64,000 nucleotides of DNA from an uncultured Olleya sp. (lineage in GTDB: Bacteria > Bacteroidota > Bacteroidia > Flavobacteriales > Flavobacteriaceae), in the NCBI GenBank assembly GCA_947503885.1, contig CANNFD010000002.1, positions 62,001 to 126,000 on the forward strand, written 5' to 3'. This document shows positions 1 through 64,000 of the stretch, piece by piece. The first letter of the stretch is position 1; each line of letters begins with the position of its first letter. The notes under the pieces are model-generated. The model searched no databases. It worked only from the letters and a program-made list of their open reading frames with translations, and had not been told where the DNA came from. Position numbers and translations under genes: made by a program.

Positions 1-39
1 AATAATTTTAATTATGTTGAAACAAAAAAAATAATTCTA

Positions 40-195
40 TCAAATCTGAATTCTCAAGTCATAGGTAGGCACAAAGCCAAACTGATGCTGGCTAGCATAA
101 ATAGAGGTAAAAGCGGAAGATAGCTTTAAAATTCGGTCGCTTAATCTGTAAGCTGCTTTTGAAAATAACTTCCCAATTTCCAAAAGCCCGAACAT
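40..195 (-). CDS. Possible small hypothetical ORF, 51 aa
   Basis: An open frame with an ATG at 195 and a TGA at 40-42. The protein starts MFGLLEIGKLFSKAAYR and ends TYDLRIQI. I do not recognise it. Its composition is plausible for a protein, and its G+C is higher than the flanking DNA. However, an opposing plus-strand frame is open across the same bases up to 123, so this may be a gene relic or chance. It has no good promoter or neighbour context. Confidence 0.2.
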   Translation of the reverse strand: MFGLLEIGKLFSKAAYRLSDRILKLSSAFTSIYASQHQFGFVPTYDLRIQI

Positions 196-333
196 AGAAA
201 CAGAGTTCAAAGTGTTCAGCTAATTATAGTACAAATGAAATACTTTTTTTTGAATTAAAAACTTTTTTACAAAAAAAAATTATTTTTTTTAACACCCTAA
301 AAAAACGCATAGTTACAAGCTTTTTAAAAGCAA

Positions 334-367
334 AAGTGCTGCTTTTAAATTAATAAAAGCAGCACTT
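334..367 (-). terminator. Strong hairpin after outer-membrane gene
   Basis: A perfect 14-bp inverted repeat (334-347 with 354-367, loop AATTAA) lies 21 bases past the stop of the minus-strand gene ending at 389. The tail on the minus strand is TT-G-CTTTT, a weak T tract, so it is a probable terminator or 3' stabilising hairpin. Confidence 0.6.
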
Positions 368-388
368 AGCAATATATAAATAGACTAA

Positions 389-1435
389 TTAATCTAAATC
401 GACCCTAATCCCTAAAGAGATATTGTTTTGATCTATTAATTGATTTTTAAATATTGGTGCCAAATCATATTTAGCATATAAGCTTAAATCTCCAAATCCA
501 ATGTAAGCACTGACACCGTAAGTAAATGTATTAGTATTAAATCTACGTCTCATTTTTTCTTCAACACGCTCACCATCTAATTTATAAGTTAATTTTTGTA
601 TTGCTTTGTCATTTAAACCAAAATAACCACCTACTCCAATTTTAAATTTATCATGGTTAAAATAACGGACTCTTCCATCGTCATATACCTTTTTGTTCCA
701 TGGACCAAACTCAAAATGTACAGGGATTACAACACTAGTGGTTCTAAATTTTGCGCTTTTTAAATTACCGTCAAAAGGTTGAAGCGTGGTTTGATTACCG
801 TCTTGAACAAAATACATGTCGTTTTTGATATCTAATTTATTCCAATGTACTGACAATCCATATTTTAGTCTTAAAAAATTAGATTCCTTAAACACTCTAG
901 TACTCCAAAGCCATCCTAACTCAACAAATCCAGAACCACCTAATTTGTATGGCGATTCACTTAGACTTACACCATCAATAATTGCGTTATTAATACCCAT
1001 TGCAAATAGTAATTGATTACCAGTACGTATGTCTTGTTTTGGTGGGGTACGGTTGGTTCTGATTCCTAAAAGCTCTTTGTCTGCAGCTCCAATTGTTACT
1101 GAAAAAACATTTACATCGTTGTCTTCTTGATACTCTTTATTTCTATTTATAAATTCAAGTCTATTAACTGCAATTGCAACTCGGTTTTCTATATTTAGTG
1201 CTCTTTTTTCTGCTGCTGCTTTTTTTAGATGCTCTGCTTCGTCAAAAGTAATATCATCTGCTTCTAATTGATCGTTGATTGCATCAACCTCTAATTTTAA
1301 AGCATTTCGTTCTTCTTTTGTAATTGTTTCTTTTATAGATTCAATATTTGGAATAGAATCTTGTACCTGAGCATTAAGTTGGTTAACTACAACTAAAAAG
1401 AATAGGTAAACTAAGTGTCTTGTAATGTTTTGCAT
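389..1435 (-). CDS. Secreted outer-membrane beta-barrel-like protein, unknown function
   Basis: 348 aa. An N-terminal signal peptide (hydrophobic to about residue 22, then NAQ) is followed by a charged, Glu/Lys/Ala-rich segment (about 30-105) that is probably helical or coiled. The rest has alternating aromatic strands with many Gly and Tyr (for example GYFGLN, SAYIGFGDLSLYAKYD), typical of outer-membrane barrels of the PorT/OmpW-like type. It is the third gene of a minus-strand cassette, 30 bp after the anti-sigma-like gene. The cassette suggests an envelope protein whose expression or state is tied to the ECF sigma factor. No specific family name can be assigned. Confidence 0.75.
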   Translation of the reverse strand: MQNITRHLVYLFFLVVVNQLNAQVQDSIPNIESIKETITKEERNALKLEVDAINDQLEADDITFDEAEHLKKAAAEKRALNIENRVAIAVNRLEFINRNKEYQEDNDVNVFSVTIGAADKELLGIRTNRTPPKQDIRTGNQLLFAMGINNAIIDGVSLSESPYKLGGSGFVELGWLWSTRVFKESNFLRLKYGLSVHWNKLDIKNDMYFVQDGNQTTLQPFDGNLKSAKFRTTSVVIPVHFEFGPWNKKVYDDGRVRYFNHDKFKIGVGGYFGLNDKAIQKLTYKLDGERVEEKMRRRFNTNTFTYGVSAYIGFGDLSLYAKYDLAPIFKNQLIDQNNISLGIRVDLD

Positions 1436-1465
1436 AACTGTTCGATTTTTTAATGATTAATTGAT

Positions 1466-2188
1466 TTAAAAGTCGCGCTCTACCACTGTTGTTTTTAAAG
1501 TTTCATAGCCTGATTTTACAACATGAAACAATCTGTTTTTTAATGACTTATCCGAAGTCATCTCTACTTCTTCCAGTAGCGAGTTTGCGTCTATTTTTTC
1601 TGATTTATAATTGGTATTATTCTGTTTTACAACTGTATAAGCTTCTTTTAAAAGTAAATCAGATTCGTTTAACAAAGTGTTTTCTTCTTCTATAATTGGA
1701 TCCTGTTTTACTTCATTATTAGTAGCAGCTAACACTGTATTGTTTGGTCTTTTTTCTGGAATAACAGCATTTAATGACTCTTTCTTTTTGTCTAATATTT
1801 TTGAAGATGCTAAACCTGAATTATCAGTTTTAGAAGTTGCTTTTTTAGTTTCGGTTTTTAATTTTACCTTTATATACGTTGTTGTATCATTACTATTATT
1901 AACAACTACTTCTACATTATTTGTATTTATTTTGTTTGGTAAAATCACCTCATCTTTAACACCATCTACAATATTAGTCTCTTGATTAGGTTTGTTTTTT
2001 AGCATAGTAACCGCAAAAAATACCCCTGCAATAGTTGCTGCTATCCCTATCCACCAAAATGTAAATTTTGGTTTAGTCTGTTTATTATCTAATTGTGTAT
2101 CTAACTGACTCCAAGCATTTTTACTTGGTGCAATTGTGCGACGCTCTAAAGTGTCTTTTAATTGCTTTTCAAATTTATCTGGTACCAT
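1466..2188 (-). CDS. Single-pass membrane protein, putative anti-sigma factor
   Basis: 240 aa. The cytoplasmic N-terminus (about 1-42) contains a short amphipathic region (FEKQLKDTLERRTIAPSKNAW). One strongly hydrophobic segment follows (about 44-63, FWWIGIAATIAGVFF). The remainder is Asn/Lys/Thr/Glu-rich, low-complexity and presumably periplasmic. The start overlaps the end of the ECF sigma gene by 14 bases, the usual layout of sigma/anti-sigma pairs. No canonical zinc anti-sigma (HxxxCxxC) motif is visible, so the role rests on topology and position. Confidence 0.6.
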   Translation of the reverse strand: MVPDKFEKQLKDTLERRTIAPSKNAWSQLDTQLDNKQTKPKFTFWWIGIAATIAGVFFAVTMLKNKPNQETNIVDGVKDEVILPNKINTNNVEVVVNNSNDTTTYIKVKLKTETKKATSKTDNSGLASSKILDKKKESLNAVIPEKRPNNTVLAATNNEVKQDPIIEEENTLLNESDLLLKEAYTVVKQNNTNYKSEKIDANSLLEEVEMTSDKSLKNRLFHVVKSGYETLKTTVVERDF

Positions 2189-2735
2189 ACTCTTTGGTAT
2201 TAAGTGTCTTAATATTGTCTTGTAACAACTTTCTTGCTTTATATAGTTGAGATTTTGATGTTCCTACACTAATATTTAAAAGCGTTGCTATTTCTGCGTG
2301 TTTGTAACCTTCTATTGCATACATGATAAACACCATTTTATAACCTTCCGGTAATTTATCTATCAATTCCTGCAATTGTGCTACGTCATACTGTTGCGAT
2401 ACGTCGTCATGTATTTCAACGTGGTGATAAGCCTCATCTACAAACTGGATTGTCTTGTTTTGTCTTAAAAACGAAATAGCCTCTCTAACCATAATACGTC
2501 TAATCCAACCTTCAAAACTACCTTCGTGCTTAAAGCTTTTTAGGTTTGTAAATACTTTTAAAAATCCATTTAACATCACTTCTTGTGCATGTTGAGTGTC
2601 CTTAATATAATAACGACAGACACTTAACATTTTTGGTGCATGCAGTTCAAACAATACGTGTTGGGCTTCACGATTATTCTGAATAGCTTTATTTATAAGT
2701 TTAGTTTCGTTATTAAATAATGTAACAACTTTCAC
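2175..2735 (-). CDS. ECF-type RNA polymerase sigma factor
   Basis: 186 aa. The sigma-70 region 2 signature is near residues 60-85 (LKSFKHEGSFEGWIRRIMVREAI is the end of region 2 and the linker). Region 4 HTH is near 125-170 (LPEGYKMVFIMYAIEGYKHAEIA, then LLNISVGTSKSQLYKARK). The length and two-domain layout are those of group 4 sigma factors. It is the first gene of a three-gene cassette with an overlapping membrane protein (likely anti-sigma) and an outer-membrane protein. No clear TAnnTTTG lies just upstream, which would fit transcription by its own holoenzyme (inference). Confidence 0.92.
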   Translation of the reverse strand: MKVVTLFNNETKLINKAIQNNREAQHVLFELHAPKMLSVCRYYIKDTQHAQEVMLNGFLKVFTNLKSFKHEGSFEGWIRRIMVREAISFLRQNKTIQFVDEAYHHVEIHDDVSQQYDVAQLQELIDKLPEGYKMVFIMYAIEGYKHAEIATLLNISVGTSKSQLYKARKLLQDNIKTLNTKEYGTR

Positions 2736-2814
2736 AAATTGTAATGTTTAGTTTGGTCTTCTATTTATAAAGACGCAAATGAAGATAAAAAGGTTGCCTG
2801 AAGATTAAAAAAAA

Positions 2815-3792
2815 TTATTTTTTTCTTTCAATCACATAATTAACCATTAACTCAAGCGAGTCTTTATAGTCTGATTTTGGGAATGCATTTAGTATTGACA
2901 AGGCTTCTTGCTGAAATGCTTTCATTTTTGTAACCGCATAGTCTAAGCCACCATTTTGCTTAACAAATTGAATAACTTGATTGACACGTTTTCTGTCTGT
3001 ATTATGGTTTTTAACAGAGTTAATTAGCCATTTTTTGTCTTTTTTAGAGCAATTATTAAGCACATATATTAAAGGCAATGTCATTTTTTGCTCTTTAATA
3101 TCTATTCCTGTTGGCTTACCTATACTTTGGGTACCATAGTCAAATAAATCGTCTTTAATTTGAAACGCCATACCAATAAGTTCTCCAAATTTACGCATGC
3201 TTTCTACCTCAACCGAGTTAGGTTTTACAGATGCTGCACCAAGACTGCAACATGCTGCGATAAGTGTCGCTGTTTTTTGTCGGATAATCTCATAGTAAAC
3301 CTCTTCTGTAATGTCAAGTTTACGGGCTTTTTCAATTTGAAGTAATTCGCCTTCGCTCATTTCTCTAACTGCAATCGAAATGATTTTTAATAAATCAAAA
3401 TCATTATTATCAATTGATAGTAATAAGCCTTTAGATAATAAAAAGTCTCCAATTAGTACTGCTATTTTATTTTTCCATAAAGCATTAATAGAAAAAAAAC
3501 CACGACGTTTGTTACTATCGTCCACAACATCATCGTGGACTAAAGTGGCAGTATGTATTAACTCGATAACGGACGCACCACGATAGGTACGCTCACTAAC
3601 CTCTCCATTAGACACCATTTTTGCAACTAAAAACACAAACATTGGTCGCATTTGCTTCCCTTTACGGTTTACAATATAATAGGTGATTCTGTTTAACAGA
3701 GCAACTTTAGAAGACATAGACAACCTAAATTTTTGCTCGAAAAGTTCCATTTCAAAAGCAATTGGTTGTTTTATTTGTTCTGTTATTTTCAA
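2815..3792 (-). CDS. Polyprenyl diphosphate synthase (trans-isoprenyl)
   Basis: 325 aa. It condenses isopentenyl diphosphate with allylic diphosphates to make the long-chain precursor of the menaquinone side chain. The first Asp-rich motif is DDVVDD at residues 87-92, followed by RRG. The second is DDLFDYG at 214-220. The usual GKQxRP start motif is at about 45-50 (GKQMRP). The length fits the octaprenyl/heptaprenyl synthase family; product chain length cannot be read from sequence. It stands alone, with a TATTTTTG promoter element about 27 bases upstream. Confidence 0.92.
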   Translation of the reverse strand: MKITEQIKQPIAFEMELFEQKFRLSMSSKVALLNRITYYIVNRKGKQMRPMFVFLVAKMVSNGEVSERTYRGASVIELIHTATLVHDDVVDDSNKRRGFFSINALWKNKIAVLIGDFLLSKGLLLSIDNNDFDLLKIISIAVREMSEGELLQIEKARKLDITEEVYYEIIRQKTATLIAACCSLGAASVKPNSVEVESMRKFGELIGMAFQIKDDLFDYGTQSIGKPTGIDIKEQKMTLPLIYVLNNCSKKDKKWLINSVKNHNTDRKRVNQVIQFVKQNGGLDYAVTKMKAFQQEALSILNAFPKSDYKDSLELMVNYVIERKK

Positions 3793-3818
3793 AATTAGAA
3801 TCTATGTTTTAGTGATTT

Positions 3819-3826
3819 CAAAAATA
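3819..3826 (-). promoter_or_regulatory. -7 element for polyprenyl synthase gene
   Basis: TATTTTTG on the minus strand matches the Bacteroidetes TAnnTTTG consensus, 27 bases upstream of the start at 3792. No TTG is seen at the usual -33 distance. Confidence 0.45.
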
Positions 3827-3937
3827 CGAATAAACTAACAGATGGTAATATTAAAAATTCGCATTTTTTAGACTATTAATAATAGGTTGATTTAATTTTT
3901 GCTATATTTAATATGTTAATCCTTTAAACTTTTTTTT

Positions 3938-4930
3938 ATGAAAAAAATTACATTTTTATTGCTTACCTGTCTAGCTATGACCACCTGGTCTTATGGACAA
4001 TGTACTACAACTACTGGTGGAGCTTACCCTAGTAATGTTGTTAACATCTTAAACCTAGGTACACCTGAAACTATTGCTGCCGACAACTGGCCTAATGCTG
4101 AGTTTTCTGGAATAGGAAATTTAATTGTAGGAAATACTTATACAATTACAGGAACAAATACCACTAGCTTATATATTACTGTTGCTGAAGCTTTACCTGA
4201 CTTTTCTAATTTTGGAACTGTTATTACACATGGTGCTTCTTCAGTAAGTTTTACCGCAACAACAACCGGAATTTATGTTTTTTGGCATTTAGATGCAGCA
4301 TGTAATACACAAGCTAGTGATAACACTGCTACAACTATACAATGTACTAGTGCGTCATGTACTTGTACAGAAACTGCAGTACCTGCTTGTACTACAGCAA
4401 TTGCACCTGTTGACGGAGAATTAAATACTGCTACATCAACCGCTACTGACGGTTCGCGTCAAGTTGCTTTTTCTTGGGATGCTTCTCCTGGAGCAATTAG
4501 CTATGAGATTGTACTTGACGGAAATGTTTTAGGATCAACCCCTAACACTAATGTTAATATTTTTGGATTAGACTATTCCACCGCTTATACATGGTCTGTT
4601 AATCCAATAAATTGTTTTGGTACTGCTACTGGCTGTCCTACTTGGTCATTTACAACAGAAGCTGATCCAGGTTTATCAACCCAAGAGTTTACATTAAATA
4701 ATCAATTTAAAGTGTATCCTAACCCAGCTAATAATGTCATTAACATTAAAACAGATTTGACTATTGATGCTGTTGAAGTATATAATCAAATTGGACAACG
4801 TGTTATTACTATAAAAGGTGAAAACTTAACAGATAGTTCTGTTAATATTCAAGATTTAAACAAAGGTGTTTACTTTATTAAAGTAATGTCTGCTGACAAA
4901 ACACAGACTATTAAATTTATAAAAGAGTAG
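3938..4930 (+). CDS. Secreted protein with T9SS type A sorting domain
   Basis: 330 aa. A Sec signal peptide covers residues 1 to about 20 (MKKITFLLLTCLAMTTWSYG). A Thr/Cys-rich N-terminal domain is followed by a fibronectin type III-like domain at about 152-242 (starting APVDGELNTA, ending WSFTTE). The C-terminal type A sorting domain is about 255-330 (FKVYPNPANNVINI, then LNKGVYFIKV). The C-terminal domain is known to direct cargo through the type IX secretion system, where it is cleaved and the protein released or anchored to the surface. The ligand or enzymatic role is unknown. A strong terminator follows. Confidence 0.88.
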   Translation: MKKITFLLLTCLAMTTWSYGQCTTTTGGAYPSNVVNILNLGTPETIAADNWPNAEFSGIGNLIVGNTYTITGTNTTSLYITVAEALPDFSNFGTVITHGASSVSFTATTTGIYVFWHLDAACNTQASDNTATTIQCTSASCTCTETAVPACTTAIAPVDGELNTATSTATDGSRQVAFSWDASPGAISYEIVLDGNVLGSTPNTNVNIFGLDYSTAYTWSVNPINCFGTATGCPTWSFTTEADPGLSTQEFTLNNQFKVYPNPANNVINIKTDLTIDAVEVYNQIGQRVITIKGENLTDSSVNIQDLNKGVYFIKVMSADKTQTIKFIKE

Positions 4931-4945
4931 TTAACTTTTAAACTT

Positions 4946-4985
4946 AAAAAAAGCGACTTTAAAAATTTTAAAGTCGCTTTTTTTT
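4946..4985. terminator. Bidirectional terminator
   Basis: A long hairpin with AAAGCGACTTTAAAA pairing with TTTTAAAGTCGCTTT, flanked by A and T runs, lies between the convergent T9SS cargo gene and rlmN. Confidence 0.9.
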
Positions 4986-5006
4986 ATGCTTTATACTTAT
5001 TGGTTA

Positions 5007-6047
5007 TTACTCTTTATTTGCTAATTGACCACAGGCTGCATCAATATCCTTACCTCTGCTGCGTCTAATTGTAACAGTTATATTATTATCCTCTAATACT
5101 TTTTGATACATGTCTATAGCCTCCGACCTAGCTTGTTGGAACTCTCCGTCATCAATCGGGTTATATTCAATAATATTTACTTTACTTGGTGCAAACTTAC
5201 AAAACTGTACTAATGCATCGACATCTTTACGTTTATCATTAATCCCTTCCCAAACCACATACTCATAAGTAATACGGTTTTTAGTTTTTTCGTACCAATA
5301 GACTAATGCTTCTCTAAGGTCTGCTAATGGGAATGTTGCATTAAATGGCATTATGGAAGTTCTTACCTCGTCTATTGCAGAATGTAATGAGACTGCTAGT
5401 TTAAATTTAACATCATCGTCCGCCATTTTTTTAATCATTTTTGGCACACCTGATGTGGATACTACAATACGTTTTGGTGACATACCTAAACCTTCTGGCG
5501 ATGTAATCTTATCTATGGCTTTAAGTACGTTATTATAGTTCATTAAAGGTTCTCCCATACCCATAAACACAATATTACTTAACGGTCTGTCAAAGTATAA
5601 TCTGCTTTCTCTGTCTATTGCAACTACTTGATCGTAAATCTCGTCTGGATTTAGATTTCGCATTCGTTTTAATCGTGCTGTTGCGCAAAATTTACAGTCT
5701 AAACTACAACCTACTTGGCTAGACACACAAGCTGTGGTTCTGGTTTTTGTTGGTATTAAAACAGACTCGACTATTAAATCGTCGTGTAATCGCACTGCAT
5801 TTTTTACTGTACCATCACTACTACGTTGCATTACGTCTACTTTGATATGGTTTATTACAAAGTGGTCTTCTAGCATTTGACGGGTCTCTTTAGAGAGGTT
5901 TGTCATATCCTCAAAGGTGTGTGCTCCTTTGTTCCATAGCCACTCGTAGACTTGATTTCCTCTAAAGGCTTTATCCCCTTGAGTTTCAAAAAAGTCTCTA
6001 AGTTGTACTTTAGTTAATGCGCGTATGTCTTTTTTCTTGATATCCAT
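5007..6047 (-). CDS. rlmN: Dual-specificity RNA methyltransferase RlmN
   Basis: 346 aa, the usual length. A radical SAM enzyme that methylates C2 of A2503 in 23S rRNA and A37 in some tRNAs. The [4Fe-4S] cluster motif CSLDCKFC has cysteines at 114, 118 and 121. The methyl-carrier cysteine region AACGQLAN is near residue 339 at the C-terminus. The SAM-binding GMGEPLMNY motif is in the middle of the protein. It is monocistronic between a terminator and a repeat element. A TATTTTTG element sits only 7 bases before the ATG, implying a very short leader. Confidence 0.97.
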   Translation of the reverse strand: MDIKKKDIRALTKVQLRDFFETQGDKAFRGNQVYEWLWNKGAHTFEDMTNLSKETRQMLEDHFVINHIKVDVMQRSSDGTVKNAVRLHDDLIVESVLIPTKTRTTACVSSQVGCSLDCKFCATARLKRMRNLNPDEIYDQVVAIDRESRLYFDRPLSNIVFMGMGEPLMNYNNVLKAIDKITSPEGLGMSPKRIVVSTSGVPKMIKKMADDDVKFKLAVSLHSAIDEVRTSIMPFNATFPLADLREALVYWYEKTKNRITYEYVVWEGINDKRKDVDALVQFCKFAPSKVNIIEYNPIDDGEFQQARSEAIDMYQKVLEDNNITVTIRRSRGKDIDAACGQLANKE

Positions 6048-6054
6048 TGGATTG

Positions 6055-6062
6055 CAAAAATA
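6055..6062 (-). promoter_or_regulatory. -7 element for rlmN
   Basis: TATTTTTG on the minus strand, ending 7 bases before the rlmN ATG. If used, the transcript is nearly leaderless. Confidence 0.4.
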
Positions 6063-6131
6063 GTAATTTTGAATGATGAATGACGTCTGAGTATTTACTT
6101 AACTTTTATTTAATACTTGTCTTTGGTTGGT

Positions 6132-6224
6132 GCATTAGCGATGGAGACATTTGTTGAAGCTCTTGCATTTGCCAAAAAAGCAAATGCGAAGCGACTGTCG
6201 AGAGCGCGACCCTTGGGTAATGCC
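6132..6224 (+). repeat. Flavobacterial intergenic repeat, copy 1
   Basis: It begins GCATTAGCGATGGAG and ends GAGCGCGACCCTTGGGTAATGCC-like. The same ends occur in the copies at 32815-32888 (opposite strand) and 39318-39417. An internal 8-bp hairpin pairs 6165-6172 with 6180-6187 (GCATTTGC/GCAAATGC). It lies between the queA terminator and rlmN and has no coding capacity. Confidence 0.75.
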
Positions 6225-6226
6225 AT

Positions 6227-6264
6227 AAAAAAACCTCTTTTACTTTTTAAAGCGAAAAGAGGTT
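6227..6264 (-). terminator. queA terminator
   Basis: On the minus strand AAAACCTCTTTT pairs with AAAAGAGG and is followed by a seven-T run. It lies just past the queA stop. Confidence 0.8.
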
Positions 6265-6286
6265 TTAGTGTTTTATATTGATTGGA

Positions 6287-7336
6287 TTAGATGATTAACA
6301 TCGCGTCACCGTAGCTGTAAAATTTGTATTTTTCTTTTACTGCTTCTTCGTATGCTTTTTTCATAAAATCGTGTCCTGCAAATGCTGATACCATCATCAT
6401 TAATGTAGATTTTGGTGTGTGAAAGTTAGTAATCATAGCGTTTGCGATACTAAACTCGTATGGAGGGAAAATAAATTTATTGGTCCATCCTTCTACTTCA
6501 TTTAGTGTTCCGCTTGAAGATACTGAACTTTCTATTGCACGCATTGCTGTTGTACCTACTGCACAAATACGACGTTTTTCTTTTTGTGCTTTATTGATAA
6601 TCTCTACTGCTGGAGCTTCGATTTTAAGCTCTTCGCTATCCATTTTGTGTTTAGATAAATCTTCTACTTCAACTGGGTTAAAGGTCCCTAAACCGACGTG
6701 TAAAGTTACTTCTGCAAAATCTACACCTTTAATTTCTAAACGCTTTAATAGGTGTTTTGAAAAATGAAGTCCTGCTGTTGGAGCTGCTACTGCACCTTCT
6801 TCTTTTGCGTAGATGGTTTGGTAACGCTCTTCGTCTTCTGGCTCTACCTCTCTATTGATATATTTTGGTAAAGGTGTTTCTCCTAATTCTTTTAGTTTTT
6901 TTCTAAATTCTTGGTAAGATCCGTCATAAAGAAAACGTAATGTACGTCCTCTAGATGTTGTGTTGTCAATAACTTCTGCTACTAACGTCTCGTCATCACC
7001 AAAATATAGTTTGTTACCTATACGAATTTTACGTGCTGGATCTACTAAAACATCCCATAGACGTTGCTCTTCGTTTAACTCGCGTAATAAAAACACTTCT
7101 ATTCTTGCTCCAGTTTTTTCTTTGTTACCAAATAAACGTGCTGGAAACACTTTAGTGTTGTTAAGTATCATCACATCTTTCTCGTCAAAATATTCGATCA
7201 GATCTTTAAACATTTTATGTTCAATTGTTTGCTCTTTTCGGTTTAATACCATCAAACGAGACTCGTCTCTGTTTTCAGCAGGATACTCTGCTAATAATTC
7301 ATCTGGTAAGTCAAAATGGAAGTGTGATAATTTCAT
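6287..7336 (-). CDS. queA: tRNA preQ1(34) S-adenosylmethionine ribosyltransferase-isomerase
   Basis: 349 aa, the full family length. It transfers and isomerises the ribosyl group of SAM onto preQ1 at the wobble position of Asp, Asn, His and Tyr tRNAs, forming epoxyqueuosine. Family hallmarks visible are [12 protein letters not shown] at the N-terminus, [19 protein letters not shown] in the middle and [18 protein letters not shown] near the C-terminus. It has its own two-part promoter and a downstream hairpin, so it is probably a single-gene unit despite lying in a minus-strand run. No other queuosine gene is in the window. Confidence 0.97.
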
Positions 7337-7368
7337 TTATAAAATAGTTGTTAAGTTAACAAGAATGC

Positions 7369-7400
7369 AAATATACAATCTGGAGATAGGGGTTGTCAAG
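7369..7400 (-). promoter_or_regulatory. queA promoter
   Basis: On the minus strand, TTG (7398-7400) and TATATTTG (7369-7376) are separated by 21 bases, matching the Bacteroidetes -33/-7 pattern. The predicted start gives a leader of roughly 25 bases. Confidence 0.65.
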
Positions 7401-7421
7401 TAAATGAGCAATTATTATTTG

Positions 7422-8654
7422 CTAAACACTAAATATATAGCCTAAATCTGCCAAATCGTCCCAAAACATTGGGTAGGATTTTGAAACTACTTTAGAATCT
7501 TGGATTATTATTGGCACTTTTAAAGCTAAAGGTGCAAATGCCATAGCCATCCTATGATCATTATAGGTAGAAATTAATATGTTTTGCTTACAATTACTAG
7601 AGGGTTTTAACATTAAACTGTGGTCTGTAATAGCGACTTCTCCTCCAAGTTTTTCGAGCTCAGTTTTTAAAGCTACTAAGCGGTCTGTTTCTTTAATTTT
7701 TAGGGTATGCAATCCTGTTAATTGACAACTTAATCCTAACCCAAACGCTGTAACCGCTATGGTTTGCGCAATATCTGGCGCATTTTTTAAATCGAAATTT
7801 ATATTGGTTTTTAAAGTTGTGTCTTCCGTTTTTTGAAGCACAATTGTATGGTCCCTAAATGTTGTAGTAACACCAAATGTTTTATAAATGTCTGCTAAAA
7901 CGGAATCGCCTTGTAGGCTATTTTGTTTATAAGAGGATAATTGTATGCTTGTTCCAATTGCTGACATTGCTACAATACTATAAAAATAGGACGCTGATGA
8001 CCAGTCACTCTCTACCGTTAATTGTGGGTTACTAACTTCTAATTTTTGTTTTGGCTGGATGGTTATTAAATTGTCTTCAAATTTTGTTTGTATTCCAATC
8101 TCTTCCAACAAGCTTAATGTCATGTTTATATATGGTACGGACGTAATTTCTCCTTCTAAAGTTAATTCTAAACCATTTTCTAATTTTGGTGCGATTAACA
8201 ATAAAGCCGAAATGTATTGACTACTAACATTTGCTTTTAAAGTGACCTTATTTTTAGTTAGTTTTTTACCTTTTATAAGTAATGGCGGAAAACCTTGATT
8301 TTGGGTATAAGTAATATCTGCACCCAATTGATTTAGAGCGTCAACTAGAATAGCTATTGGACGCTCTTTCATGCGTTTAGATCCTGTCAACTCTATTTTT
8401 TGTCCTTCTTGTGTCGAAAAATAAGCGGTTAAAAAACGCATTGCGGTCCCTGCATGATGGATGTCTACAAGATTACCCTTGGCGTTTAATGCTTTTGACA
8501 TTAACACAGAATCGTCACTATTAGACACATTATTTATCTTTATCTCTGGATACAATGCTTGCAACAACAATAGTCTGTTAGACTCGCTTTTTGACCCTGT
8601 AATTTGGATTGTATTCGATTTGTGTATTGTTGACTTATGTAAGTGTAAACTCAT
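7422..8654 (-). CDS. aroA: 3-phosphoshikimate 1-carboxyvinyltransferase (EPSP synthase)
   Basis: 410 aa. It joins phosphoenolpyruvate to shikimate-3-phosphate, the sixth shikimate-pathway step. It shows SKSESNRLLLLQA near the N-terminus (substrate-binding Lys and Ser), HAGTAMRFLTAYF (the G-T-A-x-R motif) around residue 63, the catalytic Asp context NAPDIAQ, the Glu in LKIKETDRL and the Arg in YNDHRMAMAFAP. It is somewhat shorter than E. coli AroA (427 aa). It lies 42 bases after the MazG-like gene and is probably the last gene of the rsgA-dtd-mazG-aroA run. It is separate from the attenuated aromatic operon upstream. Confidence 0.95.
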   Translation of the reverse strand: MSLHLHKSTIHKSNTIQITGSKSESNRLLLLQALYPEIKINNVSNSDDSVLMSKALNAKGNLVDIHHAGTAMRFLTAYFSTQEGQKIELTGSKRMKERPIAILVDALNQLGADITYTQNQGFPPLLIKGKKLTKNKVTLKANVSSQYISALLLIAPKLENGLELTLEGEITSVPYINMTLSLLEEIGIQTKFEDNLITIQPKQKLEVSNPQLTVESDWSSASYFYSIVAMSAIGTSIQLSSYKQNSLQGDSVLADIYKTFGVTTTFRDHTIVLQKTEDTTLKTNINFDLKNAPDIAQTIAVTAFGLGLSCQLTGLHTLKIKETDRLVALKTELEKLGGEVAITDHSLMLKPSSNCKQNILISTYNDHRMAMAFAPLALKVPIIIQDSKVVSKSYPMFWDDLADLGYIFSV

Positions 8655-8696
8655 ATTTTTAATTAAAGAACTGTCTGAGTAGAAATATCTAAAATT

Positions 8697-9023
8697 TTAT
8701 TTTAATTTTTTGTTGTTATGGTGTCTGTCATGATCACGTTTTGTTTTTATGTCAAGTTTTTTATCAAACGCCTCCTGAAGGTTTATTCCTGTTTGATTTG
8801 CTAAACATAAAACCACAAACATAACGTCTGCAAGCTCCTCGCCTAAGTCCTTATTTTTATCAGATTCTTTTTCGCTTTGCTCTCCATAACGTCTTGCTAT
8901 AATACGTGCTACTTCTCCAACTTCTTCTGTTAGTTGCGCCATATTTGTTAGCTCGTTAAAATAGCGTACACCATGGTTTTTAATCCAATTATCTACTTCT
9001 AATTGTGCGTTTTTAATATCCAT
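8697..9023 (-). CDS. MazG-like nucleotide pyrophosphohydrolase
   Basis: 108 aa, single domain. All-alpha NTP-PPase fold features are visible: the EEVGEVAR motif (about 32-39) and the GEELADVMF motif (about 61-69) provide the Mg-binding acidic residues. Short MazG-type proteins hydrolyse (d)NTPs to the monophosphate and PPi, probably house-cleaning of damaged nucleotides. The exact substrate cannot be deduced. It lies 4 bases after a small membrane-protein gene in a tight minus-strand operon with dtd and rsgA. Confidence 0.88.
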   Translation of the reverse strand: MDIKNAQLEVDNWIKNHGVRYFNELTNMAQLTEEVGEVARIIARRYGEQSEKESDKNKDLGEELADVMFVVLCLANQTGINLQEAFDKKLDIKTKRDHDRHHNNKKLK

Positions 9024-9027
9024 TTTA

Positions 9028-9219
9028 TTATTTGTTTAGTGACTTAAAAATTAGTGGTCTAACCAATAGCTCGAATACCCCCATACAAACCCCAAAGAAA
9101 ATTGACATGTAAACAATCTCTTTTTGGCTGTAATCTGTTTGGATAAAAAAATAAATTAAATAATGAATTATGGTATAAATTATTGCTGCTACAAAAAATG
9201 TAATTGCTTTTTTTTTCAT
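9028..9219 (-). CDS. Small two-helix membrane protein, unknown
   Basis: 63 aa with two hydrophobic helices (about 5-26, AITFFVAAIIYTIIHYLIYFF, and about 36-56, IVYMSIFFGVCMGVFELLVRP). I do not recognise the family. The spacing (1 base after dtd, 4 bases before the MazG-like gene) argues that it is a real, cotranscribed gene. Confidence 0.7.
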   Translation of the reverse strand: MKKKAITFFVAAIIYTIIHYLIYFFIQTDYSQKEIVYMSIFFGVCMGVFELLVRPLIFKSLNK

Positions 9220-9220
9220 C

Positions 9221-9673
9221 TTACTCTTTATTTTTAGAATCCATAATAATAGTCACAGGACCATCATTAACCAACTCTACCTTCATATCTGCTCCAAACT
9301 GTCCTGTTTGTACTGGTTTGGTTAATACAGATTGAATTTGTTTTACAAATGCTTCATATAAAGGGATTGCAACATCTGGTTTTGCTGCTTTAATATAGCT
9401 TGGTCTGTTACCTTTTTTAGTGCTTGCATGTAGTGTAAATTGACTGACTACTAAAGCTTCGCCTTTAGTGTCAATTAAAGACCTATTCATGACTTGGTTG
9501 TCATCATTAAAAATACGACAGTTAGTAATTTTATTGACTAACCAATTAATATCTTCTTGTATATCATCATCAACAATACCAACTAATATTAGTAAACCAT
9601 CACCAATATTGGCTACTTTATTGCCTTTAATTGTAACGCTAGCTTTACTTACACGTTGTATTACTGCTTTCAT
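9221..9673 (-). CDS. dtd: D-aminoacyl-tRNA deacylase
   Basis: 150 aa, the normal length. It removes D-amino acids (and glycine from mischarged tRNA-Ala) by an RNA-based mechanism, protecting translation. Both signature motifs are present: SQFTLHA (about 77-83) and the NDGPVTI (Gly-Pro) motif near residues 136-142. The N-terminus MKAVIQRVSKASVTI is diagnostic. The start overlaps the rsgA stop by one base (TAATG), indicating translational coupling. Confidence 0.97.
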   Translation of the reverse strand: MKAVIQRVSKASVTIKGNKVANIGDGLLILVGIVDDDIQEDINWLVNKITNCRIFNDDNQVMNRSLIDTKGEALVVSQFTLHASTKKGNRPSYIKAAKPDVAIPLYEAFVKQIQSVLTKPVQTGQFGADMKVELVNDGPVTIIMDSKNKE

Positions 9674-10623
9674 TATTCTTTATCCCAAATATCTGTTCTG
9701 TAATGTTCTTCGTCCCCTTCAATAAGTTGCACGTAACTTCTGTATCGTGATGCTGCAATTTCGTCTTTTTCTAAAGCTTCTTTTACAGCACATTTAGGTT
9801 CTTCGATATGTAAACAGTTATTAAATTTACAATCTTGTTTTAAAGCAAAAAATTCTGGAAAATAATCTCCAATTTCTTCTTTTTCCATATCAACAATTCC
9901 GAAACCTTTAATCCCGGGAGTATCAATAATTTTAGCATCAAAACTTAAATCAAACATCTCTGCAAATGTTGTGGTATGTTGACCTTGCATATGCTGCATG
10001 GAAATGGCTTTAGTTTTTAGGTCTAAAGTAGGCTCGATAGCATTAACTAATGTCGATTTACCTACTCCAGAATGTCCTGTAAACATGCTTACTTTACCTT
10101 CCATTAAGGCTTTAACTTGGTCTAAATTTTTTCCGGTCGTTGCCGAAATACCTATACATTCATATCCAATCTCTCTGTATATATGAGCTAAATATCTAAC
10201 CTCATCTAAAGTATCTTGGTCGTAAGTATCAATTTTATTGAATAAAAGCACTGCTTTTATATCGTAAGCTTTAGCTGTGACTAAAAAACGATCAATAAAA
10301 CTTGTAAATGTTGGTGGGTTATCGATAGTTATTAGTAAAAAAACTAAATCGATATTAGACGCTATAATATGTGTTTGTTTAGACAAGTTTACAGACTTAC
10401 GGACAATATAATTTTGTCTGTCATGTATCTTATTGATAACACCAGTTTCTTTATCTGATTTTGTATCTAATTCAAAGTCCACAAAATCTCCAACAGCAAT
10501 GGGATTTGTGCTTTTTATATCTTTAAGTCTAAACTTACCTTTTATTCTACACTCGTAAGTCTGACCTAATTCGGTCTTTACTGTGTACCAACTACCTGTA
10601 GATTTGTATACGCGTCCTGTCAT
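9673..10623 (-). CDS. rsgA: Ribosome small subunit-dependent GTPase A
   Basis: 316 aa. A late 30S assembly factor: an N-terminal OB fold (about 1-75), a circularly permuted GTPase and a C-terminal zinc domain. The permuted motif order is visible: G4-like LFNKID precedes the P-loop GHSGVGKST, followed by DTPGIKGFG (G3). The zinc ligands are in CKFNNCLHIEEPKC. It is the first gene of the rsgA-dtd-small membrane protein-mazG run and begins just after the terminator of the preceding unit. Confidence 0.97.
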   Translation of the reverse strand: MTGRVYKSTGSWYTVKTELGQTYECRIKGKFRLKDIKSTNPIAVGDFVDFELDTKSDKETGVINKIHDRQNYIVRKSVNLSKQTHIIASNIDLVFLLITIDNPPTFTSFIDRFLVTAKAYDIKAVLLFNKIDTYDQDTLDEVRYLAHIYREIGYECIGISATTGKNLDQVKALMEGKVSMFTGHSGVGKSTLVNAIEPTLDLKTKAISMQHMQGQHTTTFAEMFDLSFDAKIIDTPGIKGFGIVDMEKEEIGDYFPEFFALKQDCKFNNCLHIEEPKCAVKEALEKDEIAASRYRSYVQLIEGDEEHYRTDIWDKE

Positions 10624-10656
10624 TATTACAAAGATGATTAATATTAGTAACTAAAA

Positions 10657-10688
10657 CAAAAAAAGACTACCAATGGTAGTCTTTTTTT
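10657..10688 (-). terminator. Terminator ahead of rsgA
   Basis: AAAGACTACC pairs with GGTAGTCTTT around an AAT loop, with A and T runs on both sides. It ends the unit of the minus-strand gene at 10709-11257 and separates it from rsgA. Confidence 0.88.
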
Positions 10689-10708
10689 AAAATAATAGGG
10701 TTACTTAT

Positions 10709-11257
10709 TTAGTACTTATAAGAAATTCCTTTTTTGATAGCTTGAGAACCTCCTAATCTATTAGACCCAGCACCAACTGTTGCTTTGTCTGCTGTTAATA
10801 AAATAAATGGGTGCCCTTCTTTAGCTGCAGCCATTTTTAATTTTTTCTCAGCTTTTTTATCTCCTGTGTTACCAGTTTGAAAATTAATAAGTCCTGTTTT
10901 TCCTCTTACTTCAGACCCTTTAGTTAAACCAGCTATATAGCTTTTATCTTCTAAGATCACTACTTTTTCCCAGTCGTCTTTACTATTTACAACAATTTTT
11001 TCAGAAACATCTTCTACTCTTCCACTGTTATGCTTAATCTTTTCTACAGCATATTTTCCTATTGTGTATTCAGTATCTTCACCGTTGTAAATAAATACAA
11101 TTGTATATTCTTCAACTCTGATTACTTTTCCTTTAACTACCTCTCCGTCGTGCTTATACACTTCGTCAATTTCGTTTGGCTTTTCAGTTTGTGAATCTTG
11201 AGCATTTACAAAAGAAGATGTAAACACAAGTAATACTGCTAATAAAAAATTTTTCAT
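10709..11257 (-). CDS. Secreted protein of unknown function
   Basis: 182 aa with a Sec signal peptide (about 1-19, ending VNAQ). The mature protein is hydrophilic. An N-terminal half has short beta-like repeats (VVKGKVIRVEEYTIVFIYNG, then YTIGKYAVEKI), and the C-terminal half is Lys/Gly-rich. I do not recognise a named domain. It lies downstream of the aromatic operon but has its own two-part promoter in the 89-base gap and its own terminator, so it is probably an independent unit. Confidence 0.7.
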   Translation of the reverse strand: MKNFLLAVLLVFTSSFVNAQDSQTEKPNEIDEVYKHDGEVVKGKVIRVEEYTIVFIYNGEDTEYTIGKYAVEKIKHNSGRVEDVSEKIVVNSKDDWEKVVILEDKSYIAGLTKGSEVRGKTGLINFQTGNTGDKKAEKKLKMAAAKEGHPFILLTADKATVGAGSNRLGGSQAIKKGISYKY

Positions 11258-11307
11258 TTAAGTTTTTGTTTAAGTTAGGTTAGTATCTTTTTTTATAAAA
11301 GACTTTT

Positions 11308-11337
11308 CAAAAATAGACTTTTTATTAAAATTTGCAA
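11308..11337 (-). promoter_or_regulatory. Promoter of the 10709-11257 gene
   Basis: On the minus strand, TTG (11335-11337) and TATTTTTG (11308-11315) are spaced 19 bases apart, a good Bacteroidetes -33/-7 match. Confidence 0.65.
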
Positions 11338-11346
11338 CTTTATAGA

Positions 11347-12429
11347 TTAACCTTTAATTATTTTTTCTTGATGATTAATTGATTCTTGGTGAATGGCTTT
11401 AAACATTTTAAGTATAAACTCTTCGCTTAACCCTTTTGCTTCTCCTTCTAATACCATTTTTCCTAAAATCTCATTCCATCGTTTGTTTTGTAACACTGCT
11501 ACGTTTTTTTGTTTTTTAAGTTCCCCAATACCATCTGCAATTTTCATTCTTTTACCTAAAGTTTCAATAATCTGATTATCAACAACGTCTATTTGCGCTC
11601 TTAGGTTTGCTAACTCCTGGTTATATTCTGCTTCAGGATCAGACTCTTTTCTAATTTTTAAATCCATCATCATTTTAATTAATGACTTTGGTGTTACTTG
11701 TTGTGCAGCATCGCTCCATGCATTATCAGGGTCTGTATGCGTTTCAATCATTAATCCATCAAAGTTTAAATCTAAAGCTGTTTGAGAGACATCAAAAACC
11801 ATATCGCGTTTACCTGTAATATGTGATGGGTCATTAATTAATGGTAAATCCGGGAATCTGTTTTGAAACTCGATAGCAATTTGCCATTCTGGAATGTTTC
11901 TATATTTAGTTTTCTCGTATGTAGAAAACCCTCTGTGTATTGCTCCTAAATTTTTAATACCTGCGGTGTATAAACGCTCAATACCACCAAGCCATAATGC
12001 TAAGTCAGGGTTTACAGGGTTTTTAACTAATACTATTTTATCTGTTCCTGCTAAAGCGTCTGCTAATTCTTGCATGATAAACGGACTTACGGTAGATCGT
12101 GCACCAATCCATAGTAAATCGACATCATTTTCTATAGCTAACTTAACATGTGCTGCATTGGCAACTTCTGTACAGGTTTTCATGCCTGTTTCTTCTTTGA
12201 CTTTTTTAAGCCAATTTAAACCTAAAGCACCAACACCTTCAAACATTCCTGGACGTGTACGTGGTTTCCAGATTCCTGCTCTAAAATAACTAACATCCGT
12301 ATCTTTAAGCTCATGCGCTATTTTTAATACTTGCTCTTCTGTCTCTGCACTACATGGTCCAGCGATTACTAATGGATGATCTAATTTCATGTCATCCAAC
12401 CAGTTTCTCATTTCTTTTTTATTTTCCAT
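11347..12429 (-). CDS. aroG: Bifunctional DAHP synthase / chorismate mutase
   Basis: 360 aa fusion. Residues 1 to about 265 form a DAHP synthase (first shikimate step, PEP plus erythrose-4-phosphate) with GPCSAETEEQ, RAGIWKPRTRPGMFEG and an NDPSHITGKRD metal-site motif. Residues about 270-355 form an AroQ-type chorismate mutase (LRAQIDVVDNQIIETLGKRM, then KAIHQESI). In the related Porphyromonas fusion the mutase domain gives prephenate feedback on the synthase (established for that family). It is the last gene of the pheA operon, 134 bases after tyrA. No other chorismate mutase is in the operon, so this domain supplies prephenate to pheA and tyrA. Confidence 0.93.
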   Translation of the reverse strand: MENKKEMRNWLDDMKLDHPLVIAGPCSAETEEQVLKIAHELKDTDVSYFRAGIWKPRTRPGMFEGVGALGLNWLKKVKEETGMKTCTEVANAAHVKLAIENDVDLLWIGARSTVSPFIMQELADALAGTDKIVLVKNPVNPDLALWLGGIERLYTAGIKNLGAIHRGFSTYEKTKYRNIPEWQIAIEFQNRFPDLPLINDPSHITGKRDMVFDVSQTALDLNFDGLMIETHTDPDNAWSDAAQQVTPKSLIKMMMDLKIRKESDPEAEYNQELANLRAQIDVVDNQIIETLGKRMKIADGIGELKKQKNVAVLQNKRWNEILGKMVLEGEAKGLSEEFILKMFKAIHQESINHQEKIIKG

Positions 12430-12453
12430 AATATTTTTTATTTAAGAGAAAAG

Positions 12454-12486
12454 AATCAAGACTTGTTTTGGTTTCAATTCTTGATT
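12454..12486 (-). other. Inverted repeat between tyrA and the DAHP synthase gene
   Basis: AATCAAGA-TTG pairs with CAA-TCTTGATT, with one mismatch, in the 134-base gap. No T run follows, so it is not a standard terminator. It might stabilise or process the operon mRNA. Confidence 0.35.
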
Positions 12487-12563
12487 TATGTTTTACTATT
12501 ATATTCTTTCACTTTTCTTTAGTCTGTTTTATGTTCTCTTTATTCTTATATCTACTTTACAAC

Positions 12564-13418
12564 TTATTTTATTCCGTTTAATATTTGTTTTATGTAATTA
12601 GTGTCTTTCATTTCGTTAAAAACACCTTCAAAATCATCATTTTCAATAAGGTTTTTAAACTGTGTTAAATTGGCGATATAGTCTTCTAAAGTTTCGACTA
12701 CATTGTTTTTATTCTGTTTAAAAATTGGCGTCCACATGGCTGGACTACTTTTTGCTAATCTAACAGTACTTTCAAAACCTGAACCTGCCATATCAAAAAT
12801 ATCACGTTCGTTTTTTTCTTTTTCAATCACTGTTTTACCTAGCATAAATGCACTAATATGTGACAGGTGTGACACATATGCAATGTGTCTGTCGTGTGAT
12901 TCAGGATTCATGTAACGCATACGCATTCCTATTTCTGAAAACAGAGTCACTGCTTTTTCTTGTAACTTGAATGCTGTTTTCTCGACTTCGCAAATAATAT
13001 TAGTTTTTTGCTGAAACAAATTTGCTATAGCTGCTTTAGGTCCAGAAAACTCGGTTCCTGCAATAGGATGCATTGCCAAAAAATTACGTCGTTTTGGATG
13101 ATTCTCTACTACCTTACAAATATCTGCTTTAGTCGAACCAACGTCTGCAACTAACGTGAAATCTGAAATTATATCCAAAACCTTAGGTAATAGAACTACC
13201 GAAGCATCTACAGGGATGGCTAACACCACCAAATCTGCTTTATCTAAATCTTCTAAAGTTGCTTTATAATCAATCACACCTAGCTCTAACGCCTGATTTA
13301 GGTGGTCTATAGAGTGATCAATACCATAAATAGTAACGTTTGTACGTTTGTTTTTTATATCCAACGCCAAGCTGCCTCCAATTAATCCTACTCCAATTAT
13401 ATATATGTTTTGTATCAT
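12564..13418 (-). CDS. tyrA: Prephenate dehydrogenase
   Basis: 284 aa from the ATG at 13418. This start is chosen because the protein then begins MIQNIYIIGVGLIGGSLAL, placing the NAD-binding GxGxxGG motif at the N-terminus, and because it makes an ATGA overlap with the preceding aminotransferase stop. It oxidatively decarboxylates prephenate to 4-hydroxyphenylpyruvate, the committed Tyr step. HPIAGTEFSG (His for prephenate binding) and SHLSHISAFML are present. It has no fused ACT or mutase domain; regulation is more likely through the operon attenuator and the fused DAHP synthase. Confidence 0.93.
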   Translation of the reverse strand: MIQNIYIIGVGLIGGSLALDIKNKRTNVTIYGIDHSIDHLNQALELGVIDYKATLEDLDKADLVVLAIPVDASVVLLPKVLDIISDFTLVADVGSTKADICKVVENHPKRRNFLAMHPIAGTEFSGPKAAIANLFQQKTNIICEVEKTAFKLQEKAVTLFSEIGMRMRYMNPESHDRHIAYVSHLSHISAFMLGKTVIEKEKNERDIFDMAGSGFESTVRLAKSSPAMWTPIFKQNKNNVVETLEDYIANLTQFKNLIENDDFEGVFNEMKDTNYIKQILNGIK

Positions 13419-14554
13419 ATTCTTGCTATTGCTTCTTCTATCTCTTCTGTGGTTGCACATAACGAGAATCTTATATAACCTTCGCCTTGAGTACCAAAAA
13501 CGGTACCTGGTGTAATAAACAGGCTTTTATCATGTAATAATTTATCTATAAACGCTTCTGCCTTTTGCTTGTTTGGTGTTTTTGCCCAAACAAACAATCC
13601 AGAAGCTTCTTTACTATAAGTGCAATTTAATTTTGTTGCCAATTGCCAAACTAATTCGCGACGTGTTTTATAGACTTCATTTAAATTATCATACCAACTT
13701 TTAGGGCTATTTAATGCTGCTATCGCACCTTTTTGGATGCCATAAAACATTCCAGAATCCATATTACTTTTAACTTTTAAAATTGACTGAATATGAGCTT
13801 GGCTTCCAATTACCATTCCGATTCTCCAACCAGACATATTAAAAGTTTTACTTAAAGAATTTAGTTCCAAACACACCTCTTTAGCGCCTTTAATATTTAA
13901 CAAGCTTAAAGGGTTGTTGTTTAAAATAAAGCTATATGGATTATCATTAACCAATAAAATATCATGCTTTTTGGCAAATAAAACCAACTGCTCTAAATCT
14001 GTTTTAGTTGCTTTAGCTCCAGTTGGCATATGCGGGTAACTAATCCACATTATTTTGACTTTACTTAAATCTTGTTTTTCAATTTCTGTTAAGTTAGGCA
14101 ACCAATTATTGCTTTCCTCTAAATTATAAGCTATTGGATTAGCTTGTACTAACTTGGTTACGGATGCATACGTTGGGTAGCCAGGATTTGGAATTAAAAC
14201 ACCATCTCCTTTATTTAAAAAGGCTAACGAAATATGCATGATTCCTTCTTTACTTCCCATTAATGGTAATACGTCGCTATCAGGATTTATTTGCACATTA
14301 TATTTGTCTTTATAAAAACCTGAAATTGCTTGACGCAGTTCTGGTAAACCTTGATAGCTTTGATATTTATGCGCATTAGCATCTAACAAAGCATCTGTTA
14401 ACGCTGTAACAACATAACTTGATGGTTTTAAATCTGGGCTTCCTATTCCTAAATTAATTATTGGTTGTCCTGCTGCTTTTAAAGCATTGACTTCCTTTAA
14501 CTTTTTAGAAAAGTAGTATTCTTCCACACTATGTAATCTGTTTGCTACTTCCAT
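13415..14554 (-). CDS. PLP-dependent aminotransferase, probably aromatic
   Basis: 379 aa, fold type I. The PLP lysine is in SLSKTFNMSGWRIGM. The substrate carboxylate arginine is in the C-terminal YIRFSLCAT context. GYPTYASV and NDNPYSF are typical of class I/II enzymes related to LL-diaminopimelate and aspartate aminotransferases. Its place between pheA and tyrA, with a 1-base overlap upstream and a 4-base overlap downstream, strongly suggests that it transaminates phenylpyruvate and hydroxyphenylpyruvate to Phe and Tyr (inference). Confidence 0.88.
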   Translation of the reverse strand: MEVANRLHSVEEYYFSKKLKEVNALKAAGQPIINLGIGSPDLKPSSYVVTALTDALLDANAHKYQSYQGLPELRQAISGFYKDKYNVQINPDSDVLPLMGSKEGIMHISLAFLNKGDGVLIPNPGYPTYASVTKLVQANPIAYNLEESNNWLPNLTEIEKQDLSKVKIMWISYPHMPTGAKATKTDLEQLVLFAKKHDILLVNDNPYSFILNNNPLSLLNIKGAKEVCLELNSLSKTFNMSGWRIGMVIGSQAHIQSILKVKSNMDSGMFYGIQKGAIAALNSPKSWYDNLNEVYKTRRELVWQLATKLNCTYSKEASGLFVWAKTPNKQKAEAFIDKLLHDKSLFITPGTVFGTQGEGYIRFSLCATTEEIEEAIARI

Positions 14555-15381
14555 TATAGTTTAGCATTTTTATATTCGCCAATAATTTTAAAATGTGTCG
14601 CCATTATATCCATAATAGATTTTGCTTTTTTAAAATCTTGATACTCTTGAAAAGTGACATCAACAAAAAAGGCGTATTTCCAAGGGGTTTCTATTATTGG
14701 TAAAGATTGTATTTTGGTTAGGTTTAACTTACAATCACTCATAACATTCAAAATGGTTGCTAAACTTCCGCGTTTATGGTCTAATTCAAATTTGATTGAA
14801 GCTTTATTGATTTCATCTTCAGGGATTTCAGAATTCTGTTGTTTTATTATTACAAAACGGGTTTCGTTATGTTTTATAGTCTGAATACTTTTTGCTAAAA
14901 TATCTAACTCAAATATCTGAGCAGCCAAAGTACTTGCAATTGCACCTGTGTTTTTTAATTGTTTTTTGTGGATACGCTCTGCAACCTCAGCTGTATCTTT
15001 ATCTTCAATTAATTTAATATGTGGATATTGCTTAAAAAAATCTTTACATTGTAGTAAAGCCATAGGGTGCGAGTAGACTTCTTTAATATCCTGAATATTT
15101 TGGTTTGGCAACGCCATTAAATTATGTTGTATGTCCAAATAATACTCTCCAACAATATGTAAATTATTTGAATGTATTAATGCGTAATTAGGAATAATAG
15201 ATCCTGCTATTGAGTTTTCAATAGCCATTATAGCTGCATCTGTCTCTTTTTTAATAACACTATCTACGGTTTGGTCAAAGGATAAAAATGGAACAACTTT
15301 TACATTTGTCTTAAAATAATTTTGAGACACGATATGATGAAACGATCCTTTTATACCTTGTATGGCTACTGAATTTATCAA
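14554..15381 (-). CDS. pheA: Prephenate dehydratase with ACT domain
   Basis: 275 aa. It converts prephenate to phenylpyruvate, the committed Phe step. The catalytic domain (about 1-180) has IQGIKGSFHH, AIENSIAGSI and the conserved KHNETRF motif. The C-terminal ACT domain (about 195-275) has the RGSLATIL and NLTKIQSLP region, where Phe-binding homologues usually read ESRP. The start is TTG at 15381: no in-frame ATG lies between it and the upstream stop, and the protein begins at the family's usual point. It is the first structural gene after an attenuator leader. Confidence 0.93.
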   Translation of the reverse strand: MINSVAIQGIKGSFHHIVSQNYFKTNVKVVPFLSFDQTVDSVIKKETDAAIMAIENSIAGSIIPNYALIHSNNLHIVGEYYLDIQHNLMALPNQNIQDIKEVYSHPMALLQCKDFFKQYPHIKLIEDKDTAEVAERIHKKQLKNTGAIASTLAAQIFELDILAKSIQTIKHNETRFVIIKQQNSEIPEDEINKASIKFELDHKRGSLATILNVMSDCKLNLTKIQSLPIIETPWKYAFFVDVTFQEYQDFKKAKSIMDIMATHFKIIGEYKNAKL

Positions 15382-15465
15382 GTTATTAGTTTTATTTAAT
15401 GAGTTATTTACCTAAAATCGACCTATTTAAACTGCTTTTTTATTAAAAACAGGACTTCTTAAAAC

Positions 15466-15537
15466 AAAAAAAAGTCCCGATAAAAATCGAGACTTGTTTT
15501 AAGATATATAATATAAAATTACATATACAACGTCTCG
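15466..15537 (-). promoter_or_regulatory. Aromatic operon attenuator (antiterminator/terminator)
   Basis: On the minus strand the terminator arm AAGTCTCGAT (15486-15495) pairs with ATCGGGACTT (15472-15481) over a 4-base loop and runs into eight T (15466-15473). The alternative partner is CGAGAC (15532-15537), inside the leader peptide gene. It pairs with GTCTCG of the terminator's 5' arm, extended by TTG/CAA past a bulged G. The two structures exclude each other. A ribosome stalled in the Tyr/Trp/Phe codons leaves CGAGAC free. A ribosome at the leader stop codon covers it and lets the terminator form. Confidence 0.85.
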
Positions 15538-15596
15538 TTCCTTTTGCTAAAAAAGAAATAATACCAGCTGTAATATGTAGTGTTTATTGTACTCAT
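15519..15596 (-). CDS. Aromatic amino acid leader peptide, 25 aa
   Basis: ATG at 15596, TAA at 15519-15521. The 25-residue peptide contains the run YYSWYYFFF (residues 8-16) and a further Tyr near the end, so eight of nine consecutive residues are aromatic, from all three aromatic families. It sits 138 bases ahead of pheA and immediately before an antiterminator/terminator pair whose first strand lies within codons 20-22. This is the textbook arrangement of a ribosome-stalling leader (as in enterobacterial pheA and trp). Its likely role is to sense charged tRNA-Tyr, tRNA-Phe and tRNA-Trp for the pheA-tyrA-DAHP synthase operon. The peptide itself need have no function. Confidence 0.88.
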   Translation of the reverse strand: MSTINTTYYSWYYFFFSKRNETLYM

Positions 15597-15722
15597 GTTT
15601 GTTTTAATACTGCTAATGTAAATAATTAAATGACAAAACAAAATACTAAGCGTCTATTTTTGTGGTTTTTAGTAAATATTTAAAGATTTATTAATAATCT
15701 ATGGTTTAAATTACAGAATGCC

Positions 15723-15730
15723 TATTTTTG
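15723..15730 (+). promoter_or_regulatory. -7 element for gldA
   Basis: TATTTTTG, 16 bases before the gldA ATG at 15747. A second identical element is at 15655-15662. No TTG lies at the -33 distance. Confidence 0.45.
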
Positions 15731-15746
15731 AGTAAAGATAAAAAGC

Positions 15747-16640
15747 ATGTCAATTAAAGTTAAAAACATCTCTAAAATTTATGGCTCTCAAAAGGCTTTA
15801 AATAATATTTCTTTTGAAATTAATCGTCCAGAAATTGTTGGTTTTTTAGGTCCTAACGGAGCCGGAAAATCTACAATGATGAAAATTTTAACTACTTATA
15901 TAAATCCTTCTGAAGGCGAGGCAGAAGTTAATGGATATAATGTTTTAACTGACACCAAAAACGTGCAGAAAAGCGTGGGCTACTTACCAGAGCACAACCC
16001 GTTATATTTAGAGCAATACGTCCGAGAATATTTAAGCTTTAATGCCAACGTCTATAATGTTGACAAATCGCGTGTGGACGAAGTTATAAATCTAACAGGT
16101 TTAACACCCGAAGCACATAAAACAATTGGGCAGCTATCTAAAGGTTACAGACAGCGTGTAGGCCTTGCTAATGCTTTATTGCATAATCCTGAGGTATTAA
16201 TATTAGACGAGCCTACTACCGGATTAGATCCAAACCAATTAATTGACATTAGAAATTTAATTAAAAGCTTAGGAAAAGATAAAACTGTCTTTTTATCAAC
16301 ACATATTATGCAGGAGGTAGAAGCTATGTGTGATCGAGTTATTATTATTAATAAAGGTGAAATTGTTGCTAATAAGAAGTTAAAAGAAATGCGCGATGGA
16401 CAGGAGCAAATTGTGATTGTCGAATTTGATTACAGAGTTGAAGATGCTTTTTTATTAAAATTACCAAATGCTAAAAGCGTAAAAAATACTCATGATTTTA
16501 TTTATGAAATCACTTTTTCTACTTCTGAAGACATGAGAAGTCACGTTTTTGATTTTGCACATGATAACCAATTAAAGATTTTACAATTAAACCAGAAAAA
16601 TGCAAGTTTAGAAAGCTTGTTTAGAGAGCTAACTGCTTAA
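15747..16640 (+). CDS. gldA: ABC transporter ATPase, gliding motility GldA
   Basis: 297 aa. An ABC ATPase domain with Walker A GPNGAGKST (about 35-43), signature LSKGYRQRVGLA (about 131-142) and Walker B VLILDEPTTGLDPNQ, then a C-terminal extension of about 80 residues. In Flavobacterium johnsoniae GldA works with membrane partners GldF and GldG in gliding; those genes are not adjacent here. The name rests on sequence similarity recalled from the family. The next gene converges with only 3 bases between the stops and no terminator hairpin. Confidence 0.85.
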   Translation: MSIKVKNISKIYGSQKALNNISFEINRPEIVGFLGPNGAGKSTMMKILTTYINPSEGEAEVNGYNVLTDTKNVQKSVGYLPEHNPLYLEQYVREYLSFNANVYNVDKSRVDEVINLTGLTPEAHKTIGQLSKGYRQRVGLANALLHNPEVLILDEPTTGLDPNQLIDIRNLIKSLGKDKTVFLSTHIMQEVEAMCDRVIIINKGEIVANKKLKEMRDGQEQIVIVEFDYRVEDAFLLKLPNAKSVKNTHDFIYEITFSTSEDMRSHVFDFAHDNQLKILQLNQKNASLESLFRELTA

Positions 16641-16643
16641 AAG

Positions 16644-17387
16644 TTATTCAAAAACAACTTGTCCGTCAAACTGCTGAGTAATATCTAAAGTTGTTGGAGT
16701 ATTTGTTGCAATAACATCTCCTGTACTTACCAAATTAGCAATTAAACTAAGTTGTGGGTTAACAATAATATCATTAGTACCACGATGATAAACCCTTACA
16801 TTTTGTGCTATTAAAAAGCGACCTTCAAAACGACCATTTCCTGATGCATGATTTACATTTAAGTTTTCAGTTGTACCAAAAATAGTATTAGTAGTTAAAT
16901 TGTTTATTACAACATTTAAGTTTGTACAATTAACTTCCATATTAAAGTTACCTACATTGTAGTAATCTCCAGAATGGTCTTCTGATAGTAATTTTAATTC
17001 AGGAAAATTTAAAACCCCTACACTATGCACATCTAAAGTACTACTGTTTCTAACCTCGGTTAGATTGGGTGTTGTGATATATACTTTTGTAATACCATAA
17101 TCCCTGGTTAAGTTACAACCATTGTTATCTTTTAATACTAATCTTCCGTTTTCAACAAATACCTGTATATCACTTGCTAGATTTTCTCCGGTTTCTAAAA
17201 TGATTTTTTGAGTTGCTCCTTGTTCAATAAATAATTCGACATTTTTATAAACTGTAATTTTAGAAAATTGATCAACAGTAATTTCTTTCTGAATAATATT
17301 TCCTGCATTTTGAAAACAATCTGGAGCATTTTCAGAATCACAACTTAATAGAACTATTACTGAAAGTATGTAAATTAATTTCTTCAT
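16644..17387 (-). CDS. Head GIN domain (DUF2807) lipoprotein
   Basis: 247 aa. A lipoprotein signal peptide with lipobox VLLSC ends at Cys16. The mature part is a repetitive right-handed beta-like domain (ITVYKNVELFIEQGATQKIILE, then LVLKDNNGC) typical of the putative autotransporter-adhesin head GIN domain. Its function in Bacteroidota is not well known; it is probably on the outer membrane or facing the periplasm. It follows the PagL-like gene with 1 base between them, so the two are cotranscribed. Confidence 0.82.
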   Translation of the reverse strand: MKKLIYILSVIVLLSCDSENAPDCFQNAGNIIQKEITVDQFSKITVYKNVELFIEQGATQKIILETGENLASDIQVFVENGRLVLKDNNGCNLTRDYGITKVYITTPNLTEVRNSSTLDVHSVGVLNFPELKLLSEDHSGDYYNVGNFNMEVNCTNLNVVINNLTTNTIFGTTENLNVNHASGNGRFEGRFLIAQNVRVYHRGTNDIIVNPQLSLIANLVSTGDVIATNTPTTLDITQQFDGQVVFE

Positions 17388-17388
17388 A

Positions 17389-18483
17389 TTATAATCGTAT
17401 TCCTATTCCTATTTCAACAGCTTCCGCTTTTGCGCCATGAGATTTTAAAGTCAATGCACCATATAACTTGTTATTAAAGTAGCGTTTTAAACCCACTCTA
17501 TTATAAACACGACCTTCAAAATCAAATGGATAATACACGTAGTATCCCAATTGTGTTATTACTGATGTTTTGCTAATAAACAATTCGTGCCCGACAAAAA
17601 CACCGACACGTTTATAATCCTCGTCTCCAGACACATTATCTAGCGGAAAAGCAACAGATTTGTATCTAATATGAGTCTTTAAAAAATTAGAAAAGAAAAC
17701 ATCCGCACCTAACTGAATTGCACTTTTGTGGTTTAAACGTTTATCTGCATAACCCGACACGATATAAAAAGCATATTGTCCAGTATCTATAACATCACTC
17801 TCGTTAACACCGGTTCTAAAAGCGATGTTGTATTTTACTTTTTCTGTAAATTTTTGGTCAATATGTTGGATAAATTCTGGTGTATTATCTGCGTCTAAAA
17901 CATAATTAACTCCTAAATTAAAAGTAATACTGTTTATAGAGCTATTTGGTGCTTTAACATTAGCATTAGAATAATGTATCAATGACAACCCTGTTTGCAA
18001 CCCAAAACCTTTAAAAAGGTTTTCTTTTTTATAGTTAAGCATCAAGTAAGTACTACTTAGTAAACGTGTCCCAAAAGCATTGTTACGATAATTATCTACC
18101 TTATTATATGGATTCGTATTATAGGCTAAACCTTGACCAATTCTGAATATCAAATTACGTTTTAAAAAGTAAAAATTATAGTGCGCATAAATCCCAAAAT
18201 TATTACCTAAAGTTTCGTTTTTTAAATCTTGAAAGATAAAAGAGGCTCCATAATCTGGATAATTAAATCGGCTTTCCCAAGCATTTTCTCCAAACGTTTT
18301 TTTATTATAACTTAAAATAACACCTGTTGGATGTCCTTTAATTAAATGAGAAATATCACTGTTATGTTCTGTTATATTTCCGTAGAAAAAATTAGCGTCT
18401 ACAGAGAATTGGTTTTCTTTTTCTTGAGAAAACAACAATCCTTTAGCGACAAACAAGAATAAAAAAGTAAGTTTTAGTTTCAT
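17389..18483 (-). CDS. Acyloxyacyl hydrolase family (PagL-like) outer-membrane protein
   Basis: 364 aa with a signal peptide (about 1-19). The segment LIHYSNANVKAPNSSIN around residue 170 resembles the PagL lipid A 3-O-deacylase active-site region (His-x-Ser followed by Asn-Ala and Pro-Asn). The protein is roughly twice as long as classical PagL, with extra beta-rich sequence at the C-terminal side. The likely substrate is lipid A or another acylated glycolipid in the outer membrane. The third catalytic residue (Glu) could not be placed with certainty. It is the first gene of a pair with the head GIN lipoprotein. Confidence 0.75.
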   Translation of the reverse strand: MKLKLTFLFLFVAKGLLFSQEKENQFSVDANFFYGNITEHNSDISHLIKGHPTGVILSYNKKTFGENAWESRFNYPDYGASFIFQDLKNETLGNNFGIYAHYNFYFLKRNLIFRIGQGLAYNTNPYNKVDNYRNNAFGTRLLSSTYLMLNYKKENLFKGFGLQTGLSLIHYSNANVKAPNSSINSITFNLGVNYVLDADNTPEFIQHIDQKFTEKVKYNIAFRTGVNESDVIDTGQYAFYIVSGYADKRLNHKSAIQLGADVFFSNFLKTHIRYKSVAFPLDNVSGDEDYKRVGVFVGHELFISKTSVITQLGYYVYYPFDFEGRVYNRVGLKRYFNNKLYGALTLKSHGAKAEAVEIGIGIRL

Positions 18484-18722
18484 TTTAAAAATTATGAAGC
18501 AAAAGTAATAGAATTTTAAACTTTAGTGTTAAGACTTCAGTTTTTATATAAATTATGTCTAGTGCTATTTAATACTTCCATACAATTAATCTCTTTAATT
18601 TTACATAAAAAATTTACTGACGGATACTCTTCTTTTTTAAAGATCAAAAGTCAAATTAATAATCAATTAAATCAATTAACTTTTTTTAACTTTAAGTAAC
18701 CGCTAAAACTACTTTATTTTCT

Positions 18723-18730
18723 TATTTTTG
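18723..18730 (+). promoter_or_regulatory. -7 element for metK
   Basis: TATTTTTG, placed so that transcription would begin shortly before the SAM-II-like aptamer at 18746. Confidence 0.5.
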
Positions 18731-18745
18731 TCGCTCAATAAATTT

Positions 18746-18796
18746 AGAGGACGGATTTGACTGATTGCAACCTCATTAAAAAATGCTAAAGGCAGT
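18746..18796 (+). promoter_or_regulatory. SAM-II-like riboswitch upstream of metK
   Basis: Recognised by its conserved core: ATTTGACTGATTGCAA (18755-18770), the P1 strands GAGG (18747-18750) and CCTC (18771-18774), then ATTAAAAAATGCTAAAGG (18775-18792). These match the SAM-II pattern (AUUUxACxxxAUUG...GAUAAAxxxxGCUAAA) in order and spacing. SAM-II elements are known upstream of Met and SAM genes in alphaproteobacteria and Bacteroidetes. The aptamer ends about 55 bases before the ATG, so its 3' strand does not itself cover the start. A downstream complement (18819-18826) may act as the expression platform. Confidence 0.72.
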
Positions 18797-18851
18797 GCAA
18801 ACTTCCTTAGACGCTTTCGTCAAATCTATATATACATTTTAAAAAACAAAT

Positions 18852-20105
18852 ATGGCGTATTTATTTACATCAGAGAGTGTGTCTGAAGGACACCCAGACA
18901 AAGTAGCAGATCAAATTAGTGATGCTTTAATAGATAACTTTTTAGCGTTTGACAAAGACAGTAAAGTAGCTTGCGAAACTTTAGTAACTACAGGACAAGT
19001 TGTTTTAGCAGGAGAAGTTAAATCAAACACCTATTTAGACGTACAAAAAATAGCTAGAGACACTATTAATAAGATTGGCTACACAAAAAGCGAATACATG
19101 TTTGATGGTAATTCATGTGGTGTATTTAGTGCTATACATGAGCAATCAGACGACATCAATCGTGGTGTTGACAGAGCTAGTAAAGAAGAACAAGGTGCGG
19201 GTGACCAAGGTATGATGTTTGGTTACGCAACGCGTGAAACTGAAAACTACATGCCTCTTGCTTTAGACCTATCACATAAAATATTGATCGAATTAGCAGA
19301 GTTACGTCGCGAAAACAAAGACATTACTTATTTAAGACCTGACTCTAAAAGCCAAGTTACGATTGAGTATAGTGATGATAATGTACCACAACGTATCGAC
19401 GCTATTGTAGTATCTACACAACATGACGATTTTGATGAAGAAACGTCAATGTTAGCAAAAATTAAAAAAGATATTGTTGAGATATTAATTCCTAGAGTTG
19501 TAGCAAAATTACCAGAAGATTTAAAACCTTTGTTTAATGATGATATTACTTACCACATTAATCCAACAGGAAAATTTGTTATTGGTGGACCACATGGTGA
19601 TACTGGATTAACAGGTCGTAAAATTATTGTTGATACTTATGGAGGAAAAGGGGCACACGGTGGTGGTGCTTTTTCTGGAAAAGACCCTAGTAAAGTAGAC
19701 AGAAGTGCTGCTTATGCAACTAGACACATAGCTAAAAACTTAGTTGCTGCTGGTGTTTGTGACGAAATTTTAGTACAAGTGTCTTATGCAATTGGTGTAG
19801 TAGAACCAATGGGGATTTTTGTTGACACTTACGGTACTTGCCCATTTAATATGACTGATGGAGAGATTGCTAAAAAAATATCTAAAATATTTGATATGCG
19901 TCCATCTGCAATTGAGGAACGTTTAAAACTTCGTAATCCAATGTACAGCGAAACTGCTGCATATGGACATATGGGAAGAGTTAATGAAACTGTAACAAAA
20001 ACATTTTCTCAGCCTAATGGAGGTGACATAACACTTGATGTTGAATTATTTACTTGGGAAAAATTAGATTACGTAGATAAAGTAAAAGCTGAGTTTGGAT
20101 TATAA
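18852..20105 (+). CDS. metK: S-adenosylmethionine synthase
   Basis: 417 aa. It makes SAM from methionine and ATP. Motifs: [12 protein letters not shown] at about 16-27, the family [12 protein letters not shown] motif at about 117-128, the [23 protein letters not shown] region and the P-loop-like [19 protein letters not shown]. It is monocistronic, preceded by a SAM-II-like riboswitch (feedback by the product) and closed by a strong terminator. Confidence 0.98.
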
Positions 20106-20123
20106 CATCCTACTTATTGATAT

Positions 20124-20158
20124 AAAAAAAGCCTCTCAAATATTTGAGAGGCTTTTTT
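20124..20158. terminator. Bidirectional terminator metK/rsmG
   Basis: GCCTCTCAAATA pairs with TATTTGAGAGGC, with an A run before and a T run after, between convergent genes. Confidence 0.93.
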
Positions 20159-20167
20159 AGTTTAATA

Positions 20168-20797
20168 TTATGCTTTCCATTTAATTGGCAAATGGACTAC
20201 TTTTTTAGTTTCAAAAAAATCTTCTTCAAAATAATTTGAAATATCATAAATTTTAGCGGTTTGATATCCTTGCAACTCTTCTGTTAAGTCGCCCCCTTTA
20301 AGATAAAGTATCCCATTTTTTAATTCGTTTTGTTGTGTTTTTGCTACTTTCCCTTTAATCCAATGCACAAAAGTTGGCATTGCTGCTACAGCACGACTAA
20401 TAATAAAATCGTAAGTTTCTTTAATATCTTCTACTCTACTATGGGTTACCTTCACATTTTGCAATTCTAAGCCAGCAACTACCTCTCTAACAACGTTTAG
20501 TTTTTTATTAATACTATCTACTAAATGAAACTCGCATTCTGGAAACAAAATAGCTAAAGGTATTCCAGGAAAACCTCCACCTGTACCAACATCCATCATC
20601 GAACTACCTTCTTTAAACTGAATAACTTTTGCTATAGCTAAAGAATGTAGGACATGACGCATATACAGCTCATCAATATCCTTTCTAGAAACTACATTTA
20701 TCTTTAAATTCCAGTCTTGGTATAAAGCCTCGAGCTTAGTAAATTGTTCAATTTGTAAAGGTGTTAAATCAGGAAAATACTTTAATATCAGTTCCAT
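20168..20797 (-). CDS. rsmG: 16S rRNA (guanine527-N7)-methyltransferase
   Basis: 209 aa, the usual length. SAM-dependent methylation of G527 in the 530 loop of 16S rRNA. The N-terminal SRKDIDELYMRHVLHSL motif and the SAM-binding DVGTGGGFPGIPLAI loop (about 65-79) are diagnostic, as is IISRAVAAM. A minus-strand TATTTTTG at 20817-20824 sits 19 bases before the ATG. It is a single-gene unit. Confidence 0.96.
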   Translation of the reverse strand: MELILKYFPDLTPLQIEQFTKLEALYQDWNLKINVVSRKDIDELYMRHVLHSLAIAKVIQFKEGSSMMDVGTGGGFPGIPLAILFPECEFHLVDSINKKLNVVREVVAGLELQNVKVTHSRVEDIKETYDFIISRAVAAMPTFVHWIKGKVAKTQQNELKNGILYLKGGDLTEELQGYQTAKIYDISNYFEEDFFETKKVVHLPIKWKA

Positions 20798-20816
20798 AGT
20801 AATAGACGGTTTTCGG

Positions 20817-20824
20817 CAAAAATA
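20817..20824 (-). promoter_or_regulatory. -7 element for rsmG
   Basis: TATTTTTG on the minus strand, 19 bases upstream of the rsmG ATG. No -33 TTG is seen. Confidence 0.4.
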
Positions 20825-20869
20825 TACATTTTAACATAAAAAAGGGAGCTTCTGTTTTGCTTAATTAAT

Positions 20870-20877
20870 TATATTTG
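20870..20877 (+). promoter_or_regulatory. -7 element for desaturase gene
   Basis: TATATTTG, about 55 bases before the chosen ATG at 20933. A TTTG lies only 10 bases upstream, too close for the usual -33 spacing. Confidence 0.4.
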
Positions 20878-20932
20878 TGACAAATATTATTTGACGAATT
20901 TTTTCGTTATAATAAAAAAGAATACAATTACA

Positions 20933-22027
20933 ATGACAAAACAAACAGTAACGTTCTCAAGAACAGACTCTGCAAAATTTTTTAAAACACTAAACAAGCG
21001 TGTAAATAATTATTTTAAGGAGAATCAAATTAAAAAAACAGGAAACTGGAAATTATACATTAAAGCTATAATAATGTTTACATTATTATTAGGACCGTTA
21101 ATACTAATACTAACAGTAGACTTACCAACATGGCTTCAGATTATCTCTGTAATGGTTATAGGTATTGGTATGGCAGGTGTTGGTATGAATGTAATGCACG
21201 ATGCTAATCATGGTTCATTTTCTAGTAAAAAATGGGTTAATAAATTAATGGGAAGCAGCATACATATTTTAGCTGGTAACGATTATAATTGGAAAGTACA
21301 ACACAATGTACTACACCATACTTACACAAATATTCAAGGTCATGATGAAGACATTGATGCCGGAAGAATAATCAGGTTTTCAAAACATTCTAAATGGTTA
21401 AAAATCCACCAATACCAAAAGTATTATGCATTTTTACTTTATGGTTTATTAACTGTTAACTGGGCTATTACTACAGACTTTAAACAGACCTACATTTATT
21501 TAAAAAGAAAATTATCTTACGGTGACTTACCAAAGCCAGCAACACAATGGACAAAATTAATTATTGGTAAAATAATTTATTACACTATTTGGGTGGTCTT
21601 ACCTTTATCTTTAGGCTATGCTTGGTGGCAAGTTTTAATCGGATTTTTAATCATGCATTATACTGCAGGAATCATTTTAAGTGTTGTGTTTCAATTAGCA
21701 CATGTTATGCCTAATACAGATATGCCTGTTCCTGATGAGAATGGTAACATGAAAAACACATGGGCAATACACCAGTTATTTACGACCTCTAACTTTTCTC
21801 CTAAAAATTGGTTAGTAGAGTTTTACACAGGTGGTTTAAATAGACAAGTAGAGCATCATTTATTTGCACACATTAGCCATGTACACTATAAAAACATAGC
21901 AAAAATTGTTAAAGAAACTGCTCATGAATTTAGCTTACCATACAACGAATACAACTCTATTTGGAAAGCAATAGGTGAACATTACAGACAACTAAAAGTA
22001 TTAGGTCAAAAACCTAGTATGGCTTAA
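20933..22027 (+). CDS. Membrane acyl-CoA / acyl-lipid desaturase
   Basis: 364 aa from the ATG at 20933; an in-frame TTG at 20891 would add 14 unlikely residues. The three histidine boxes of membrane di-iron desaturases are present: HDANHG, HNVLHH (with HTYTN following) and QVEHH near the C-terminus. QxxHH is the third box of front-end/acyl-CoA type enzymes. Four hydrophobic segments flank them (for example KAIIMFTLLLGPLILIL). It inserts a double bond into membrane fatty acids. Regiospecificity cannot be read. The aspartate aminotransferase gene follows after 32 bases. Confidence 0.92.
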   Translation: MTKQTVTFSRTDSAKFFKTLNKRVNNYFKENQIKKTGNWKLYIKAIIMFTLLLGPLILILTVDLPTWLQIISVMVIGIGMAGVGMNVMHDANHGSFSSKKWVNKLMGSSIHILAGNDYNWKVQHNVLHHTYTNIQGHDEDIDAGRIIRFSKHSKWLKIHQYQKYYAFLLYGLLTVNWAITTDFKQTYIYLKRKLSYGDLPKPATQWTKLIIGKIIYYTIWVVLPLSLGYAWWQVLIGFLIMHYTAGIILSVVFQLAHVMPNTDMPVPDENGNMKNTWAIHQLFTTSNFSPKNWLVEFYTGGLNRQVEHHLFAHISHVHYKNIAKIVKETAHEFSLPYNEYNSIWKAIGEHYRQLKVLGQKPSMA

Positions 22028-22059
22028 TTGATTTTCGCAAAATAAAATAACAAACACTA

Positions 22060-23250
22060 ATGAGTAACCCACTTTCTGACCGTATTTTAAACATGTCCAC
22101 TTCTGCCACTTTAGCTATGGCAGCAAAAGCAAGAGAGCTTAGAGCTGAAGGCAAAGACATAATTGGATTAAGTTTAGGAGAGCCAGACTTTAATACTCCA
22201 GACTTTATTAAAGACGCAGCAATACAGGCTATAAATGATAATTATAATGGATACACTCCTGTTGATGGTTATCAAGAGCTAAAAGAAGCTATTATTAATA
22301 AGTTTAAACGTGATAATAAATTAACCTATACATTACCACAAATAGTAGTGTCTACAGGTGCTAAACAAAGTTTAGCTAATGTTGCTTCTGTCATGTTAAA
22401 TAAAGGGGACGAGGTGATATTACCATGTCCATATTGGGTAAGTTACTCTGATATTGTTAGATTAAATGACGGTGTACCTGTAGAAGTAAAAACTAGTATT
22501 GATACAGACTTTAAAATGACACCTGAGCAATTAGAAGCTGCTATAACGCCAAAAACTAAAATGGTTTGGTTTAGTAGTCCATGTAATCCAAGTGGCTCAT
22601 TATATAGTCAATCGGAATTAGAAGCGTTAGCTGAAGTCTTAAAAAAACATTCAAACATTTTTGTTGTCTCTGACGAGATTTACGAGCATATCAATTACAC
22701 AGACAAACCACACGCAAGTATGGCTAGCGTAGACGGTATGTTTGATAAAACAATAACTGTAAACGGAGTCTCTAAAGCATTTGCGATGACTGGTTGGCGT
22801 ATTGGTTACATTGGTGCTCCAGATTGGATTGCACGCGCCTGTAACAAAATGCAAGGTCAAATTACTAGTGGTGCAAATTGTATAGCACAACGCGCAGTTA
22901 TTACTGCTTTAAATGCAGATCCTAGTGTTGTAGATTATATGATTGACGAGTTTAAAGTACGTCGTGATTTAGTCTTAGATTTACTAAGTAAAATTGATGG
23001 CTTTAAAACAAACACTCCAGAAGGTGCTTTTTATGTTTTTCCAGATGTATCTTCCTTTTTTGGTAAAACATTAAGAGGGAAAACAATAAATAATGCTACA
23101 GATTTTTCTTTGTATTTATTAGAAGAAGCTTTAGTTGCTACAGTAACTGGTGATGCTTTTGGAAACCCTAACTGTATTAGGTTAAGTTATGCTGCGTCAC
23201 AAAATGAAATTATAGAAGCTATTAAACGTATCAAAGAAGTGGTTAATTAA
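22060..23250 (+). CDS. Aspartate aminotransferase (class I, fold type I)
   Basis: 396 aa. It has SLGEPDFNTPDF, STGAKQSLANV, PCNPSGS, the PLP Lys in VNGVSKAFAMTGWRIGY and the C-terminal carboxylate Arg in CIRLSYA. This is the bacterial I-gamma-type aspartate aminotransferase found widely in Bacteroidota, interconverting aspartate/oxaloacetate and glutamate/2-oxoglutarate; prephenate activity is possible in this subgroup. It follows the desaturase closely and ends at a strong terminator. Confidence 0.92.
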   Translation: MSNPLSDRILNMSTSATLAMAAKARELRAEGKDIIGLSLGEPDFNTPDFIKDAAIQAINDNYNGYTPVDGYQELKEAIINKFKRDNKLTYTLPQIVVSTGAKQSLANVASVMLNKGDEVILPCPYWVSYSDIVRLNDGVPVEVKTSIDTDFKMTPEQLEAAITPKTKMVWFSSPCNPSGSLYSQSELEALAEVLKKHSNIFVVSDEIYEHINYTDKPHASMASVDGMFDKTITVNGVSKAFAMTGWRIGYIGAPDWIARACNKMQGQITSGANCIAQRAVITALNADPSVVDYMIDEFKVRRDLVLDLLSKIDGFKTNTPEGAFYVFPDVSSFFGKTLRGKTINNATDFSLYLLEEALVATVTGDAFGNPNCIRLSYAASQNEIIEAIKRIKEVVN

Positions 23251-23268
23251 AACCACTACTAAATAAAC

Positions 23269-23303
23269 AAAAAAAGCCATGAAATAATTCATGGCTTTTT
23301 TTT
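23269..23303. terminator. Bidirectional terminator
   Basis: AAAAAGCCATGAA pairs with TTCATGGCTTTTT over a 4-base loop, between the aspartate aminotransferase gene and the minus-strand small membrane-protein gene. Confidence 0.92.
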
Positions 23304-23334
23304 ATATATAAGTTTTTAACAGATAAAGTTAACA

Positions 23335-23535
23335 CTATTTTCGACCTCCTAAAAAGCTAGCAAGTAAAGCAGCAATACCTAGACCTATAGTCACATATGA
23401 ATTACTATTATCTTGAGCAGTGACATCTAATGGCCCTACACTTAATGAAGCTTCTGGAGCAATTAATGTATAGATTCCATATCCTAACATAATTATCCCG
23501 GCTACCATTAAAATTGTTTTAACATTCTTATTCAT
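23335..23535 (-). CDS. Small two-helix membrane protein (DUF3185-like)
   Basis: 66 aa. Two hydrophobic helices (about 7-25 and 46-63) flank a polar middle (SVGPLDVTAQDNSNSY), and the protein ends GGRK. This resembles the small DUF3185 family. The function is unknown. It is a single gene with a terminator immediately downstream. Confidence 0.65.
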   Translation of the reverse strand: MNKNVKTILMVAGIIMLGYGIYTLIAPEASLSVGPLDVTAQDNSNSYVTIGLGIAALLASFLGGRK

Positions 23536-23695
23536 CTTTTAAAAATTTAGTTGGTTAATACTCTAAGATATAAAAGTAATACTTAACGTAATGTTTTAAT
23601 TATAAAATTCGACTTCAAAATTATATAATTCCAATATATAGAACTTGATTAATATTTAAAAGCAGAAAGATGAATACGCAACAATAATTATAAGA

Positions 23696-25201
23696 TCATC
23701 GATTTCTCCAAAAGAAAGGAGTTAATAAAATAAGAACCGTAAACAACTCTAAACGACCAATTAACATTAAAAATGATGACCACCATTTTCCAATTGCAGG
23801 TAATGACGCATAGTTATTTACTGGTCCAAATTGTCCTAACGCTGGACCAACGTTTCCTAAGCTTGATGCTGCAATACCAACAGAAGATTTAAAGTCTATA
23901 CCCATCATAGAAAACCCAAGAGCTCCAACAATAAAAGCAATCATATACAATATAAAAAAGCCAAGGATATTAAATACAATACCACCAGAAATAGCTCTGT
24001 TATTATATCGTACTGGTAAAATAGCATTTGGATGCAAGGTGCGCTTAAACTCTAAAAAGCCATTTTTGATTAAAACTAAGTGTCGTACAACTTTTACACC
24101 TCCAGCAGTACTTCCTGCAGAGCCTCCTAAAAACATTAAACCAAAGAAAAACACAACTAAAAACGGAGTCCATAATGTAAAATCTGCTGTTACAAAACCT
24201 GTAGTAGTTATCACAGATATAACCTGAAATAAGGCATGCCTAAAAGCACTTTCACCTTTACCCCAAACCATTGGATGATCTATTGTAGACACAGTTAAAT
24301 CGGCTTTAAAATAAATTATTAATGCTGCGATTAGAGTGAATATTGCTATAAACTTGAAGTATAATTTAAACTCTTCATCATGTATAATTTTTTGCACCTT
24401 TCCTTTAAAAGCAAAATAACTTAATACAAAGTTAGATCCTGCTAAAAACATAAATGCAATAATAATATATTGTATAATTGGCTGGTCATTCCAATAAGCA
24501 ACACTTGCATTTTTTGTTGAAAACCCTCCTGTAGACAGTGTACACATGGAGTGGTTAATGGCGTCAAAAAAGCTCATTCCTGCTACTTTAAGTAAAATAG
24601 TCTCGGCTGCTGTATAACCAAAATATATTAACCACAATCGTTTTGCTGTATCTGTAATTCTAGGATGCAATTTATCTGCATTTGGACCAGGAGCTTCAGC
24701 AGCAAACAACTGCATACCACCAATACCTAATAAAGGTAGGATTGCAACTGCTAATACAATAATACCCATACCACCAATCCAGTGCGTTAAGCTTCTCCAA
24801 AACAACACCCCTTTTGGAACAACTTCAATATCATTTAAAATAGATGCTCCTGTAGTTGTAAAACCTGACATGGTTTCAAAAAAAGCATTTGTAAAATTAG
24901 GGATGGTTCCAGTAGCTAAATAAGGAATGGCTCCGGATAATGACATAACAATCCAACCAAACGCTACAACAATATACCCTTCGCGTTTGTTCATCTCCTT
25001 ATTATGGTTGCGATGATGCAACATTCCAAACAGACCAAATACAAGTGTTGCTATACCGGATAAGAAAAGCTCAAAGGTGACACCGTCTTTATAAATTAAA
25101 CTAACTAAGGCTGATAGTAATATAAAACCACCGTTAAACACTAATAGTAAACCGAAAAAATAGAATATTATTTTGTAATTAAGACGTAAACGTTTTCCCA
25201 T
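23696..25201 (-). CDS. trkH: Trk-type potassium transporter membrane subunit
   Basis: 501 aa from the ATG at 25201. This start is chosen because it forms a TAATG overlap with the trkA stop and begins MGKRLRLNYK ahead of the first helix; a longer in-frame start at 25249 would lie inside trkA. It has eight or more transmembrane segments in four membrane-pore-membrane repeats. Selectivity-filter-like glycines are in FTTTGAS (first), STGGFS (second), TTTGFVTA (third) and SLGNVGPALG (fourth). It is the K+ translocating subunit, gated by the cytoplasmic TrkA ring encoded just upstream. Confidence 0.95.
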   Translation of the reverse strand: MGKRLRLNYKIIFYFFGLLLVFNGGFILLSALVSLIYKDGVTFELFLSGIATLVFGLFGMLHHRNHNKEMNKREGYIVVAFGWIVMSLSGAIPYLATGTIPNFTNAFFETMSGFTTTGASILNDIEVVPKGVLFWRSLTHWIGGMGIIVLAVAILPLLGIGGMQLFAAEAPGPNADKLHPRITDTAKRLWLIYFGYTAAETILLKVAGMSFFDAINHSMCTLSTGGFSTKNASVAYWNDQPIIQYIIIAFMFLAGSNFVLSYFAFKGKVQKIIHDEEFKLYFKFIAIFTLIAALIIYFKADLTVSTIDHPMVWGKGESAFRHALFQVISVITTTGFVTADFTLWTPFLVVFFFGLMFLGGSAGSTAGGVKVVRHLVLIKNGFLEFKRTLHPNAILPVRYNNRAISGGIVFNILGFFILYMIAFIVGALGFSMMGIDFKSSVGIAASSLGNVGPALGQFGPVNNYASLPAIGKWWSSFLMLIGRLELFTVLILLTPFFWRNR

Positions 25202-26550
25202 TATAAAAATAGTTTTTCTACTTCTTTTATAGATCTTGGTAAACAGCAAACAACAATATAATCGCCAACTTCGATTCTAAAATCACCTAAAGCGATTAAA
25301 CCTTTACCATCTCTAATTACACCTCCAACAATTGCAGATCTTGGAAACTTAACATCTTTAATTAATTTATTACAAATTTTAGACGTTGACTGCACTTTAA
25401 ATTCCAAAAGCTCTGCATTCATATTATTCAGTTTAGTCATTGCAATAACTTCGCCTTTACGTATGTATCTAAATATATTATTTGCAGCAAGTAGTTTTTT
25501 ATTAATAAGCGTATCAATACCTATAGACTGTGACAATTCAAAATAGTCCATATTTTCAACTAAAGCTATTGTTTTTTTAACTCCCTTAGATTTTGCAACT
25601 AAGCAAGACATGATATTAGTTTCAGAGTTTCCTGTGACAGAAATAAAAGCATCCATATCACTAATATTTTCTTCTTCTAACAATTCGACATTGCGACCAT
25701 CTCCATTAATTACTAAAACGTTTGGTAAATCGTCAGCCAAATCAAAAGCGACCTCTTTATTGTTTTCAATTAACTTAACGTTAAATCCACTAAGTGAAAG
25801 ATCTCTTGAGGTTTTGTAACCAATTTTACTACCTCCTAATATCATTACGTCTTTAACAGGTGTATTAGTTTTACCGGTCATTTTACATAACTCATCGCCA
25901 CCTCCAGTACTTGTAATAAATACTATATGATCACCCTCTCTAAACTCGGTATCTCCTCTTGGTATAATTGTGTATTGTGTTCCAAAACGCTGTATTGCAA
26001 TTGGCACAAAGTGTATTTCAGAAAACAACTCTGCAGCTTCCTTTACCGTCTTACCAACAAAACCTGCTGTTCTGGTTAAGCTTAAACTAACCATGGTTAA
26101 TGCACCACCTTCAAACTCATAACTATCTTTAAAAGCAGATTGGTTTAAAAGCAACTCAATCTCTGCAGCTGCTAAACTTTCTGGTGATATTAATTCGTCA
26201 ATACCAAACCTGGTAAAACCAACTTCGTCCTTATGTTTTATAAACTCCGTATTTGATATCCTAGCAATCGTACGTTTAGCACCTAATTGTTTGGCTAAAA
26301 CACAGACTGTAATGTTTGTAGTTTCTGAGGCTGTTACTCCAATTAATAAATCTGCACGATCTATTTTTGCTTCTTTTAAAATAGCGATTGAAGTCGCATC
26401 CCCTTTTAAGACCTTAATGTCCAAGTGGTTATCTGCGTAAGACAAACTGTCTCTATCTGTATCAATTAGTGTAATTTCTTGAGACTCGTAAGACAATAAT
26501 TTTGCTAAATGAAATCCTACTTCACCAGCTCCAGCAATAATTATTTTCAT
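25201..26550 (-). CDS. trkA: Trk potassium uptake regulatory subunit
   Basis: 449 aa with two tandem RCK units, each an NAD-binding Rossmann domain (RCK_N, MKIIIAGAGEVGFHLAKLL at 1-19, and VMILGGSKIGYKTSRDL at about 233-249) plus a TrkA_C domain. It is a peripheral membrane protein that controls TrkH in response to nucleotides. A classic TACCTTTG/TTG promoter lies upstream, and trkH is translationally coupled downstream. Confidence 0.96.
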   Translation of the reverse strand: MKIIIAGAGEVGFHLAKLLSYESQEITLIDTDRDSLSYADNHLDIKVLKGDATSIAILKEAKIDRADLLIGVTASETTNITVCVLAKQLGAKRTIARISNTEFIKHKDEVGFTRFGIDELISPESLAAAEIELLLNQSAFKDSYEFEGGALTMVSLSLTRTAGFVGKTVKEAAELFSEIHFVPIAIQRFGTQYTIIPRGDTEFREGDHIVFITSTGGGDELCKMTGKTNTPVKDVMILGGSKIGYKTSRDLSLSGFNVKLIENNKEVAFDLADDLPNVLVINGDGRNVELLEEENISDMDAFISVTGNSETNIMSCLVAKSKGVKKTIALVENMDYFELSQSIGIDTLINKKLLAANNIFRYIRKGEVIAMTKLNNMNAELLEFKVQSTSKICNKLIKDVKFPRSAIVGGVIRDGKGLIALGDFRIEVGDYIVVCCLPRSIKEVEKLFL

Positions 26551-26571
26551 AAATTTTTAGTAAAAGGAATA

Positions 26572-26604
26572 CAAAGGTAATTAATTTAAAGATTTAAGGG
26601 TCAA
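26572..26604 (-). promoter_or_regulatory. trkA promoter
   Basis: On the minus strand, TTG (26602-26604) and TACCTTTG (26572-26579) are spaced 22 bases apart. This is one of the best Bacteroidetes-type promoters in the window. Confidence 0.7.
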
Positions 26605-26646
26605 TTATTTATTCTTTTGAAGTTTTACAGACTATTTCGAAAGCAT

Positions 26647-26654
26647 TATCTTTG
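26647..26654 (+). promoter_or_regulatory. -7 element for menG
   Basis: TATCTTTG. Its position places transcription start around 26660, which favours the TTG at 26669 over the one at 26663 as the menG start. Confidence 0.5.
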
Positions 26655-26668
26655 TAAAAAAATTGATT

Positions 26669-27397
26669 TTGACAAAAGTAAATCCATACAAAAACAGCGA
26701 CTTAGGTAAAAAAGAACAAGTTACCAAAATGTTTGATACCATTTCAGGAGAATATGATGGCTTAAACCGTGTAATCTCTTTTGGGATTGATATTAAATGG
26801 CGTAAAAAAGTTGTTGAATTAGTAAAAGCTACCAACCCTAAAAACATCTTAGACATTGCTACTGGTACTGGTGATCTTGCAATTAATTTAGCAGAAACTA
26901 GTGCAGAAAAAATTATTGGTTTAGACATTAGTAGCGGAATGTTAGAAGTTGGTAAACAAAAAATAAAAACTAAAAAATTAGATCAAAAAATTGAAATGGT
27001 CATTGGGGATTCTGAAAACTTACCTTTTGACGACAATACTTTTGATGCCATTACAGTTGCTTTTGGAGTACGTAATTTTGAGACTTTAGAAAACGGACTT
27101 AAAGATATTTTACGTGTTTTAAAACCTGGAGGTATCTTTGTTATTTTAGAAACGTCAGTACCAACAAAATTTCCTTTTAAACAAGGGTACCAGTTTCATT
27201 CTAAAGTTATTTTACCAACTGTTGGCAAATTGTTTTCTAAAGATAAAACTGCCTATAAATATTTAAGTGAAAGCGCTAATGCTTTTCCTTATGGTGAAGC
27301 GCTAAACAATATTTTACGTAATATTGGGTTTATTAATGTTACAGACATGCCTCAAACATTTGGTGTAGCAACAATTTACAAAGCCTCTAAACAATAA
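26669..27397 (+). CDS. menG: Demethylmenaquinone methyltransferase
   Basis: 242 aa from a TTG at 26669 ([18 protein letters not shown]). The only in-frame ATG is inside the conserved [13 protein letters not shown] motif, so a non-ATG start is required. It is the SAM-dependent final step of menaquinone synthesis (UbiE/MenG family). Motifs are [11 protein letters not shown] (SAM loop), GLDISSGML and the VAFGVRNFE signature. It overlaps the porT start by one base (TAATG), so the two genes are translationally linked. Confidence 0.94.
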
Positions 27398-28122
27398 TGA
27401 ACACAAGATACTTTTCCTTTTTACTGCTTGCGCTATTTTTTGCAACAGCGTCTCAAGCACAACTTTTTACTAATGAAAAAGTTAAAAATTTAGAAACTGT
27501 CGATAAAGCAACGTTAAGCTGGGGTTATTATTTAGGTTTTAACAATCTAGATTTTAAGTTTGATTACAATAATAACATTGGAGATATCCAAACAGAACGC
27601 ACCACAGGTTTTAATGTTGGATTGCTTGGTAATGTAAGGCTTAACGATTATTTTGATGTGCGTTTTGAACCAGGTTTGGTAATTACACAACGTAATTTAA
27701 TGTACCAAGACAATTATTTTGCAGATTATGATGAAGAAATTACAGACTCTGATTTACTGCGTGAAGTAAAATCTACTTACATCTATTTTCCATTACTATT
27801 AAAAATATCAACTAAACGCGTTAATAATTTTAAACCATTTATTTTAACGGGGGTTTCTACAGCTATTAACTTATCAAGTAACGAGAAAAACCCTGACGAC
27901 AACTCGGCTGGAGAATTTAGAATGTTAAAAAACATGCAGTTTTTTGAACTTGGTTTTGGTATAGATTTTTACTTAGATCGCTTTAAGTTTACACCGTCAA
28001 TTAGAGGTGTTTTTGCAATGAAGGACGAACTTGTTAGAGACAAAGACCCTAATAGTCCATGGACCGGTAATGTCAGCCAAATGCAAACTAGAGGAATCTT
28101 TATAAACTTTACAGTTCAATAA
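27397..28122 (+). CDS. porT: Type IX secretion protein PorT
   Basis: 241 aa. A signal peptide (about 1-21, ending SQAQ) is followed by a small outer-membrane beta-barrel: alternating strands such as WGYYLGFNNLDFKFDY and FNVGLLGNVRLNDYFDVRFEPGL, ending FINFTVQ with the terminal aromatic-x pattern. PorT (SprT) is required for T9SS in Porphyromonas and Flavobacterium. The gene order ubiE/menG-porT is characteristic of the family and supports the name over a generic PorT-like barrel. Confidence 0.85.
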   Translation: MNTRYFSFLLLALFFATASQAQLFTNEKVKNLETVDKATLSWGYYLGFNNLDFKFDYNNNIGDIQTERTTGFNVGLLGNVRLNDYFDVRFEPGLVITQRNLMYQDNYFADYDEEITDSDLLREVKSTYIYFPLLLKISTKRVNNFKPFILTGVSTAINLSSNEKNPDDNSAGEFRMLKNMQFFELGFGIDFYLDRFKFTPSIRGVFAMKDELVRDKDPNSPWTGNVSQMQTRGIFINFTVQ

Positions 28123-28161
28123 AACCCAAACATCAAAACACAGCCAAGTATAAAAGACACT

Positions 28162-28189
28162 AATAATTAAAACACTTAATTATTCTTTT
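28162..28189 (+). terminator. Weak terminator after porT
   Basis: AATAATTAA pairs with TTAATTATT over a 5-base loop, followed by CTTTTA. It is AT-only and therefore a weak candidate. Confidence 0.4.
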
Positions 28190-28208
28190 ATAATGTGCAT
28201 AAGTTGGA

Positions 28209-28922
28209 TTACCCTCTTCTAAACTCGCTTAATAAAATAGCTCCAGCAGTCGCTACGTTTAAACTTTCAGTTGCTTGAAGCTGACCAAATCTAGGAATAC
28301 TTATTTTATCAGTCACATAGGCTTCAATAGTTTTAGAAATCCCATTGGCTTCATTTCCTAAAATTAAAATACCTTTATTAGGCAAAGTCGATTGATACAC
28401 ATTTTTACCTTCCATAAAAGCGCCAAAAACGGGTAAGTCAGTGTCCTTTAAATAATCCTCTAAATTTGTGTAATGTATATTAACTCTAGTCAAAGACCCC
28501 ATAGTGGCTTGAACTACTTTTGGATTATAACAGTCAACAGTATTATTTGTACACACTAATTGTTTTACCCCAAACCAATCACACAGTCTAATAATTGTAC
28601 CAAGATTTCCTGGATCGCGCACATCGTCTAATGCTAATATTAGCCCATTATTTAATAACTGTTCTGTAACTGGAATTTTAAAAACAGCCAATGCTTTATT
28701 TGGTGTTTTTAGACAACTTATTTTTTTTAAATCAGCTTCAGATACAATACTTTCATTTTCAATATTAAACGTTTCTGTTGTAAATAAATCTACAAGCTTA
28801 AAAGTAGAGTTTAAAAACTCTTTAATAACCTTAACGCCTTCAGCAATAAACAAACCTTCTTGTTGTCTATATTTTTTTTGCTTTAAACGCGTTATATTTT
28901 TAATTTGATTTTTAGAAAGCAC
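28209..28922 (-). CDS. SpoU/TrmH-family RNA 2'-O-methyltransferase
   Basis: 237 aa. An N-terminal substrate-binding domain (about 1-90; LFIAEGVKVIKEFL) precedes a knotted SPOUT domain with the three motifs: DDVRDPGNLGTIIR (motif 1), ILGNEANGIS (motif 2) and IPRFGQLQATESLNVATAGAI (motif 3). The target is probably a 23S rRNA or tRNA ribose, not identifiable here. The start codon is GTG at 28922. It converges with porT and diverges from the BamA/TamA-like gene. Confidence 0.92.
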   Translation of the reverse strand: MLSKNQIKNITRLKQKKYRQQEGLFIAEGVKVIKEFLNSTFKLVDLFTTETFNIENESIVSEADLKKISCLKTPNKALAVFKIPVTEQLLNNGLILALDDVRDPGNLGTIIRLCDWFGVKQLVCTNNTVDCYNPKVVQATMGSLTRVNIHYTNLEDYLKDTDLPVFGAFMEGKNVYQSTLPNKGILILGNEANGISKTIEAYVTDKISIPRFGQLQATESLNVATAGAILLSEFRRG

Positions 28923-29015
28923 TTTTTGATATTTTTTTATAAAGAAAATGAAAAAAAATCAGTTCCCATTTGTGTGTTTCTATTTATTTAAAATTTATTT
29001 GTTCAATAAATAGTG

Positions 29016-29023
29016 TATTTTTG
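29016..29023 (+). promoter_or_regulatory. -7 element for the TamL-like gene
   Basis: TATTTTTG, about 63 bases before the TTG start. A TTTG lies 14 bases upstream, slightly short of the usual -33 spacing. Confidence 0.4.
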
Positions 29024-29086
29024 AATATGATGTGCAAAAAAGACATCGTAAATTGAAATAAACACCTTTTTTAGTTAGCAATTCAT

Positions 29087-31624
29087 TTGAAAAATATTCA
29101 ATTTAAAATAATAGTTTTAATAGTAATTACTTTGCTATTTAATGCTTGTGACTCTGTAAAACGTGTTGCAAAAAATCAACATTTATTGACTAAAAATACA
29201 ATAACTGTTAATGATAAAAGCGTAATTAATGATACAATATCAAACCTATTATATCAAAAACCAAACTCTAGACTACCAATACCTTTTACAACAATTCCGC
29301 TAAGGTTATATATTTATAATACTGCTAGACCAAATATAGATTCTATTTTTCAGGCTAAATATTATAGTCAGCCTGAAAAAATGAAACGCAAATCAAAATT
29401 TTTATCTAGAAAACAACTAGACAAAAATTTAGAATCTAGAATTAATTTTAATAAGTGGATAAAACGTGTAGGCGAAGCACCAGTAATTGTAGATACTGTA
29501 TTAGCTAATAAATCTTTAGTTAAAATTGAAAACTACTATAAAACAAACGGTTGGTTTAATGCTGAAGCAGAATACAAAGTCAATAAAGGCGATAACAAAA
29601 AAGCGACTATTGACTATATTATAAAAACCAAAAAACCGTATATCTTAGATACCGTTTCTGCTAAAATAAAGTCTCCAGTAGTCCAAAAAATATATGATCA
29701 ATACAAAGATCAAAGCTTAATTAAATCTGGAAAACAATATCGCAAATCCAATATTTACGGAGAGGCTGATAGAATTGTAGATATTATGAGAGACAATGGG
29801 GTATATCATTTTAGTCGAGATTATGTTGAGTTTGAAGGAGACACAATTTTTGGTAACAATAAAATGAATATCGAAACTATTATTGAAGACCGATTAATTA
29901 GAGAAGACGAAAACTCAAGAAGAGAACCATTTAAGGTCTATAAAGTAAAAGAGGTTAATATTTACACAAATAGCTCTTTTAAAAATCGTGATCAAGCTAT
30001 TAATGACACTACTGTTTATAATGGTTACAACATCTATAGTCTTGGAAAACTTAAATACAAACCTAGATCTTTAACAAACTCTGTTTTTATCACACCAAAC
30101 ACTATTTTTAAAGATGAAAACAGACCATTAACATCTAGAAAGATTAGCAATTTACGAACATTTAAATATCCTAATATTGATTATACTGAAAATCCTGACA
30201 CCACATTAACAGCTAATATTTATTTAACACCTTTAAAAAAGTTTGAATTAGAGTTTAGTGCAGAAGCATTACAAAGTAATATACAGACTATAGGTTTTTC
30301 AATTAATCCAAGCCTACTAATAAGAAATGTTTTTAATGCTGCCGAGACCTTAGAAATTTCTGGATTTACATCTATTGGATCATCAAAAGATGCTAGTAAT
30401 ATTAGAGATCATTTTTTTGATATTAACGAGGTCGGTGCAAATTTAAAACTAACAATACCAAGATTATTTTCTCCTTTTAATACGGAGAGGATAATACCAA
30501 AATTTATGTTTCCGACCACAAGATTAACCGTCGCAACCTCTAGTCAAACAAATATAGGACTAGATAAACAGACACTTACAGGATCATTAAATTACAGATG
30601 GCATCCTAATAACACCGTTACAAATAGATTGGATTTATTTAATATTCAATTTGTAAAAAATCTAAATACTGCAAATTATTTTAATGTTTATGAAAATTCA
30701 TACAATTCATTAAATCAGATTGCACAATCCTCAGGATATATTAACTCTGACCAAAGCCTAAACATACCTGACCAAGCAAACGATTTTTTATCACTAGTAG
30801 AAAATGGCACATATAACTCTACCTTAAATGCAGACGATTTAGACACTGCAAATGCAATTAACGAAAGAAAACAAAGACTAACAGAGGACAACCTTATTTT
30901 TGCCACTAGCTTTAGTTATATCAAAGACAGAAGGGATAATTTATCAGATGAAGATTTTTCAATATTCAAATCTCGTATTGAGTTAGCAGGAAATCTATTC
31001 TCATTAACCTCTAAAGCTTTAGGCTTACAAAAAAACGCTAACGAAAAATACGAAATGTTTAATGTTGCTTATTCTCAATACGCAAAATTAGAACTAGATT
31101 ATATAAAACATTGGAGCCTAGGTTACAAAAACGTATTAGCAGTCCGTACCTTTTTTGGGATAGCAGTACCTTATGGAAACTCTACAAACATCCCATTCTC
31201 AAAAAGTTTTTTCGCTGGAGGAGCAAATGACAACAGAGCTTGGACAGCATATAGTCTTGGACCAGGTCGATTAGAAACATCTGACGAGTTTAATGAAGCC
31301 AATCTTAAAATAGCCCTAAGTGCAGAACAACGCTTTAACCTTTTTGGAGCATTAAACGGTGCCATATTTATAGACACTGGAAACATTTGGAATGTCTTTG
31401 ACGACATAGTACAAGACGAAGCTACTTTATCAGGATTTGACTCCTTAAAAGACATAGCAGTTGGCTCTGGTTTTGGATTACGATACGACTTCAATTTTTT
31501 TGTACTACGTGGCGATATTGGATTTAAAACCTACGACCCTTCCTATCCAATGGGCAACAGGTGGTTTAATAATTATAATTTTGCAAACGCAGTTTATAAC
31601 ATTGGGATCAATTACCCATTCTAG
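29087..31624 (+). CDS. Lipidated BamA/TamA family protein (TamL-like)
   Basis: 845 aa from a TTG at 29087. This start is required, since it supplies the whole lipoprotein signal peptide, with the lipobox region LLFNAC ending at Cys20 or nearby. POTRA-like periplasmic segments (about 60-380) are followed by a 16-strand-type Omp85 barrel ending in GINYPF (C-terminal aromatic). FFAGGANDNRAW is the conserved VRGF/Y-like loop region. Lipid-anchored TamA homologues (TamL) are known in Bacteroidota and assemble outer-membrane proteins. No tamB partner is adjacent, so the exact subfamily is inferred. Confidence 0.82.
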   Translation: MKNIQFKIIVLIVITLLFNACDSVKRVAKNQHLLTKNTITVNDKSVINDTISNLLYQKPNSRLPIPFTTIPLRLYIYNTARPNIDSIFQAKYYSQPEKMKRKSKFLSRKQLDKNLESRINFNKWIKRVGEAPVIVDTVLANKSLVKIENYYKTNGWFNAEAEYKVNKGDNKKATIDYIIKTKKPYILDTVSAKIKSPVVQKIYDQYKDQSLIKSGKQYRKSNIYGEADRIVDIMRDNGVYHFSRDYVEFEGDTIFGNNKMNIETIIEDRLIREDENSRREPFKVYKVKEVNIYTNSSFKNRDQAINDTTVYNGYNIYSLGKLKYKPRSLTNSVFITPNTIFKDENRPLTSRKISNLRTFKYPNIDYTENPDTTLTANIYLTPLKKFELEFSAEALQSNIQTIGFSINPSLLIRNVFNAAETLEISGFTSIGSSKDASNIRDHFFDINEVGANLKLTIPRLFSPFNTERIIPKFMFPTTRLTVATSSQTNIGLDKQTLTGSLNYRWHPNNTVTNRLDLFNIQFVKNLNTANYFNVYENSYNSLNQIAQSSGYINSDQSLNIPDQANDFLSLVENGTYNSTLNADDLDTANAINERKQRLTEDNLIFATSFSYIKDRRDNLSDEDFSIFKSRIELAGNLFSLTSKALGLQKNANEKYEMFNVAYSQYAKLELDYIKHWSLGYKNVLAVRTFFGIAVPYGNSTNIPFSKSFFAGGANDNRAWTAYSLGPGRLETSDEFNEANLKIALSAEQRFNLFGALNGAIFIDTGNIWNVFDDIVQDEATLSGFDSLKDIAVGSGFGLRYDFNFFVLRGDIGFKTYDPSYPMGNRWFNNYNFANAVYNIGINYPF

Positions 31625-31698
31625 TCTATATAAACATATTAGCTAAAAGGTTTGGATGTTTTTATCCATAAATCCTCCTAAAATATAGCAATTTTTAT

Positions 31699-31706
31699 TA
31701 CTTTTG
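31699..31706 (+). promoter_or_regulatory. -7 element for fbaA
   Basis: TACTTTTG, 31 bases before the fbaA ATG. No -33 TTG is seen. Confidence 0.45.
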
Positions 31707-31737
31707 AAACCACACAAATTCAACTAAAAAAAACAAA

Positions 31738-32805
31738 ATGGCTCACAATATCAAACCAGGAGTTGCAACTGGAAAAGAAGTACAAGAGATTTTTAAATTA
31801 GCAAAACAAAAAGGATTTGCACTTCCAGCTGTAAACGTAATTGGCTCAAGTAGTATAAACGGAGTTTTAGAGACAGCAGCAGCCTTAAACGCTCCTGTTA
31901 TCATTCAATTTTCAAATGGTGGAGGTGTATTTAACGCAGGAAAAGGACTTAGCAACGACGGACAAAAAGCAGCAATTGCAGGAAGTATTGCAGGTGCAAA
32001 ACACGTCCATTTAATGGCAGAAGCCTATGGCGTACCGGTAATTTTACATACTGACCATTGCGCAAAAAAACTACTCCCTTGGATTGATGGTTTATTAGAT
32101 GCTAGCGAGCAACATTTTAAAGAAACAGGAAAGTCCCTATACAGCTCACACATGATTGATTTAAGTGAAGAACCACTTGAAGAAAATATTGAAATCTGTA
32201 AAAACTACCTTGCTAGAATGAGCAAAATGGGTATGACTTTAGAGATTGAGTTAGGGATTACTGGAGGAGAAGAAGACGGTGTAGACAATAGTGATGTTGA
32301 CGAGTCTAAACTATACACACAACCAGAAGAAGTAGCCTACGCCTATGAAGAGCTAAGCAAAATAAGTGACCAATTTACAATCGCAGCAGCATTTGGAAAC
32401 GTACACGGAGTATACAAACCTGGAAACGTAAAACTAACACCAAAAATATTAAAAAACTCGCAAGAGTTTTTATCAAAAAAACACAATTTACCACACAACC
32501 ATATTGACTTTGTATTCCATGGTGGATCAGGATCTACAGTAGAAGAAATCAGAGAAGCAATAGGTTACGGAGTAATAAAAATGAATATCGACACGGACAT
32601 GCAATATGCATTTATGACCGGAGTTAGAGATTACATGGCAGAAAAATCAGACTATTTACAATCACAAATAGGTAGTCCAGACGGACCAGAATCTCCAAAC
32701 AAAAAACATTACGACCCACGCGTTTGGTTACGTAAAGGAGAACAAAACTTTGTAGAGCGCCTTAAAAAAGCCTTCCATGACCTAAATAACGTAAATACAC
32801 TTTAA
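31738..32805 (+). CDS. fbaA: Class II fructose-bisphosphate aldolase
   Basis: 355 aa, close to the E. coli FbaA type. Zinc-dependent aldol cleavage of fructose-1,6-bisphosphate in glycolysis and gluconeogenesis. The catalytic Asp and first zinc His are in LHTDHCAKK (about 100-108). Other motifs are EIELGITGGEEDG, AFGNVHGVYKPGNV, FHGGSGST (phosphate loop) and MNIDTDMQYA. It is single-gene, followed by an intergenic repeat and a terminator. Confidence 0.97.
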   Translation: MAHNIKPGVATGKEVQEIFKLAKQKGFALPAVNVIGSSSINGVLETAAALNAPVIIQFSNGGGVFNAGKGLSNDGQKAAIAGSIAGAKHVHLMAEAYGVPVILHTDHCAKKLLPWIDGLLDASEQHFKETGKSLYSSHMIDLSEEPLEENIEICKNYLARMSKMGMTLEIELGITGGEEDGVDNSDVDESKLYTQPEEVAYAYEELSKISDQFTIAAAFGNVHGVYKPGNVKLTPKILKNSQEFLSKKHNLPHNHIDFVFHGGSGSTVEEIREAIGYGVIKMNIDTDMQYAFMTGVRDYMAEKSDYLQSQIGSPDGPESPNKKHYDPRVWLRKGEQNFVERLKKAFHDLNNVNTL

Positions 32806-32814
32806 AATTATTTT

Positions 32815-32888
32815 GGCGTTACCCAAGGGTCGGGCTCTCGCAAGTCGCAATCAAAGATGTGCTCCAACAATTGCTCCATCCCTAACGC
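32815..32888 (-). repeat. Flavobacterial intergenic repeat, copy 2
   Basis: Read on the minus strand it begins GCGTTAGGGATGGAG and ends AGCCCGACCCTTGGGTAACGCC-like, matching the ends of the copies at 6132-6224 and 39318-39417. It lies directly after fbaA and before its terminator. Confidence 0.78.
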
Positions 32889-32911
32889 AAGCCAAGGTAA
32901 TTACATAAAAT

Positions 32912-32960
32912 AAAATTCCGTTTAAACTGATAACCTTCAGTACAAAACGGAATTTTTTTT
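32912..32960 (+). terminator. fbaA terminator
   Basis: AAATTCCGTTT pairs with AAACGGAATTT, with an inner ACTGA/TCAGT stem, followed by a T run. Confidence 0.82.
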
Positions 32961-33000
32961 ACTCAAAAAAACAACATATAACAGATAGCTACATCAATTT

Positions 33001-33031
33001 TTGAGTTTAAGTAATAAAAAATGTAATTTTG
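33001..33031 (+). promoter_or_regulatory. accD promoter
   Basis: TTG (33001-33003) and TAATTTTG (33024-33031) are spaced 20 bases apart, a good -33/-7 match. The leader would be about 80 bases. Confidence 0.68.
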
Positions 33032-33117
33032 TACGCTTGTGTAAAGCAAACAAAAACTAAAAAACAATAGAGACTTAGAATACATCTAAAACTCTTAACC
33101 CAAAATAGTAAATCAAT

Positions 33118-33975
33118 ATGGCTTGGTTTAAAAGAAAAGAAAAAGGTATAACAACCTCAACCGGAGAAAAAAAAGACATCCCTAAAGGATTGTGGTACAA
33201 ATCTCCAACAGGAAAAATAGTAGACTCAAAAGAACTTGAAAAAAACTTTTACGTAAGTCCAGAAGACGGTTACCACGTAAGAATTGGAAGTAAAGAATAT
33301 TTTGAGATTTTATTTGACGATAATAAATTTAAAGAGCTTGATGCTAACCTAACCTCTAAAGACCCTTTAAAATTTGAGGATACTAAAAAATATCCAGACC
33401 GTTTAAAAGCAGCTGAAGAGAAAACAAAACTTAAAGACGCAGTACGTTGTGCAGTTGGTAAATCAAAAGGAAACGATTTAGTAATAGCTTGTATGGACTT
33501 TGCCTTTATTGGTGGATCAATGGGATCTGTAGTCGGTGAAAAAATTGCACGAGCAGCAGACTATGCTTTAAAAAAGAAATTACCATTTATGATTATCTCT
33601 AAATCTGGAGGTGCACGTATGATGGAAGCAGCATTATCATTAATGCAATTAGCAAAAACATCAGCAAAACTAGGACAATTAGCAGATGCAGGTTTACCAT
33701 ACATATCTTTATGTACAGACCCAACAACAGGAGGTACAACAGCATCATTTGCAATGCTAGGTGATATCAATATCGCAGAGCCTGGAGCTTTAATAGGATT
33801 TGCAGGACCACGTGTTGTGCGTGATACTACGGGTCAAGAGTTACCAGAAGGCTTTCAAACTTCAGAGTTTTTACTAGAACATGGTTTCTTAGATTTTATA
33901 ACTCATCGTAGAGACTTAAAAAACAGAGTCAATTTATATATAGACTTAATTACAAATAAGCCTTTAAGAGCTTAA
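33118..33975 (+). CDS. accD: Acetyl-CoA carboxylase carboxyltransferase beta subunit
   Basis: 285 aa. It transfers CO2 from biotin to acetyl-CoA with AccA, committing carbon to fatty acids. The crotonase-like core is clear: [40 protein letters not shown] and the [11 protein letters not shown] motif. The N-terminal region that normally carries a four-cysteine zinc ribbon reads [14 protein letters not shown] then [12 protein letters not shown], keeping the spacing and flanking residues but with none of the four cysteines. It stands alone with its own promoter and terminator; accA is not in the window. Confidence 0.96.
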
Positions 33976-33983
33976 ACATAATT

Positions 33984-34016
33984 AAAAAGCCTTACTATTT
34001 AGTAAGGCTTTTTTTT
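33984..34016. terminator. Bidirectional terminator accD/deformylase
   Basis: AAAAGCCTTACT pairs with AGTAAGGCTTTT over ATTT, followed by a T run, between convergent genes. Confidence 0.92.
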
Positions 34017-34017
34017 A

Positions 34018-34656
34018 TTAATTAGCAGCTTCAACTTCCTTATCAAGATGGTCTAAAAATAATATTCCATTTAAATGATCTATTTCATGCTGAAAAATTA
34101 CAGAGGTAAAATCCGTTACTGTTTCAGTAAAATGATTACCCTCTAAGGTATCATATTCAATAGTAATAGATTTTGACCTAGAGTTTAAAACTGCTCTACG
34201 ATTAGGAATAGATAAACATCCTTCCCGTTGGGTTTGTTTTATATCAGAATAACTAATAATCTTAGGATTTAAATATACCTCAAAAGGCGCTTCGTCTTTA
34301 TCAAATCGTTGTACCCAAATAATATTTTTTAAAACACCAACTTGTGGTGCAGCAATACCAACACCCATAGACAGACTGTCTCTAACCGTTGCAAAAAGAC
34401 GTTGGGTAAACTTTTTTAGCACAAAATCTGTAGGGTCAGGTTTAACATAAGCACTTTTACTTCTTAGTAAAACAGAGTCCTTTTTATTATTAATTTTAAA
34501 AACACGCATTGGCCTAAAAGCCTCTTCACCCATAATCAAATTTACTTGTGCTACAGAAAAATTAGTTGATATATCGGTTTTACGACTCACGCAACCAATA
34601 AAAAAAACAACTAGTAAAAGTTGCAGGATATTACGTTTAATTTTAAGTATATTCAT
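34018..34656 (-). CDS. Peptide deformylase family lipoprotein
   Basis: 212 aa. All three deformylase motifs are intact: GVGIAAPQVG (98-107), EGCLSIP (145-151, metal Cys147) and QHEIDH (189-194, metal His190 and His194 with the catalytic Glu between). Uniquely for this enzyme, the protein begins with a basic stretch, a hydrophobic helix (about 10-20) and FIGC, a lipobox-like end at Cys22. A linker to about residue 40 then leads to the enzyme. It looks exported and lipid-anchored, not cytosolic, so its substrate may not be nascent formyl-Met chains. No separate cytosolic def is in this window. Confidence 0.85.
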   Translation of the reverse strand: MNILKIKRNILQLLLVVFFIGCVSRKTDISTNFSVAQVNLIMGEEAFRPMRVFKINNKKDSVLLRSKSAYVKPDPTDFVLKKFTQRLFATVRDSLSMGVGIAAPQVGVLKNIIWVQRFDKDEAPFEVYLNPKIISYSDIKQTQREGCLSIPNRRAVLNSRSKSITIEYDTLEGNHFTETVTDFTSVIFQHEIDHLNGILFLDHLDKEVEAAN

Positions 34657-34729
34657 CTAATAAAATTAATAATTAATTGGCAGACAGCAAGTCTTTTAAT
34701 TTTACTATTAAAGATTAAATAAAATTAAC

Positions 34730-34737
34730 TATATTTG
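34730..34737 (+). promoter_or_regulatory. -7 element for rpsO
   Basis: TATATTTG. Transcription would begin just before the hairpin at 34743-34759. Confidence 0.5.
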
Positions 34738-34742
34738 CGGCT

Positions 34743-34759
34743 CGAAAGATAAGCTTTCG
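34743..34759 (+). promoter_or_regulatory. rpsO leader hairpin
   Basis: CGAAAG (34743-34748) pairs with CTTTCG (34754-34759) over a 5-base loop, at the predicted 5' end of the rpsO mRNA and 32 bases before the ATG. It could be an S15 autoregulatory element or a 5' stabiliser; sequence alone does not decide. Confidence 0.35.
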
Positions 34760-34791
34760 TGTACATAACAATCATTTACAATAATATTAGA

Positions 34792-35061
34792 ATGTATTTA
34801 GATCAAAAAGCAAAAGAGGAACTTTTTAAAAAACACGGTAAAAACGCTAAAGACACTGGTTCTGCAGAAGGACAGATAGCATTATTTACACAAAGAATTG
34901 AGCATTTAACTGCTCACTTAAAAAATAATCGTAAAGATTATAACACTGAACGTTCATTAGTAATGTTAGTAGGTAAAAGAAGAAGCTTACTTGATTATTT
35001 AATTAAGAAAGATGTCTTAAGATATCGTGCGATAGTAAAAGAATTAGGATTAAGAAAATAA
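34792..35061 (+). CDS. rpsO: 30S ribosomal protein S15
   Basis: 89 aa from the ATG at 34792, the universal S15 length; the longer GTG frame at 34759 overlaps the leader hairpin and is rejected. It binds 16S rRNA helices 20-22 early in 30S assembly. DTGSAEGQIALFTQRIEHLTAHLK and the GKRRSLLDYL motif are typical. pnp follows after a terminator-like hairpin, the common rpsO-pnp order. Confidence 0.98.
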   Translation: MYLDQKAKEELFKKHGKNAKDTGSAEGQIALFTQRIEHLTAHLKNNRKDYNTERSLVMLVGKRRSLLDYLIKKDVLRYRAIVKELGLRK

Positions 35062-35073
35062 TCTCAATAAAAA

Positions 35074-35099
35074 GACCACGCCTAACAGCGTGGTTTTTT
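35074..35099 (+). terminator. rpsO terminator
   Basis: CCACGC pairs with GCGTGG over CTAACA, then six T. Read-through into pnp is possible. Confidence 0.82.
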
Positions 35100-35232
35100 G
35101 GTATATAACAACTCGATTTGAACGAGTATAATAATCAAAATTGAAGAAGCTAATTACAGTTTTTCATTGGTCAATACACAACTACTACTACCACAACACA
35201 ACGACCATTGTTTAATTAGAATTAAAAAATTT

Positions 35233-37485
35233 ATGATTCCAAAAGTTTTTAAAGAGGTCATTGACCTAGGGGACGGTAGAGAAATTTCTATCGAAACCGG
35301 AAAATTAGCAAAACAAGCTCATGGTAGCGTTGTTGTGCAATCAGGAAAATGTATGTTATTATGTACAGTAGTTTCCAATTACGAACAAAAAGACGTTGAT
35401 TTCCTACCATTAACGGTAGATTACAGAGAGAAGTTTGCTGCTGCAGGTCGTTACCCAGGTGGTTTCTTTAAAAGAGAAGCTAGACCAAGTGACGGTGAAG
35501 TATTAACTATGCGTTTAGTGGACCGTGTTTTACGTCCATTATTTCCAAAAGATTATCATTCTGAAACTCAAGTGATGATACAGTTAATGTCTCATGACGA
35601 TAATGTTATGCCAGACGCTATGGCTGGATTAGCTGCTTCTGCTGCTATTCAATTATCAGATTTACCTTTCGAATGCCCTATCTCTGAAGTTAGAGTTGGA
35701 CGTGTAAATGGAGAATTTGTTATCAACCCAACACGTGCTCAATTAGAGGAATCTGATTTAGAAATGATGATTGGTGCTTCTGCAGACTCAGTAATGATGG
35801 TAGAAGGTGAAATGGATGAAGTTTCTGAAGAAGAAATGGCAGACGCAATTAAATTTGCACACGAAGCTATTAAAGTACAATGTGAAGCTCAAGTTAAATT
35901 AGCAGAAGCATTTGGAAAGAAAGCAGTACGTGAGTATGAGCCAGAAAGAGAAGATAAAGATTTAGAGAAAAAAGTATATGACATGGCATACGATAAAGTA
36001 TATGCTATTGCTAAAGCTGGATCTGCTAAACATGAAAGAAGCGCTGCGTTTCAACAAATAAAAGAAGACATTAAAGCTACTTTTTCTGAAGAAGAATTAG
36101 CAGACTATGGTGGCTTAGTTTCTGATTATTACAGAAAAGCAGAAAAAGCGGCTATTAGAGATTTAACCTTAAATGAAGGACTACGTTTAGATGGTCGTAA
36201 AACAGACCAAATTAGACCAATCTGGTGTGAAGTAGATTACTTACCATCAACACACGGTTCTGCAGTTTTTACACGTGGAGAAACTCAAGCATTAGCTACA
36301 GTAACTTTAGGTACTTCTAGAGATGCTAACCAATTAGATATGCCATCTTTTGAAGGTGAAGAGCGTTTCTATTTACATTATAACTTCCCTCCTTTTTGTA
36401 CAGGTGAAGCTAGACCAATCCGTGGGACATCACGTCGCGAAATCGGACATGGTAACTTAGCACAACGTGCATTAAAAGGAATGGTACCAGATGACAGTCC
36501 ATACACAGTACGTGTTGTGTCTGAAGTTTTAGAATCTAACGGATCGTCATCTATGGCGACAGTTTGTGCTGGTACTATGGCTTTAATGGATGCAGGTGTA
36601 CAAATGACAAAACCAGTTTCTGGTATTGCTATGGGATTAATCTCTGATCCTGAATCTGGAAAATATGCTGTATTATCTGATATTTTAGGTGATGAAGATC
36701 ACTTAGGAGATATGGATTTTAAAGTAACTGGTACTGCAGATGGTATTACTGCTTGCCAAATGGATATTAAAGTAAAAGGTTTATCATACGAAATTTTAGT
36801 GAACGCACTAAAACAAGCGCGTGAAGGTCGTTTACATATCTTAGAAAAGTTAACAGATACTATTGCTAAACCAAATGCTGAAGTTAAAGAACATGCACCA
36901 ACAATGGTGACAAGACGTGTTCCTAACGAGTTTATCGGAGCCTTAATTGGTCCTGGTGGAAAAGTGATTCAGGAAATGCAAAAAGAAACTGAGACGACTA
37001 TCGTAATTAACGAAGATCCAGTAACTGAAGAAGGTATTGTTGAAATATTAGGTGTTGGTAAAAAAGGTATTGATGCTGTTATGGCAAAAATTGATGCTAT
37101 ATTATTTAAGCCTACAGTGGGTAACGTATACAAAGTAAAAGTAATCAAAATGTTAGATTTTGGTGCTGTTGTTGAGTATCTAGATGCTCCAGGAAACGAA
37201 GTGTTATTACACGTAAGTGAATTAGCATGGGAACGTACTGAAAATGTTAGTGACGTTGTTAATATGGGTGATGAATTTGAAGTGAAGTACTTTGGTTTAG
37301 ACCCTAGAACACGTAAAGAAAAAGTATCAAGAAAAGCGATTTTACCAAAACCAGAAGGTTATGTAGCTAGACCACCAAGAGACAACAATGATCGTGGTGG
37401 ACGCGATAACAGAGGTAGAGATAATCGTGGACGTGATAATAGACGTGACGACAGAAAACCAAGAGAAGATAAAAAAGAAGATTAA
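35233..37485 (+). CDS. pnp: Polyribonucleotide nucleotidyltransferase
   Basis: 750 aa from the ATG at 35233 ([18 protein letters not shown]); an upstream TTG at 35167 is not supported. A phosphorolytic 3'-5' exoribonuclease. Layout: RNase PH domain 1 (about 10-215), an alpha linker, RNase PH domain 2 (about 310-535, with [19 protein letters not shown]), KH ([18 protein letters not shown], about 560-620), S1 (about 625-695) and an unusual Arg/Asp/Gly/Asn-rich tail (about 705-750) with RGRDN repeats. The tail suggests extra RNA or protein contacts. A 5-bp hairpin (35111-35127) lies in the leader. Confidence 0.97.
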
Positions 37486-37509
37486 TTCTTTTTTTAAAAC
37501 TTTATATAT

Positions 37510-37540
37510 TAAAAGCCCAACAGTAATGTTGGGCTTTTTG
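37510..37540 (+). terminator. pnp terminator
   Basis: AAAAGCCCAACA pairs with TGTTGGGCTTTT over GTAA, followed by T, between pnp and the convergent gene. Confidence 0.92.
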
Positions 37541-37552
37541 TTTATAGTACTA

Positions 37553-38215
37553 TTAAAAACTATATAATAGTCTTGGCGTTAGACCTATGGCGCCTATATT
37601 TTCTTGAAGAGCACCTTCTACTTTATATGGCGCATAATTTAAGCCTAGACTAAACGTCAACTCTTCGTTGTTTCTAAATTTTTTGACATAATCTATAGAA
37701 GGTGACATTAAAAAAGCTGTAACAACCTCATACTTTTCTTCCTCTTGTTTATTACCGGTATAAAATGGATTTCTGGCATCCGTCTTAATTACAGAAGCTC
37801 CAATACCTAAACTTAAATAAAATTGTGAATTTACATTTTGACTTAGGTTTTTCTTAAATCTAAGCATAGGATTAAACATAAAGGAGGCTTTAGCTTGTAT
37901 AGTATCTAACGTTCTAACATACTTAAAAGATTGTTTTTGGTCGGGCACTACAAATTGTAACGCCAATTGCAAAGATTTTGTTTTAGTAACTGGAAAATCT
38001 AAGCTTAACTCTAATAATGGAGACACCCCAAAATACTCTTTTAAATCACCTTGAGGTAATAAAACTCCGCCTCCAATTTTGAAGGTCACTTTTTTAAAAT
38101 ATGTTTTATAATAATCATGATACTGATTACTATTGGTTACATAGATGGTATCGCTTTGTGCTTTACACAATTGCACTACTATTAATAAGACTATGGTTAA
38201 CATTAATTTTTTCAT
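37553..38215 (-). CDS. Outer-membrane beta-barrel-like protein, unknown
   Basis: 220 aa with a signal peptide (about 1-19, ending CKAQ). Alternating hydrophobic and polar strands include VTFKIGGGVLLPQGD, LLELSLDFPVT and EELTFSLGLNYAPYKVEG, ending RLLYSF with a terminal Phe. This is the general PorT/OmpW-like barrel pattern. I cannot assign a specific family. It diverges from an HTH regulator gene across a 118-base gap, which hints that the regulator may control it (inference). Confidence 0.7.
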   Translation of the reverse strand: MKKLMLTIVLLIVVQLCKAQSDTIYVTNSNQYHDYYKTYFKKVTFKIGGGVLLPQGDLKEYFGVSPLLELSLDFPVTKTKSLQLALQFVVPDQKQSFKYVRTLDTIQAKASFMFNPMLRFKKNLSQNVNSQFYLSLGIGASVIKTDARNPFYTGNKQEEEKYEVVTAFLMSPSIDYVKKFRNNEELTFSLGLNYAPYKVEGALQENIGAIGLTPRLLYSF

Positions 38216-38239
38216 GAGTTTTGTTTTTAAAATTCAACT

Positions 38240-38247
38240 CAAAATTA
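38240..38247 (-). promoter_or_regulatory. -7 element for the 37553-38215 gene
   Basis: TAATTTTG on the minus strand, 24 bases before the ATG. No TTG is seen at -33. Confidence 0.4.
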
Positions 38248-38333
38248 TTGCTATAATCACATTTAAAATTCACTAAATCACGAAACTTAAAACTAAATTT
38301 TGTGATAATCGCAAATAATATGTATTTTGCTAT

Positions 38334-39302
38334 ATGTTTCAAACAGCTTTTCTGGATTATTTAAAAACCGAATTACCTGCTAACACCTCAACTATAGAGG
38401 CTGTTGCGACTGCTTTAGATATTAGTTATGACGCTGCACACAGACGCGTAAGCTTAAAAAGTAAATTGTCTTTAGACGAAAGCATTGCTTTAGCTAAATA
38501 TTATAATTTGTCTTTGGATCGTTTATTTGAAATTACGTCTATTGAATATGTTACTATTGAAAAAACTAAACATATTGAAAACGAAAGCGAATTACAGCAA
38601 TATTTTGAGGATTCCTACCAATCACTTTTACCATTATTAAAACAAAAGGGTAGTAAGATATTATATTCGGCAAAGGACATCCCGTTGTTTTACAATTTAA
38701 ACGGAGACACTTTAAGTCAATTTAAATACTATGTCTGGTTAAAGTTGTTAAACCCCGAATTAGCCACTAAAAGTTTTGATAATTTTGCACCAAGCCCGGC
38801 TTTAATAAAAGCAGGAAAGCAATTAGGAGGTTTATACAACAACCTAAATATTGAAGAGATTTGGGACATAACATCTATTAATAGTACGTTAAAGCAAATT
38901 CATTTTTATTTTAAAGCTGGACAAGTAAACACTACAACAGCTTTACAGTTATGCGACTTATTAAAAAAGGTAATTACAACAATCTATGATAAAGTACTAT
39001 CTGAAGCGCATCCTTTTATGTTATATTATAACGAGTTGCATTTAATGAATAACAATGTTTTAGTAAGCACACCAAATAGTCAGTTACTTTATGTTCCGTT
39101 TACGTTATTATCGTATTACAAAACGGAAGACAAACACACTTGCAAGGAGGCAGAACGATTTTTGAAAAAACAATTACAAAACTCGAAATTATTAAATACT
39201 GCTGGAGAGAAAGCACGTAATAGTTTTTTTAATAAGTTATATGCAAAAATTGATGCTTTAAAACAATTAATTGAAGCTACTCAATTATTAGATTTTGAGT
39301 AA
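38334..39302 (+). CDS. HTH (XRE-like) transcriptional regulator, unknown ligand
   Basis: 322 aa. The N-terminal helix-turn-helix is at about 20-70 (TIEAVATALDISYDAAHRR, then LSLDESIALAKYYNLSLDRLF). About 250 residues of mostly helical sequence without a recognised sensor domain follow. The C-terminal part is Leu/Lys/Asn-rich. Bacteroidota carry many such long HTH proteins of unknown role. It is divergent from an outer-membrane-type gene. Its stop is followed directly by repeat copy 3, whose first hairpin would act as its terminator. Confidence 0.72.
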   Translation: MFQTAFLDYLKTELPANTSTIEAVATALDISYDAAHRRVSLKSKLSLDESIALAKYYNLSLDRLFEITSIEYVTIEKTKHIENESELQQYFEDSYQSLLPLLKQKGSKILYSAKDIPLFYNLNGDTLSQFKYYVWLKLLNPELATKSFDNFAPSPALIKAGKQLGGLYNNLNIEEIWDITSINSTLKQIHFYFKAGQVNTTTALQLCDLLKKVITTIYDKVLSEAHPFMLYYNELHLMNNNVLVSTPNSQLLYVPFTLLSYYKTEDKHTCKEAERFLKKQLQNSKLLNTAGEKARNSFFNKLYAKIDALKQLIEATQLLDFE

Positions 39303-39317
39303 GCAACAACCGTAAGC

Positions 39318-39417
39318 GCGTTAAGGATGGTAGTGGCATCCTTTTTTGTTTTTAAAAAAAAGATATAACGTACAGCCTGACCATTTTAAGCTTTTTGTAG
39401 CTTAAAATGGTAACGCC
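39318..39417 (+). repeat. Flavobacterial intergenic repeat, copy 3
   Basis: It begins GCGTTAAGGATGG and ends GACC...GGTAACGCC like the other two copies. Its left part is a terminator-type hairpin (39323-39347). Its right part is a perfect 12-bp inverted repeat, ACCATTTTAAGC (39380-39391) with GCTTAAAATGGT (39400-39411). It lies between the HTH gene and rpoD. Confidence 0.78.
39323..39347 (+). terminator. Terminator inside repeat copy 3
   Basis: AAGGATG pairs with CATCCTT over a 7-base loop and runs into six T, 20 bases after the HTH gene. Confidence 0.75.
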
Positions 39418-39516
39418 AAAAAAATAATTATTGTTTTTTGTAACAAAAAGTAGAATGTATACGTATAACTATTGATAGCAAATTATCCACAAGAAAAATA
39501 ATCACACTTTTTTTAG

Positions 39517-40380
39517 ATGAGACAACTTAAAATTACCAAACAGGTTACCAACCGTGAGACCGCATCCCTAGATAAATATCTACAAGAAATTGGAAAAGTT
39601 GACTTAATTACCGCAGATGAAGAAGTAGAATTAGCACAACGTATCAAGGCTGGCGACCAGATTGCACTTGAAAAATTGACTAAGGCTAACTTACGTTTTG
39701 TTGTATCGGTAGCTAAGCAATACCAAAATCAAGGTTTAACGCTTCCCGATTTAATTAACGAGGGTAACTTGGGACTAATTAAAGCTGCGCAGCGTTTTGA
39801 CGAAACGCGTGGTTTTAAATTTATATCATATGCTGTTTGGTGGATTAGACAGTCTATTTTACAAGCGTTAGCAGAGCAATCTAGAATTGTGCGTTTACCT
39901 TTAAATAAGATTGGATCTATTAATAAAATAAATAAAACTTTTGCTTTCTTGGAGCAAGCGCACGAGCGCCCACCAAGTCCAGAAGAAATTGCTAAGGAAT
40001 TAGACATGACTATTAACGATGTTAAGGAGTCTATGAAAAATTCTGGTCGTCACGTAAGTATGGATGCTCCTTTAGTTGAAGGGGAAGATTCTAACCTTTA
40101 TGATGTACTTAACTCTGGCGAGTCACCAAATCCAGATCGCAACTTATTACATGAGTCTTTACGTACTGAGATTGAGCGCGCTTTAGAAACATTGACGCCT
40201 CGTGAAGCTGATGTTATTAGATTATACTTTGGTTTAGGTAACCAACACCCAATGACTTTAGAAGAAATCGGTGAGACTTTTGACCTAACTAGAGAGCGTG
40301 TTAGACAAATTAAAGAAAAAGCTATACGTAGATTAAAACATACGTCTAGAAGTAAAATATTAAAAACTTACTTAGGATAA
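39517..40380 (+). CDS. rpoD: Primary sigma factor RpoD/SigA (short Bacteroidetes type)
   Basis: 287 aa. Regions 1.2 ([18 protein letters not shown]), 2 ([50 protein letters not shown]), 3 and 4 ([38 protein letters not shown]) are all present. Region 1.1 and the long non-conserved insert of E. coli sigma-70 are missing, as is normal in this phylum. It should read the TTG/TAnnTTTG promoters seen in this window. Two hairpins follow, then a BLUF gene. Confidence 0.97.
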
Positions 40381-40399
40381 TACCTAGGTTACGTTAACA

Positions 40400-40427
40400 A
40401 ACAGTTATTCATAACTGTTCGTTTTTT
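40400..40427 (+). terminator. rpoD terminator
   Basis: AACAGTTAT pairs with ATAACTGTT, followed by CG and six T. Confidence 0.8.
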
Positions 40428-40437
40428 GATTGATGAA

Positions 40438-40464
40438 GAACCCGAAGCTGATTACTTCGGGTTC
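40438..40464 (+). terminator. Second hairpin after rpoD
   Basis: A perfect 10-bp stem, GAACCCGAAG with CTTCGGGTTC (7-base loop), with only a weak T tail. It sits between the rpoD terminator and the BLUF gene. Confidence 0.55.
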
Positions 40465-40510
40465 ACTCATTTTAGACATTAAATCTTTACATTTATTTGT
40501 ATTATTAATT

Positions 40511-40924
40511 ATGAGTATGTTAAAAACAATTTGTTACAAAAGCAAAATAAATAAAACACTTCAACTTTTAGAATTTGAAGCTTTATTTAATCAAACACAA
40601 TTAAAAAATGACAGTCATAATATTACTGGTTTTTTAGTTATAAGAAACGATGAGTTTTTTCAGGTACTAGAAGGCAACCCCACAATTATAGATACCGTGT
40701 ACGAGGATATAAAAAAAGACCACAGACACACCAATATTACTGAGTTTTTAAACACTTCTATCTCCCAATTAAGTTTTAAAACATTTGACATAGGCTATTC
40801 TGTTATTAAAGATGCTGACACACTTTACAGCTTACAACAGTTTGTTTCCAATTTAGACCAGCAAAAACATGGAAACAGGACGTTGATTTTAGAAATAATT
40901 GAAGCACTATTAAGTGACCACTAA
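40511..40924 (+). CDS. BLUF-domain blue-light sensor protein
   Basis: 137 aa from the ATG at 40511; a longer frame from 40430 would run through the hairpin at 40438-40464 and is rejected. The BLUF flavin-binding signature is present: Tyr9 in ICYKSK, Asn residues before ITG (NDSHNITG), and Gln51 in EFFQVLEG. Tyr, Gln and Asn form the photocycle hydrogen-bond network of BLUF proteins using FAD. No effector domain is fused; about 40 helical residues follow the core. It probably signals by protein contact. Its place directly behind rpoD is notable but may be accidental. Confidence 0.88.
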   Translation: MSMLKTICYKSKINKTLQLLEFEALFNQTQLKNDSHNITGFLVIRNDEFFQVLEGNPTIIDTVYEDIKKDHRHTNITEFLNTSISQLSFKTFDIGYSVIKDADTLYSLQQFVSNLDQQKHGNRTLILEIIEALLSDH

Positions 40925-40934
40925 TAAAAAACCT

Positions 40935-40942
40935 TAGCTTTG
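40935..40942 (+). promoter_or_regulatory. -7 element for rpe
   Basis: TAGCTTTG, 25 bases before the rpe ATG. Confidence 0.45.
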
Positions 40943-40967
40943 CAATAACAACACAAAACTAAAAAAA

Positions 40968-41630
40968 ATGTCTTCTAAATTAATTGCCCCTTCAATGCTT
41001 GCTGCCGATTTTGGCAACCTACAACGCGACACAGAAATGGTTAACAATAGTGATGCAGACTGGTTTCATATAGACGTGATGGATGGTCATTTTGTACCAA
41101 ACATATCTTATGGTATGCCAGTAATTGCTGCTATAAAAAAACATGCCACTAAACCATTAGATGTGCATTTAATGATTGAAAAGCCAGAACGTTACATTGA
41201 AGAATTTGCTAAAGTTGGTGCAGATATTATAACTGTACATCATGAGTCTACAGTCCATTTACACCGTACTTTAAGACAAATTAAAGATGCTGGTTGCAAA
41301 GCCGGAATTGTATTAAATATTACGACACCTATATCTGTACTTGAAGATATTTTACCAGAATGTTATATGGTATTATTAATGTCTATAAACCCTGGTTTTG
41401 GTGGTCAAAAATTTGAAGAAGTCACCTATCAACGCATTAAAAAGTTAAGAAAAATGATAGATGAACAAGGACTTGACACTAAAATAGAAATTGACGGTGG
41501 GGTTACTGATAAAAACATCCAAAAACTTGTAGAAGCAGGAGCTGATGTTTTTGTTGCTGGAAGTCATGTTTTTAAAAGCGACAACCAACAAGAGACTATT
41601 AAAAATCTTAAAGCATTAGCAAATGCTTAA
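40968..41630 (+). CDS. rpe: Ribulose-phosphate 3-epimerase
   Basis: 220 aa, the normal length. A TIM barrel that interconverts ribulose-5-phosphate and xylulose-5-phosphate in the pentose phosphate pathway. Motifs are APSMLAADFGNL, the metal His/Asp in HIDVMDGHFVPN, DVHLMI, LMSINPGFGGQ and the catalytic Asp in EIDGGV near residue 176. It is single-gene with its own promoter element and a strong terminator. Confidence 0.97.
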   Translation: MSSKLIAPSMLAADFGNLQRDTEMVNNSDADWFHIDVMDGHFVPNISYGMPVIAAIKKHATKPLDVHLMIEKPERYIEEFAKVGADIITVHHESTVHLHRTLRQIKDAGCKAGIVLNITTPISVLEDILPECYMVLLMSINPGFGGQKFEEVTYQRIKKLRKMIDEQGLDTKIEIDGGVTDKNIQKLVEAGADVFVAGSHVFKSDNQQETIKNLKALANA

Positions 41631-41635
41631 AACAT

Positions 41636-41669
41636 AAAAAGGCTCCAAATATATTTGGAGCCTTTTTTT
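41636..41669. terminator. Bidirectional terminator rpe/CBS gene
   Basis: AAAGGCTCCAAATA pairs with TATTTGGAGCCTTT, flanked by A and T runs. Confidence 0.94.
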
Positions 41670-41696
41670 AATTACTTAATGATCCTATTATTAACC

Positions 41697-42116
41697 TTAA
41701 AACTGACTAACTAAGTAATTAATTAAATCTGTTGTAGTAACAATACCTACCAAAACCTTATTATCTACAACAGGCAATGCATGAAATTCTTTTTTTGCTA
41801 ACAGCTCTGCAGCTTCTTTTATAGTTGTACTACTTGATACATTTATCAAGTTTTTAGCCATTACCTGCTCTATAGTAAACATATTATACACTACTGTATC
41901 CACATTGACATCATCATCATCAACTGCATCCACAAAGCTAATCCTAAGTAAATCTGTATAGCTTAACATACCAATAATCTCTTCTCCACTAACTACGGGA
42001 ATATGTCTAATTTTATGTTTTTTAAACAAGGCTTCTGCTTGCTCTAAACTGTCTGATTTATTTAAAGTAACAACATCTTTTGTCATTATTTCTGAAACTG
42101 GACTTCTTTTTTTCAT
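41697..42116 (-). CDS. CBS-domain pair protein
   Basis: 139 aa made of two CBS domains (about 8-65, MTKDVVTLNKSDSLEQAEALF; and about 80-137, VMAKNLINVSSSTTIKEAAELL). Such pairs bind adenine nucleotides and act as energy sensors. No catalytic or DNA-binding domain is attached, so its target is unknown. Both domains keep the T-x-x-D-L (YTDLL, TTDLI) nucleotide contacts. It is 81 bases downstream of the MtfA-like gene on the same strand. Confidence 0.9.
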   Translation of the reverse strand: MKKRSPVSEIMTKDVVTLNKSDSLEQAEALFKKHKIRHIPVVSGEEIIGMLSYTDLLRISFVDAVDDDDVNVDTVVYNMFTIEQVMAKNLINVSSSTTIKEAAELLAKKEFHALPVVDNKVLVGIVTTTDLINYLVSQF

Positions 42117-42197
42117 GCTTATATCCTTTAATTATATATTAATAAAGTTAATACATATTAACGCTAATAAACATGATATAAGTCAGTTAGAAAACAA

Positions 42198-43055
42198 TTA
42201 ATACCCTGCAAAATTAAAATTAAGCATTTGCTTTACCTTTTTATAAATTTCAGGGAATTGAGATTTAAACTGATTCGGGGTTTCGATAAAGGTTTCGATA
42301 ATAACCGAAACAAATTCAAATTTATTAGTATAGGCGTAATCTCTTAAATATTCTGAAGCTACAAGTTTAGCTTTATAGTTTTTATTGTTTTCAAGGAAAT
42401 TTATTAAATCAGTAAAACTATTTAAAAACACTGCTGCTTTAAGCCCTCTTTCTTTTAAATTATCAATATGAATTGCATGAACAAACTCATGAATACCTAA
42501 ATTAAAATTATCGTTATTTATAGAGTAACCATGCAAAAAATCTTCCCAAGAAAAAACTATTGCTTTTAAAGCAGGATTAAACTCGCCTTTATGTAGCTCT
42601 TGGTTTGTACTAGAAAAAAAAGCTTTTGGGTATAAAATAACTTTATTTAAAAGTTTTATTTTATGATTTCTAAAACCAAAAGTAAGCATGGTTGCTGTTG
42701 CTGCAACAAGCACTTTCATTTGGTCTGTAACCACCAATCCTTCTTTACCAATAAATTGATTATTATTAATAAATACTGCAACACGATGCTGAAAATAAGC
42801 TTTGTGTTTAGGTGTTAGATTTTTATAAAATAAAAACTGATTTTTTAATATTGAAAATTGAGCAGGTGTAATTTTTTTTAATTTAAAATACACATGATTG
42901 TATAAAGGTTTTTTAAAAACCGAAGCATATTTAAACTCGACAATTAGATAAATCCTATACAATACAAATAGGATAATTACTATTGTACCAATAGCCATAA
43001 CATATTTATACACTAATGGATTTTCTTCAATTTCTGTTTGAGTTTGTAATAGCAT
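42198..43055 (-). CDS. MtfA-like zinc metallopeptidase (M90), membrane-anchored
   Basis: 285 aa. One N-terminal transmembrane helix (about 15-38, YVMAIGTIVIILFVLYRIYLIV) and a cytosolic domain with the gluzincin-like HEFVHAIH motif (zinc His, catalytic Glu) near residue 190. The region EGLVVTDQMKVLVAATATMLTFG is typical of the glucose-regulated peptidase MtfA. E. coli MtfA cleaves peptides and responds to the Mlc repressor. The substrate here is unknown, and the membrane anchor differs from soluble MtfA. Confidence 0.85.
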   Translation of the reverse strand: MLLQTQTEIEENPLVYKYVMAIGTIVIILFVLYRIYLIVEFKYASVFKKPLYNHVYFKLKKITPAQFSILKNQFLFYKNLTPKHKAYFQHRVAVFINNNQFIGKEGLVVTDQMKVLVAATATMLTFGFRNHKIKLLNKVILYPKAFFSSTNQELHKGEFNPALKAIVFSWEDFLHGYSINNDNFNLGIHEFVHAIHIDNLKERGLKAAVFLNSFTDLINFLENNKNYKAKLVASEYLRDYAYTNKFEFVSVIIETFIETPNQFKSQFPEIYKKVKQMLNFNFAGY

Positions 43056-43154
43056 TTAGTATCTAATTGTTTGATATATCAATAATAGATATAATTAAAA
43101 TAAAGACTGTTAAAATAAGGTCATAATTACAGCATTTAAGAGGTGTTATAATAC

Positions 43155-43201
43155 AAAAAAACCAAAGATTAAATCGGGTGTGTTTGATTTAATCTTTGGT
43201 T
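43155..43201 (-). terminator. tRNA-Arg terminator
   Basis: A perfect 16-bp stem, AACCAAAGATTAAATC (43160-43175) with GATTTAATCTTTGGTT (43186-43201), leads into a T run on the minus strand just past the tRNA. Confidence 0.88.
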
Positions 43202-43213
43202 AGGTTATTGTTG

Positions 43214-43287
43214 TGACCGCGAAGGGATTCGAACCCCCAACCCTCAGAGCCGAAATCTGATATTCTATCCAGTTGAACTACGCAGCC
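43214..43287 (-). tRNA. tRNA-Arg (anticodon TCG)
   Basis: 74 nt on the minus strand. The acceptor stem pairs GGCTGCG with CGCGGTC (two G-T wobbles) with discriminator A. The anticodon stem pairs TCAGA with TCTGA around loop TTTCGGC, giving anticodon TCG. The T arm has the GGTTCGAATCC core. The CCA end is not encoded (CAA follows). A 16-bp terminator hairpin lies downstream. Confidence 0.96.
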
Positions 43288-43323
43288 AGTACCTTAAAAC
43301 ATTAAGGTGTTATCGTTATGTAT

Positions 43324-43773
43324 TTAAGATAATTTAGCTTTAACAATATTTGATATTGTTTTACCATCTGCTTTACCTGCTAATTGTCCACTTACCATAC
43401 CCATTACTTTACCCATATCTTTCATACCTTCTGCTCCGGTCTTAGCGATTACCTCTTCAACTACTTTTGAAATTTCGTCTTCACTCATTGCTTCTGGTAA
43501 AAACTGAGAAATCACTTCTGCTTCTGCTAATTCTGGAGCTGCTAGATCTTCGCGACCTTGTTCTAAAAATATAGCTGCACTATCCTTACGTTGTTTTACT
43601 TGCTTTTGCAGTATTTTAAGCTCCTGCTCCTCCGTTAACTCCTGTTTTGCGCCACTTTCTGTTTGAGCTAATAAGATTGCAGATTTAACTGCTCTTAACG
43701 CTGTTAAAGCAACGGTATTTTTACTTTTCATTGCTTCTTTTAAAGCGGTCATTATATCTGTAGATAAACTCAT
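43324..43773 (-). CDS. GatB/YqeY-domain protein
   Basis: 149 aa, the whole YqeY family length. An all-helical protein like the C-terminal tail of GatB: KEAMKSKNTVALTALRAVKSAI at the N-terminus, KQRKDSAAIFLEQGREDLA in the middle and KDMGKVMGMVSGQLAGKADG near the end. It is probably a tRNA-related accessory protein; its function is not firmly established. A minus-strand TACTTTTG lies 34 bases upstream. Confidence 0.93.
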   Translation of the reverse strand: MSLSTDIMTALKEAMKSKNTVALTALRAVKSAILLAQTESGAKQELTEEQELKILQKQVKQRKDSAAIFLEQGREDLAAPELAEAEVISQFLPEAMSEDEISKVVEEVIAKTGAEGMKDMGKVMGMVSGQLAGKADGKTISNIVKAKLS

Positions 43774-43806
43774 TTGTTATTTGTTTTTATGAAATACGAA
43801 GATAGT

Positions 43807-43814
43807 CAAAAGTA
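43807..43814 (-). promoter_or_regulatory. -7 element for the yqeY-like gene
   Basis: TACTTTTG on the minus strand, 34 bases before the ATG. Confidence 0.4.
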
Positions 43815-43864
43815 TTTATTTTGAATAGCACTAAGGGCCACCAAAACAATTGGTGTTAACAAAA

Positions 43865-43896
43865 AACCCGAAAAGCTTGAGGGAGCTTTCCGGGTT
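43865..43896 (-). terminator. ftsZ / dcw cluster terminator
   Basis: On the minus strand AACCCGGAAAGCT pairs with AGCTTTTCGGGTT (one G-T pair), followed by a T run. It ends the cluster 27 bases past the ftsZ stop. Confidence 0.88.
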
Positions 43897-43922
43897 AAAA
43901 AATGGATTAATCTAATTGATTA

Positions 43923-45887
43923 TTAATCAACATTATCGTGTAAAAAAGAATTATTGCTTCTTAATTGTATATCGTCATTATCATCAACACCTAAAGATGT
44001 TCTAGAGATGTTATTATCTGCAGAGTGTTGTCTATCATCTAGCTCTAAACCTTGACGTTTATAGGCTGGAATTTTTTCGATATCTTCAATTTTTGAGCTA
44101 TTAAATTTATGATTAAAATTCTTCATTTTTTTTCTACGCTCGTCTGCTCTGTTTTTTAGCAATTCAGAAATCGGAGTATTCATTGGGTCTATTTCTGCAT
44201 CTGCATCTATCACCTCCTCTAAAGATTCGATTTCTTTTCTTTCAAAAGCAACCTCTTTATCAACTTCCACTTTAGGTTCTGCTACCTTTTTGGTTGTCGC
44301 CTCCGTCTCTGCATAATCATCCAATGCGTATCTAATTTCTCCTGATTCGGAATTTTCAGTTACAGGAATAACTTCAACAAAATCATTAACTTCTAAGTTA
44401 TTAATATCATCAGTTAAATTCATAACAACAGGGGTTTCATCTTCTATAACAGGTTCTGATAATGGCATATCAAAACTTAAAGTGATTTGTTGTTTCTTTT
44501 CTTCTTGAACTACCTCATCATTAGCAGGAGTACTTGAATTTGTTATATTAAACTCGGCTGTATCATCAAATAAAGCATTAACCTCTGTATAATTAACGTC
44601 TATGTTTTTAATTTGATCTGTTGTCGGTATTAAATCTAAATCTTGAGAATTTGTTGTTTTTTGCTTATTTACTTGAGCCATTTCAAAAGCAGATAATTGA
44701 TCCTCTGTATCTTCATCTAAATCTAAAGTATGCACTACAGCTTTAGGCTTTTCTTCTTTAACTTCTTTAACTTCTAACTCTATATTAGGTAAGATTACTG
44801 CTGGCTCTCTTTCTTTTCCAGTTAAATCTTGCTCCATATTTTGATCATCTTCTAAAGCGTGAATAACCTTTTTAGTTTCTGTATTAGAAATTTCGTTTTG
44901 TTGTTCTACATCAAACCCTGTAGCTATAATTGTAACAGCAATCGACTCTTCTAAATTATCATCTTCACCAACCCCCATAATAATGTTTGCACCATGTCCA
45001 GCTTCGTTTTGGATGTGATCATTAATTTCTCCAATTTCGTCAATAGTAATTTCTTGAGCTCCAGAAACGATTAGCAACAATACGTTTTTGGCTCCAGTAA
45101 TTTTATTATCGTTTAGTAATGGCGAGTCTAAAGCACTTGATATTGCCTCGTGAGCACGGTTTTGACCTGATGCAGAAGCAGATCCCATAATAGCTGTTCC
45201 GCTATTACTTAACACTGTTTTAGCGTCACGTAAATCAATATTTTGTGTGTAGTGGTGTGTTATTACTTCTGCAATACCACGTGCTGCAGTAGATAATACC
45301 TCGTCTGCTTTAGAGAAACCTGCTTTAAAACCTAAGTTTCCATAAACCTCACGAAGTTTATTATTATTAATAACTACTAAGCTGTCTACTTCTTTACGTA
45401 ATTTTTCAATTCCTTCTTGGGCTTGTTGGTTACGCATTTTACCTTCAAACTGAAAAGGCATTGTTACTATACCAACAGTTAAGATATCTAAATCTTTGGC
45501 CATTTTAGCAATAATAGGGGCTGCACCTGTACCAGTACCACCACCCATTCCGGCAGTTATAAACACCATTTTTGTGTTTGTATCAAGCATACGTTGGATG
45601 TCGTCAAAACTTTCTACAGCTGACTGCTCTCCAACATCTGGATTGGCTCCTGCGCCTAAACCTTCAGTTAAGTTTAACCCTAATTGGATTTTATTTGGGA
45701 CACCACTGTTTTGTAGTGCTTGTGCATCTGTATTACAGATTACAAAGTCCACACCTTTAATACCTTGTAGAAACATGTGGTTAATCGCGTTACTACCACC
45801 TCCACCTACACCAATGACTTTAATGACATTAGATTGGTTTTTTGGTAAATCAAACGATATGTTTTCGAATTCGTTGTTGCTGCTCAT
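43923..45887 (-). CDS. ftsZ: Cell division GTPase FtsZ
   Basis: 654 aa, far longer than E. coli FtsZ (383 aa). The tubulin-like GTPase core is residues 1 to about 335, with GVGGGGSNAINHM and the GTP signature GGGTGTGAAP at about 115-124. The extra length is a long acidic linker (about 335-600) rich in Glu, Asp, Thr and Val. A basic segment (about 595-615, KNRADERRKKMKNFNHKFN) and a short C-terminal peptide ending NNSFLHDNVD follow, presumably the docking site for FtsA. It is the last gene of the dcw cluster. Confidence 0.98.
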   Translation of the reverse strand: MSSNNEFENISFDLPKNQSNVIKVIGVGGGGSNAINHMFLQGIKGVDFVICNTDAQALQNSGVPNKIQLGLNLTEGLGAGANPDVGEQSAVESFDDIQRMLDTNTKMVFITAGMGGGTGTGAAPIIAKMAKDLDILTVGIVTMPFQFEGKMRNQQAQEGIEKLRKEVDSLVVINNNKLREVYGNLGFKAGFSKADEVLSTAARGIAEVITHHYTQNIDLRDAKTVLSNSGTAIMGSASASGQNRAHEAISSALDSPLLNDNKITGAKNVLLLIVSGAQEITIDEIGEINDHIQNEAGHGANIIMGVGEDDNLEESIAVTIIATGFDVEQQNEISNTETKKVIHALEDDQNMEQDLTGKEREPAVILPNIELEVKEVKEEKPKAVVHTLDLDEDTEDQLSAFEMAQVNKQKTTNSQDLDLIPTTDQIKNIDVNYTEVNALFDDTAEFNITNSSTPANDEVVQEEKKQQITLSFDMPLSEPVIEDETPVVMNLTDDINNLEVNDFVEVIPVTENSESGEIRYALDDYAETEATTKKVAEPKVEVDKEVAFERKEIESLEEVIDADAEIDPMNTPISELLKNRADERRKKMKNFNHKFNSSKIEDIEKIPAYKRQGLELDDRQHSADNNISRTSLGVDDNDDIQLRSNNSFLHDNVD

Positions 45888-45952
45888 AAATTCTATTTTA
45901 CTGGATCAATTATTATTTTTTAACGGTAGGTACCGTGTAATATTCTATTTTG

Positions 45953-47278
45953 TTATTCTGCATTATCTAGAAACTCCTTAACTCTCTCTGTTAACTTATC
46001 TAAAAATGACTTGCGTTGTTTTTTTGGTAATTCAACTTTTTCAACTTCAGGAATTTCTTCGTTTTCAGTTTCTATTTCTTCTATTTCTTCTTGTATTAAA
46101 GCTTCTGCTTTTTTGCGGTCTTGACGCTTTAATCCATCCATTACTAGTCCAACTGCTGTTGCAAATAATGGGCTTGTAATAGCCTCGTCACTATCACCTG
46201 CTAAATGCTCGTTTGGATATCCAATTCTGGTATCCATACCTGTAATATATTCTACTAATTGCTTTAAGTGTTTTAACTGTGCTCCTCCACCGGTTAGTAC
46301 TATTCCTGCAATTAATTTCTTTTTTTGTTCTTCGTGTCCGTAGTTTTTAATCTCTACATACACTTGCTCAACAATTTCTACTACTCTAGCGTGAATTATT
46401 TTAGATAAGTTTTTTAGTGTAATTTCTTTTGGGTCACGTCCTCTTAATCCTGGAATTGACACTATCTCATTATCTTTATTTTCTCCTGGCCATGCGCTTC
46501 CAAACTTAATTTTTAATAGTTCGGCTTGTTTTTCAATAATCGAGCACCCTTCTTTTATGTCTTCGGTAATTACATTACCTCCAAATGGGATGACTGCTGT
46601 ATGGCGGATTATTCCATCTCTAAAAATGGCTAAGTCCGTAGTACCACCTCCTATATCTATTAAAGCAACTCCTGCTTCTTTTTCTTCTTGACTTAATACT
46701 GCATTAGCACTTGCTAATGGCTCTAATGTGATACCTTCTAAGACTAAACCAGCACTTTGGATGCAACGTCCTACGTTTCGGATTGAAGATACTTGACCTA
46801 CAACCACATGGAAGTTGGCTTCTAAACGACCTCCATACATACCGATTGGTTCTTTTATTTCGGCTTGACCGTCAATTTTATATTCTTGAGGCAATACATG
46901 AATGATTTCTTCTCCAGGTAGCATTACTAATTTATGCACTTGGTTAATTAATCGTTCTATATCTTCTTCGTCAATAACGTTATCACTATTTGGTCGCGTT
47001 ATATAATCGCTATGTTGTAAACTTCTAATATGCTGTCCTGCAATGCCAACTGTAACGCCTTCAATTTTTAAAGCTGCTGCTGCTTCTGCTTCTTGAATAG
47101 CGGTTTGTATTGATTGTATGGTTTGTGTTATGTTATTAACTACACCACGATGCACACCCAAACTTTTAGACTTACCGATGCCTAAAATTTCAACTTTACC
47201 ATATTCGTTTTTACGACCAATCATAGCCACAATTTTTGTGGTTCCTATGTCTAATCCTACTGCAATGTTTTGTTCCAT
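45953..47278 (-). CDS. ftsA: Cell division protein FtsA
   Basis: 441 aa. An actin-like ATPase that anchors FtsZ to the membrane. GLDIGTTKIVAMIGR at the N-terminus is the phosphate-1 motif, LIDIGGGTTDLAIF the phosphate-2 motif and IVLTGGGAQLKHL the adenosine motif. An amphipathic C-terminal helix (QRKSFLDKLTERVKEFLDN) fits a membrane-targeting sequence. It starts 3 bases after the ftsQ stop. Confidence 0.97.
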   Translation of the reverse strand: MEQNIAVGLDIGTTKIVAMIGRKNEYGKVEILGIGKSKSLGVHRGVVNNITQTIQSIQTAIQEAEAAAALKIEGVTVGIAGQHIRSLQHSDYITRPNSDNVIDEEDIERLINQVHKLVMLPGEEIIHVLPQEYKIDGQAEIKEPIGMYGGRLEANFHVVVGQVSSIRNVGRCIQSAGLVLEGITLEPLASANAVLSQEEKEAGVALIDIGGGTTDLAIFRDGIIRHTAVIPFGGNVITEDIKEGCSIIEKQAELLKIKFGSAWPGENKDNEIVSIPGLRGRDPKEITLKNLSKIIHARVVEIVEQVYVEIKNYGHEEQKKKLIAGIVLTGGGAQLKHLKQLVEYITGMDTRIGYPNEHLAGDSDEAITSPLFATAVGLVMDGLKRQDRKKAEALIQEEIEEIETENEEIPEVEKVELPKKQRKSFLDKLTERVKEFLDNAE

Positions 47279-47281
47279 AAC

Positions 47282-48001
47282 TTATGCTTTTGTACACACA
47301 ACTTGATTACCAAATTGTAAGTTTACTTTACTGTAATTATCTAAGATTTTATCTTTTGTTGCCTTTAAATAAAAAGCCTTTAGATTATTTATTTTTTTAT
47401 CTAACTGATCTAAGCTTCCTAAATTGACTACAAAATCGTATTGTCTTAGCTTAAGGTCTATTGTATTATTTTTATTTTGGTGAATTTGTACCACATGTTT
47501 TTTCAAAAATCGGTCTTCTTGAATTTTTGTTGCTACTTTATACACCGTTTTTAAGTCTTTTTTATTGACAAAACCTGTAACTATTGGTACACGTTCTGTA
47601 TAGTTTTTTGATAGTGGCATGTAGCCCCCATTACTATCTACATAAAAAGACACGTCTGTTACCACTCGGGCAATAGGCGTTTTCTGTTTGACCTTGGCTG
47701 TTAAATCTCCTGTTACACTAACGTAAACGTCTGCAAACTCGACAATTGGATTTGCATTTAGAGTCGTTTCTAACAAATTCAAATCTAAAATTTCTTTAGG
47801 TTTGTTTGCAACACTTTCTTGATTTTGTATTAACAACTTACTAACATCTTCATGTGTGATAAACAGGTTTTTATTTCCTATAAATTCGACCTTTGGTTTA
47901 GATACTAATCGCTTACCACTTCTTGCTGATGAAAATGCATACAAAAACACTACTAAACCTAGTAGTACAACCATTTTTATATAGCCCCAATTAGCTTTCA
48001 T
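47282..48001 (-). CDS. ftsQ: Cell division protein FtsQ/DivIB
   Basis: 239 aa. A bitopic membrane protein with one N-terminal helix (about 7-24, YIKMVVLLGLVVFLYAFSS) and a periplasmic POTRA domain (about 30-105; FIGNKNLFITHEDVSKLL), then a beta domain. It bridges early and late divisome proteins. It is shorter than E. coli FtsQ (276 aa). It overlaps murC by 11 bases. Confidence 0.9.
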   Translation of the reverse strand: MKANWGYIKMVVLLGLVVFLYAFSSARSGKRLVSKPKVEFIGNKNLFITHEDVSKLLIQNQESVANKPKEILDLNLLETTLNANPIVEFADVYVSVTGDLTAKVKQKTPIARVVTDVSFYVDSNGGYMPLSKNYTERVPIVTGFVNKKDLKTVYKVATKIQEDRFLKKHVVQIHQNKNNTIDLKLRQYDFVVNLGSLDQLDKKINNLKAFYLKATKDKILDNYSKVNLQFGNQVVCTKA

Positions 48002-49343
48002 TTAGTAATGCTTTTTTAATTTTAATAACTTCTGCTCCGATATCTCCTGCTCCAATTGTTAAAACAATCTTTGCGTTACTTTGTTTTATATGCTGAATCA
48101 CAGACTGTTTTGTGACTAACTTTTTATTTTTATTGTCAATTAAACTTAATAACCATTTTGATGTAACCCCTTCAATTGGTAATTCTCTAGCGGGATAGAT
48201 ATCCATAAGTAATATCTGGTCAAATTGAGACAGGCTGTTTGCAAACTCTTGAGCAAAATCTTTTGTTCTAGAAAAAAGATGTGGCTGAAAAATTACTACA
48301 ACTTTATCGTTTGGATACATCTCTCTTACCGCTTGATGCACCGCATTAATCTCTTCCGGATGATGTGCATAATCATCGATAAACACTAAATCTTCAGTCT
48401 TAATTTGGTATGTAAATCTACGCTTGACACCTTTGTAAGATGCTAGCGCTTTAGCAAGCTGCGGTCTAGGGAGACCATACTCTACAGACATTGCTAAAGC
48501 GACTAAAGCATTAGACAAATTGTGTCTACCAGGTAGGTTAAATTGAAAATTTTCTAGTACTGCATCTGGCGTTTTAACATCAAATACATAAGCACCATTT
48601 TGTATTTTTATATTTTGTGCAGAATAATCTGCATCGTCTTCTATACCGTAGGTAATCCCTTTTAAGGGCAGGCCATTTTTAACAAATAGTTTTCCGTTTG
48701 GTTTTAGTTTTTTAGTGAAATCTTCAAAAGTTTTTATCAACTCTGAAGCATCGCCATAAATATCTAAATGATCAGCATCCATTGAAGTTACACAAGCCAT
48801 ATCTGGACTTAACGTTAAAAATGAACGGTCAAACTCATCTGCTTCTACCACGCTAACTTTGTTTCCGTTAAGGATTAAATTAGAATTATAATTCTCGCTA
48901 ATACCCCCTAAAAAAGCTGTTAACTCTACATTACATTCATTTAATAAATGTCCTAAAATACTAGTTGTTGTAGTTTTTCCATGTGTACCAGCAACCGCTA
49001 AACAAAACGTGTTTTTTGTAATTAATCCTAAGACTTCAGAACGCTTTAAAACTTGATAGTTATTGTTTTTAAAATAAGTTAATTGCGCATGGTCTTTAGG
49101 AACTGCAGGTGTATAAACCACCAATGTTGTTTCCGAGTTTAAATAACGTTGTTCTAAACTAGCAATTGTGTCTTCAAAATTAACAGAGATACCTAAATCC
49201 TTAAGACTGTCCGTAAGATCTGTTTGTGTTTTATCATAACCAGCAACATGCTTATCGCTAGCTTTAAAATAACGAGCAATAGCAGACATACCGATACCTC
49301 CAATACCGACAAAATAGATGTTATGTATGTTATTTAAATTCAT
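47991..49343 (-). CDS. murC: UDP-N-acetylmuramate--L-alanine ligase
   Basis: 450 aa. It adds L-Ala to UDP-MurNAc, the first stem residue. FVGIGGIGMSAIARYF is the N-terminal UDP-binding loop, AGTHGKTTTTS the ATP P-loop (about 113-123) and EADEFDRSFL and DDYAHHPEEI the Mur ligase motifs. It is coupled to murG by a one-base overlap. Confidence 0.97.
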   Translation of the reverse strand: MNLNNIHNIYFVGIGGIGMSAIARYFKASDKHVAGYDKTQTDLTDSLKDLGISVNFEDTIASLEQRYLNSETTLVVYTPAVPKDHAQLTYFKNNNYQVLKRSEVLGLITKNTFCLAVAGTHGKTTTTSILGHLLNECNVELTAFLGGISENYNSNLILNGNKVSVVEADEFDRSFLTLSPDMACVTSMDADHLDIYGDASELIKTFEDFTKKLKPNGKLFVKNGLPLKGITYGIEDDADYSAQNIKIQNGAYVFDVKTPDAVLENFQFNLPGRHNLSNALVALAMSVEYGLPRPQLAKALASYKGVKRRFTYQIKTEDLVFIDDYAHHPEEINAVHQAVREMYPNDKVVVIFQPHLFSRTKDFAQEFANSLSQFDQILLMDIYPARELPIEGVTSKWLLSLIDNKNKKLVTKQSVIQHIKQSNAKIVLTIGAGDIGAEVIKIKKALLNES

Positions 49344-50467
49344 TATTTATGTAATAGTTTTTCAACTTCGTCTACTATATCTTTAGTTGCATTAGCTAAT
49401 GCTAATTTTTTTATGTTTAGGCTTAATTCTAGTTGTCTTTCTTTAGACGCTACAAGTTGTCCAAATTTGTTTTTAAAATCGACTTTTAGGTCTTCTTGCG
49501 CAATTAATAATGCTGCGTTTTCTTTAACTATAGCATTTGCATTTTTTGTTTGATGGTCTTCAGCCACATAAGGAGAAGGCACAAAAACAACAGGTTTACC
49601 TACGATACACAGCTCGCTAACAGAGCTTGCTCCTGCACGAGAAATTATAAAATCTGCAGCAGCGTAAGCATAATCCATTTTATTTATAAATTGATGAATC
49701 TGCACATGTTTAGTATTGCCATATAATTTATAAGTCTGATAATACAACTTACCACATTGCCATATTACTTGCACATTTAGTGTTTGCAAAAAATCTAACT
49801 CATCAACCATCAGCTCGTTAATAGCTTTTGCTCCTAAACTCCCCCCTAAAACCAGTAACGTTTGCTTACCTTCTACAAGATTAAAATGTTTTATAGCTTC
49901 TTCCCTTTTTGAAGAAATATCTAACAAGTCTTGACGTACAGGATTACCTGTTTTTATTATTTTATCTGCAGGAAAAAAGCGCTCCAAACCATTATAAGCA
50001 ACACAAACTTTAGCTACTTTTTTGGATAATAATTTATTTGTAATCCCTGGATAAGAATTTTGTTCTTGTATTAAACTTGGCACCCCTTTTAAAGCAGCAA
50101 TTTGTAATAATGGACCACTAGCAAAACCACCCGTACCTATTGCCACATCTGGTTTAAACTGATTAATTATTTTTCTTGCATTCCATAAACTACTTATAAG
50201 CTTTAAAGGAAACATTAAGTTTTTAAGGGTTAATTGTCTTTGTATACCAGTAATCCAAAGCCCCTTAATTTCAAAGCCTGCTTGTGGTACTTTCTCCATC
50301 TCCATTCTACCTTTTGCACCTACAAACAAGAATTTTGCGTTTGGGTAACGCGATTTTAATTCGTTAGCAATAGCAATAGCAGGGTAGATGTGACCACCTG
50401 TCCCACCACCTGATAATATAATTTTATATGTTTTGTCTTTACTACTCACTTTTGTTTTAATCTTCAA
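49343..50467 (-). CDS. murG: Undecaprenyl-PP-MurNAc-pentapeptide GlcNAc transferase
   Basis: 374 aa. A GT28 glycosyltransferase making lipid II from lipid I on the inner face of the membrane. The N-terminal glycine loop [11 protein letters not shown] is at about 21-31, HEQN-type [11 protein letters not shown] in the middle and [12 protein letters not shown] with [12 protein letters not shown] in the donor domain. It overlaps ftsW by 11 bases. Confidence 0.97.
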
Positions 50468-51665
50468 TTGTTTCAGATAAAATTTCTAACGGATTAACTT
50501 CCTCTGTATCTTTTTCGCTTTGTTTAATTTCTTCACGTTTAGCACTAACACTTAATATTATTCCTATTGCCAAACAAGTCATCCAAATACTTGTACCACC
50601 ACTACTAATCAATGGTAAAGTTTGTCCTGTAACAGGAAACAGCTCCACCGCTACCGCCATATTAATAAACGCTTGAAATATTATTGGCAGACCTACACCT
50701 AGCACTAATAGTTTTCCAAAAACAGTATCTGCTTTTTGAGCCACTATTATGATTCTAAACAATAACCACATGTATAAAATCATTAATGCAAAACCACCAA
50801 TCAAGCCATATTCTTCAACTATAATTGCATAAATAAAATCTGAAGATGATTGTGGTAAAAAGTTTTTTTGAATACTTTTTCCAGAACCAACACCTACAAT
50901 TCCTCCTGACGCAATTGCTATTTTAGCTTTTTCTATTTGATAATCTCCTTCCGAGTCTTCGCCATTAAAAAAGTTTTCGACTCTGCTAATCCATGTATCA
51001 ACACGATTAGGCATAGCATCTGGAAAAGCTTTTGCTACTAGAACAAATAAGGTTAATCCAACTAACCCCGCAAATCCCATTGCTATCAAATAACGTAATG
51101 GATAACCACCCAAAAACAACAACGCGCTAGTCATAACAAAAATGATTGCTGTTGTTGAAAAATTTGATGGTAAAATTAGCATTAAGATTATTGCTATCGG
51201 AACCCAAAGTGGTAAAACAGACTCTTTAAACGTTATGGTTTTATCTTTAATTTTAGACAAATAACGTGCTATATACACCATCAATACTACTGCTGCTAAA
51301 GTAGAGGTTTGAAAAGACATATTTACAAACGGGATACGTATCCAACGACTTGCATTTGCCCCGTCAATAGTAGTCCCTTGCAGCACGGTTAAGATTAAAA
51401 GCATAAAGACTATTGGCATCATTACCAATGACAAACCTCTAAAATATCGATAAGGTATTTTGTGCACACCGTACATAATTGAAAACCCTAAAAACAAGTG
51501 CATAAAATGCTTTACAAAAAAACCAAAAGTATTACCGTCTCCGCCAATATACGCTAGATTACTAGCAGCACTGTACACTGGTAAAAACGAGAATATAGCT
51601 AATAACGCAGAAATTGCCCATATTAGCTTGTCTCCTTTTATATTATTTATAATTGTGTTTTGCAT
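50457..51665 (-). CDS. ftsW: SEDS-family division protein FtsW
   Basis: 402 aa with about ten transmembrane helices. A septal peptidoglycan polymerase partnered with FtsI. It has [23 protein letters not shown] in the large loop, a short [12 protein letters not shown] signature, [10 protein letters not shown] and the [17 protein letters not shown]-terminal signature. FtsW is preferred over RodA because of its place in the dcw cluster. Confidence 0.95.
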
Positions 51666-51681
51666 TTGTTTTTTAACCTTC

Positions 51682-51693
51682 TAGCTTTCGCTA
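51682..51693. repeat. Small CTTTCG hairpin, ftsW-murD gap
   Basis: TAGC-TTTC-GCTA, one of four small hairpins of similar form. It sits in the 94-base gap between ftsW and murD. Confidence 0.45.
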
Positions 51694-51759
51694 AACTCTA
51701 TATGTTTATAATTTTACTTTATTAATTACACCTTAAATTTAATATTAACAATACTGCTT

Positions 51760-53091
51760 CTAAAGGTTTCTAACTGCTTCTTTAAACTGGCGACCTCTAT
51801 CTTCATAACTTTCAAATAAATCAAAACTTGCACACGCAGGAGACAACAATACATTATCACCAGCATCTGCTATTTTATATGCAATTTTCACAGCTTCGCT
51901 CATAAACTGTGTTTCAACAATAGTATCTACCATTTTACCAAAGCTTGCCAAAAGCTTTTCATTATTAACACCTAAACAGATAATCGCTTTTACTTTTTCA
52001 TTTATAAAAGGGTATAATTCTTCATAATCATTCCCTTTATCAACACCTCCAACAATCCAAACTGTTGGTGCTTCCATACTATCTAATGCAAAATAAGTAG
52101 CATTTACATTAGTTGCTTTTGAGTCGTTTATGTATTGTACTTTATTAATTTTAAGTACATTTTCTAAACGATGCTCCACGCCTTGAAAATTCTCTAAACT
52201 TTCACGTATTGTTTGTTTTCTAATGTTTAGCAAATGTGCAACTGTTGAAGCAGCCATAGCATTTTTAGTATTGTGTTTACCTTCTAGAGCGATGTTTTTT
52301 GTTGGCATAATTATCTGATTATTATCTATTGTTATTTTAATATTGTCTTGATCCAAATACGCACCATTTTCAATTTTTTTAGTTAATGAAAACGGTAATA
52401 ATGTAGCTTGAATAGTATTGTTATTTATATATTCTGAAATCACTTGATCATCTGCATCATAAATCAAGTAATCTTCTTTTGTTTGATTTTTTGTTATTCT
52501 AAATTTTGAAGCAATGTAGTTTTCAAACTTATAATCGTAACGGTCTAAATGATCCGGAACAATATTGGTTATAATGGCAATTTTTGGTTTAAAACCGAAA
52601 CACCCATCTAATTGAAAACTGCTGATTTCTAAAACATAATTTTTAAAATCATGTTCTAAAATTTGCTTAGCAAAACTATCTCCAATATTACCTGCTAATC
52701 CAATATCTAATTCTTGCTTTAACACATGATGTGTTAGCATTGCAGTTGTTGTTTTACCATTACTACCTGTTATTGCAACAATGGTCGCATTGGAGAATTG
52801 GCTTGCAAATTCAATTTCAGAAATTACTGGTATCCCTTTTTCTAAAAGCGCTTTTACTAATGCTACTTTTTCAGGAATCCCAGGACTTTTCATTACAACA
52901 TCAGCATTTAAAATTTTTGCTTCTGTATGTTGTTCCTCTTCCCATTCAATCTTATTATGTATAAGAACTTCTTTATATTTTTCTTTAATTTTTCCTTTAT
53001 CTGAAACAAATACTTGATAGCCTTTTGCTTTTCCTAAAAGCGCTGTTCCTACACCACTTTCCCCTCCTCCAAGTATTACTAATCGTTTCAT
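51760..53091 (-). CDS. murD: UDP-N-acetylmuramoylalanine--D-glutamate ligase
   Basis: 443 aa. It adds D-Glu to UDP-MurNAc-L-Ala. The N-terminal dinucleotide loop VILGGGESGVGTAL, the ATP loop ITGSNGKTTTAML (about 113-125), IVPDHLDRYDY and the C-terminal NDSKATNVNATYFAL are typical Mur ligase motifs. It is flanked by two of the three sizeable gaps in the cluster (94 bases to ftsW, 51 to mraY), each with a small hairpin. Confidence 0.97.
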   Translation of the reverse strand: MKRLVILGGGESGVGTALLGKAKGYQVFVSDKGKIKEKYKEVLIHNKIEWEEEQHTEAKILNADVVMKSPGIPEKVALVKALLEKGIPVISEIEFASQFSNATIVAITGSNGKTTTAMLTHHVLKQELDIGLAGNIGDSFAKQILEHDFKNYVLEISSFQLDGCFGFKPKIAIITNIVPDHLDRYDYKFENYIASKFRITKNQTKEDYLIYDADDQVISEYINNNTIQATLLPFSLTKKIENGAYLDQDNIKITIDNNQIIMPTKNIALEGKHNTKNAMAASTVAHLLNIRKQTIRESLENFQGVEHRLENVLKINKVQYINDSKATNVNATYFALDSMEAPTVWIVGGVDKGNDYEELYPFINEKVKAIICLGVNNEKLLASFGKMVDTIVETQFMSEAVKIAYKIADAGDNVLLSPACASFDLFESYEDRGRQFKEAVRNL

Positions 53092-53111
53092 TTAATTGTA
53101 TTCTTATCTAC

Positions 53112-53125
53112 TCTGCTTTCGCAGA
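53112..53125. repeat. Small CTTTCG hairpin, murD-mraY gap
   Basis: TCTGC-TTTC-GCAGA followed by AATGAC. It resembles the widespread TCCTGC-TTTC-GCAGGA-ATGAC hairpins of this group. Confidence 0.5.
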
Positions 53126-53142
53126 AATGACAAACTGTTTAT

Positions 53143-54375
53143 TTATCTTAATTTTAGAGTCACAATTGTCAGTATTGCTAGAAATATTCCTACAATCCAA
53201 AACCGTGTAACTATTTTACTTTCGTGATATCCTTTTTTCTGATAATGATGGTGTAAAGGCGCCATTAAAAATATACGTCGTCCTTCTCCATATTTTTTTC
53301 TAGTAAACTTGAAATAACTAACTTGTAAGATTACCGATAGGGACTCTGCAAAGAAAATTCCGCATAACACAGGTATCAACAATTCTTTTCTTACTGCAAT
53401 TGCTATTACCGCAATAACACCTCCAATAGTCAAACTACCTGTATCCCCCATAAACACTTGCGCAGGGTAAGTATTATACCATAAAAAACCGATTAATGCT
53501 CCTACAAAAGCAGCAATAAACACTACCATTTCACCAAGTCCTGGTATAAACATGACATTTAAATAATCCGAAAACACGATGTTACCGGACACAAAAGCAA
53601 AAATAGCTAGTACAAATACTATAATTGCTGAGCTACCTGCAGCTAAGCCATCAATACCATCCGTTAAATTAGCCCCATTTGATACTGCTGTTATTATAAA
53701 AATTACGATTGGAATAAATACCAACCAGGCATATTTAGCATAACCGTCACCCATCCATGTTACTAAATCTGAATAATCAAACTCGTTATCTTTAACAAAA
53801 GGAATAGTTGTTTTTAAAGACCTTTCTTCTACATTAAATTCTCTTTCAGAGTTTTGAGTAATTAGTTCGGTTTCAAAGACTGGATTTACTTTTTCAGTTT
53901 TAATAGTCACTCCTGGATGAAAATACATAACAGCACCAACAAAAACCCCTAGTCCAACCTGTCCTAATACTTTAAACTTACCACTAAGTCCAGATTTATC
54001 CTTTTTAAACACTTTTATATAGTCATCTGTAAATCCAACAACCCCCATCCATAGCATGGTTACTATTAACATTATTACATATATATTGTCTAACCTTGCT
54101 AATAACAATACCGGAACAAGAGTGGCAAGAATTATAATAATCCCTCCCATTGTTGGTGTTCCAGCTTTTGCTAACTGTCCGTCCAAACCTAGATCTCTAA
54201 CCGACTCTCCAACTTGCTTTTTTTGTAATGCTAAAATGATACGTTTACCGAAAATTGTAGAAAATAACAAGGATAGTATTATTGCCAATGCTGCCCTAAA
54301 TGTGATATATTGAAACACACTGGCACCAGGAAATCTATAGTTATTTTCTAAAAATTCGAATAAGTAGTAAAGCAT
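53143..54375 (-). CDS. mraY: Phospho-MurNAc-pentapeptide transferase
   Basis: 410 aa, about 50 longer than E. coli MraY (360 aa). It makes lipid I at the membrane, with about ten helices. Catalytic Asp motifs [11 protein letters not shown] and [12 protein letters not shown] and the FMGDTGSL and HHHYQKKG motifs are present. The extra residues form a hydrophilic insert (about 170-225: charged, [13 protein letters not shown] to [10 protein letters not shown]) on the periplasmic or cytoplasmic side of mid-protein helices. murF, usually next to mraY in proteobacteria, is absent here. Confidence 0.97.
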
Positions 54376-54420
54376 ACTCTATTGTTTATTATTATTTATT
54401 ATATCTACTTTTATGTTGAT

Positions 54421-54437
54421 TCCTGCAAAAAGCAGGA
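54421..54437. repeat. Small hairpin, mraY-murE gap
   Basis: TCCTGC-AAAAA-GCAGGA, in the 72-base gap between mraY and murE. Confidence 0.5.
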
Positions 54438-54447
54438 GTAACAAAAA

Positions 54448-55911
54448 TTACTTTTGTAATTGTTTTAAAAATTCTTTTACTATTTTAAAATCATCAAAAT
54501 CATGACGTTTGCCATTAATTTCTTGGTAGGTTTCATGTCCTTTTCCTGCTATTAAAATAATATCGTTTGGATTTGCCAATTGACAAGCTGTTTTTATAGC
54601 CTGTTTTCTATCAACGATTGACATTGTTTTTTTAAAATTTTGAGGTTCGACTCCTTTTTCAATATCTTCAATTATTGTTTCTGCAACTTCTGTACGAGGA
54701 TTATCACTTGTAAAAATTACTTTAGTACTCAATACAGAAGCGATATGTCCCATTTTAGGACGTTTAGTTTTATCCCTATCGCCACCACAACCAACAACAG
54801 TAATTACGTTTTCATTATTAGTCCTAATATCATTGATAGTCTGCAACACATTTTGCAAAGCATCCGGTGTGTGTGCATAATCTACAATAGCTGTAATTTT
54901 TTGATCTGAAATTAAAAACTGAAAACGACCACTTACACTTTCCAACTCACTAATAAGTCTTAAAGTTTCTGTTTTTTCAAGTCCTAATAATTCCGCAGTA
55001 GCGAAAATTGCTAAAATATTATAAGCATTAAAAGTTCCAATTAATCTTACCCAAACTTCGTTATCGTTAAGCTTTAACAACAATCCATTAAATTGATTTT
55101 CTAAAATCTGCGCTTTATAATCTGCATAGCTTTTTAAGGCATATGTATATTGCTTTGCATTAGTGTTTTGAAGCATAACGCTTCCGTTTTTATCATCACC
55201 ATTAGTTAAAGCAAAAGCAGTTTTAGGCAACTCGTCAAAAAAGCGTTTTTTAACATCTCTATATTCTGCAAATGTGTCGTGATAATCTAAATGATCATGA
55301 GACAAATTGGTAAAAATTCCTCCTTCAAATTTTAACCCTGATGTTCTATTTTGATGTATCCCATGAGAGCTAACTTCCATAAAACAAAACTCTACACCCG
55401 CAGCATTCATTTTCTTTAAATACTGGTTTATAGTTAATGAATCTGGTGTAGTATGTGTCGCTTTATACTCGTCATTATCTACCATTATTTTTACAGTAGA
55501 CAATAAACCAACTTTATACCCTGCTTTTTTAAATAGCTGAAACAAAAGTGATGCAATTGTTGTTTTTCCGTTTGTACCAGTTACACCAACTAGTTTTAAA
55601 TTTTCTGAAGGATTTCCGTAAAAATTAGACGCCATTATTGCTAAAGCACGACTAGTATCATCAACTTTTACATAAGTTATTCCGGTTTTAATATTTTTAG
55701 GAAGCACCTCGCAAACCACAGCAATCGCACCTTGTCTAACTGCATTATCAATATATTGATGCCCATCTGTCACACTACCTTTAACCGCAACAAAAACATC
55801 ACTAATTGCTACATTGCGTGAATTAAAATGAATTTTACGCACCAATATATCTGTGCTTCCCACAACCGCATCAAGTGTTACCTTGTATAATATGTCTTTT
55901 AATGAATTCAC
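54448..55911 (-). CDS. murE: UDP-MurNAc-tripeptide synthetase (meso-DAP adding)
   Basis: 487 aa. It adds the third stem residue. GVTGTNGKTTIASLL is the ATP loop (about 109-123). The TSDNPRTEV segment carries the DNPR signature of enzymes that add meso-diaminopimelate in place of lysine. VDYAHTPDAL and GCGGDRDKTKRPKMG are further family motifs. It overlaps ftsI by 4 bases. Confidence 0.97.
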   Translation of the reverse strand: MNSLKDILYKVTLDAVVGSTDILVRKIHFNSRNVAISDVFVAVKGSVTDGHQYIDNAVRQGAIAVVCEVLPKNIKTGITYVKVDDTSRALAIMASNFYGNPSENLKLVGVTGTNGKTTIASLLFQLFKKAGYKVGLLSTVKIMVDNDEYKATHTTPDSLTINQYLKKMNAAGVEFCFMEVSSHGIHQNRTSGLKFEGGIFTNLSHDHLDYHDTFAEYRDVKKRFFDELPKTAFALTNGDDKNGSVMLQNTNAKQYTYALKSYADYKAQILENQFNGLLLKLNDNEVWVRLIGTFNAYNILAIFATAELLGLEKTETLRLISELESVSGRFQFLISDQKITAIVDYAHTPDALQNVLQTINDIRTNNENVITVVGCGGDRDKTKRPKMGHIASVLSTKVIFTSDNPRTEVAETIIEDIEKGVEPQNFKKTMSIVDRKQAIKTACQLANPNDIILIAGKGHETYQEINGKRHDFDDFKIVKEFLKQLQK

Positions 55912-57914
55912 GATGCTTTTAAAACTATAGTTTGATTACTTTTTAATTTGGTGTTTTTATTTACCGATTGACTTTTTACAGTCCCTTGACCTTCACACTT
56001 AACAGTTACATTTACATTCATGTTTTCCAACAAAGCCAATGCATCCATAACAGGTAAACCTGTTACATCTGGCATAATGGTTTTATAAGTATTGGCGATA
56101 CTGTAATACTGTTCATATTCCTTATCTACATCCTTATCTTTTACATCTAAAGAAGCTACTTGATCAACTAAAGGTGTATCTGTAAATATTTTTTGAGCGA
56201 TTTTTTTAAATACAGGTCCAGATACATCTGCGCCATAAAATCCTTTTTTAACACTTGGTTTATGTATTACTACAATACAAGAATACTTAGGGTTTTCTAC
56301 AGGAAAATAACCTGCAAAAGAAGAGATATATCTCGGGTTTTTAGCCCAATCATCCATCCAATACTCGACCCTTGCTGTTCCTGTTTTTCCACACATGGAG
56401 AAATAATCAGAATATAAAGACCTTCCAGTCCCTTTAACTACAACATTTTTCAACATTTCTTGCGCTGCATGTAGTGTTGCGTCCGAGCAAATTTTTTGAT
56501 TAATAACTTTTTTATCAAATACTTCTATCTGCTTATTTAAATCTCTAACCTCTCTAATAAACCTTGGCTTAACCATTATACCGTCATTAGCAACAGCATT
56601 ATAAAAAGTTAGTGTTTGTAATGGAGTAATTTTAAGGTTATAGCCATAAGCTATTGATGGCAATGCATTACGACTCCATAATTTATCTCCGGGTCTTGGT
56701 ATAACAGGCTGCCCTTCTCCTTTAATAGAGATGCCTAATTTTTTATCTAAATTCCATTTACTTAAAATATCAATAAACCTATTAGGGTCTTTAGCATAAG
56801 CATTATCAATAATTGTTGCTAAAGCAATATTAGAAGAAATTTCAAATGCTCTAGCTGCAGATATCTTTCCGTTACCGTGAGAATCTTTAATACCTCTTCC
56901 GTAAAACACTTTATATCCATTTCCGGTTTCTATAACATCTGATGTGTCTATTTTTTTATCTTCAAGCGCTGCCATTAAAGCCATTAACTTAAATGTAGAA
57001 CCAGGCTCATGCGACTCATAAACTGCATAGTTTCGTTTTTCGTAATAATGACCAGATTCTGTTTTTCCTAAATTAGAAATTGCTCTAATTTCGCCAGTTT
57101 TAACTTCCATAACTACAACTGTACCATGTTCTGCTTGATACAATTCTAATTGCTCCAATAGTGCGTGATGTGCTATATCTTGAATATTTACATCTATTGT
57201 TGTGTAAACATCAAACCCATCCTTAGGTTCAACTTGATCATAATCTAGTATTGGTTTCCATTGGCCTTTACCAATTTTTTGTTTTAAACGCTTACCATCC
57301 TTACCTCTTAAATAATCAACACCAAAAGCACCGTCAATACCAGCTCTTGTTATATTACCCTCGTCATCTGTACGCTCATATCCAATGGTACGTTGCGCCA
57401 CTTCACCCAAAGGATGCTCTCTTTTTACTTTTTGCTCTACGATTAAGCCTCCTTTAAAAGCACCTAATTTTAATAATGGAAATTCTCTAAACTTTAAATA
57501 TTCAGAATACCCAATATTTCTTGCTAACAAAAAATAGCGATTTTTATTAGCCCTAGCTTTTCCTAATTCTTTTTGATAATAACTTGAAGGTTTTCCGGAG
57601 TACTTTGACAAAGCATCACTAAGCGGTTTTAAGTTTGTTTTAAAGTTTTTATCGGAAGGTGTTATGGCATCAAACAGAATATCATATTTCGGGATTGATG
57701 TAGCAAGCAAACTTCCGTCTGCAGAGTACACATTACCTCTATTTGCAGGAATTACAACATCTTTTATAGCACGTTTATCTGCTAAAGCCCTGTACTTATC
57801 ACCTTGAACAATTTGGATTGTTAACAATTTTCCAACCACAAGCAGTCCAAAGATGAACATACATCCTGCGACAAAATACAATTTGTTTAATATGTTCTTT
57901 TCGTTTACTGCCAC
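55908..57914 (-). CDS. ftsI: Septal penicillin-binding protein FtsI (PBP3) with PASTA domain
   Basis: 668 aa. One N-terminal transmembrane helix (about 11-33), a dimerisation domain (RGNVYSADGSLLATS) and a transpeptidase with STFK (Ser nucleophile, in HEPGSTFKLMAL), SSN and KTGTAR motifs. A C-terminal PASTA domain follows (about 605-668, MPDVTGLPVMDALALLENM). It cross-links septal peptidoglycan with FtsW. PASTA domains on division PBPs are usual in Gram-positives and also in Bacteroidota. It lies 8 bases after ftsL. Confidence 0.96.
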   Translation of the reverse strand: MAVNEKNILNKLYFVAGCMFIFGLLVVGKLLTIQIVQGDKYRALADKRAIKDVVIPANRGNVYSADGSLLATSIPKYDILFDAITPSDKNFKTNLKPLSDALSKYSGKPSSYYQKELGKARANKNRYFLLARNIGYSEYLKFREFPLLKLGAFKGGLIVEQKVKREHPLGEVAQRTIGYERTDDEGNITRAGIDGAFGVDYLRGKDGKRLKQKIGKGQWKPILDYDQVEPKDGFDVYTTIDVNIQDIAHHALLEQLELYQAEHGTVVVMEVKTGEIRAISNLGKTESGHYYEKRNYAVYESHEPGSTFKLMALMAALEDKKIDTSDVIETGNGYKVFYGRGIKDSHGNGKISAARAFEISSNIALATIIDNAYAKDPNRFIDILSKWNLDKKLGISIKGEGQPVIPRPGDKLWSRNALPSIAYGYNLKITPLQTLTFYNAVANDGIMVKPRFIREVRDLNKQIEVFDKKVINQKICSDATLHAAQEMLKNVVVKGTGRSLYSDYFSMCGKTGTARVEYWMDDWAKNPRYISSFAGYFPVENPKYSCIVVIHKPSVKKGFYGADVSGPVFKKIAQKIFTDTPLVDQVASLDVKDKDVDKEYEQYYSIANTYKTIMPDVTGLPVMDALALLENMNVNVTVKCEGQGTVKSQSVNKNTKLKSNQTIVLKAS

Positions 57915-57922
57915 GAGTTGAA

Positions 57923-58240
57923 CTAAGTTTGCGGTTTAACAATTATTTTTTTTGGCGGAATAACAGAAGGCGCCAAACCTTTTTCTTTCATTTTTTTTAC
58001 AACCGAAGATTCCATTTTAAGTTGCATCAACCTGGTCCTCCCGTCGTACAATTCGGATCGTAATTCTTTAACTTCGTTATTTAGCCTTGCAATCTCGTGT
58101 ACTTTTTTATCCAAGCTATGCGAGCTTGCTATCATAACTATAGCTAAAACTGAAATAAAAATGATAAGTCGCCAATTTTTAAACGAGTCTTCACTAACTA
58201 AAAAAGTCCCTCTTAATATGCTGTAGATACTGTTTTTCAT
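57923..58240 (-). CDS. ftsL: FtsL-like division protein
   Basis: 105 aa. A short cytosolic N-terminus, one transmembrane helix (about 24-42, WRLIIFISVLAIVMIASS) and a periplasmic coiled coil (about 45-85, IARLNNEVKELRSELYDGRT) with leucine heptads. The size, topology and position between rsmH and ftsI identify it despite the weak sequence conservation of FtsL. Gaps are 2 bases from rsmH and 8 to ftsI. Confidence 0.88.
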   Translation of the reverse strand: MKNSIYSILRGTFLVSEDSFKNWRLIIFISVLAIVMIASSHSLDKKVHEIARLNNEVKELRSELYDGRTRLMQLKMESSVVKKMKEKGLAPSVIPPKKIIVKPQT

Positions 58241-58242
58241 AA

Positions 58243-59151
58243 CTATATCTTTTCTGCAATACGTAACTTTGCACTACGTGCACGGTTGTTTACTTTTATT
58301 TCTTCTGGAGTTGGCACAATTAAACCACCAACTTTTTTTAATGGCACTTCAAATCGACCAAACACATCACGTTCCGGCTCACCTTCAAACAATCCATTTC
58401 TTATAAATCGTTTTACCAATCTGTCCTCTAAGCTGTGATAAGAAATCAAACTTAAACGACCGGCTGGTTTTAAAATCTCTGGTGTTTGCTGCAAAAACTC
58501 TTTTAAAGCCTCAATCTCTTGATTAACTTCAATCCTAATTGCTTGATATATTTGTGCTAATATTTTGTTTTCGTACTTAGGCGACAAAAATCTTTGTAAC
58601 ACTTTTTTTAATTGGTCACTAGTTTTTATCTCTTCATTTTTACGATATTCTACAATTAACTCCGCCATAGCTGGAGCAGCACGAAGCTCTCCATATTGCG
58701 ATAATACTTGTTTTAATTGCTCTTCATCATATTGGTTAATTACATGGTAAGCAGACAGGGTATCATTCTGGTTCATTCTCATATCCAACTCTGCTTCAAA
58801 GCGGGTTGAAAAACCACGTGCCGCAACGTCAAATTGATGTGATGACACACCAAAATCAGCTAAAACACCATCAACTTGTTTTACACCATGAAAACGTAAA
58901 AAGCGTTTGATATATCTAAAATTCTCATGGATTAAAGTAAATCTAGGATCATCTATTGCGTTTTCAAGCGCATCTACATCTTGATCAAAAGCATACAATT
59001 TTCCGTTTTCGCTTAAACGACTTAAAATTTCTTTACTGTGTCCACCACCACCAAAAGTGACGTCCACGTAGACACCATCAGGATTGATAGCTAGACCATC
59101 CACTGTTTCGTTTAATAATACTGGATTATGATATGCTGTCATATTCTTCAT
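58243..59151 (-). CDS. rsmH: 16S rRNA (cytosine1402-N4)-methyltransferase
   Basis: 302 aa. SAM-dependent methylation of C1402 in the decoding centre. YHNPVLLNETVDGL at the N-terminus, YVDVTFGGGGHSKEIL (SAM loop), GVLADFGVSSHQFD and ISYHSLEDRLVKRF are family motifs. The start overlaps mraZ by 26 bases; an alternative ATG 9 bases downstream (MTAYHNP) is possible. Confidence 0.97.
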   Translation of the reverse strand: MKNMTAYHNPVLLNETVDGLAINPDGVYVDVTFGGGGHSKEILSRLSENGKLYAFDQDVDALENAIDDPRFTLIHENFRYIKRFLRFHGVKQVDGVLADFGVSSHQFDVAARGFSTRFEAELDMRMNQNDTLSAYHVINQYDEEQLKQVLSQYGELRAAPAMAELIVEYRKNEEIKTSDQLKKVLQRFLSPKYENKILAQIYQAIRIEVNQEIEALKEFLQQTPEILKPAGRLSLISYHSLEDRLVKRFIRNGLFEGEPERDVFGRFEVPLKKVGGLIVPTPEEIKVNNRARSAKLRIAEKI

Positions 59152-59596
59152 CTTGACCCATTACCTCTTCAGCTAAATCAGCAAAATCTACTGCTGCATC
59201 ATCTATAGCTTTTTCATACTTCGTTTTATCCCAAATTTCAACAATATTTACAGCAGAAGACATAACGATGTCTTTAGTTATAGACGCAAAAGCAACCAAA
59301 TCTTTTGGTATCAATAAGCGACCATTTGCATCTACTTCAACAATTTTTACACCTGCAGTAAACCTGCGAATAAAATCATTGTTTTTCTTTTTAAAACGAT
59401 TAAGTTTGTTCACTTTTTGCATTAACACATTCCATTCTTGCATTGGATATAGCTCCAAACATTCCTGAAAAACAGCTCGCTTTAAAACAAACCCATTTTG
59501 CAACTCTGGAGCCAACTGTTTTTTCAACGCAGCAGGCAGCATAAGCCTCCCTTTTGCGTCTACCTTACATTCGTATGTTCCTATTAATGAGTTCAC
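59126..59596 (-). CDS. mraZ: Transcriptional regulator MraZ
   Basis: 156 aa with two AbrB/SpoVT-like halves (GTYECKVDAKGRLMLPAALK and VEVDANGRLLIPKDLVAF). MraZ forms rings and binds tandem repeats upstream of its own gene, repressing the dcw cluster in E. coli and activating in some bacteria. Three exact 10-bp repeats lie 47-76 bases before its ATG. First gene of the cluster. Confidence 0.97.
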   Translation of the reverse strand: MNSLIGTYECKVDAKGRLMLPAALKKQLAPELQNGFVLKRAVFQECLELYPMQEWNVLMQKVNKLNRFKKKNNDFIRRFTAGVKIVEVDANGRLLIPKDLVAFASITKDIVMSSAVNIVEIWDKTKYEKAIDDAAVDFADLAEEVMGQDEEYDSIS

Positions 59597-59628
59597 AACC
59601 GTTTTTAATTGTCAAAATTTGTAAAAAT

Positions 59629-59636
59629 CAAATATA
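59629..59636 (-). promoter_or_regulatory. -7 element of the dcw cluster promoter
   Basis: TATATTTG on the minus strand, 33 bases before the mraZ ATG. The MraZ repeats begin 6 bases upstream and cover the position of a -33 element. Confidence 0.55.
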
Positions 59637-59642
59637 TTGAAA

Positions 59643-59672
59643 ATTTTACCACATTTTACCACATTTTACCAC
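59643..59672 (-). promoter_or_regulatory. MraZ operator, three 10-bp repeats
   Basis: On the minus strand GTGGTAAAAT occurs three times head to tail with no mismatch. Known MraZ sites are GTGG/TGGG-containing boxes with a 10-bp period, usually three or four. The place just upstream of the -7 element fits autoregulation. Confidence 0.85.
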
Positions 59673-59840
59673 TTTGTTAATAAGTATTACAATTTTAACA
59701 GGTTTTTGAGGCTAAATAGGGCAAATTAACAAACCCAAACACACGGGCTAATAAGTTTTGTAACCTAAAAACTTAGTGTTATTTTATAGTATTCCTTCTG
59801 AACTAAATTATTAAAATGTCTATTTTTTAAATGAAATAGT

Positions 59841-59848
59841 TATATTTG
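59841..59848 (+). promoter_or_regulatory. -7 element for the hydrolase gene
   Basis: TATATTTG, 26 bases before the alpha/beta hydrolase ATG. No TTG is seen at -33. Confidence 0.45.
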
Positions 59849-59874
59849 CTTTTGACGTAAACCACTACCTATTA

Positions 59875-60639
59875 ATGACGCGAATACTTAAAAAAGAAGG
59901 AAACTTCAACTATATCGAAGTTGGCGAAGGACAACCTATAGTTGTGCTTCATGGACTAATGGGAGGATTAAGTAATTTTGATGCTGTAACTACATTTTTT
60001 AGCACTAAAGGCTACAAGGTCATTATCCCAGAATTGCCTATATACAGTAAGCCATTACTTAAAACCAACGTTAAAACTTTTGCTAAATATTTATACGATT
60101 TTATCGCTTTTAAAGAGCTTGATAATGTTGTTTTATTAGGAAACTCATTAGGGGGACATATTGGATTATACCACACCAAAATGTTTCCAGAAAAAGTAAA
60201 AGCGTTAGTGATTACAGGTAGCTCTGGATTATACGAAAGTGCTATGGGTGGAGGCTACACAAAACGTAGTGACTATGAGGTGATTAAGAAAAAAGCACAA
60301 GAAGTTTTTTATGATCCTGCAGTTGCGACAAAAGAAATTGTAGATGAAGTTTACGAAACCGTAAATAATCGTAATAAATTAATTAAAACTTTAGCAATTG
60401 CTAAAAGTGCTATCAGACATAATATGGGTAAAGATTTACCTAAAATGAATGTTCCGACATGTATTATATGGGGACGAAATGACGGAGTTACACCTCCTGA
60501 AGTAGCAGAAGAATTTAATTTGTTATTACCTGACTCTGATTTGTTTTGGATAGAAAAATGTGGTCACGCAGCAATGATGGAACACCCAGATAAATTCAAT
60601 CAAATTTTATTTGATTGGTTTAAAAAGCGCGGAATATAA
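59875..60639 (+). CDS. Alpha/beta-fold hydrolase
   Basis: 254 aa. It has the HGLMGG oxyanion region (about 26-31), nucleophile Ser in GNSLGGH (about 89-95), catalytic Asp context WGRNDGVTPPEV and catalytic His in CGHAAMMEHPD. The family includes esterases, lipases, MenH-like lyases and dehalogenases, and the substrate cannot be read. It lies 69 bases before ysxC on the same strand, a common pairing in flavobacteria. Confidence 0.9.
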   Translation: MTRILKKEGNFNYIEVGEGQPIVVLHGLMGGLSNFDAVTTFFSTKGYKVIIPELPIYSKPLLKTNVKTFAKYLYDFIAFKELDNVVLLGNSLGGHIGLYHTKMFPEKVKALVITGSSGLYESAMGGGYTKRSDYEVIKKKAQEVFYDPAVATKEIVDEVYETVNNRNKLIKTLAIAKSAIRHNMGKDLPKMNVPTCIIWGRNDGVTPPEVAEEFNLLLPDSDLFWIEKCGHAAMMEHPDKFNQILFDWFKKRGI

Positions 60640-60673
60640 CCACAAAAGACTTTACAAAACTTAATTTAAGACC

Positions 60674-60689
60674 TTCCGCTTTTGCGGAA
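60674..60689. repeat. Small hairpin, hydrolase-ysxC gap
   Basis: TTCCGC-TTTT-GCGGAA, the same form as the three small hairpins in the dcw gaps. Confidence 0.45.
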
Positions 60690-60708
60690 ACAAAAAACTG
60701 TATTTATA

Positions 60709-61314
60709 ATGCATATTAAATCTGCTGAATTTGTAACAAGTAATTCTGATGCTTCAAAGTGTCCAAAAGACCGCATACCAGAATACGCTTTTATTGGTAG
60801 AAGTAACGTTGGAAAGTCTTCATTAATAAACATGCTTACTAGCAGAAAAAGCTTAGCTAAAACTTCTGGAAGACCTGGAAAAACACAACTTATTAATCAT
60901 TTTTTAATCAATAAAAATTGGTTTTTAGTTGATTTACCTGGATACGGATATGCTAAAGTTTCTAAAAGCGCTAAAAAGGTATTTCAAAAATTTATAACTC
61001 ATTATTTTGAAAACAGAGAACAGTTAGTGACTGCATTTGTTTTAGTAGATATTAGACACAAACCACAACCTATAGATCAAGAGTTTATGCAATATTTAGG
61101 TGAAGGCGGTGTCCCGTTTTCTATAATATTTACAAAAGCAGACAAACTAAAACCTAAAGCTATTGAAAACCACGTAGAAGCATACAAAAACATACTATTA
61201 GAAACATGGGAAGAAATGCCAAACTACTTTATCACCTCATCTAGTAAGGATATTGGTAAAGAAGAAGTACTTAACTACATTGATGGTTTAAATGAAAGTA
61301 TTATAATTGAATAA
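60709..61314 (+). CDS. ysxC: Ribosome biogenesis GTPase YsxC/EngB
   Basis: 201 aa from the ATG at 60709; the longer TTG frame at 60682 starts inside a hairpin. A TRAFAC GTPase required for 50S assembly. G1 is GRSNVGKSSLINML (about 29-42), with GKTQLINHF (G2), DLPGYGYAK (G3), FTKADKLK (G4) and ITSSSKD (G5). A terminator follows. Confidence 0.97.
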   Translation: MHIKSAEFVTSNSDASKCPKDRIPEYAFIGRSNVGKSSLINMLTSRKSLAKTSGRPGKTQLINHFLINKNWFLVDLPGYGYAKVSKSAKKVFQKFITHYFENREQLVTAFVLVDIRHKPQPIDQEFMQYLGEGGVPFSIIFTKADKLKPKAIENHVEAYKNILLETWEEMPNYFITSSSKDIGKEEVLNYIDGLNESIIIE

Positions 61315-61349
61315 CAGCTTTGCTTATTAACTAAAGCTAAAATATATAA

Positions 61350-61382
61350 CAAAAAAAAATCGCTTTACAGCGATTTTTTTTT
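61350..61382. terminator. Bidirectional terminator ysxC/rluB
   Basis: AAAATCGCT pairs with AGCGATTTT over TTAC, with A and T runs on either side. Confidence 0.9.
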
Positions 61383-61399
61383 GTTTAAGATTACTAATA

Positions 61400-62254
61400 C
61401 TAAAGCATCTTTAATGTATTAACTTCTTGTTCTGTTAATATTTTCCAGTTTCCTCTTGGTATATCTTTTTTAGTTAAATGCGCAATCTGCACACAATCAA
61501 TTCTTACTAACTCATATTTTAAATGCTCAAAAATAGTATGTAAAATTGTATTTCCTGTGTTTTTGATTTTTACACCAATTTCGTTTTTAGTATTATTTAC
61601 ATAGTCAATTTCTTCAACTCTAACTTGCTTACCTTCGACTTTAAAACCTTCTCTGATTTTTTTCATGTCTTCCATTTTCAAGTTTTTATCTAACTCTAAA
61701 TGAAATAAACGCTCCACTCCTTTGTTAGAATTTGTAAAACGAGCGACAATTTTTTCGTCATTGGTAAATAACAATAACCCTGTAGAGTTACGACCTAAAC
61801 GACCAATTGGTTTTATTCTAGAGCTAGTAGCATTAGCTACTAAATCCATAACTGTTTTTCCTTTTTGCTCACTAGTAGTTGTAGCAAAACCTTTAGGTTT
61901 GTTTAATAAAACGTAAGCTTTTTTTTCTGGGTTAATTCGGGCTCCATCGTAACGCACCTCGTCATCTAACTTCACTTTATAGCCCATTTCAACAACCACC
62001 TTTCCGTTAACGGAAACTAATCCCATTGCAATATGCTGATCTGCTTCTCTACGAGAACACATCCCAGAATTGGCAACGTATTTATTTAAACGAATTTCGT
62101 CTGGATTAGCGGTTTTATTCTGCGTAGGTTTTTTGTCAAAAGCAGGCTTAGCTTTTAAATCCACATCAACTTTTACCTTTTTTTTAGGTCTAAAAGGTGT
62201 TTTTGGCTTAGCCTTTCCTTTTCCTTTATCCTTTCCTTCGCGTGCTTTACTCAT
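61400..62254 (-). CDS. RluB/RsuA-type pseudouridine synthase, catalytic Asp replaced
   Basis: 284 aa. A Lys-rich N-terminal tail (1-50) precedes an S4 RNA-binding domain (about 54-100, IRLNKYVANSGMCSRREADQHI) and an RsuA/RluB/E/F catalytic domain. In the family the catalytic motif reads GRLD followed by T-x-GLLL-TND. Here it reads PIGRLGRNSTGLLLFTND, with Gly154 (GGT, codon 61793-61795) where Asp (GAT/GAC) is expected. All surrounding residues are conserved. The enzyme may be inactive, use another residue or have become an RNA-binding protein; a base error is also possible. Confidence 0.88.
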   Translation of the reverse strand: MSKAREGKDKGKGKAKPKTPFRPKKKVKVDVDLKAKPAFDKKPTQNKTANPDEIRLNKYVANSGMCSRREADQHIAMGLVSVNGKVVVEMGYKVKLDDEVRYDGARINPEKKAYVLLNKPKGFATTTSEQKGKTVMDLVANATSSRIKPIGRLGRNSTGLLLFTNDEKIVARFTNSNKGVERLFHLELDKNLKMEDMKKIREGFKVEGKQVRVEEIDYVNNTKNEIGVKIKNTGNTILHTIFEHLKYELVRIDCVQIAHLTKKDIPRGNWKILTEQEVNTLKML

Positions 62255-62418
62255 AATATAATTTTTTGCAAATCTACAATGTTTTTTTGATTATAAATTA
62301 AAAACAATCTTAATCATTAAACTATCCTACTTTTTGTTTTTTGTATTAACTTAATATTTGAATAAATTAACTGTATTATCAAAGTATATTATACAGCTTC
62401 GCAGGGTTGGTCTTAACT

Positions 62419-63324
62419 TTAAAGTATTCGGTTTAAAACCAAATCTACATCTATTAATAGGATGCTAAAAACACCTGCTAGTATAATAAGTTTTAAAATA
62501 TTATGTAGCCACAAATAATGTGTTTTAGTGACGGAATTCCACAATAAAACCAAGTAAACAATTAATAAAATTTCACATATATAAAAATACAAATACATGT
62601 GACCAATATCAAATTTGGTTATTAAAAAATAAACTGGAAAAAGCGTTGCAACAACAAGAATAGAAATCATTTTCTTAGATGCTTTCTCTCCATAAACAAT
62701 TGGTATTGTTCTGTAATTTAAAGTTAAATCGCCTTTAATGTTTTCTAAATCCTTGGTTAACTCTCTGATAGAGATAATTAAAAACAGAAATATTGCATGT
62801 ACAATAATGACTGGTTTAAAATTATGATAATACACAAAAATTACAAAAAAAGGTGTCAATGTTAATATAGCAGATACTAAATTACCTATTATCGGCATCT
62901 TTTTTAGTTTGTGGGAATAAAACCAAATTGCAAATATGTATAATGAAAAGAATAAAACTGGCTTAAAAGACACGTAACTAGCTAGTACTATTGCAGAAAA
63001 ATTTAAGACAAAATAAAATGACAATTTTGTGTTTTGACTAACTAATTTATCTAACATAGATTTGTTAGGTCGATTAATTAAGTCTTTTTCAGAATCGTAA
63101 AAATTATTTATAATATAACCTCCAGCAATAACAGCTGCAGATGCTAAAACAAGCATTAATAAATTAACATCAAACAAGACTTTTTTAAGAGGTTTGTCTG
63201 GCGCAAAAATATAAATAGAGGTAAGATATTGGGCGATTACAATTACAAGAATATTATACCCCCTAACTACAGAAAACATACTAAAAAACTTAAGCAATAG
63301 ATGTTTTTGTTTTCTGGTTAGCAT
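62419..63324 (-). CDS. UbiA-family prenyltransferase
   Basis: 301 aa with seven to nine transmembrane helices. Both Asp-rich motifs of the superfamily are present: NNFYDSEKD (about 92-100, followed by NRPNK) and KDLENIKGD (about 190-198). Flavobacterial proteins of this kind are often labelled geranylgeranylglycerol-phosphate geranylgeranyltransferases, but the substrate is unproven. A place beside a mevalonate kinase gene agrees with isoprenoid metabolism. MenA (menaquinone) is a less likely alternative. Confidence 0.85.
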   Translation of the reverse strand: MLTRKQKHLLLKFFSMFSVVRGYNILVIVIAQYLTSIYIFAPDKPLKKVLFDVNLLMLVLASAAVIAGGYIINNFYDSEKDLINRPNKSMLDKLVSQNTKLSFYFVLNFSAIVLASYVSFKPVLFFSLYIFAIWFYSHKLKKMPIIGNLVSAILTLTPFFVIFVYYHNFKPVIIVHAIFLFLIISIRELTKDLENIKGDLTLNYRTIPIVYGEKASKKMISILVVATLFPVYFLITKFDIGHMYLYFYICEILLIVYLVLLWNSVTKTHYLWLHNILKLIILAGVFSILLIDVDLVLNRIL

Positions 63325-63462
63325 GAACTAATTTTTAAAAAATTTTTGAACCTTTGCAAATTAAAGATAAGACTGTATTAACACTAATTTTTAATATTAA
63401 CTGCCAAAACAAATAGTCTTGTATAAAAAACCGTTTAGGCCTTATTACAAATAGCTATTTGC

Positions 63463-64000
63463 TTAAAAATTATAAACAACTTCCAGTTTATAGTCTTTAA
63501 GTGCCTGTTCTGCTTTTTTAATATCTGGTGTAAATCCTAAGATATACCCTCCACCACCAGAACCACAAAGTTTTAAGTAGTAGTCATTAGTTTCGATACC
63601 CGTTTTCCATAGCTCATGGAACTGTGCAGGAATCATAGGTTTAAAATTATTTAAAACAACTTTAGATAATTGTTTTGTGTTTTTAAAAAGTGATTTGATG
63701 TCCCCTTTTAAAAAATCTTCTACACAAGCATCTGTATGTTTTATAAATTGGTTTTTAAGCATTTTTCTAAAACCTTCCTGCTTCATGCTTTCCATAAAAA
63801 TACTAACCATTGGCGCAGTTTCGCCTATAATACCAGAGTCCAACAAAAACACCGCACCTTGCCCGTCACTACTTTGTGTTGGGATACCGGTTGCTTCAAT
63901 GTTTTCTTTAGAATTTATTAAAATAGGTAAACTTAAATAACTATTTAATGGGTCTAAACCTGATGACTTACCATGGAAAAAAGATTCCATTTCAGCAAAA
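63463..64000 (-). CDS. Mevalonate kinase (GHMP kinase), partial
   Basis: The 3' part only: the frame stays open to the window end, so the 5' portion (with the PxxxGLGSSAA ATP loop) lies beyond 64000. Visible are AEMESFFHGKSSGLDP (substrate region typical of mevalonate kinases), LLDSG and the C-terminal LCGSGGGGYILGF glycine loop of GHMP kinases. It phosphorylates mevalonate in the mevalonate pathway, which flavobacteria use instead of the MEP route. It is 138 bases upstream of the UbiA-family gene on the same strand. Confidence 0.82.
   Translation of the reverse strand, partial: FAEMESFFHGKSSGLDPLNSYLSLPILINSKENIEATGIPTQSSDGQGAVFLLDSGIIGETAPMVSIFMESMKQEGFRKMLKNQFIKHTDACVEDFLKGDIKSLFKNTKQLSKVVLNNFKPMIPAQFHELWKTGIETNDYYLKLCGSGGGGYILGFTPDIKKAEQALKDYKLEVVYNF

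Follow-up and report, generated by a model that had tools for sequence, protein, structure and literature searches.

A putative Phe- and Tyr-sensing transcription attenuator ahead of the pheA operon in Olleya sp. and other Bacteroidota

Known leader RNAs and the pheA operon of Olleya

The enterobacterial pheA attenuator (pheL; Phe_leader in Rfam) combines an aromatic leader peptide with mutually exclusive hairpins and responds to Phe only. A 1:2 pause hairpin is usual in attenuators of the E. coli trp type, although it does not define the wider kind. Leader peptides were known only from the Proteobacteria and Actinobacteria according to the available portion of Naville and Gautheret 2010 (PMC2965389), which added the Firmicutes. 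A peptide-leader RNA of the Bacteroidota, the Bacteroid-trp leader (RF01692), is described in the accessible part of Weinberg 2010 (PMC2864571), which also lists the Leu/phe leader of Lactococcus (RF01743), in which Phe is involved outside the Proteobacteria. The accessible text of Ryan 2020 (PMC7366714) reports leader-peptide-like short ORFs in Bacteroides thetaiotaomicron, with pheA unnamed there. The only close account found in the literature search is that of Guerin 2021 (PMC9723704). The parts of that paper available to us describe, for Flavobacterium psychrophilum and other Flavobacteriaceae, a structured 5' element at pheA, report that the pheA and hisG 5' elements are conserved in other genera and have no Rfam match, and present strong clues for leader-peptide attenuation at amino-acid operons. 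The excerpts available from three further papers (PMC4833913, PMC1262725 and PMC10272879) held nothing further on pheA of the Bacteroidota, and the amino-acid attenuator survey of Lopatovskaya 2010 may already contain pheA leaders from this phylum. An earlier reading of the DNA, made from the sequence only, had regarded such attenuation as little described in the phylum; this has to be qualified, since the pheA element was flagged by Guerin 2021 and the Rfam trp leader matches in the same genome.

We analyzed a 64,000-nucleotide stretch of DNA from an uncultured Olleya sp., the whole of which is referred to as the window. It contains the following genes at the locus of interest:

14554..15381, minus strand: pheA, prephenate dehydratase, TTG start, first gene of the operon (model score 200.3 bits, cut-off 219)
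13415..14554, minus strand: class I/II aminotransferase (top match LL-DAP aminotransferase, 413.5, cut-off 507)
12564..13460, minus strand: tyrA, prephenate dehydrogenase (392.5, cut-off 295)
11347..12429, minus strand: DAHP synthase with a C-terminal chorismate mutase domain (all matches below cut-off)
15747-16640, plus strand: gldA, divergent, on the other side of the leader

The operon is thus read in the order pheA, aminotransferase, tyrA, DAHP synthase, with the aminotransferase gene overlapping pheA by one base. Because gldA is divergent, the terminator found upstream of pheA is not the 3' end of an upstream gene. By eye, pheA appears to start with TTG in Olleya (window position 15381) and in some other relatives with a long spacer between terminator and pheA, and with ATG in those with a short spacer. 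We propose, with a probability of about 0.93, that this operon is controlled by a ribosome-mediated transcription attenuator that would sense both Phe and Tyr. The sequence-only reading had suggested a leader-peptide attenuator for a Phe/Tyr operon, and the conservation, covariation and geometry of the leader argue for it.

Leader ORF, terminator and competing pairings

The predicted elements of the leader, all on the minus strand, are as follows:

15639..15642, minus strand: predicted -33 element TTTG of a Bacteroidota-type promoter (sequence and promoter pattern count)
15613..15620, minus strand: predicted -7 element TACATTAG of the same promoter (sequence and promoter pattern count)
15519..15596, minus strand: leader peptide ORF MSTINTTYYSWYYFFFSKRNETLYM (ATG at 15596, 25 codons, TAA at 15521-15519)
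15549..15575, minus strand: regulatory codons 8-16, YYSWYYFFF (sequence reading)
15528..15537, minus strand: region 2, the antiterminator 5' strand, CGAGAC-G-TTG (folding, shuffles, covariation)
15486..15496, minus strand: region 3, CAAGTCTCGAT, pairing with region 2 or region 4 (folding, shuffles, covariation)
15472..15481, minus strand: region 4, the terminator 3' arm, ATCGGGACTT (terminator scan, folding, covariation)
15466..15473, minus strand: T run of the intrinsic terminator, at which a short leader RNA is predicted to end (sequence, terminator scan)

The ORF, the terminator, the alternative pairing, their geometry and their conservation are direct observations on the DNA. A short ORF rich in codons for the end products of the operon precedes it, and its 8 aromatics in 10 codons are unique among the 717 short ATG ORFs (10-60 codons) of the window. 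Between this ORF and the first gene lies an intrinsic terminator with the stem AAGTCTCGAT/ATCGGGACTT (15495-15486/15481-15472), a TTTT loop and a run of eight T (15473-15466), two of which are also counted in the stem. The terminator hairpin reaches -12.5 kcal/mol (z -5.07), with an equally stable hairpin in 0 of 200 shuffles. In the competing 2:3 pairing, CGAGAC and TTG pair with CAA and GTCTCG, leaving one bulged G; CGAGAC (15537-15532) extends from the third base of codon 20 to the second base of codon 22. The alternative fold of 15540-15483 has an energy of -15.1 kcal/mol (z -3.96; 0 of 200 shuffles), and the best fold of the whole 82 nt contains the terminator (-18.9; 1 of 200 shuffles). 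Within 15350-15760 two terminator-like sites were detected, where shuffles average 0.0. The second of these, a weaker hairpin at 15479-15450, overlaps the 3' arm of the first terminator. The sequence-only reading had placed a 25-codon ORF with YYSWYYFFF at 15596 to 15519 on the minus strand, which agrees to the base; its terminator stem at 15472-15495 with eight T is confirmed, and the pairing of CGAGAC (codons 20-22) with GTCTCG is real, although longer than described by the addition of TTG/CAA.

Bacteroidota promoters follow the consensus TTG-N17-23-TAnnTTnG. This pattern, sought at most 75 nt upstream of the leader ATG, was found in 104 of the 132 leaders compared below, against 2.4 expected from shuffles. 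The promoter-like pair upstream of the window leader reads TTTG-N18-TACATTAG, and the transcript would start about 10 nt upstream of the leader ATG.

In the proposed mechanism, RNA polymerase would start just upstream of the leader ORF, which would be translated. If charged tRNA-Phe or tRNA-Tyr were scarce, the leading ribosome would stall in the aromatic run with its front edge halted just short of region 2; region 2 would then pair with region 3 once the latter had been made, no terminator would form, and the operon would be transcribed. If both amino acids were plentiful, the ribosome would reach the stop codon and cover region 2, leaving region 3 to pair with region 4, and transcription would end at the T run near 15466. 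Stalling and termination would in this way make the levels of Phe and Tyr set the outcome.

Conservation, amino acid specificity and ribosome geometry

We compared the DNA upstream of 168 distinct pheA genes, counting an ORF as a leader if some stretch of 10 codons held 6 or more aromatics (F, Y or W). A leader ORF was identified by the script in 136 of the 168 loci, and a leader with a terminator in 132. These counts are one too low with respect to L113, a locus on a cut contig that was left out of the 132 and of the 168-locus script positives; it carries the leader MNTIEFTFNCFYFFYDR, with 7 aromatics in 10 codons, and a terminator recognized by eye. Loci from the same genomes (L012-L015, being the genomes of L004, L007, L008 and L010) were dropped, as were L063, whose final 150 nt are identical to those of L054, and the repeats L092, L172, L175 and L177; L183-L192 and L193-L203 were excluded from the 168.

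In the family of the window, defined here as label f1 together with loci titled as Flavobacteriaceae genera or as unclassified Flavobacteriales, Bacteroidia or Bacteroidetes, a leader with a terminator is present in 104 of 105 pheA loci. In the exception, L023, the contig begins past the leader start, and regions 2, 3 and 4 are still present. When the family genomes were searched with a covariance model built from the leader, 132 of 149 gave a match at E up to 0.01, 112 of these at E up to 1e-4; the other 17 gave no match in this search, the filters of which lose weak matches. All of the ten best matches inspected have pheA in the fetched locus (10/10), and a weak match in G442 (E 1.8e-4) is also a leader before pheA. 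Seven secondary matches (L193-L199) were considered as elements controlling other genes and rejected, since 4 aromatics in 10 codons is the most that any leader ORF reaches there; they resemble ordinary terminators at gene ends.

Outside the family, the script recovered a leader with a terminator in 28 of 63 loci, and L113 is the 29th on re-reading. The 28 loci represent 17 further family labels, 14 from the same class, of which f2, f3 and f8 belong to the same order, and three from other classes of the phylum (L130, L136 and L137). The upstream DNA covered here comes from 36 of 69, 46 of 128 and, for the class sample, 30 of 33 matched genomes, mostly the better-scoring ones. Only 33 of the 119 genomes in the class sample match pheA, and hence the leader is not universal in the class. 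The script criteria failed in 35 of the 63 outside-family loci, and some of these are real absences. Leaders were not found in two f4 loci with a distant pheA (L154 and L155), in the f57 loci L159, L161, L164 and L166, in L115, L158 and L167, in the five f15 genomes (0.6 Mb), in L122 and L123, which have a coding region, aroA by sequence, ahead of pheA, or in 12 loci from other classes (L142-L153), among which L143 has a fused pheA product and an only partly covered upstream region. Aromatic ORFs without a terminator in L116 and L121 (f15) were taken as chance occurrences in AT-rich DNA. By eye, and outside the counts, we recognized weaker leaders with terminators in L111, L112, L160 and L165, terminators with loops exceeding the limit of the script in L141 and L168, and a leader with a terminator in G010.

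Two loci, L129 and L141 (genomes G159 and G191), carry two aromatic leaders in tandem before pheA, each with its own terminator. The 2:3 pairing is strong in the second copy of L129 and the first copy of L141 (0/100 and 1/100 shuffles as good), and weak in the first copy of L129 and the second copy of L141 (27/100 and 10/100). For the first copy of L129, the 27/100 of this tandem-copy test compares with 0/100 in the 132-locus pairing test.

In 125 of the 132 loci, the 2:3 pairing outperforms 95 or more of 100 dinucleotide shuffles. A total of 44 distinct region-3 strings, many of them nested variants, pair both ways in these loci, e.g. GTCTCG in the relatives of Olleya, AATCCTGAT in the genus labeled g2 (probably Flavobacterium) and AAAGCCTC in L104. 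Covariation was scored on 47 aligned family sequences, using shuffles that do not keep relatedness. The 2:3 helix has 89.4% of cells paired and changes on both sides at 6 of 8 pairs, and the 3:4 (terminator) helix has 97.4% paired and such changes at 6 of 10 pairs, with the score reached by 0 of 500 shuffles in each case. When the partner is slid by 1-3 columns, the paired cells fall to 34-41% for 2:3 and to 18-51% for 3:4. The three strands switch together at single positions, e.g. from G-C-G to A-U-A or from C-G-C to U-A-U. Folding, shuffles and covariation therefore agree that antiterminator and terminator are mutually exclusive. Pairing with own arms is on average stronger than with foreign arms (-13.8 versus -8.6), whereas foreign arms are as good as own at a rate of 5% or less in only 36 of 74 representatives; foreign arms often pair nearly as well because similar cores recur.

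The last five positions of the run are aromatic in 92-100% of the 132 leaders (necessarily so at the final one), and F/Y swaps occur there along with synonymous changes at the third base. Both Phe and Tyr codons are present in 132 of 132 leaders (647 Phe and 528 Tyr in total), a search outcome obtained with a criterion that required aromatics (F, Y or W) and not both Phe and Tyr. This composition fits an operon making both amino acids. Trp codons, 70 in all, occur in 69 of the 132 leaders and mostly at one position; Trp was on this basis set aside as a third regulatory amino acid, and looks incidental. The mixed Tyr, Trp and Phe signal of the sequence-only reading is accordingly retained for Phe and Tyr and given up for Trp. 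In the same genome, a sibling leader MNIILNHTWWWNFRKSNFVN (WWW) followed by a terminator precedes trpE (L180 1230-1355, contig C11) and matches Rfam Bacteroid-trp RF01692 with 58.9 bits, and another, MNFIQSLHHHFHTSTQAS (HHHFH), also followed by a terminator, precedes hisG (L179, contig C1). Since the trpE and hisG leaders match their own pathways, each with a terminator, these results suggest that the organism uses the leader principle for several pathways.

The distance from the last aromatic codon to the first base of region 2 that is paired amounts to 7-12 nt in 125 of the 132 loci, so that region 2 begins roughly at the expected front edge of a ribosome decoding this codon. Before region 4 has been transcribed, region 3 forms 5 or more pairs with upstream sequence in 131 of 132 loci if the ribosome is stalled, and in 12 of 132 if it stands at the stop codon. 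The window behaves in the same way, with the antiterminator freed by a stalled ribosome and blocked by one at the stop. With the ribosome at the stop codon, half or more of region 2 lies under it in 118 of 132 loci. The position of the stop is not strict, because it precedes region 2 in 7 loci and lies well beyond it in 7, making 14 of 132 atypical. In the finished transcript, the terminator is still part of the minimum-energy fold of the stalled state in 121 of 132 loci, and no more than 77 of 132 have an antiterminator domain whose stability equals or exceeds that of the terminator hairpin. The terminator wins in the finished transcript, and therefore the switch must act during transcription, as in classical attenuation. 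A general 1:2 pause hairpin was not found, being significant in 17 of 132 loci. The earlier claims that the two structures exclude each other and that the ribosome geometry fits are thus upheld by the covariation, spacing and folding counts. Of the checks proposed with them, compensatory changes were found in both pairings and aromatic codons are conserved, and the search for homologues without the aromatic run or the alternative pairing instead met the near-complete conservation within the family and the prevalent 2:3 pairing described above.

Other RNA elements were noted elsewhere in the window: a SAM-II riboswitch at 18741-18799 ahead of a gene at 18852 that we take to be metK, an S15-Flavobacteria ribosomal protein leader at 34730-34794, and a Flavo-1 RNA at 39311-39386.

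Alternative explanations and relation to known attenuators

The terminator hairpin may also, or instead, block the translation start of pheA. The terminator ends no more than 25 nt before the start of the pheA match in 54 of 132 loci (for most loci this match starts at codon 5 of the pheA of the window), and in several of them (L028, with ATG, L042, L060 and similar) the T run leads straight into the pheA start codon. However, the stem in the window ends 90 nt before the TTG, this distance exceeds 60 nt in 40 of 132 loci, and the long T runs are typical of terminators and would be needless for masking, which makes this explanation unlikely.

In nascent-peptide arrest, of which TnaC and ErmCL are examples, the ribosome is halted by the peptide itself together with a bound ligand, and not by aromatic codons that are decoded slowly. 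The ending FFFSKRNE(T/A)LYV, which is strongly conserved in the leaders of close relatives, could be understood in this way. Across families, however, little is kept beyond aromatic richness, F/Y swaps and synonymous changes are frequent, toward the end of the run the first base of each codon hardly varies, and seven leaders stop immediately after FFFS or FFFR. RNA pairing explains the conserved C-terminal codons because those codons encode region 2, and we consider peptide arrest very improbable.

A metabolite riboswitch, T-box or protein-bound leader with an incidental small ORF would be consistent with a compact conserved RNA, and there are weak sub-threshold Rfam matches, such as a PyrR site (28.8 bits, cut-off 54). 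However, the pheA leader matches no Rfam 15 family, with no known riboswitch or T-box family reaching its gathering score; the aromatic run is kept at the codon level, and conservation falls on the codons and regions 2, 3 and 4, whereas the interval separating regions 2 and 3 is variable in both length and sequence. Such an element is hardly credible here. The same holds for a constitutive terminator or small independent RNA unlinked to amino-acid supply: a short RNA, about 140 nt long, is predicted on either view, but the terminator is placed after the promoter and ahead of pheA, the gene behind it is divergent, the competing 2:3 helix shows both conservation and covariation, and amino-acid-specific leaders precede trpE and hisG in the same genome.

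The attenuator remains our preferred reading. A broader version of it is more tentative, and we would rather doubt than assert it as a whole: a dual Phe and Tyr attenuator that is possibly ancestral to the pheA-keeping Bacteroidia, occurs in three families belonging to other classes of the phylum, operates as a rule without a pause hairpin, has been duplicated in tandem in some species, and adds masking of the pheA start in species with short spacers. The leader as described is a compact, well-supported regulator of aromatic amino-acid synthesis in a large phylum, with its codons, pairings and spacing defined. As attenuation requires a ribosome closely behind RNA polymerase, its wide conservation is indirect evidence on transcription-translation coupling in the Bacteroidota. 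We know of no direct test of this coupling in the phylum. If the dual-attenuator reading is true, the Bacteroidota must hold a ribosome near RNA polymerase, and the leader would offer a ready test of coupling in vivo.

Among the known systems, the enterobacterial pheL shares with the window leader an aromatic leader peptide, exclusive hairpins and the control of prephenate dehydratase. In contrast to pheL, which responds to Phe only, the window leader carries both Phe and Tyr codons and precedes both branches and DAHP synthase; the pheA leader gave no match to Rfam Phe_leader at the gathering score, nor at E up to 10. The E. coli trp type in the strict sense differs by its pause hairpin, which is significant in only 17/132 of the pheA leaders. 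Bacteroid-trp RF01692 has Trp codons and belongs to the trp operon; its covariance model matches the trpE region of the same genome but not the pheA leader. The Leu/phe leader RF01743 of Lactococcus comes from another phylum, and the pheA leader has no match to it. The element of Guerin 2021 lies, in the available account, at the same gene and in the same family; that portion of the paper is without the leader sequence, pairing scheme, covariation and range beyond the family, all of which are given here. What is already known is therefore the kind of system, peptide-leader attenuation, and the existence of a pheA 5' element in Flavobacteriaceae; what is new is the anatomy of the leader, the three-way covariation of both states, the Phe and Tyr logic, the range beyond the family, the lack of a general pause hairpin, and the tandem copies.
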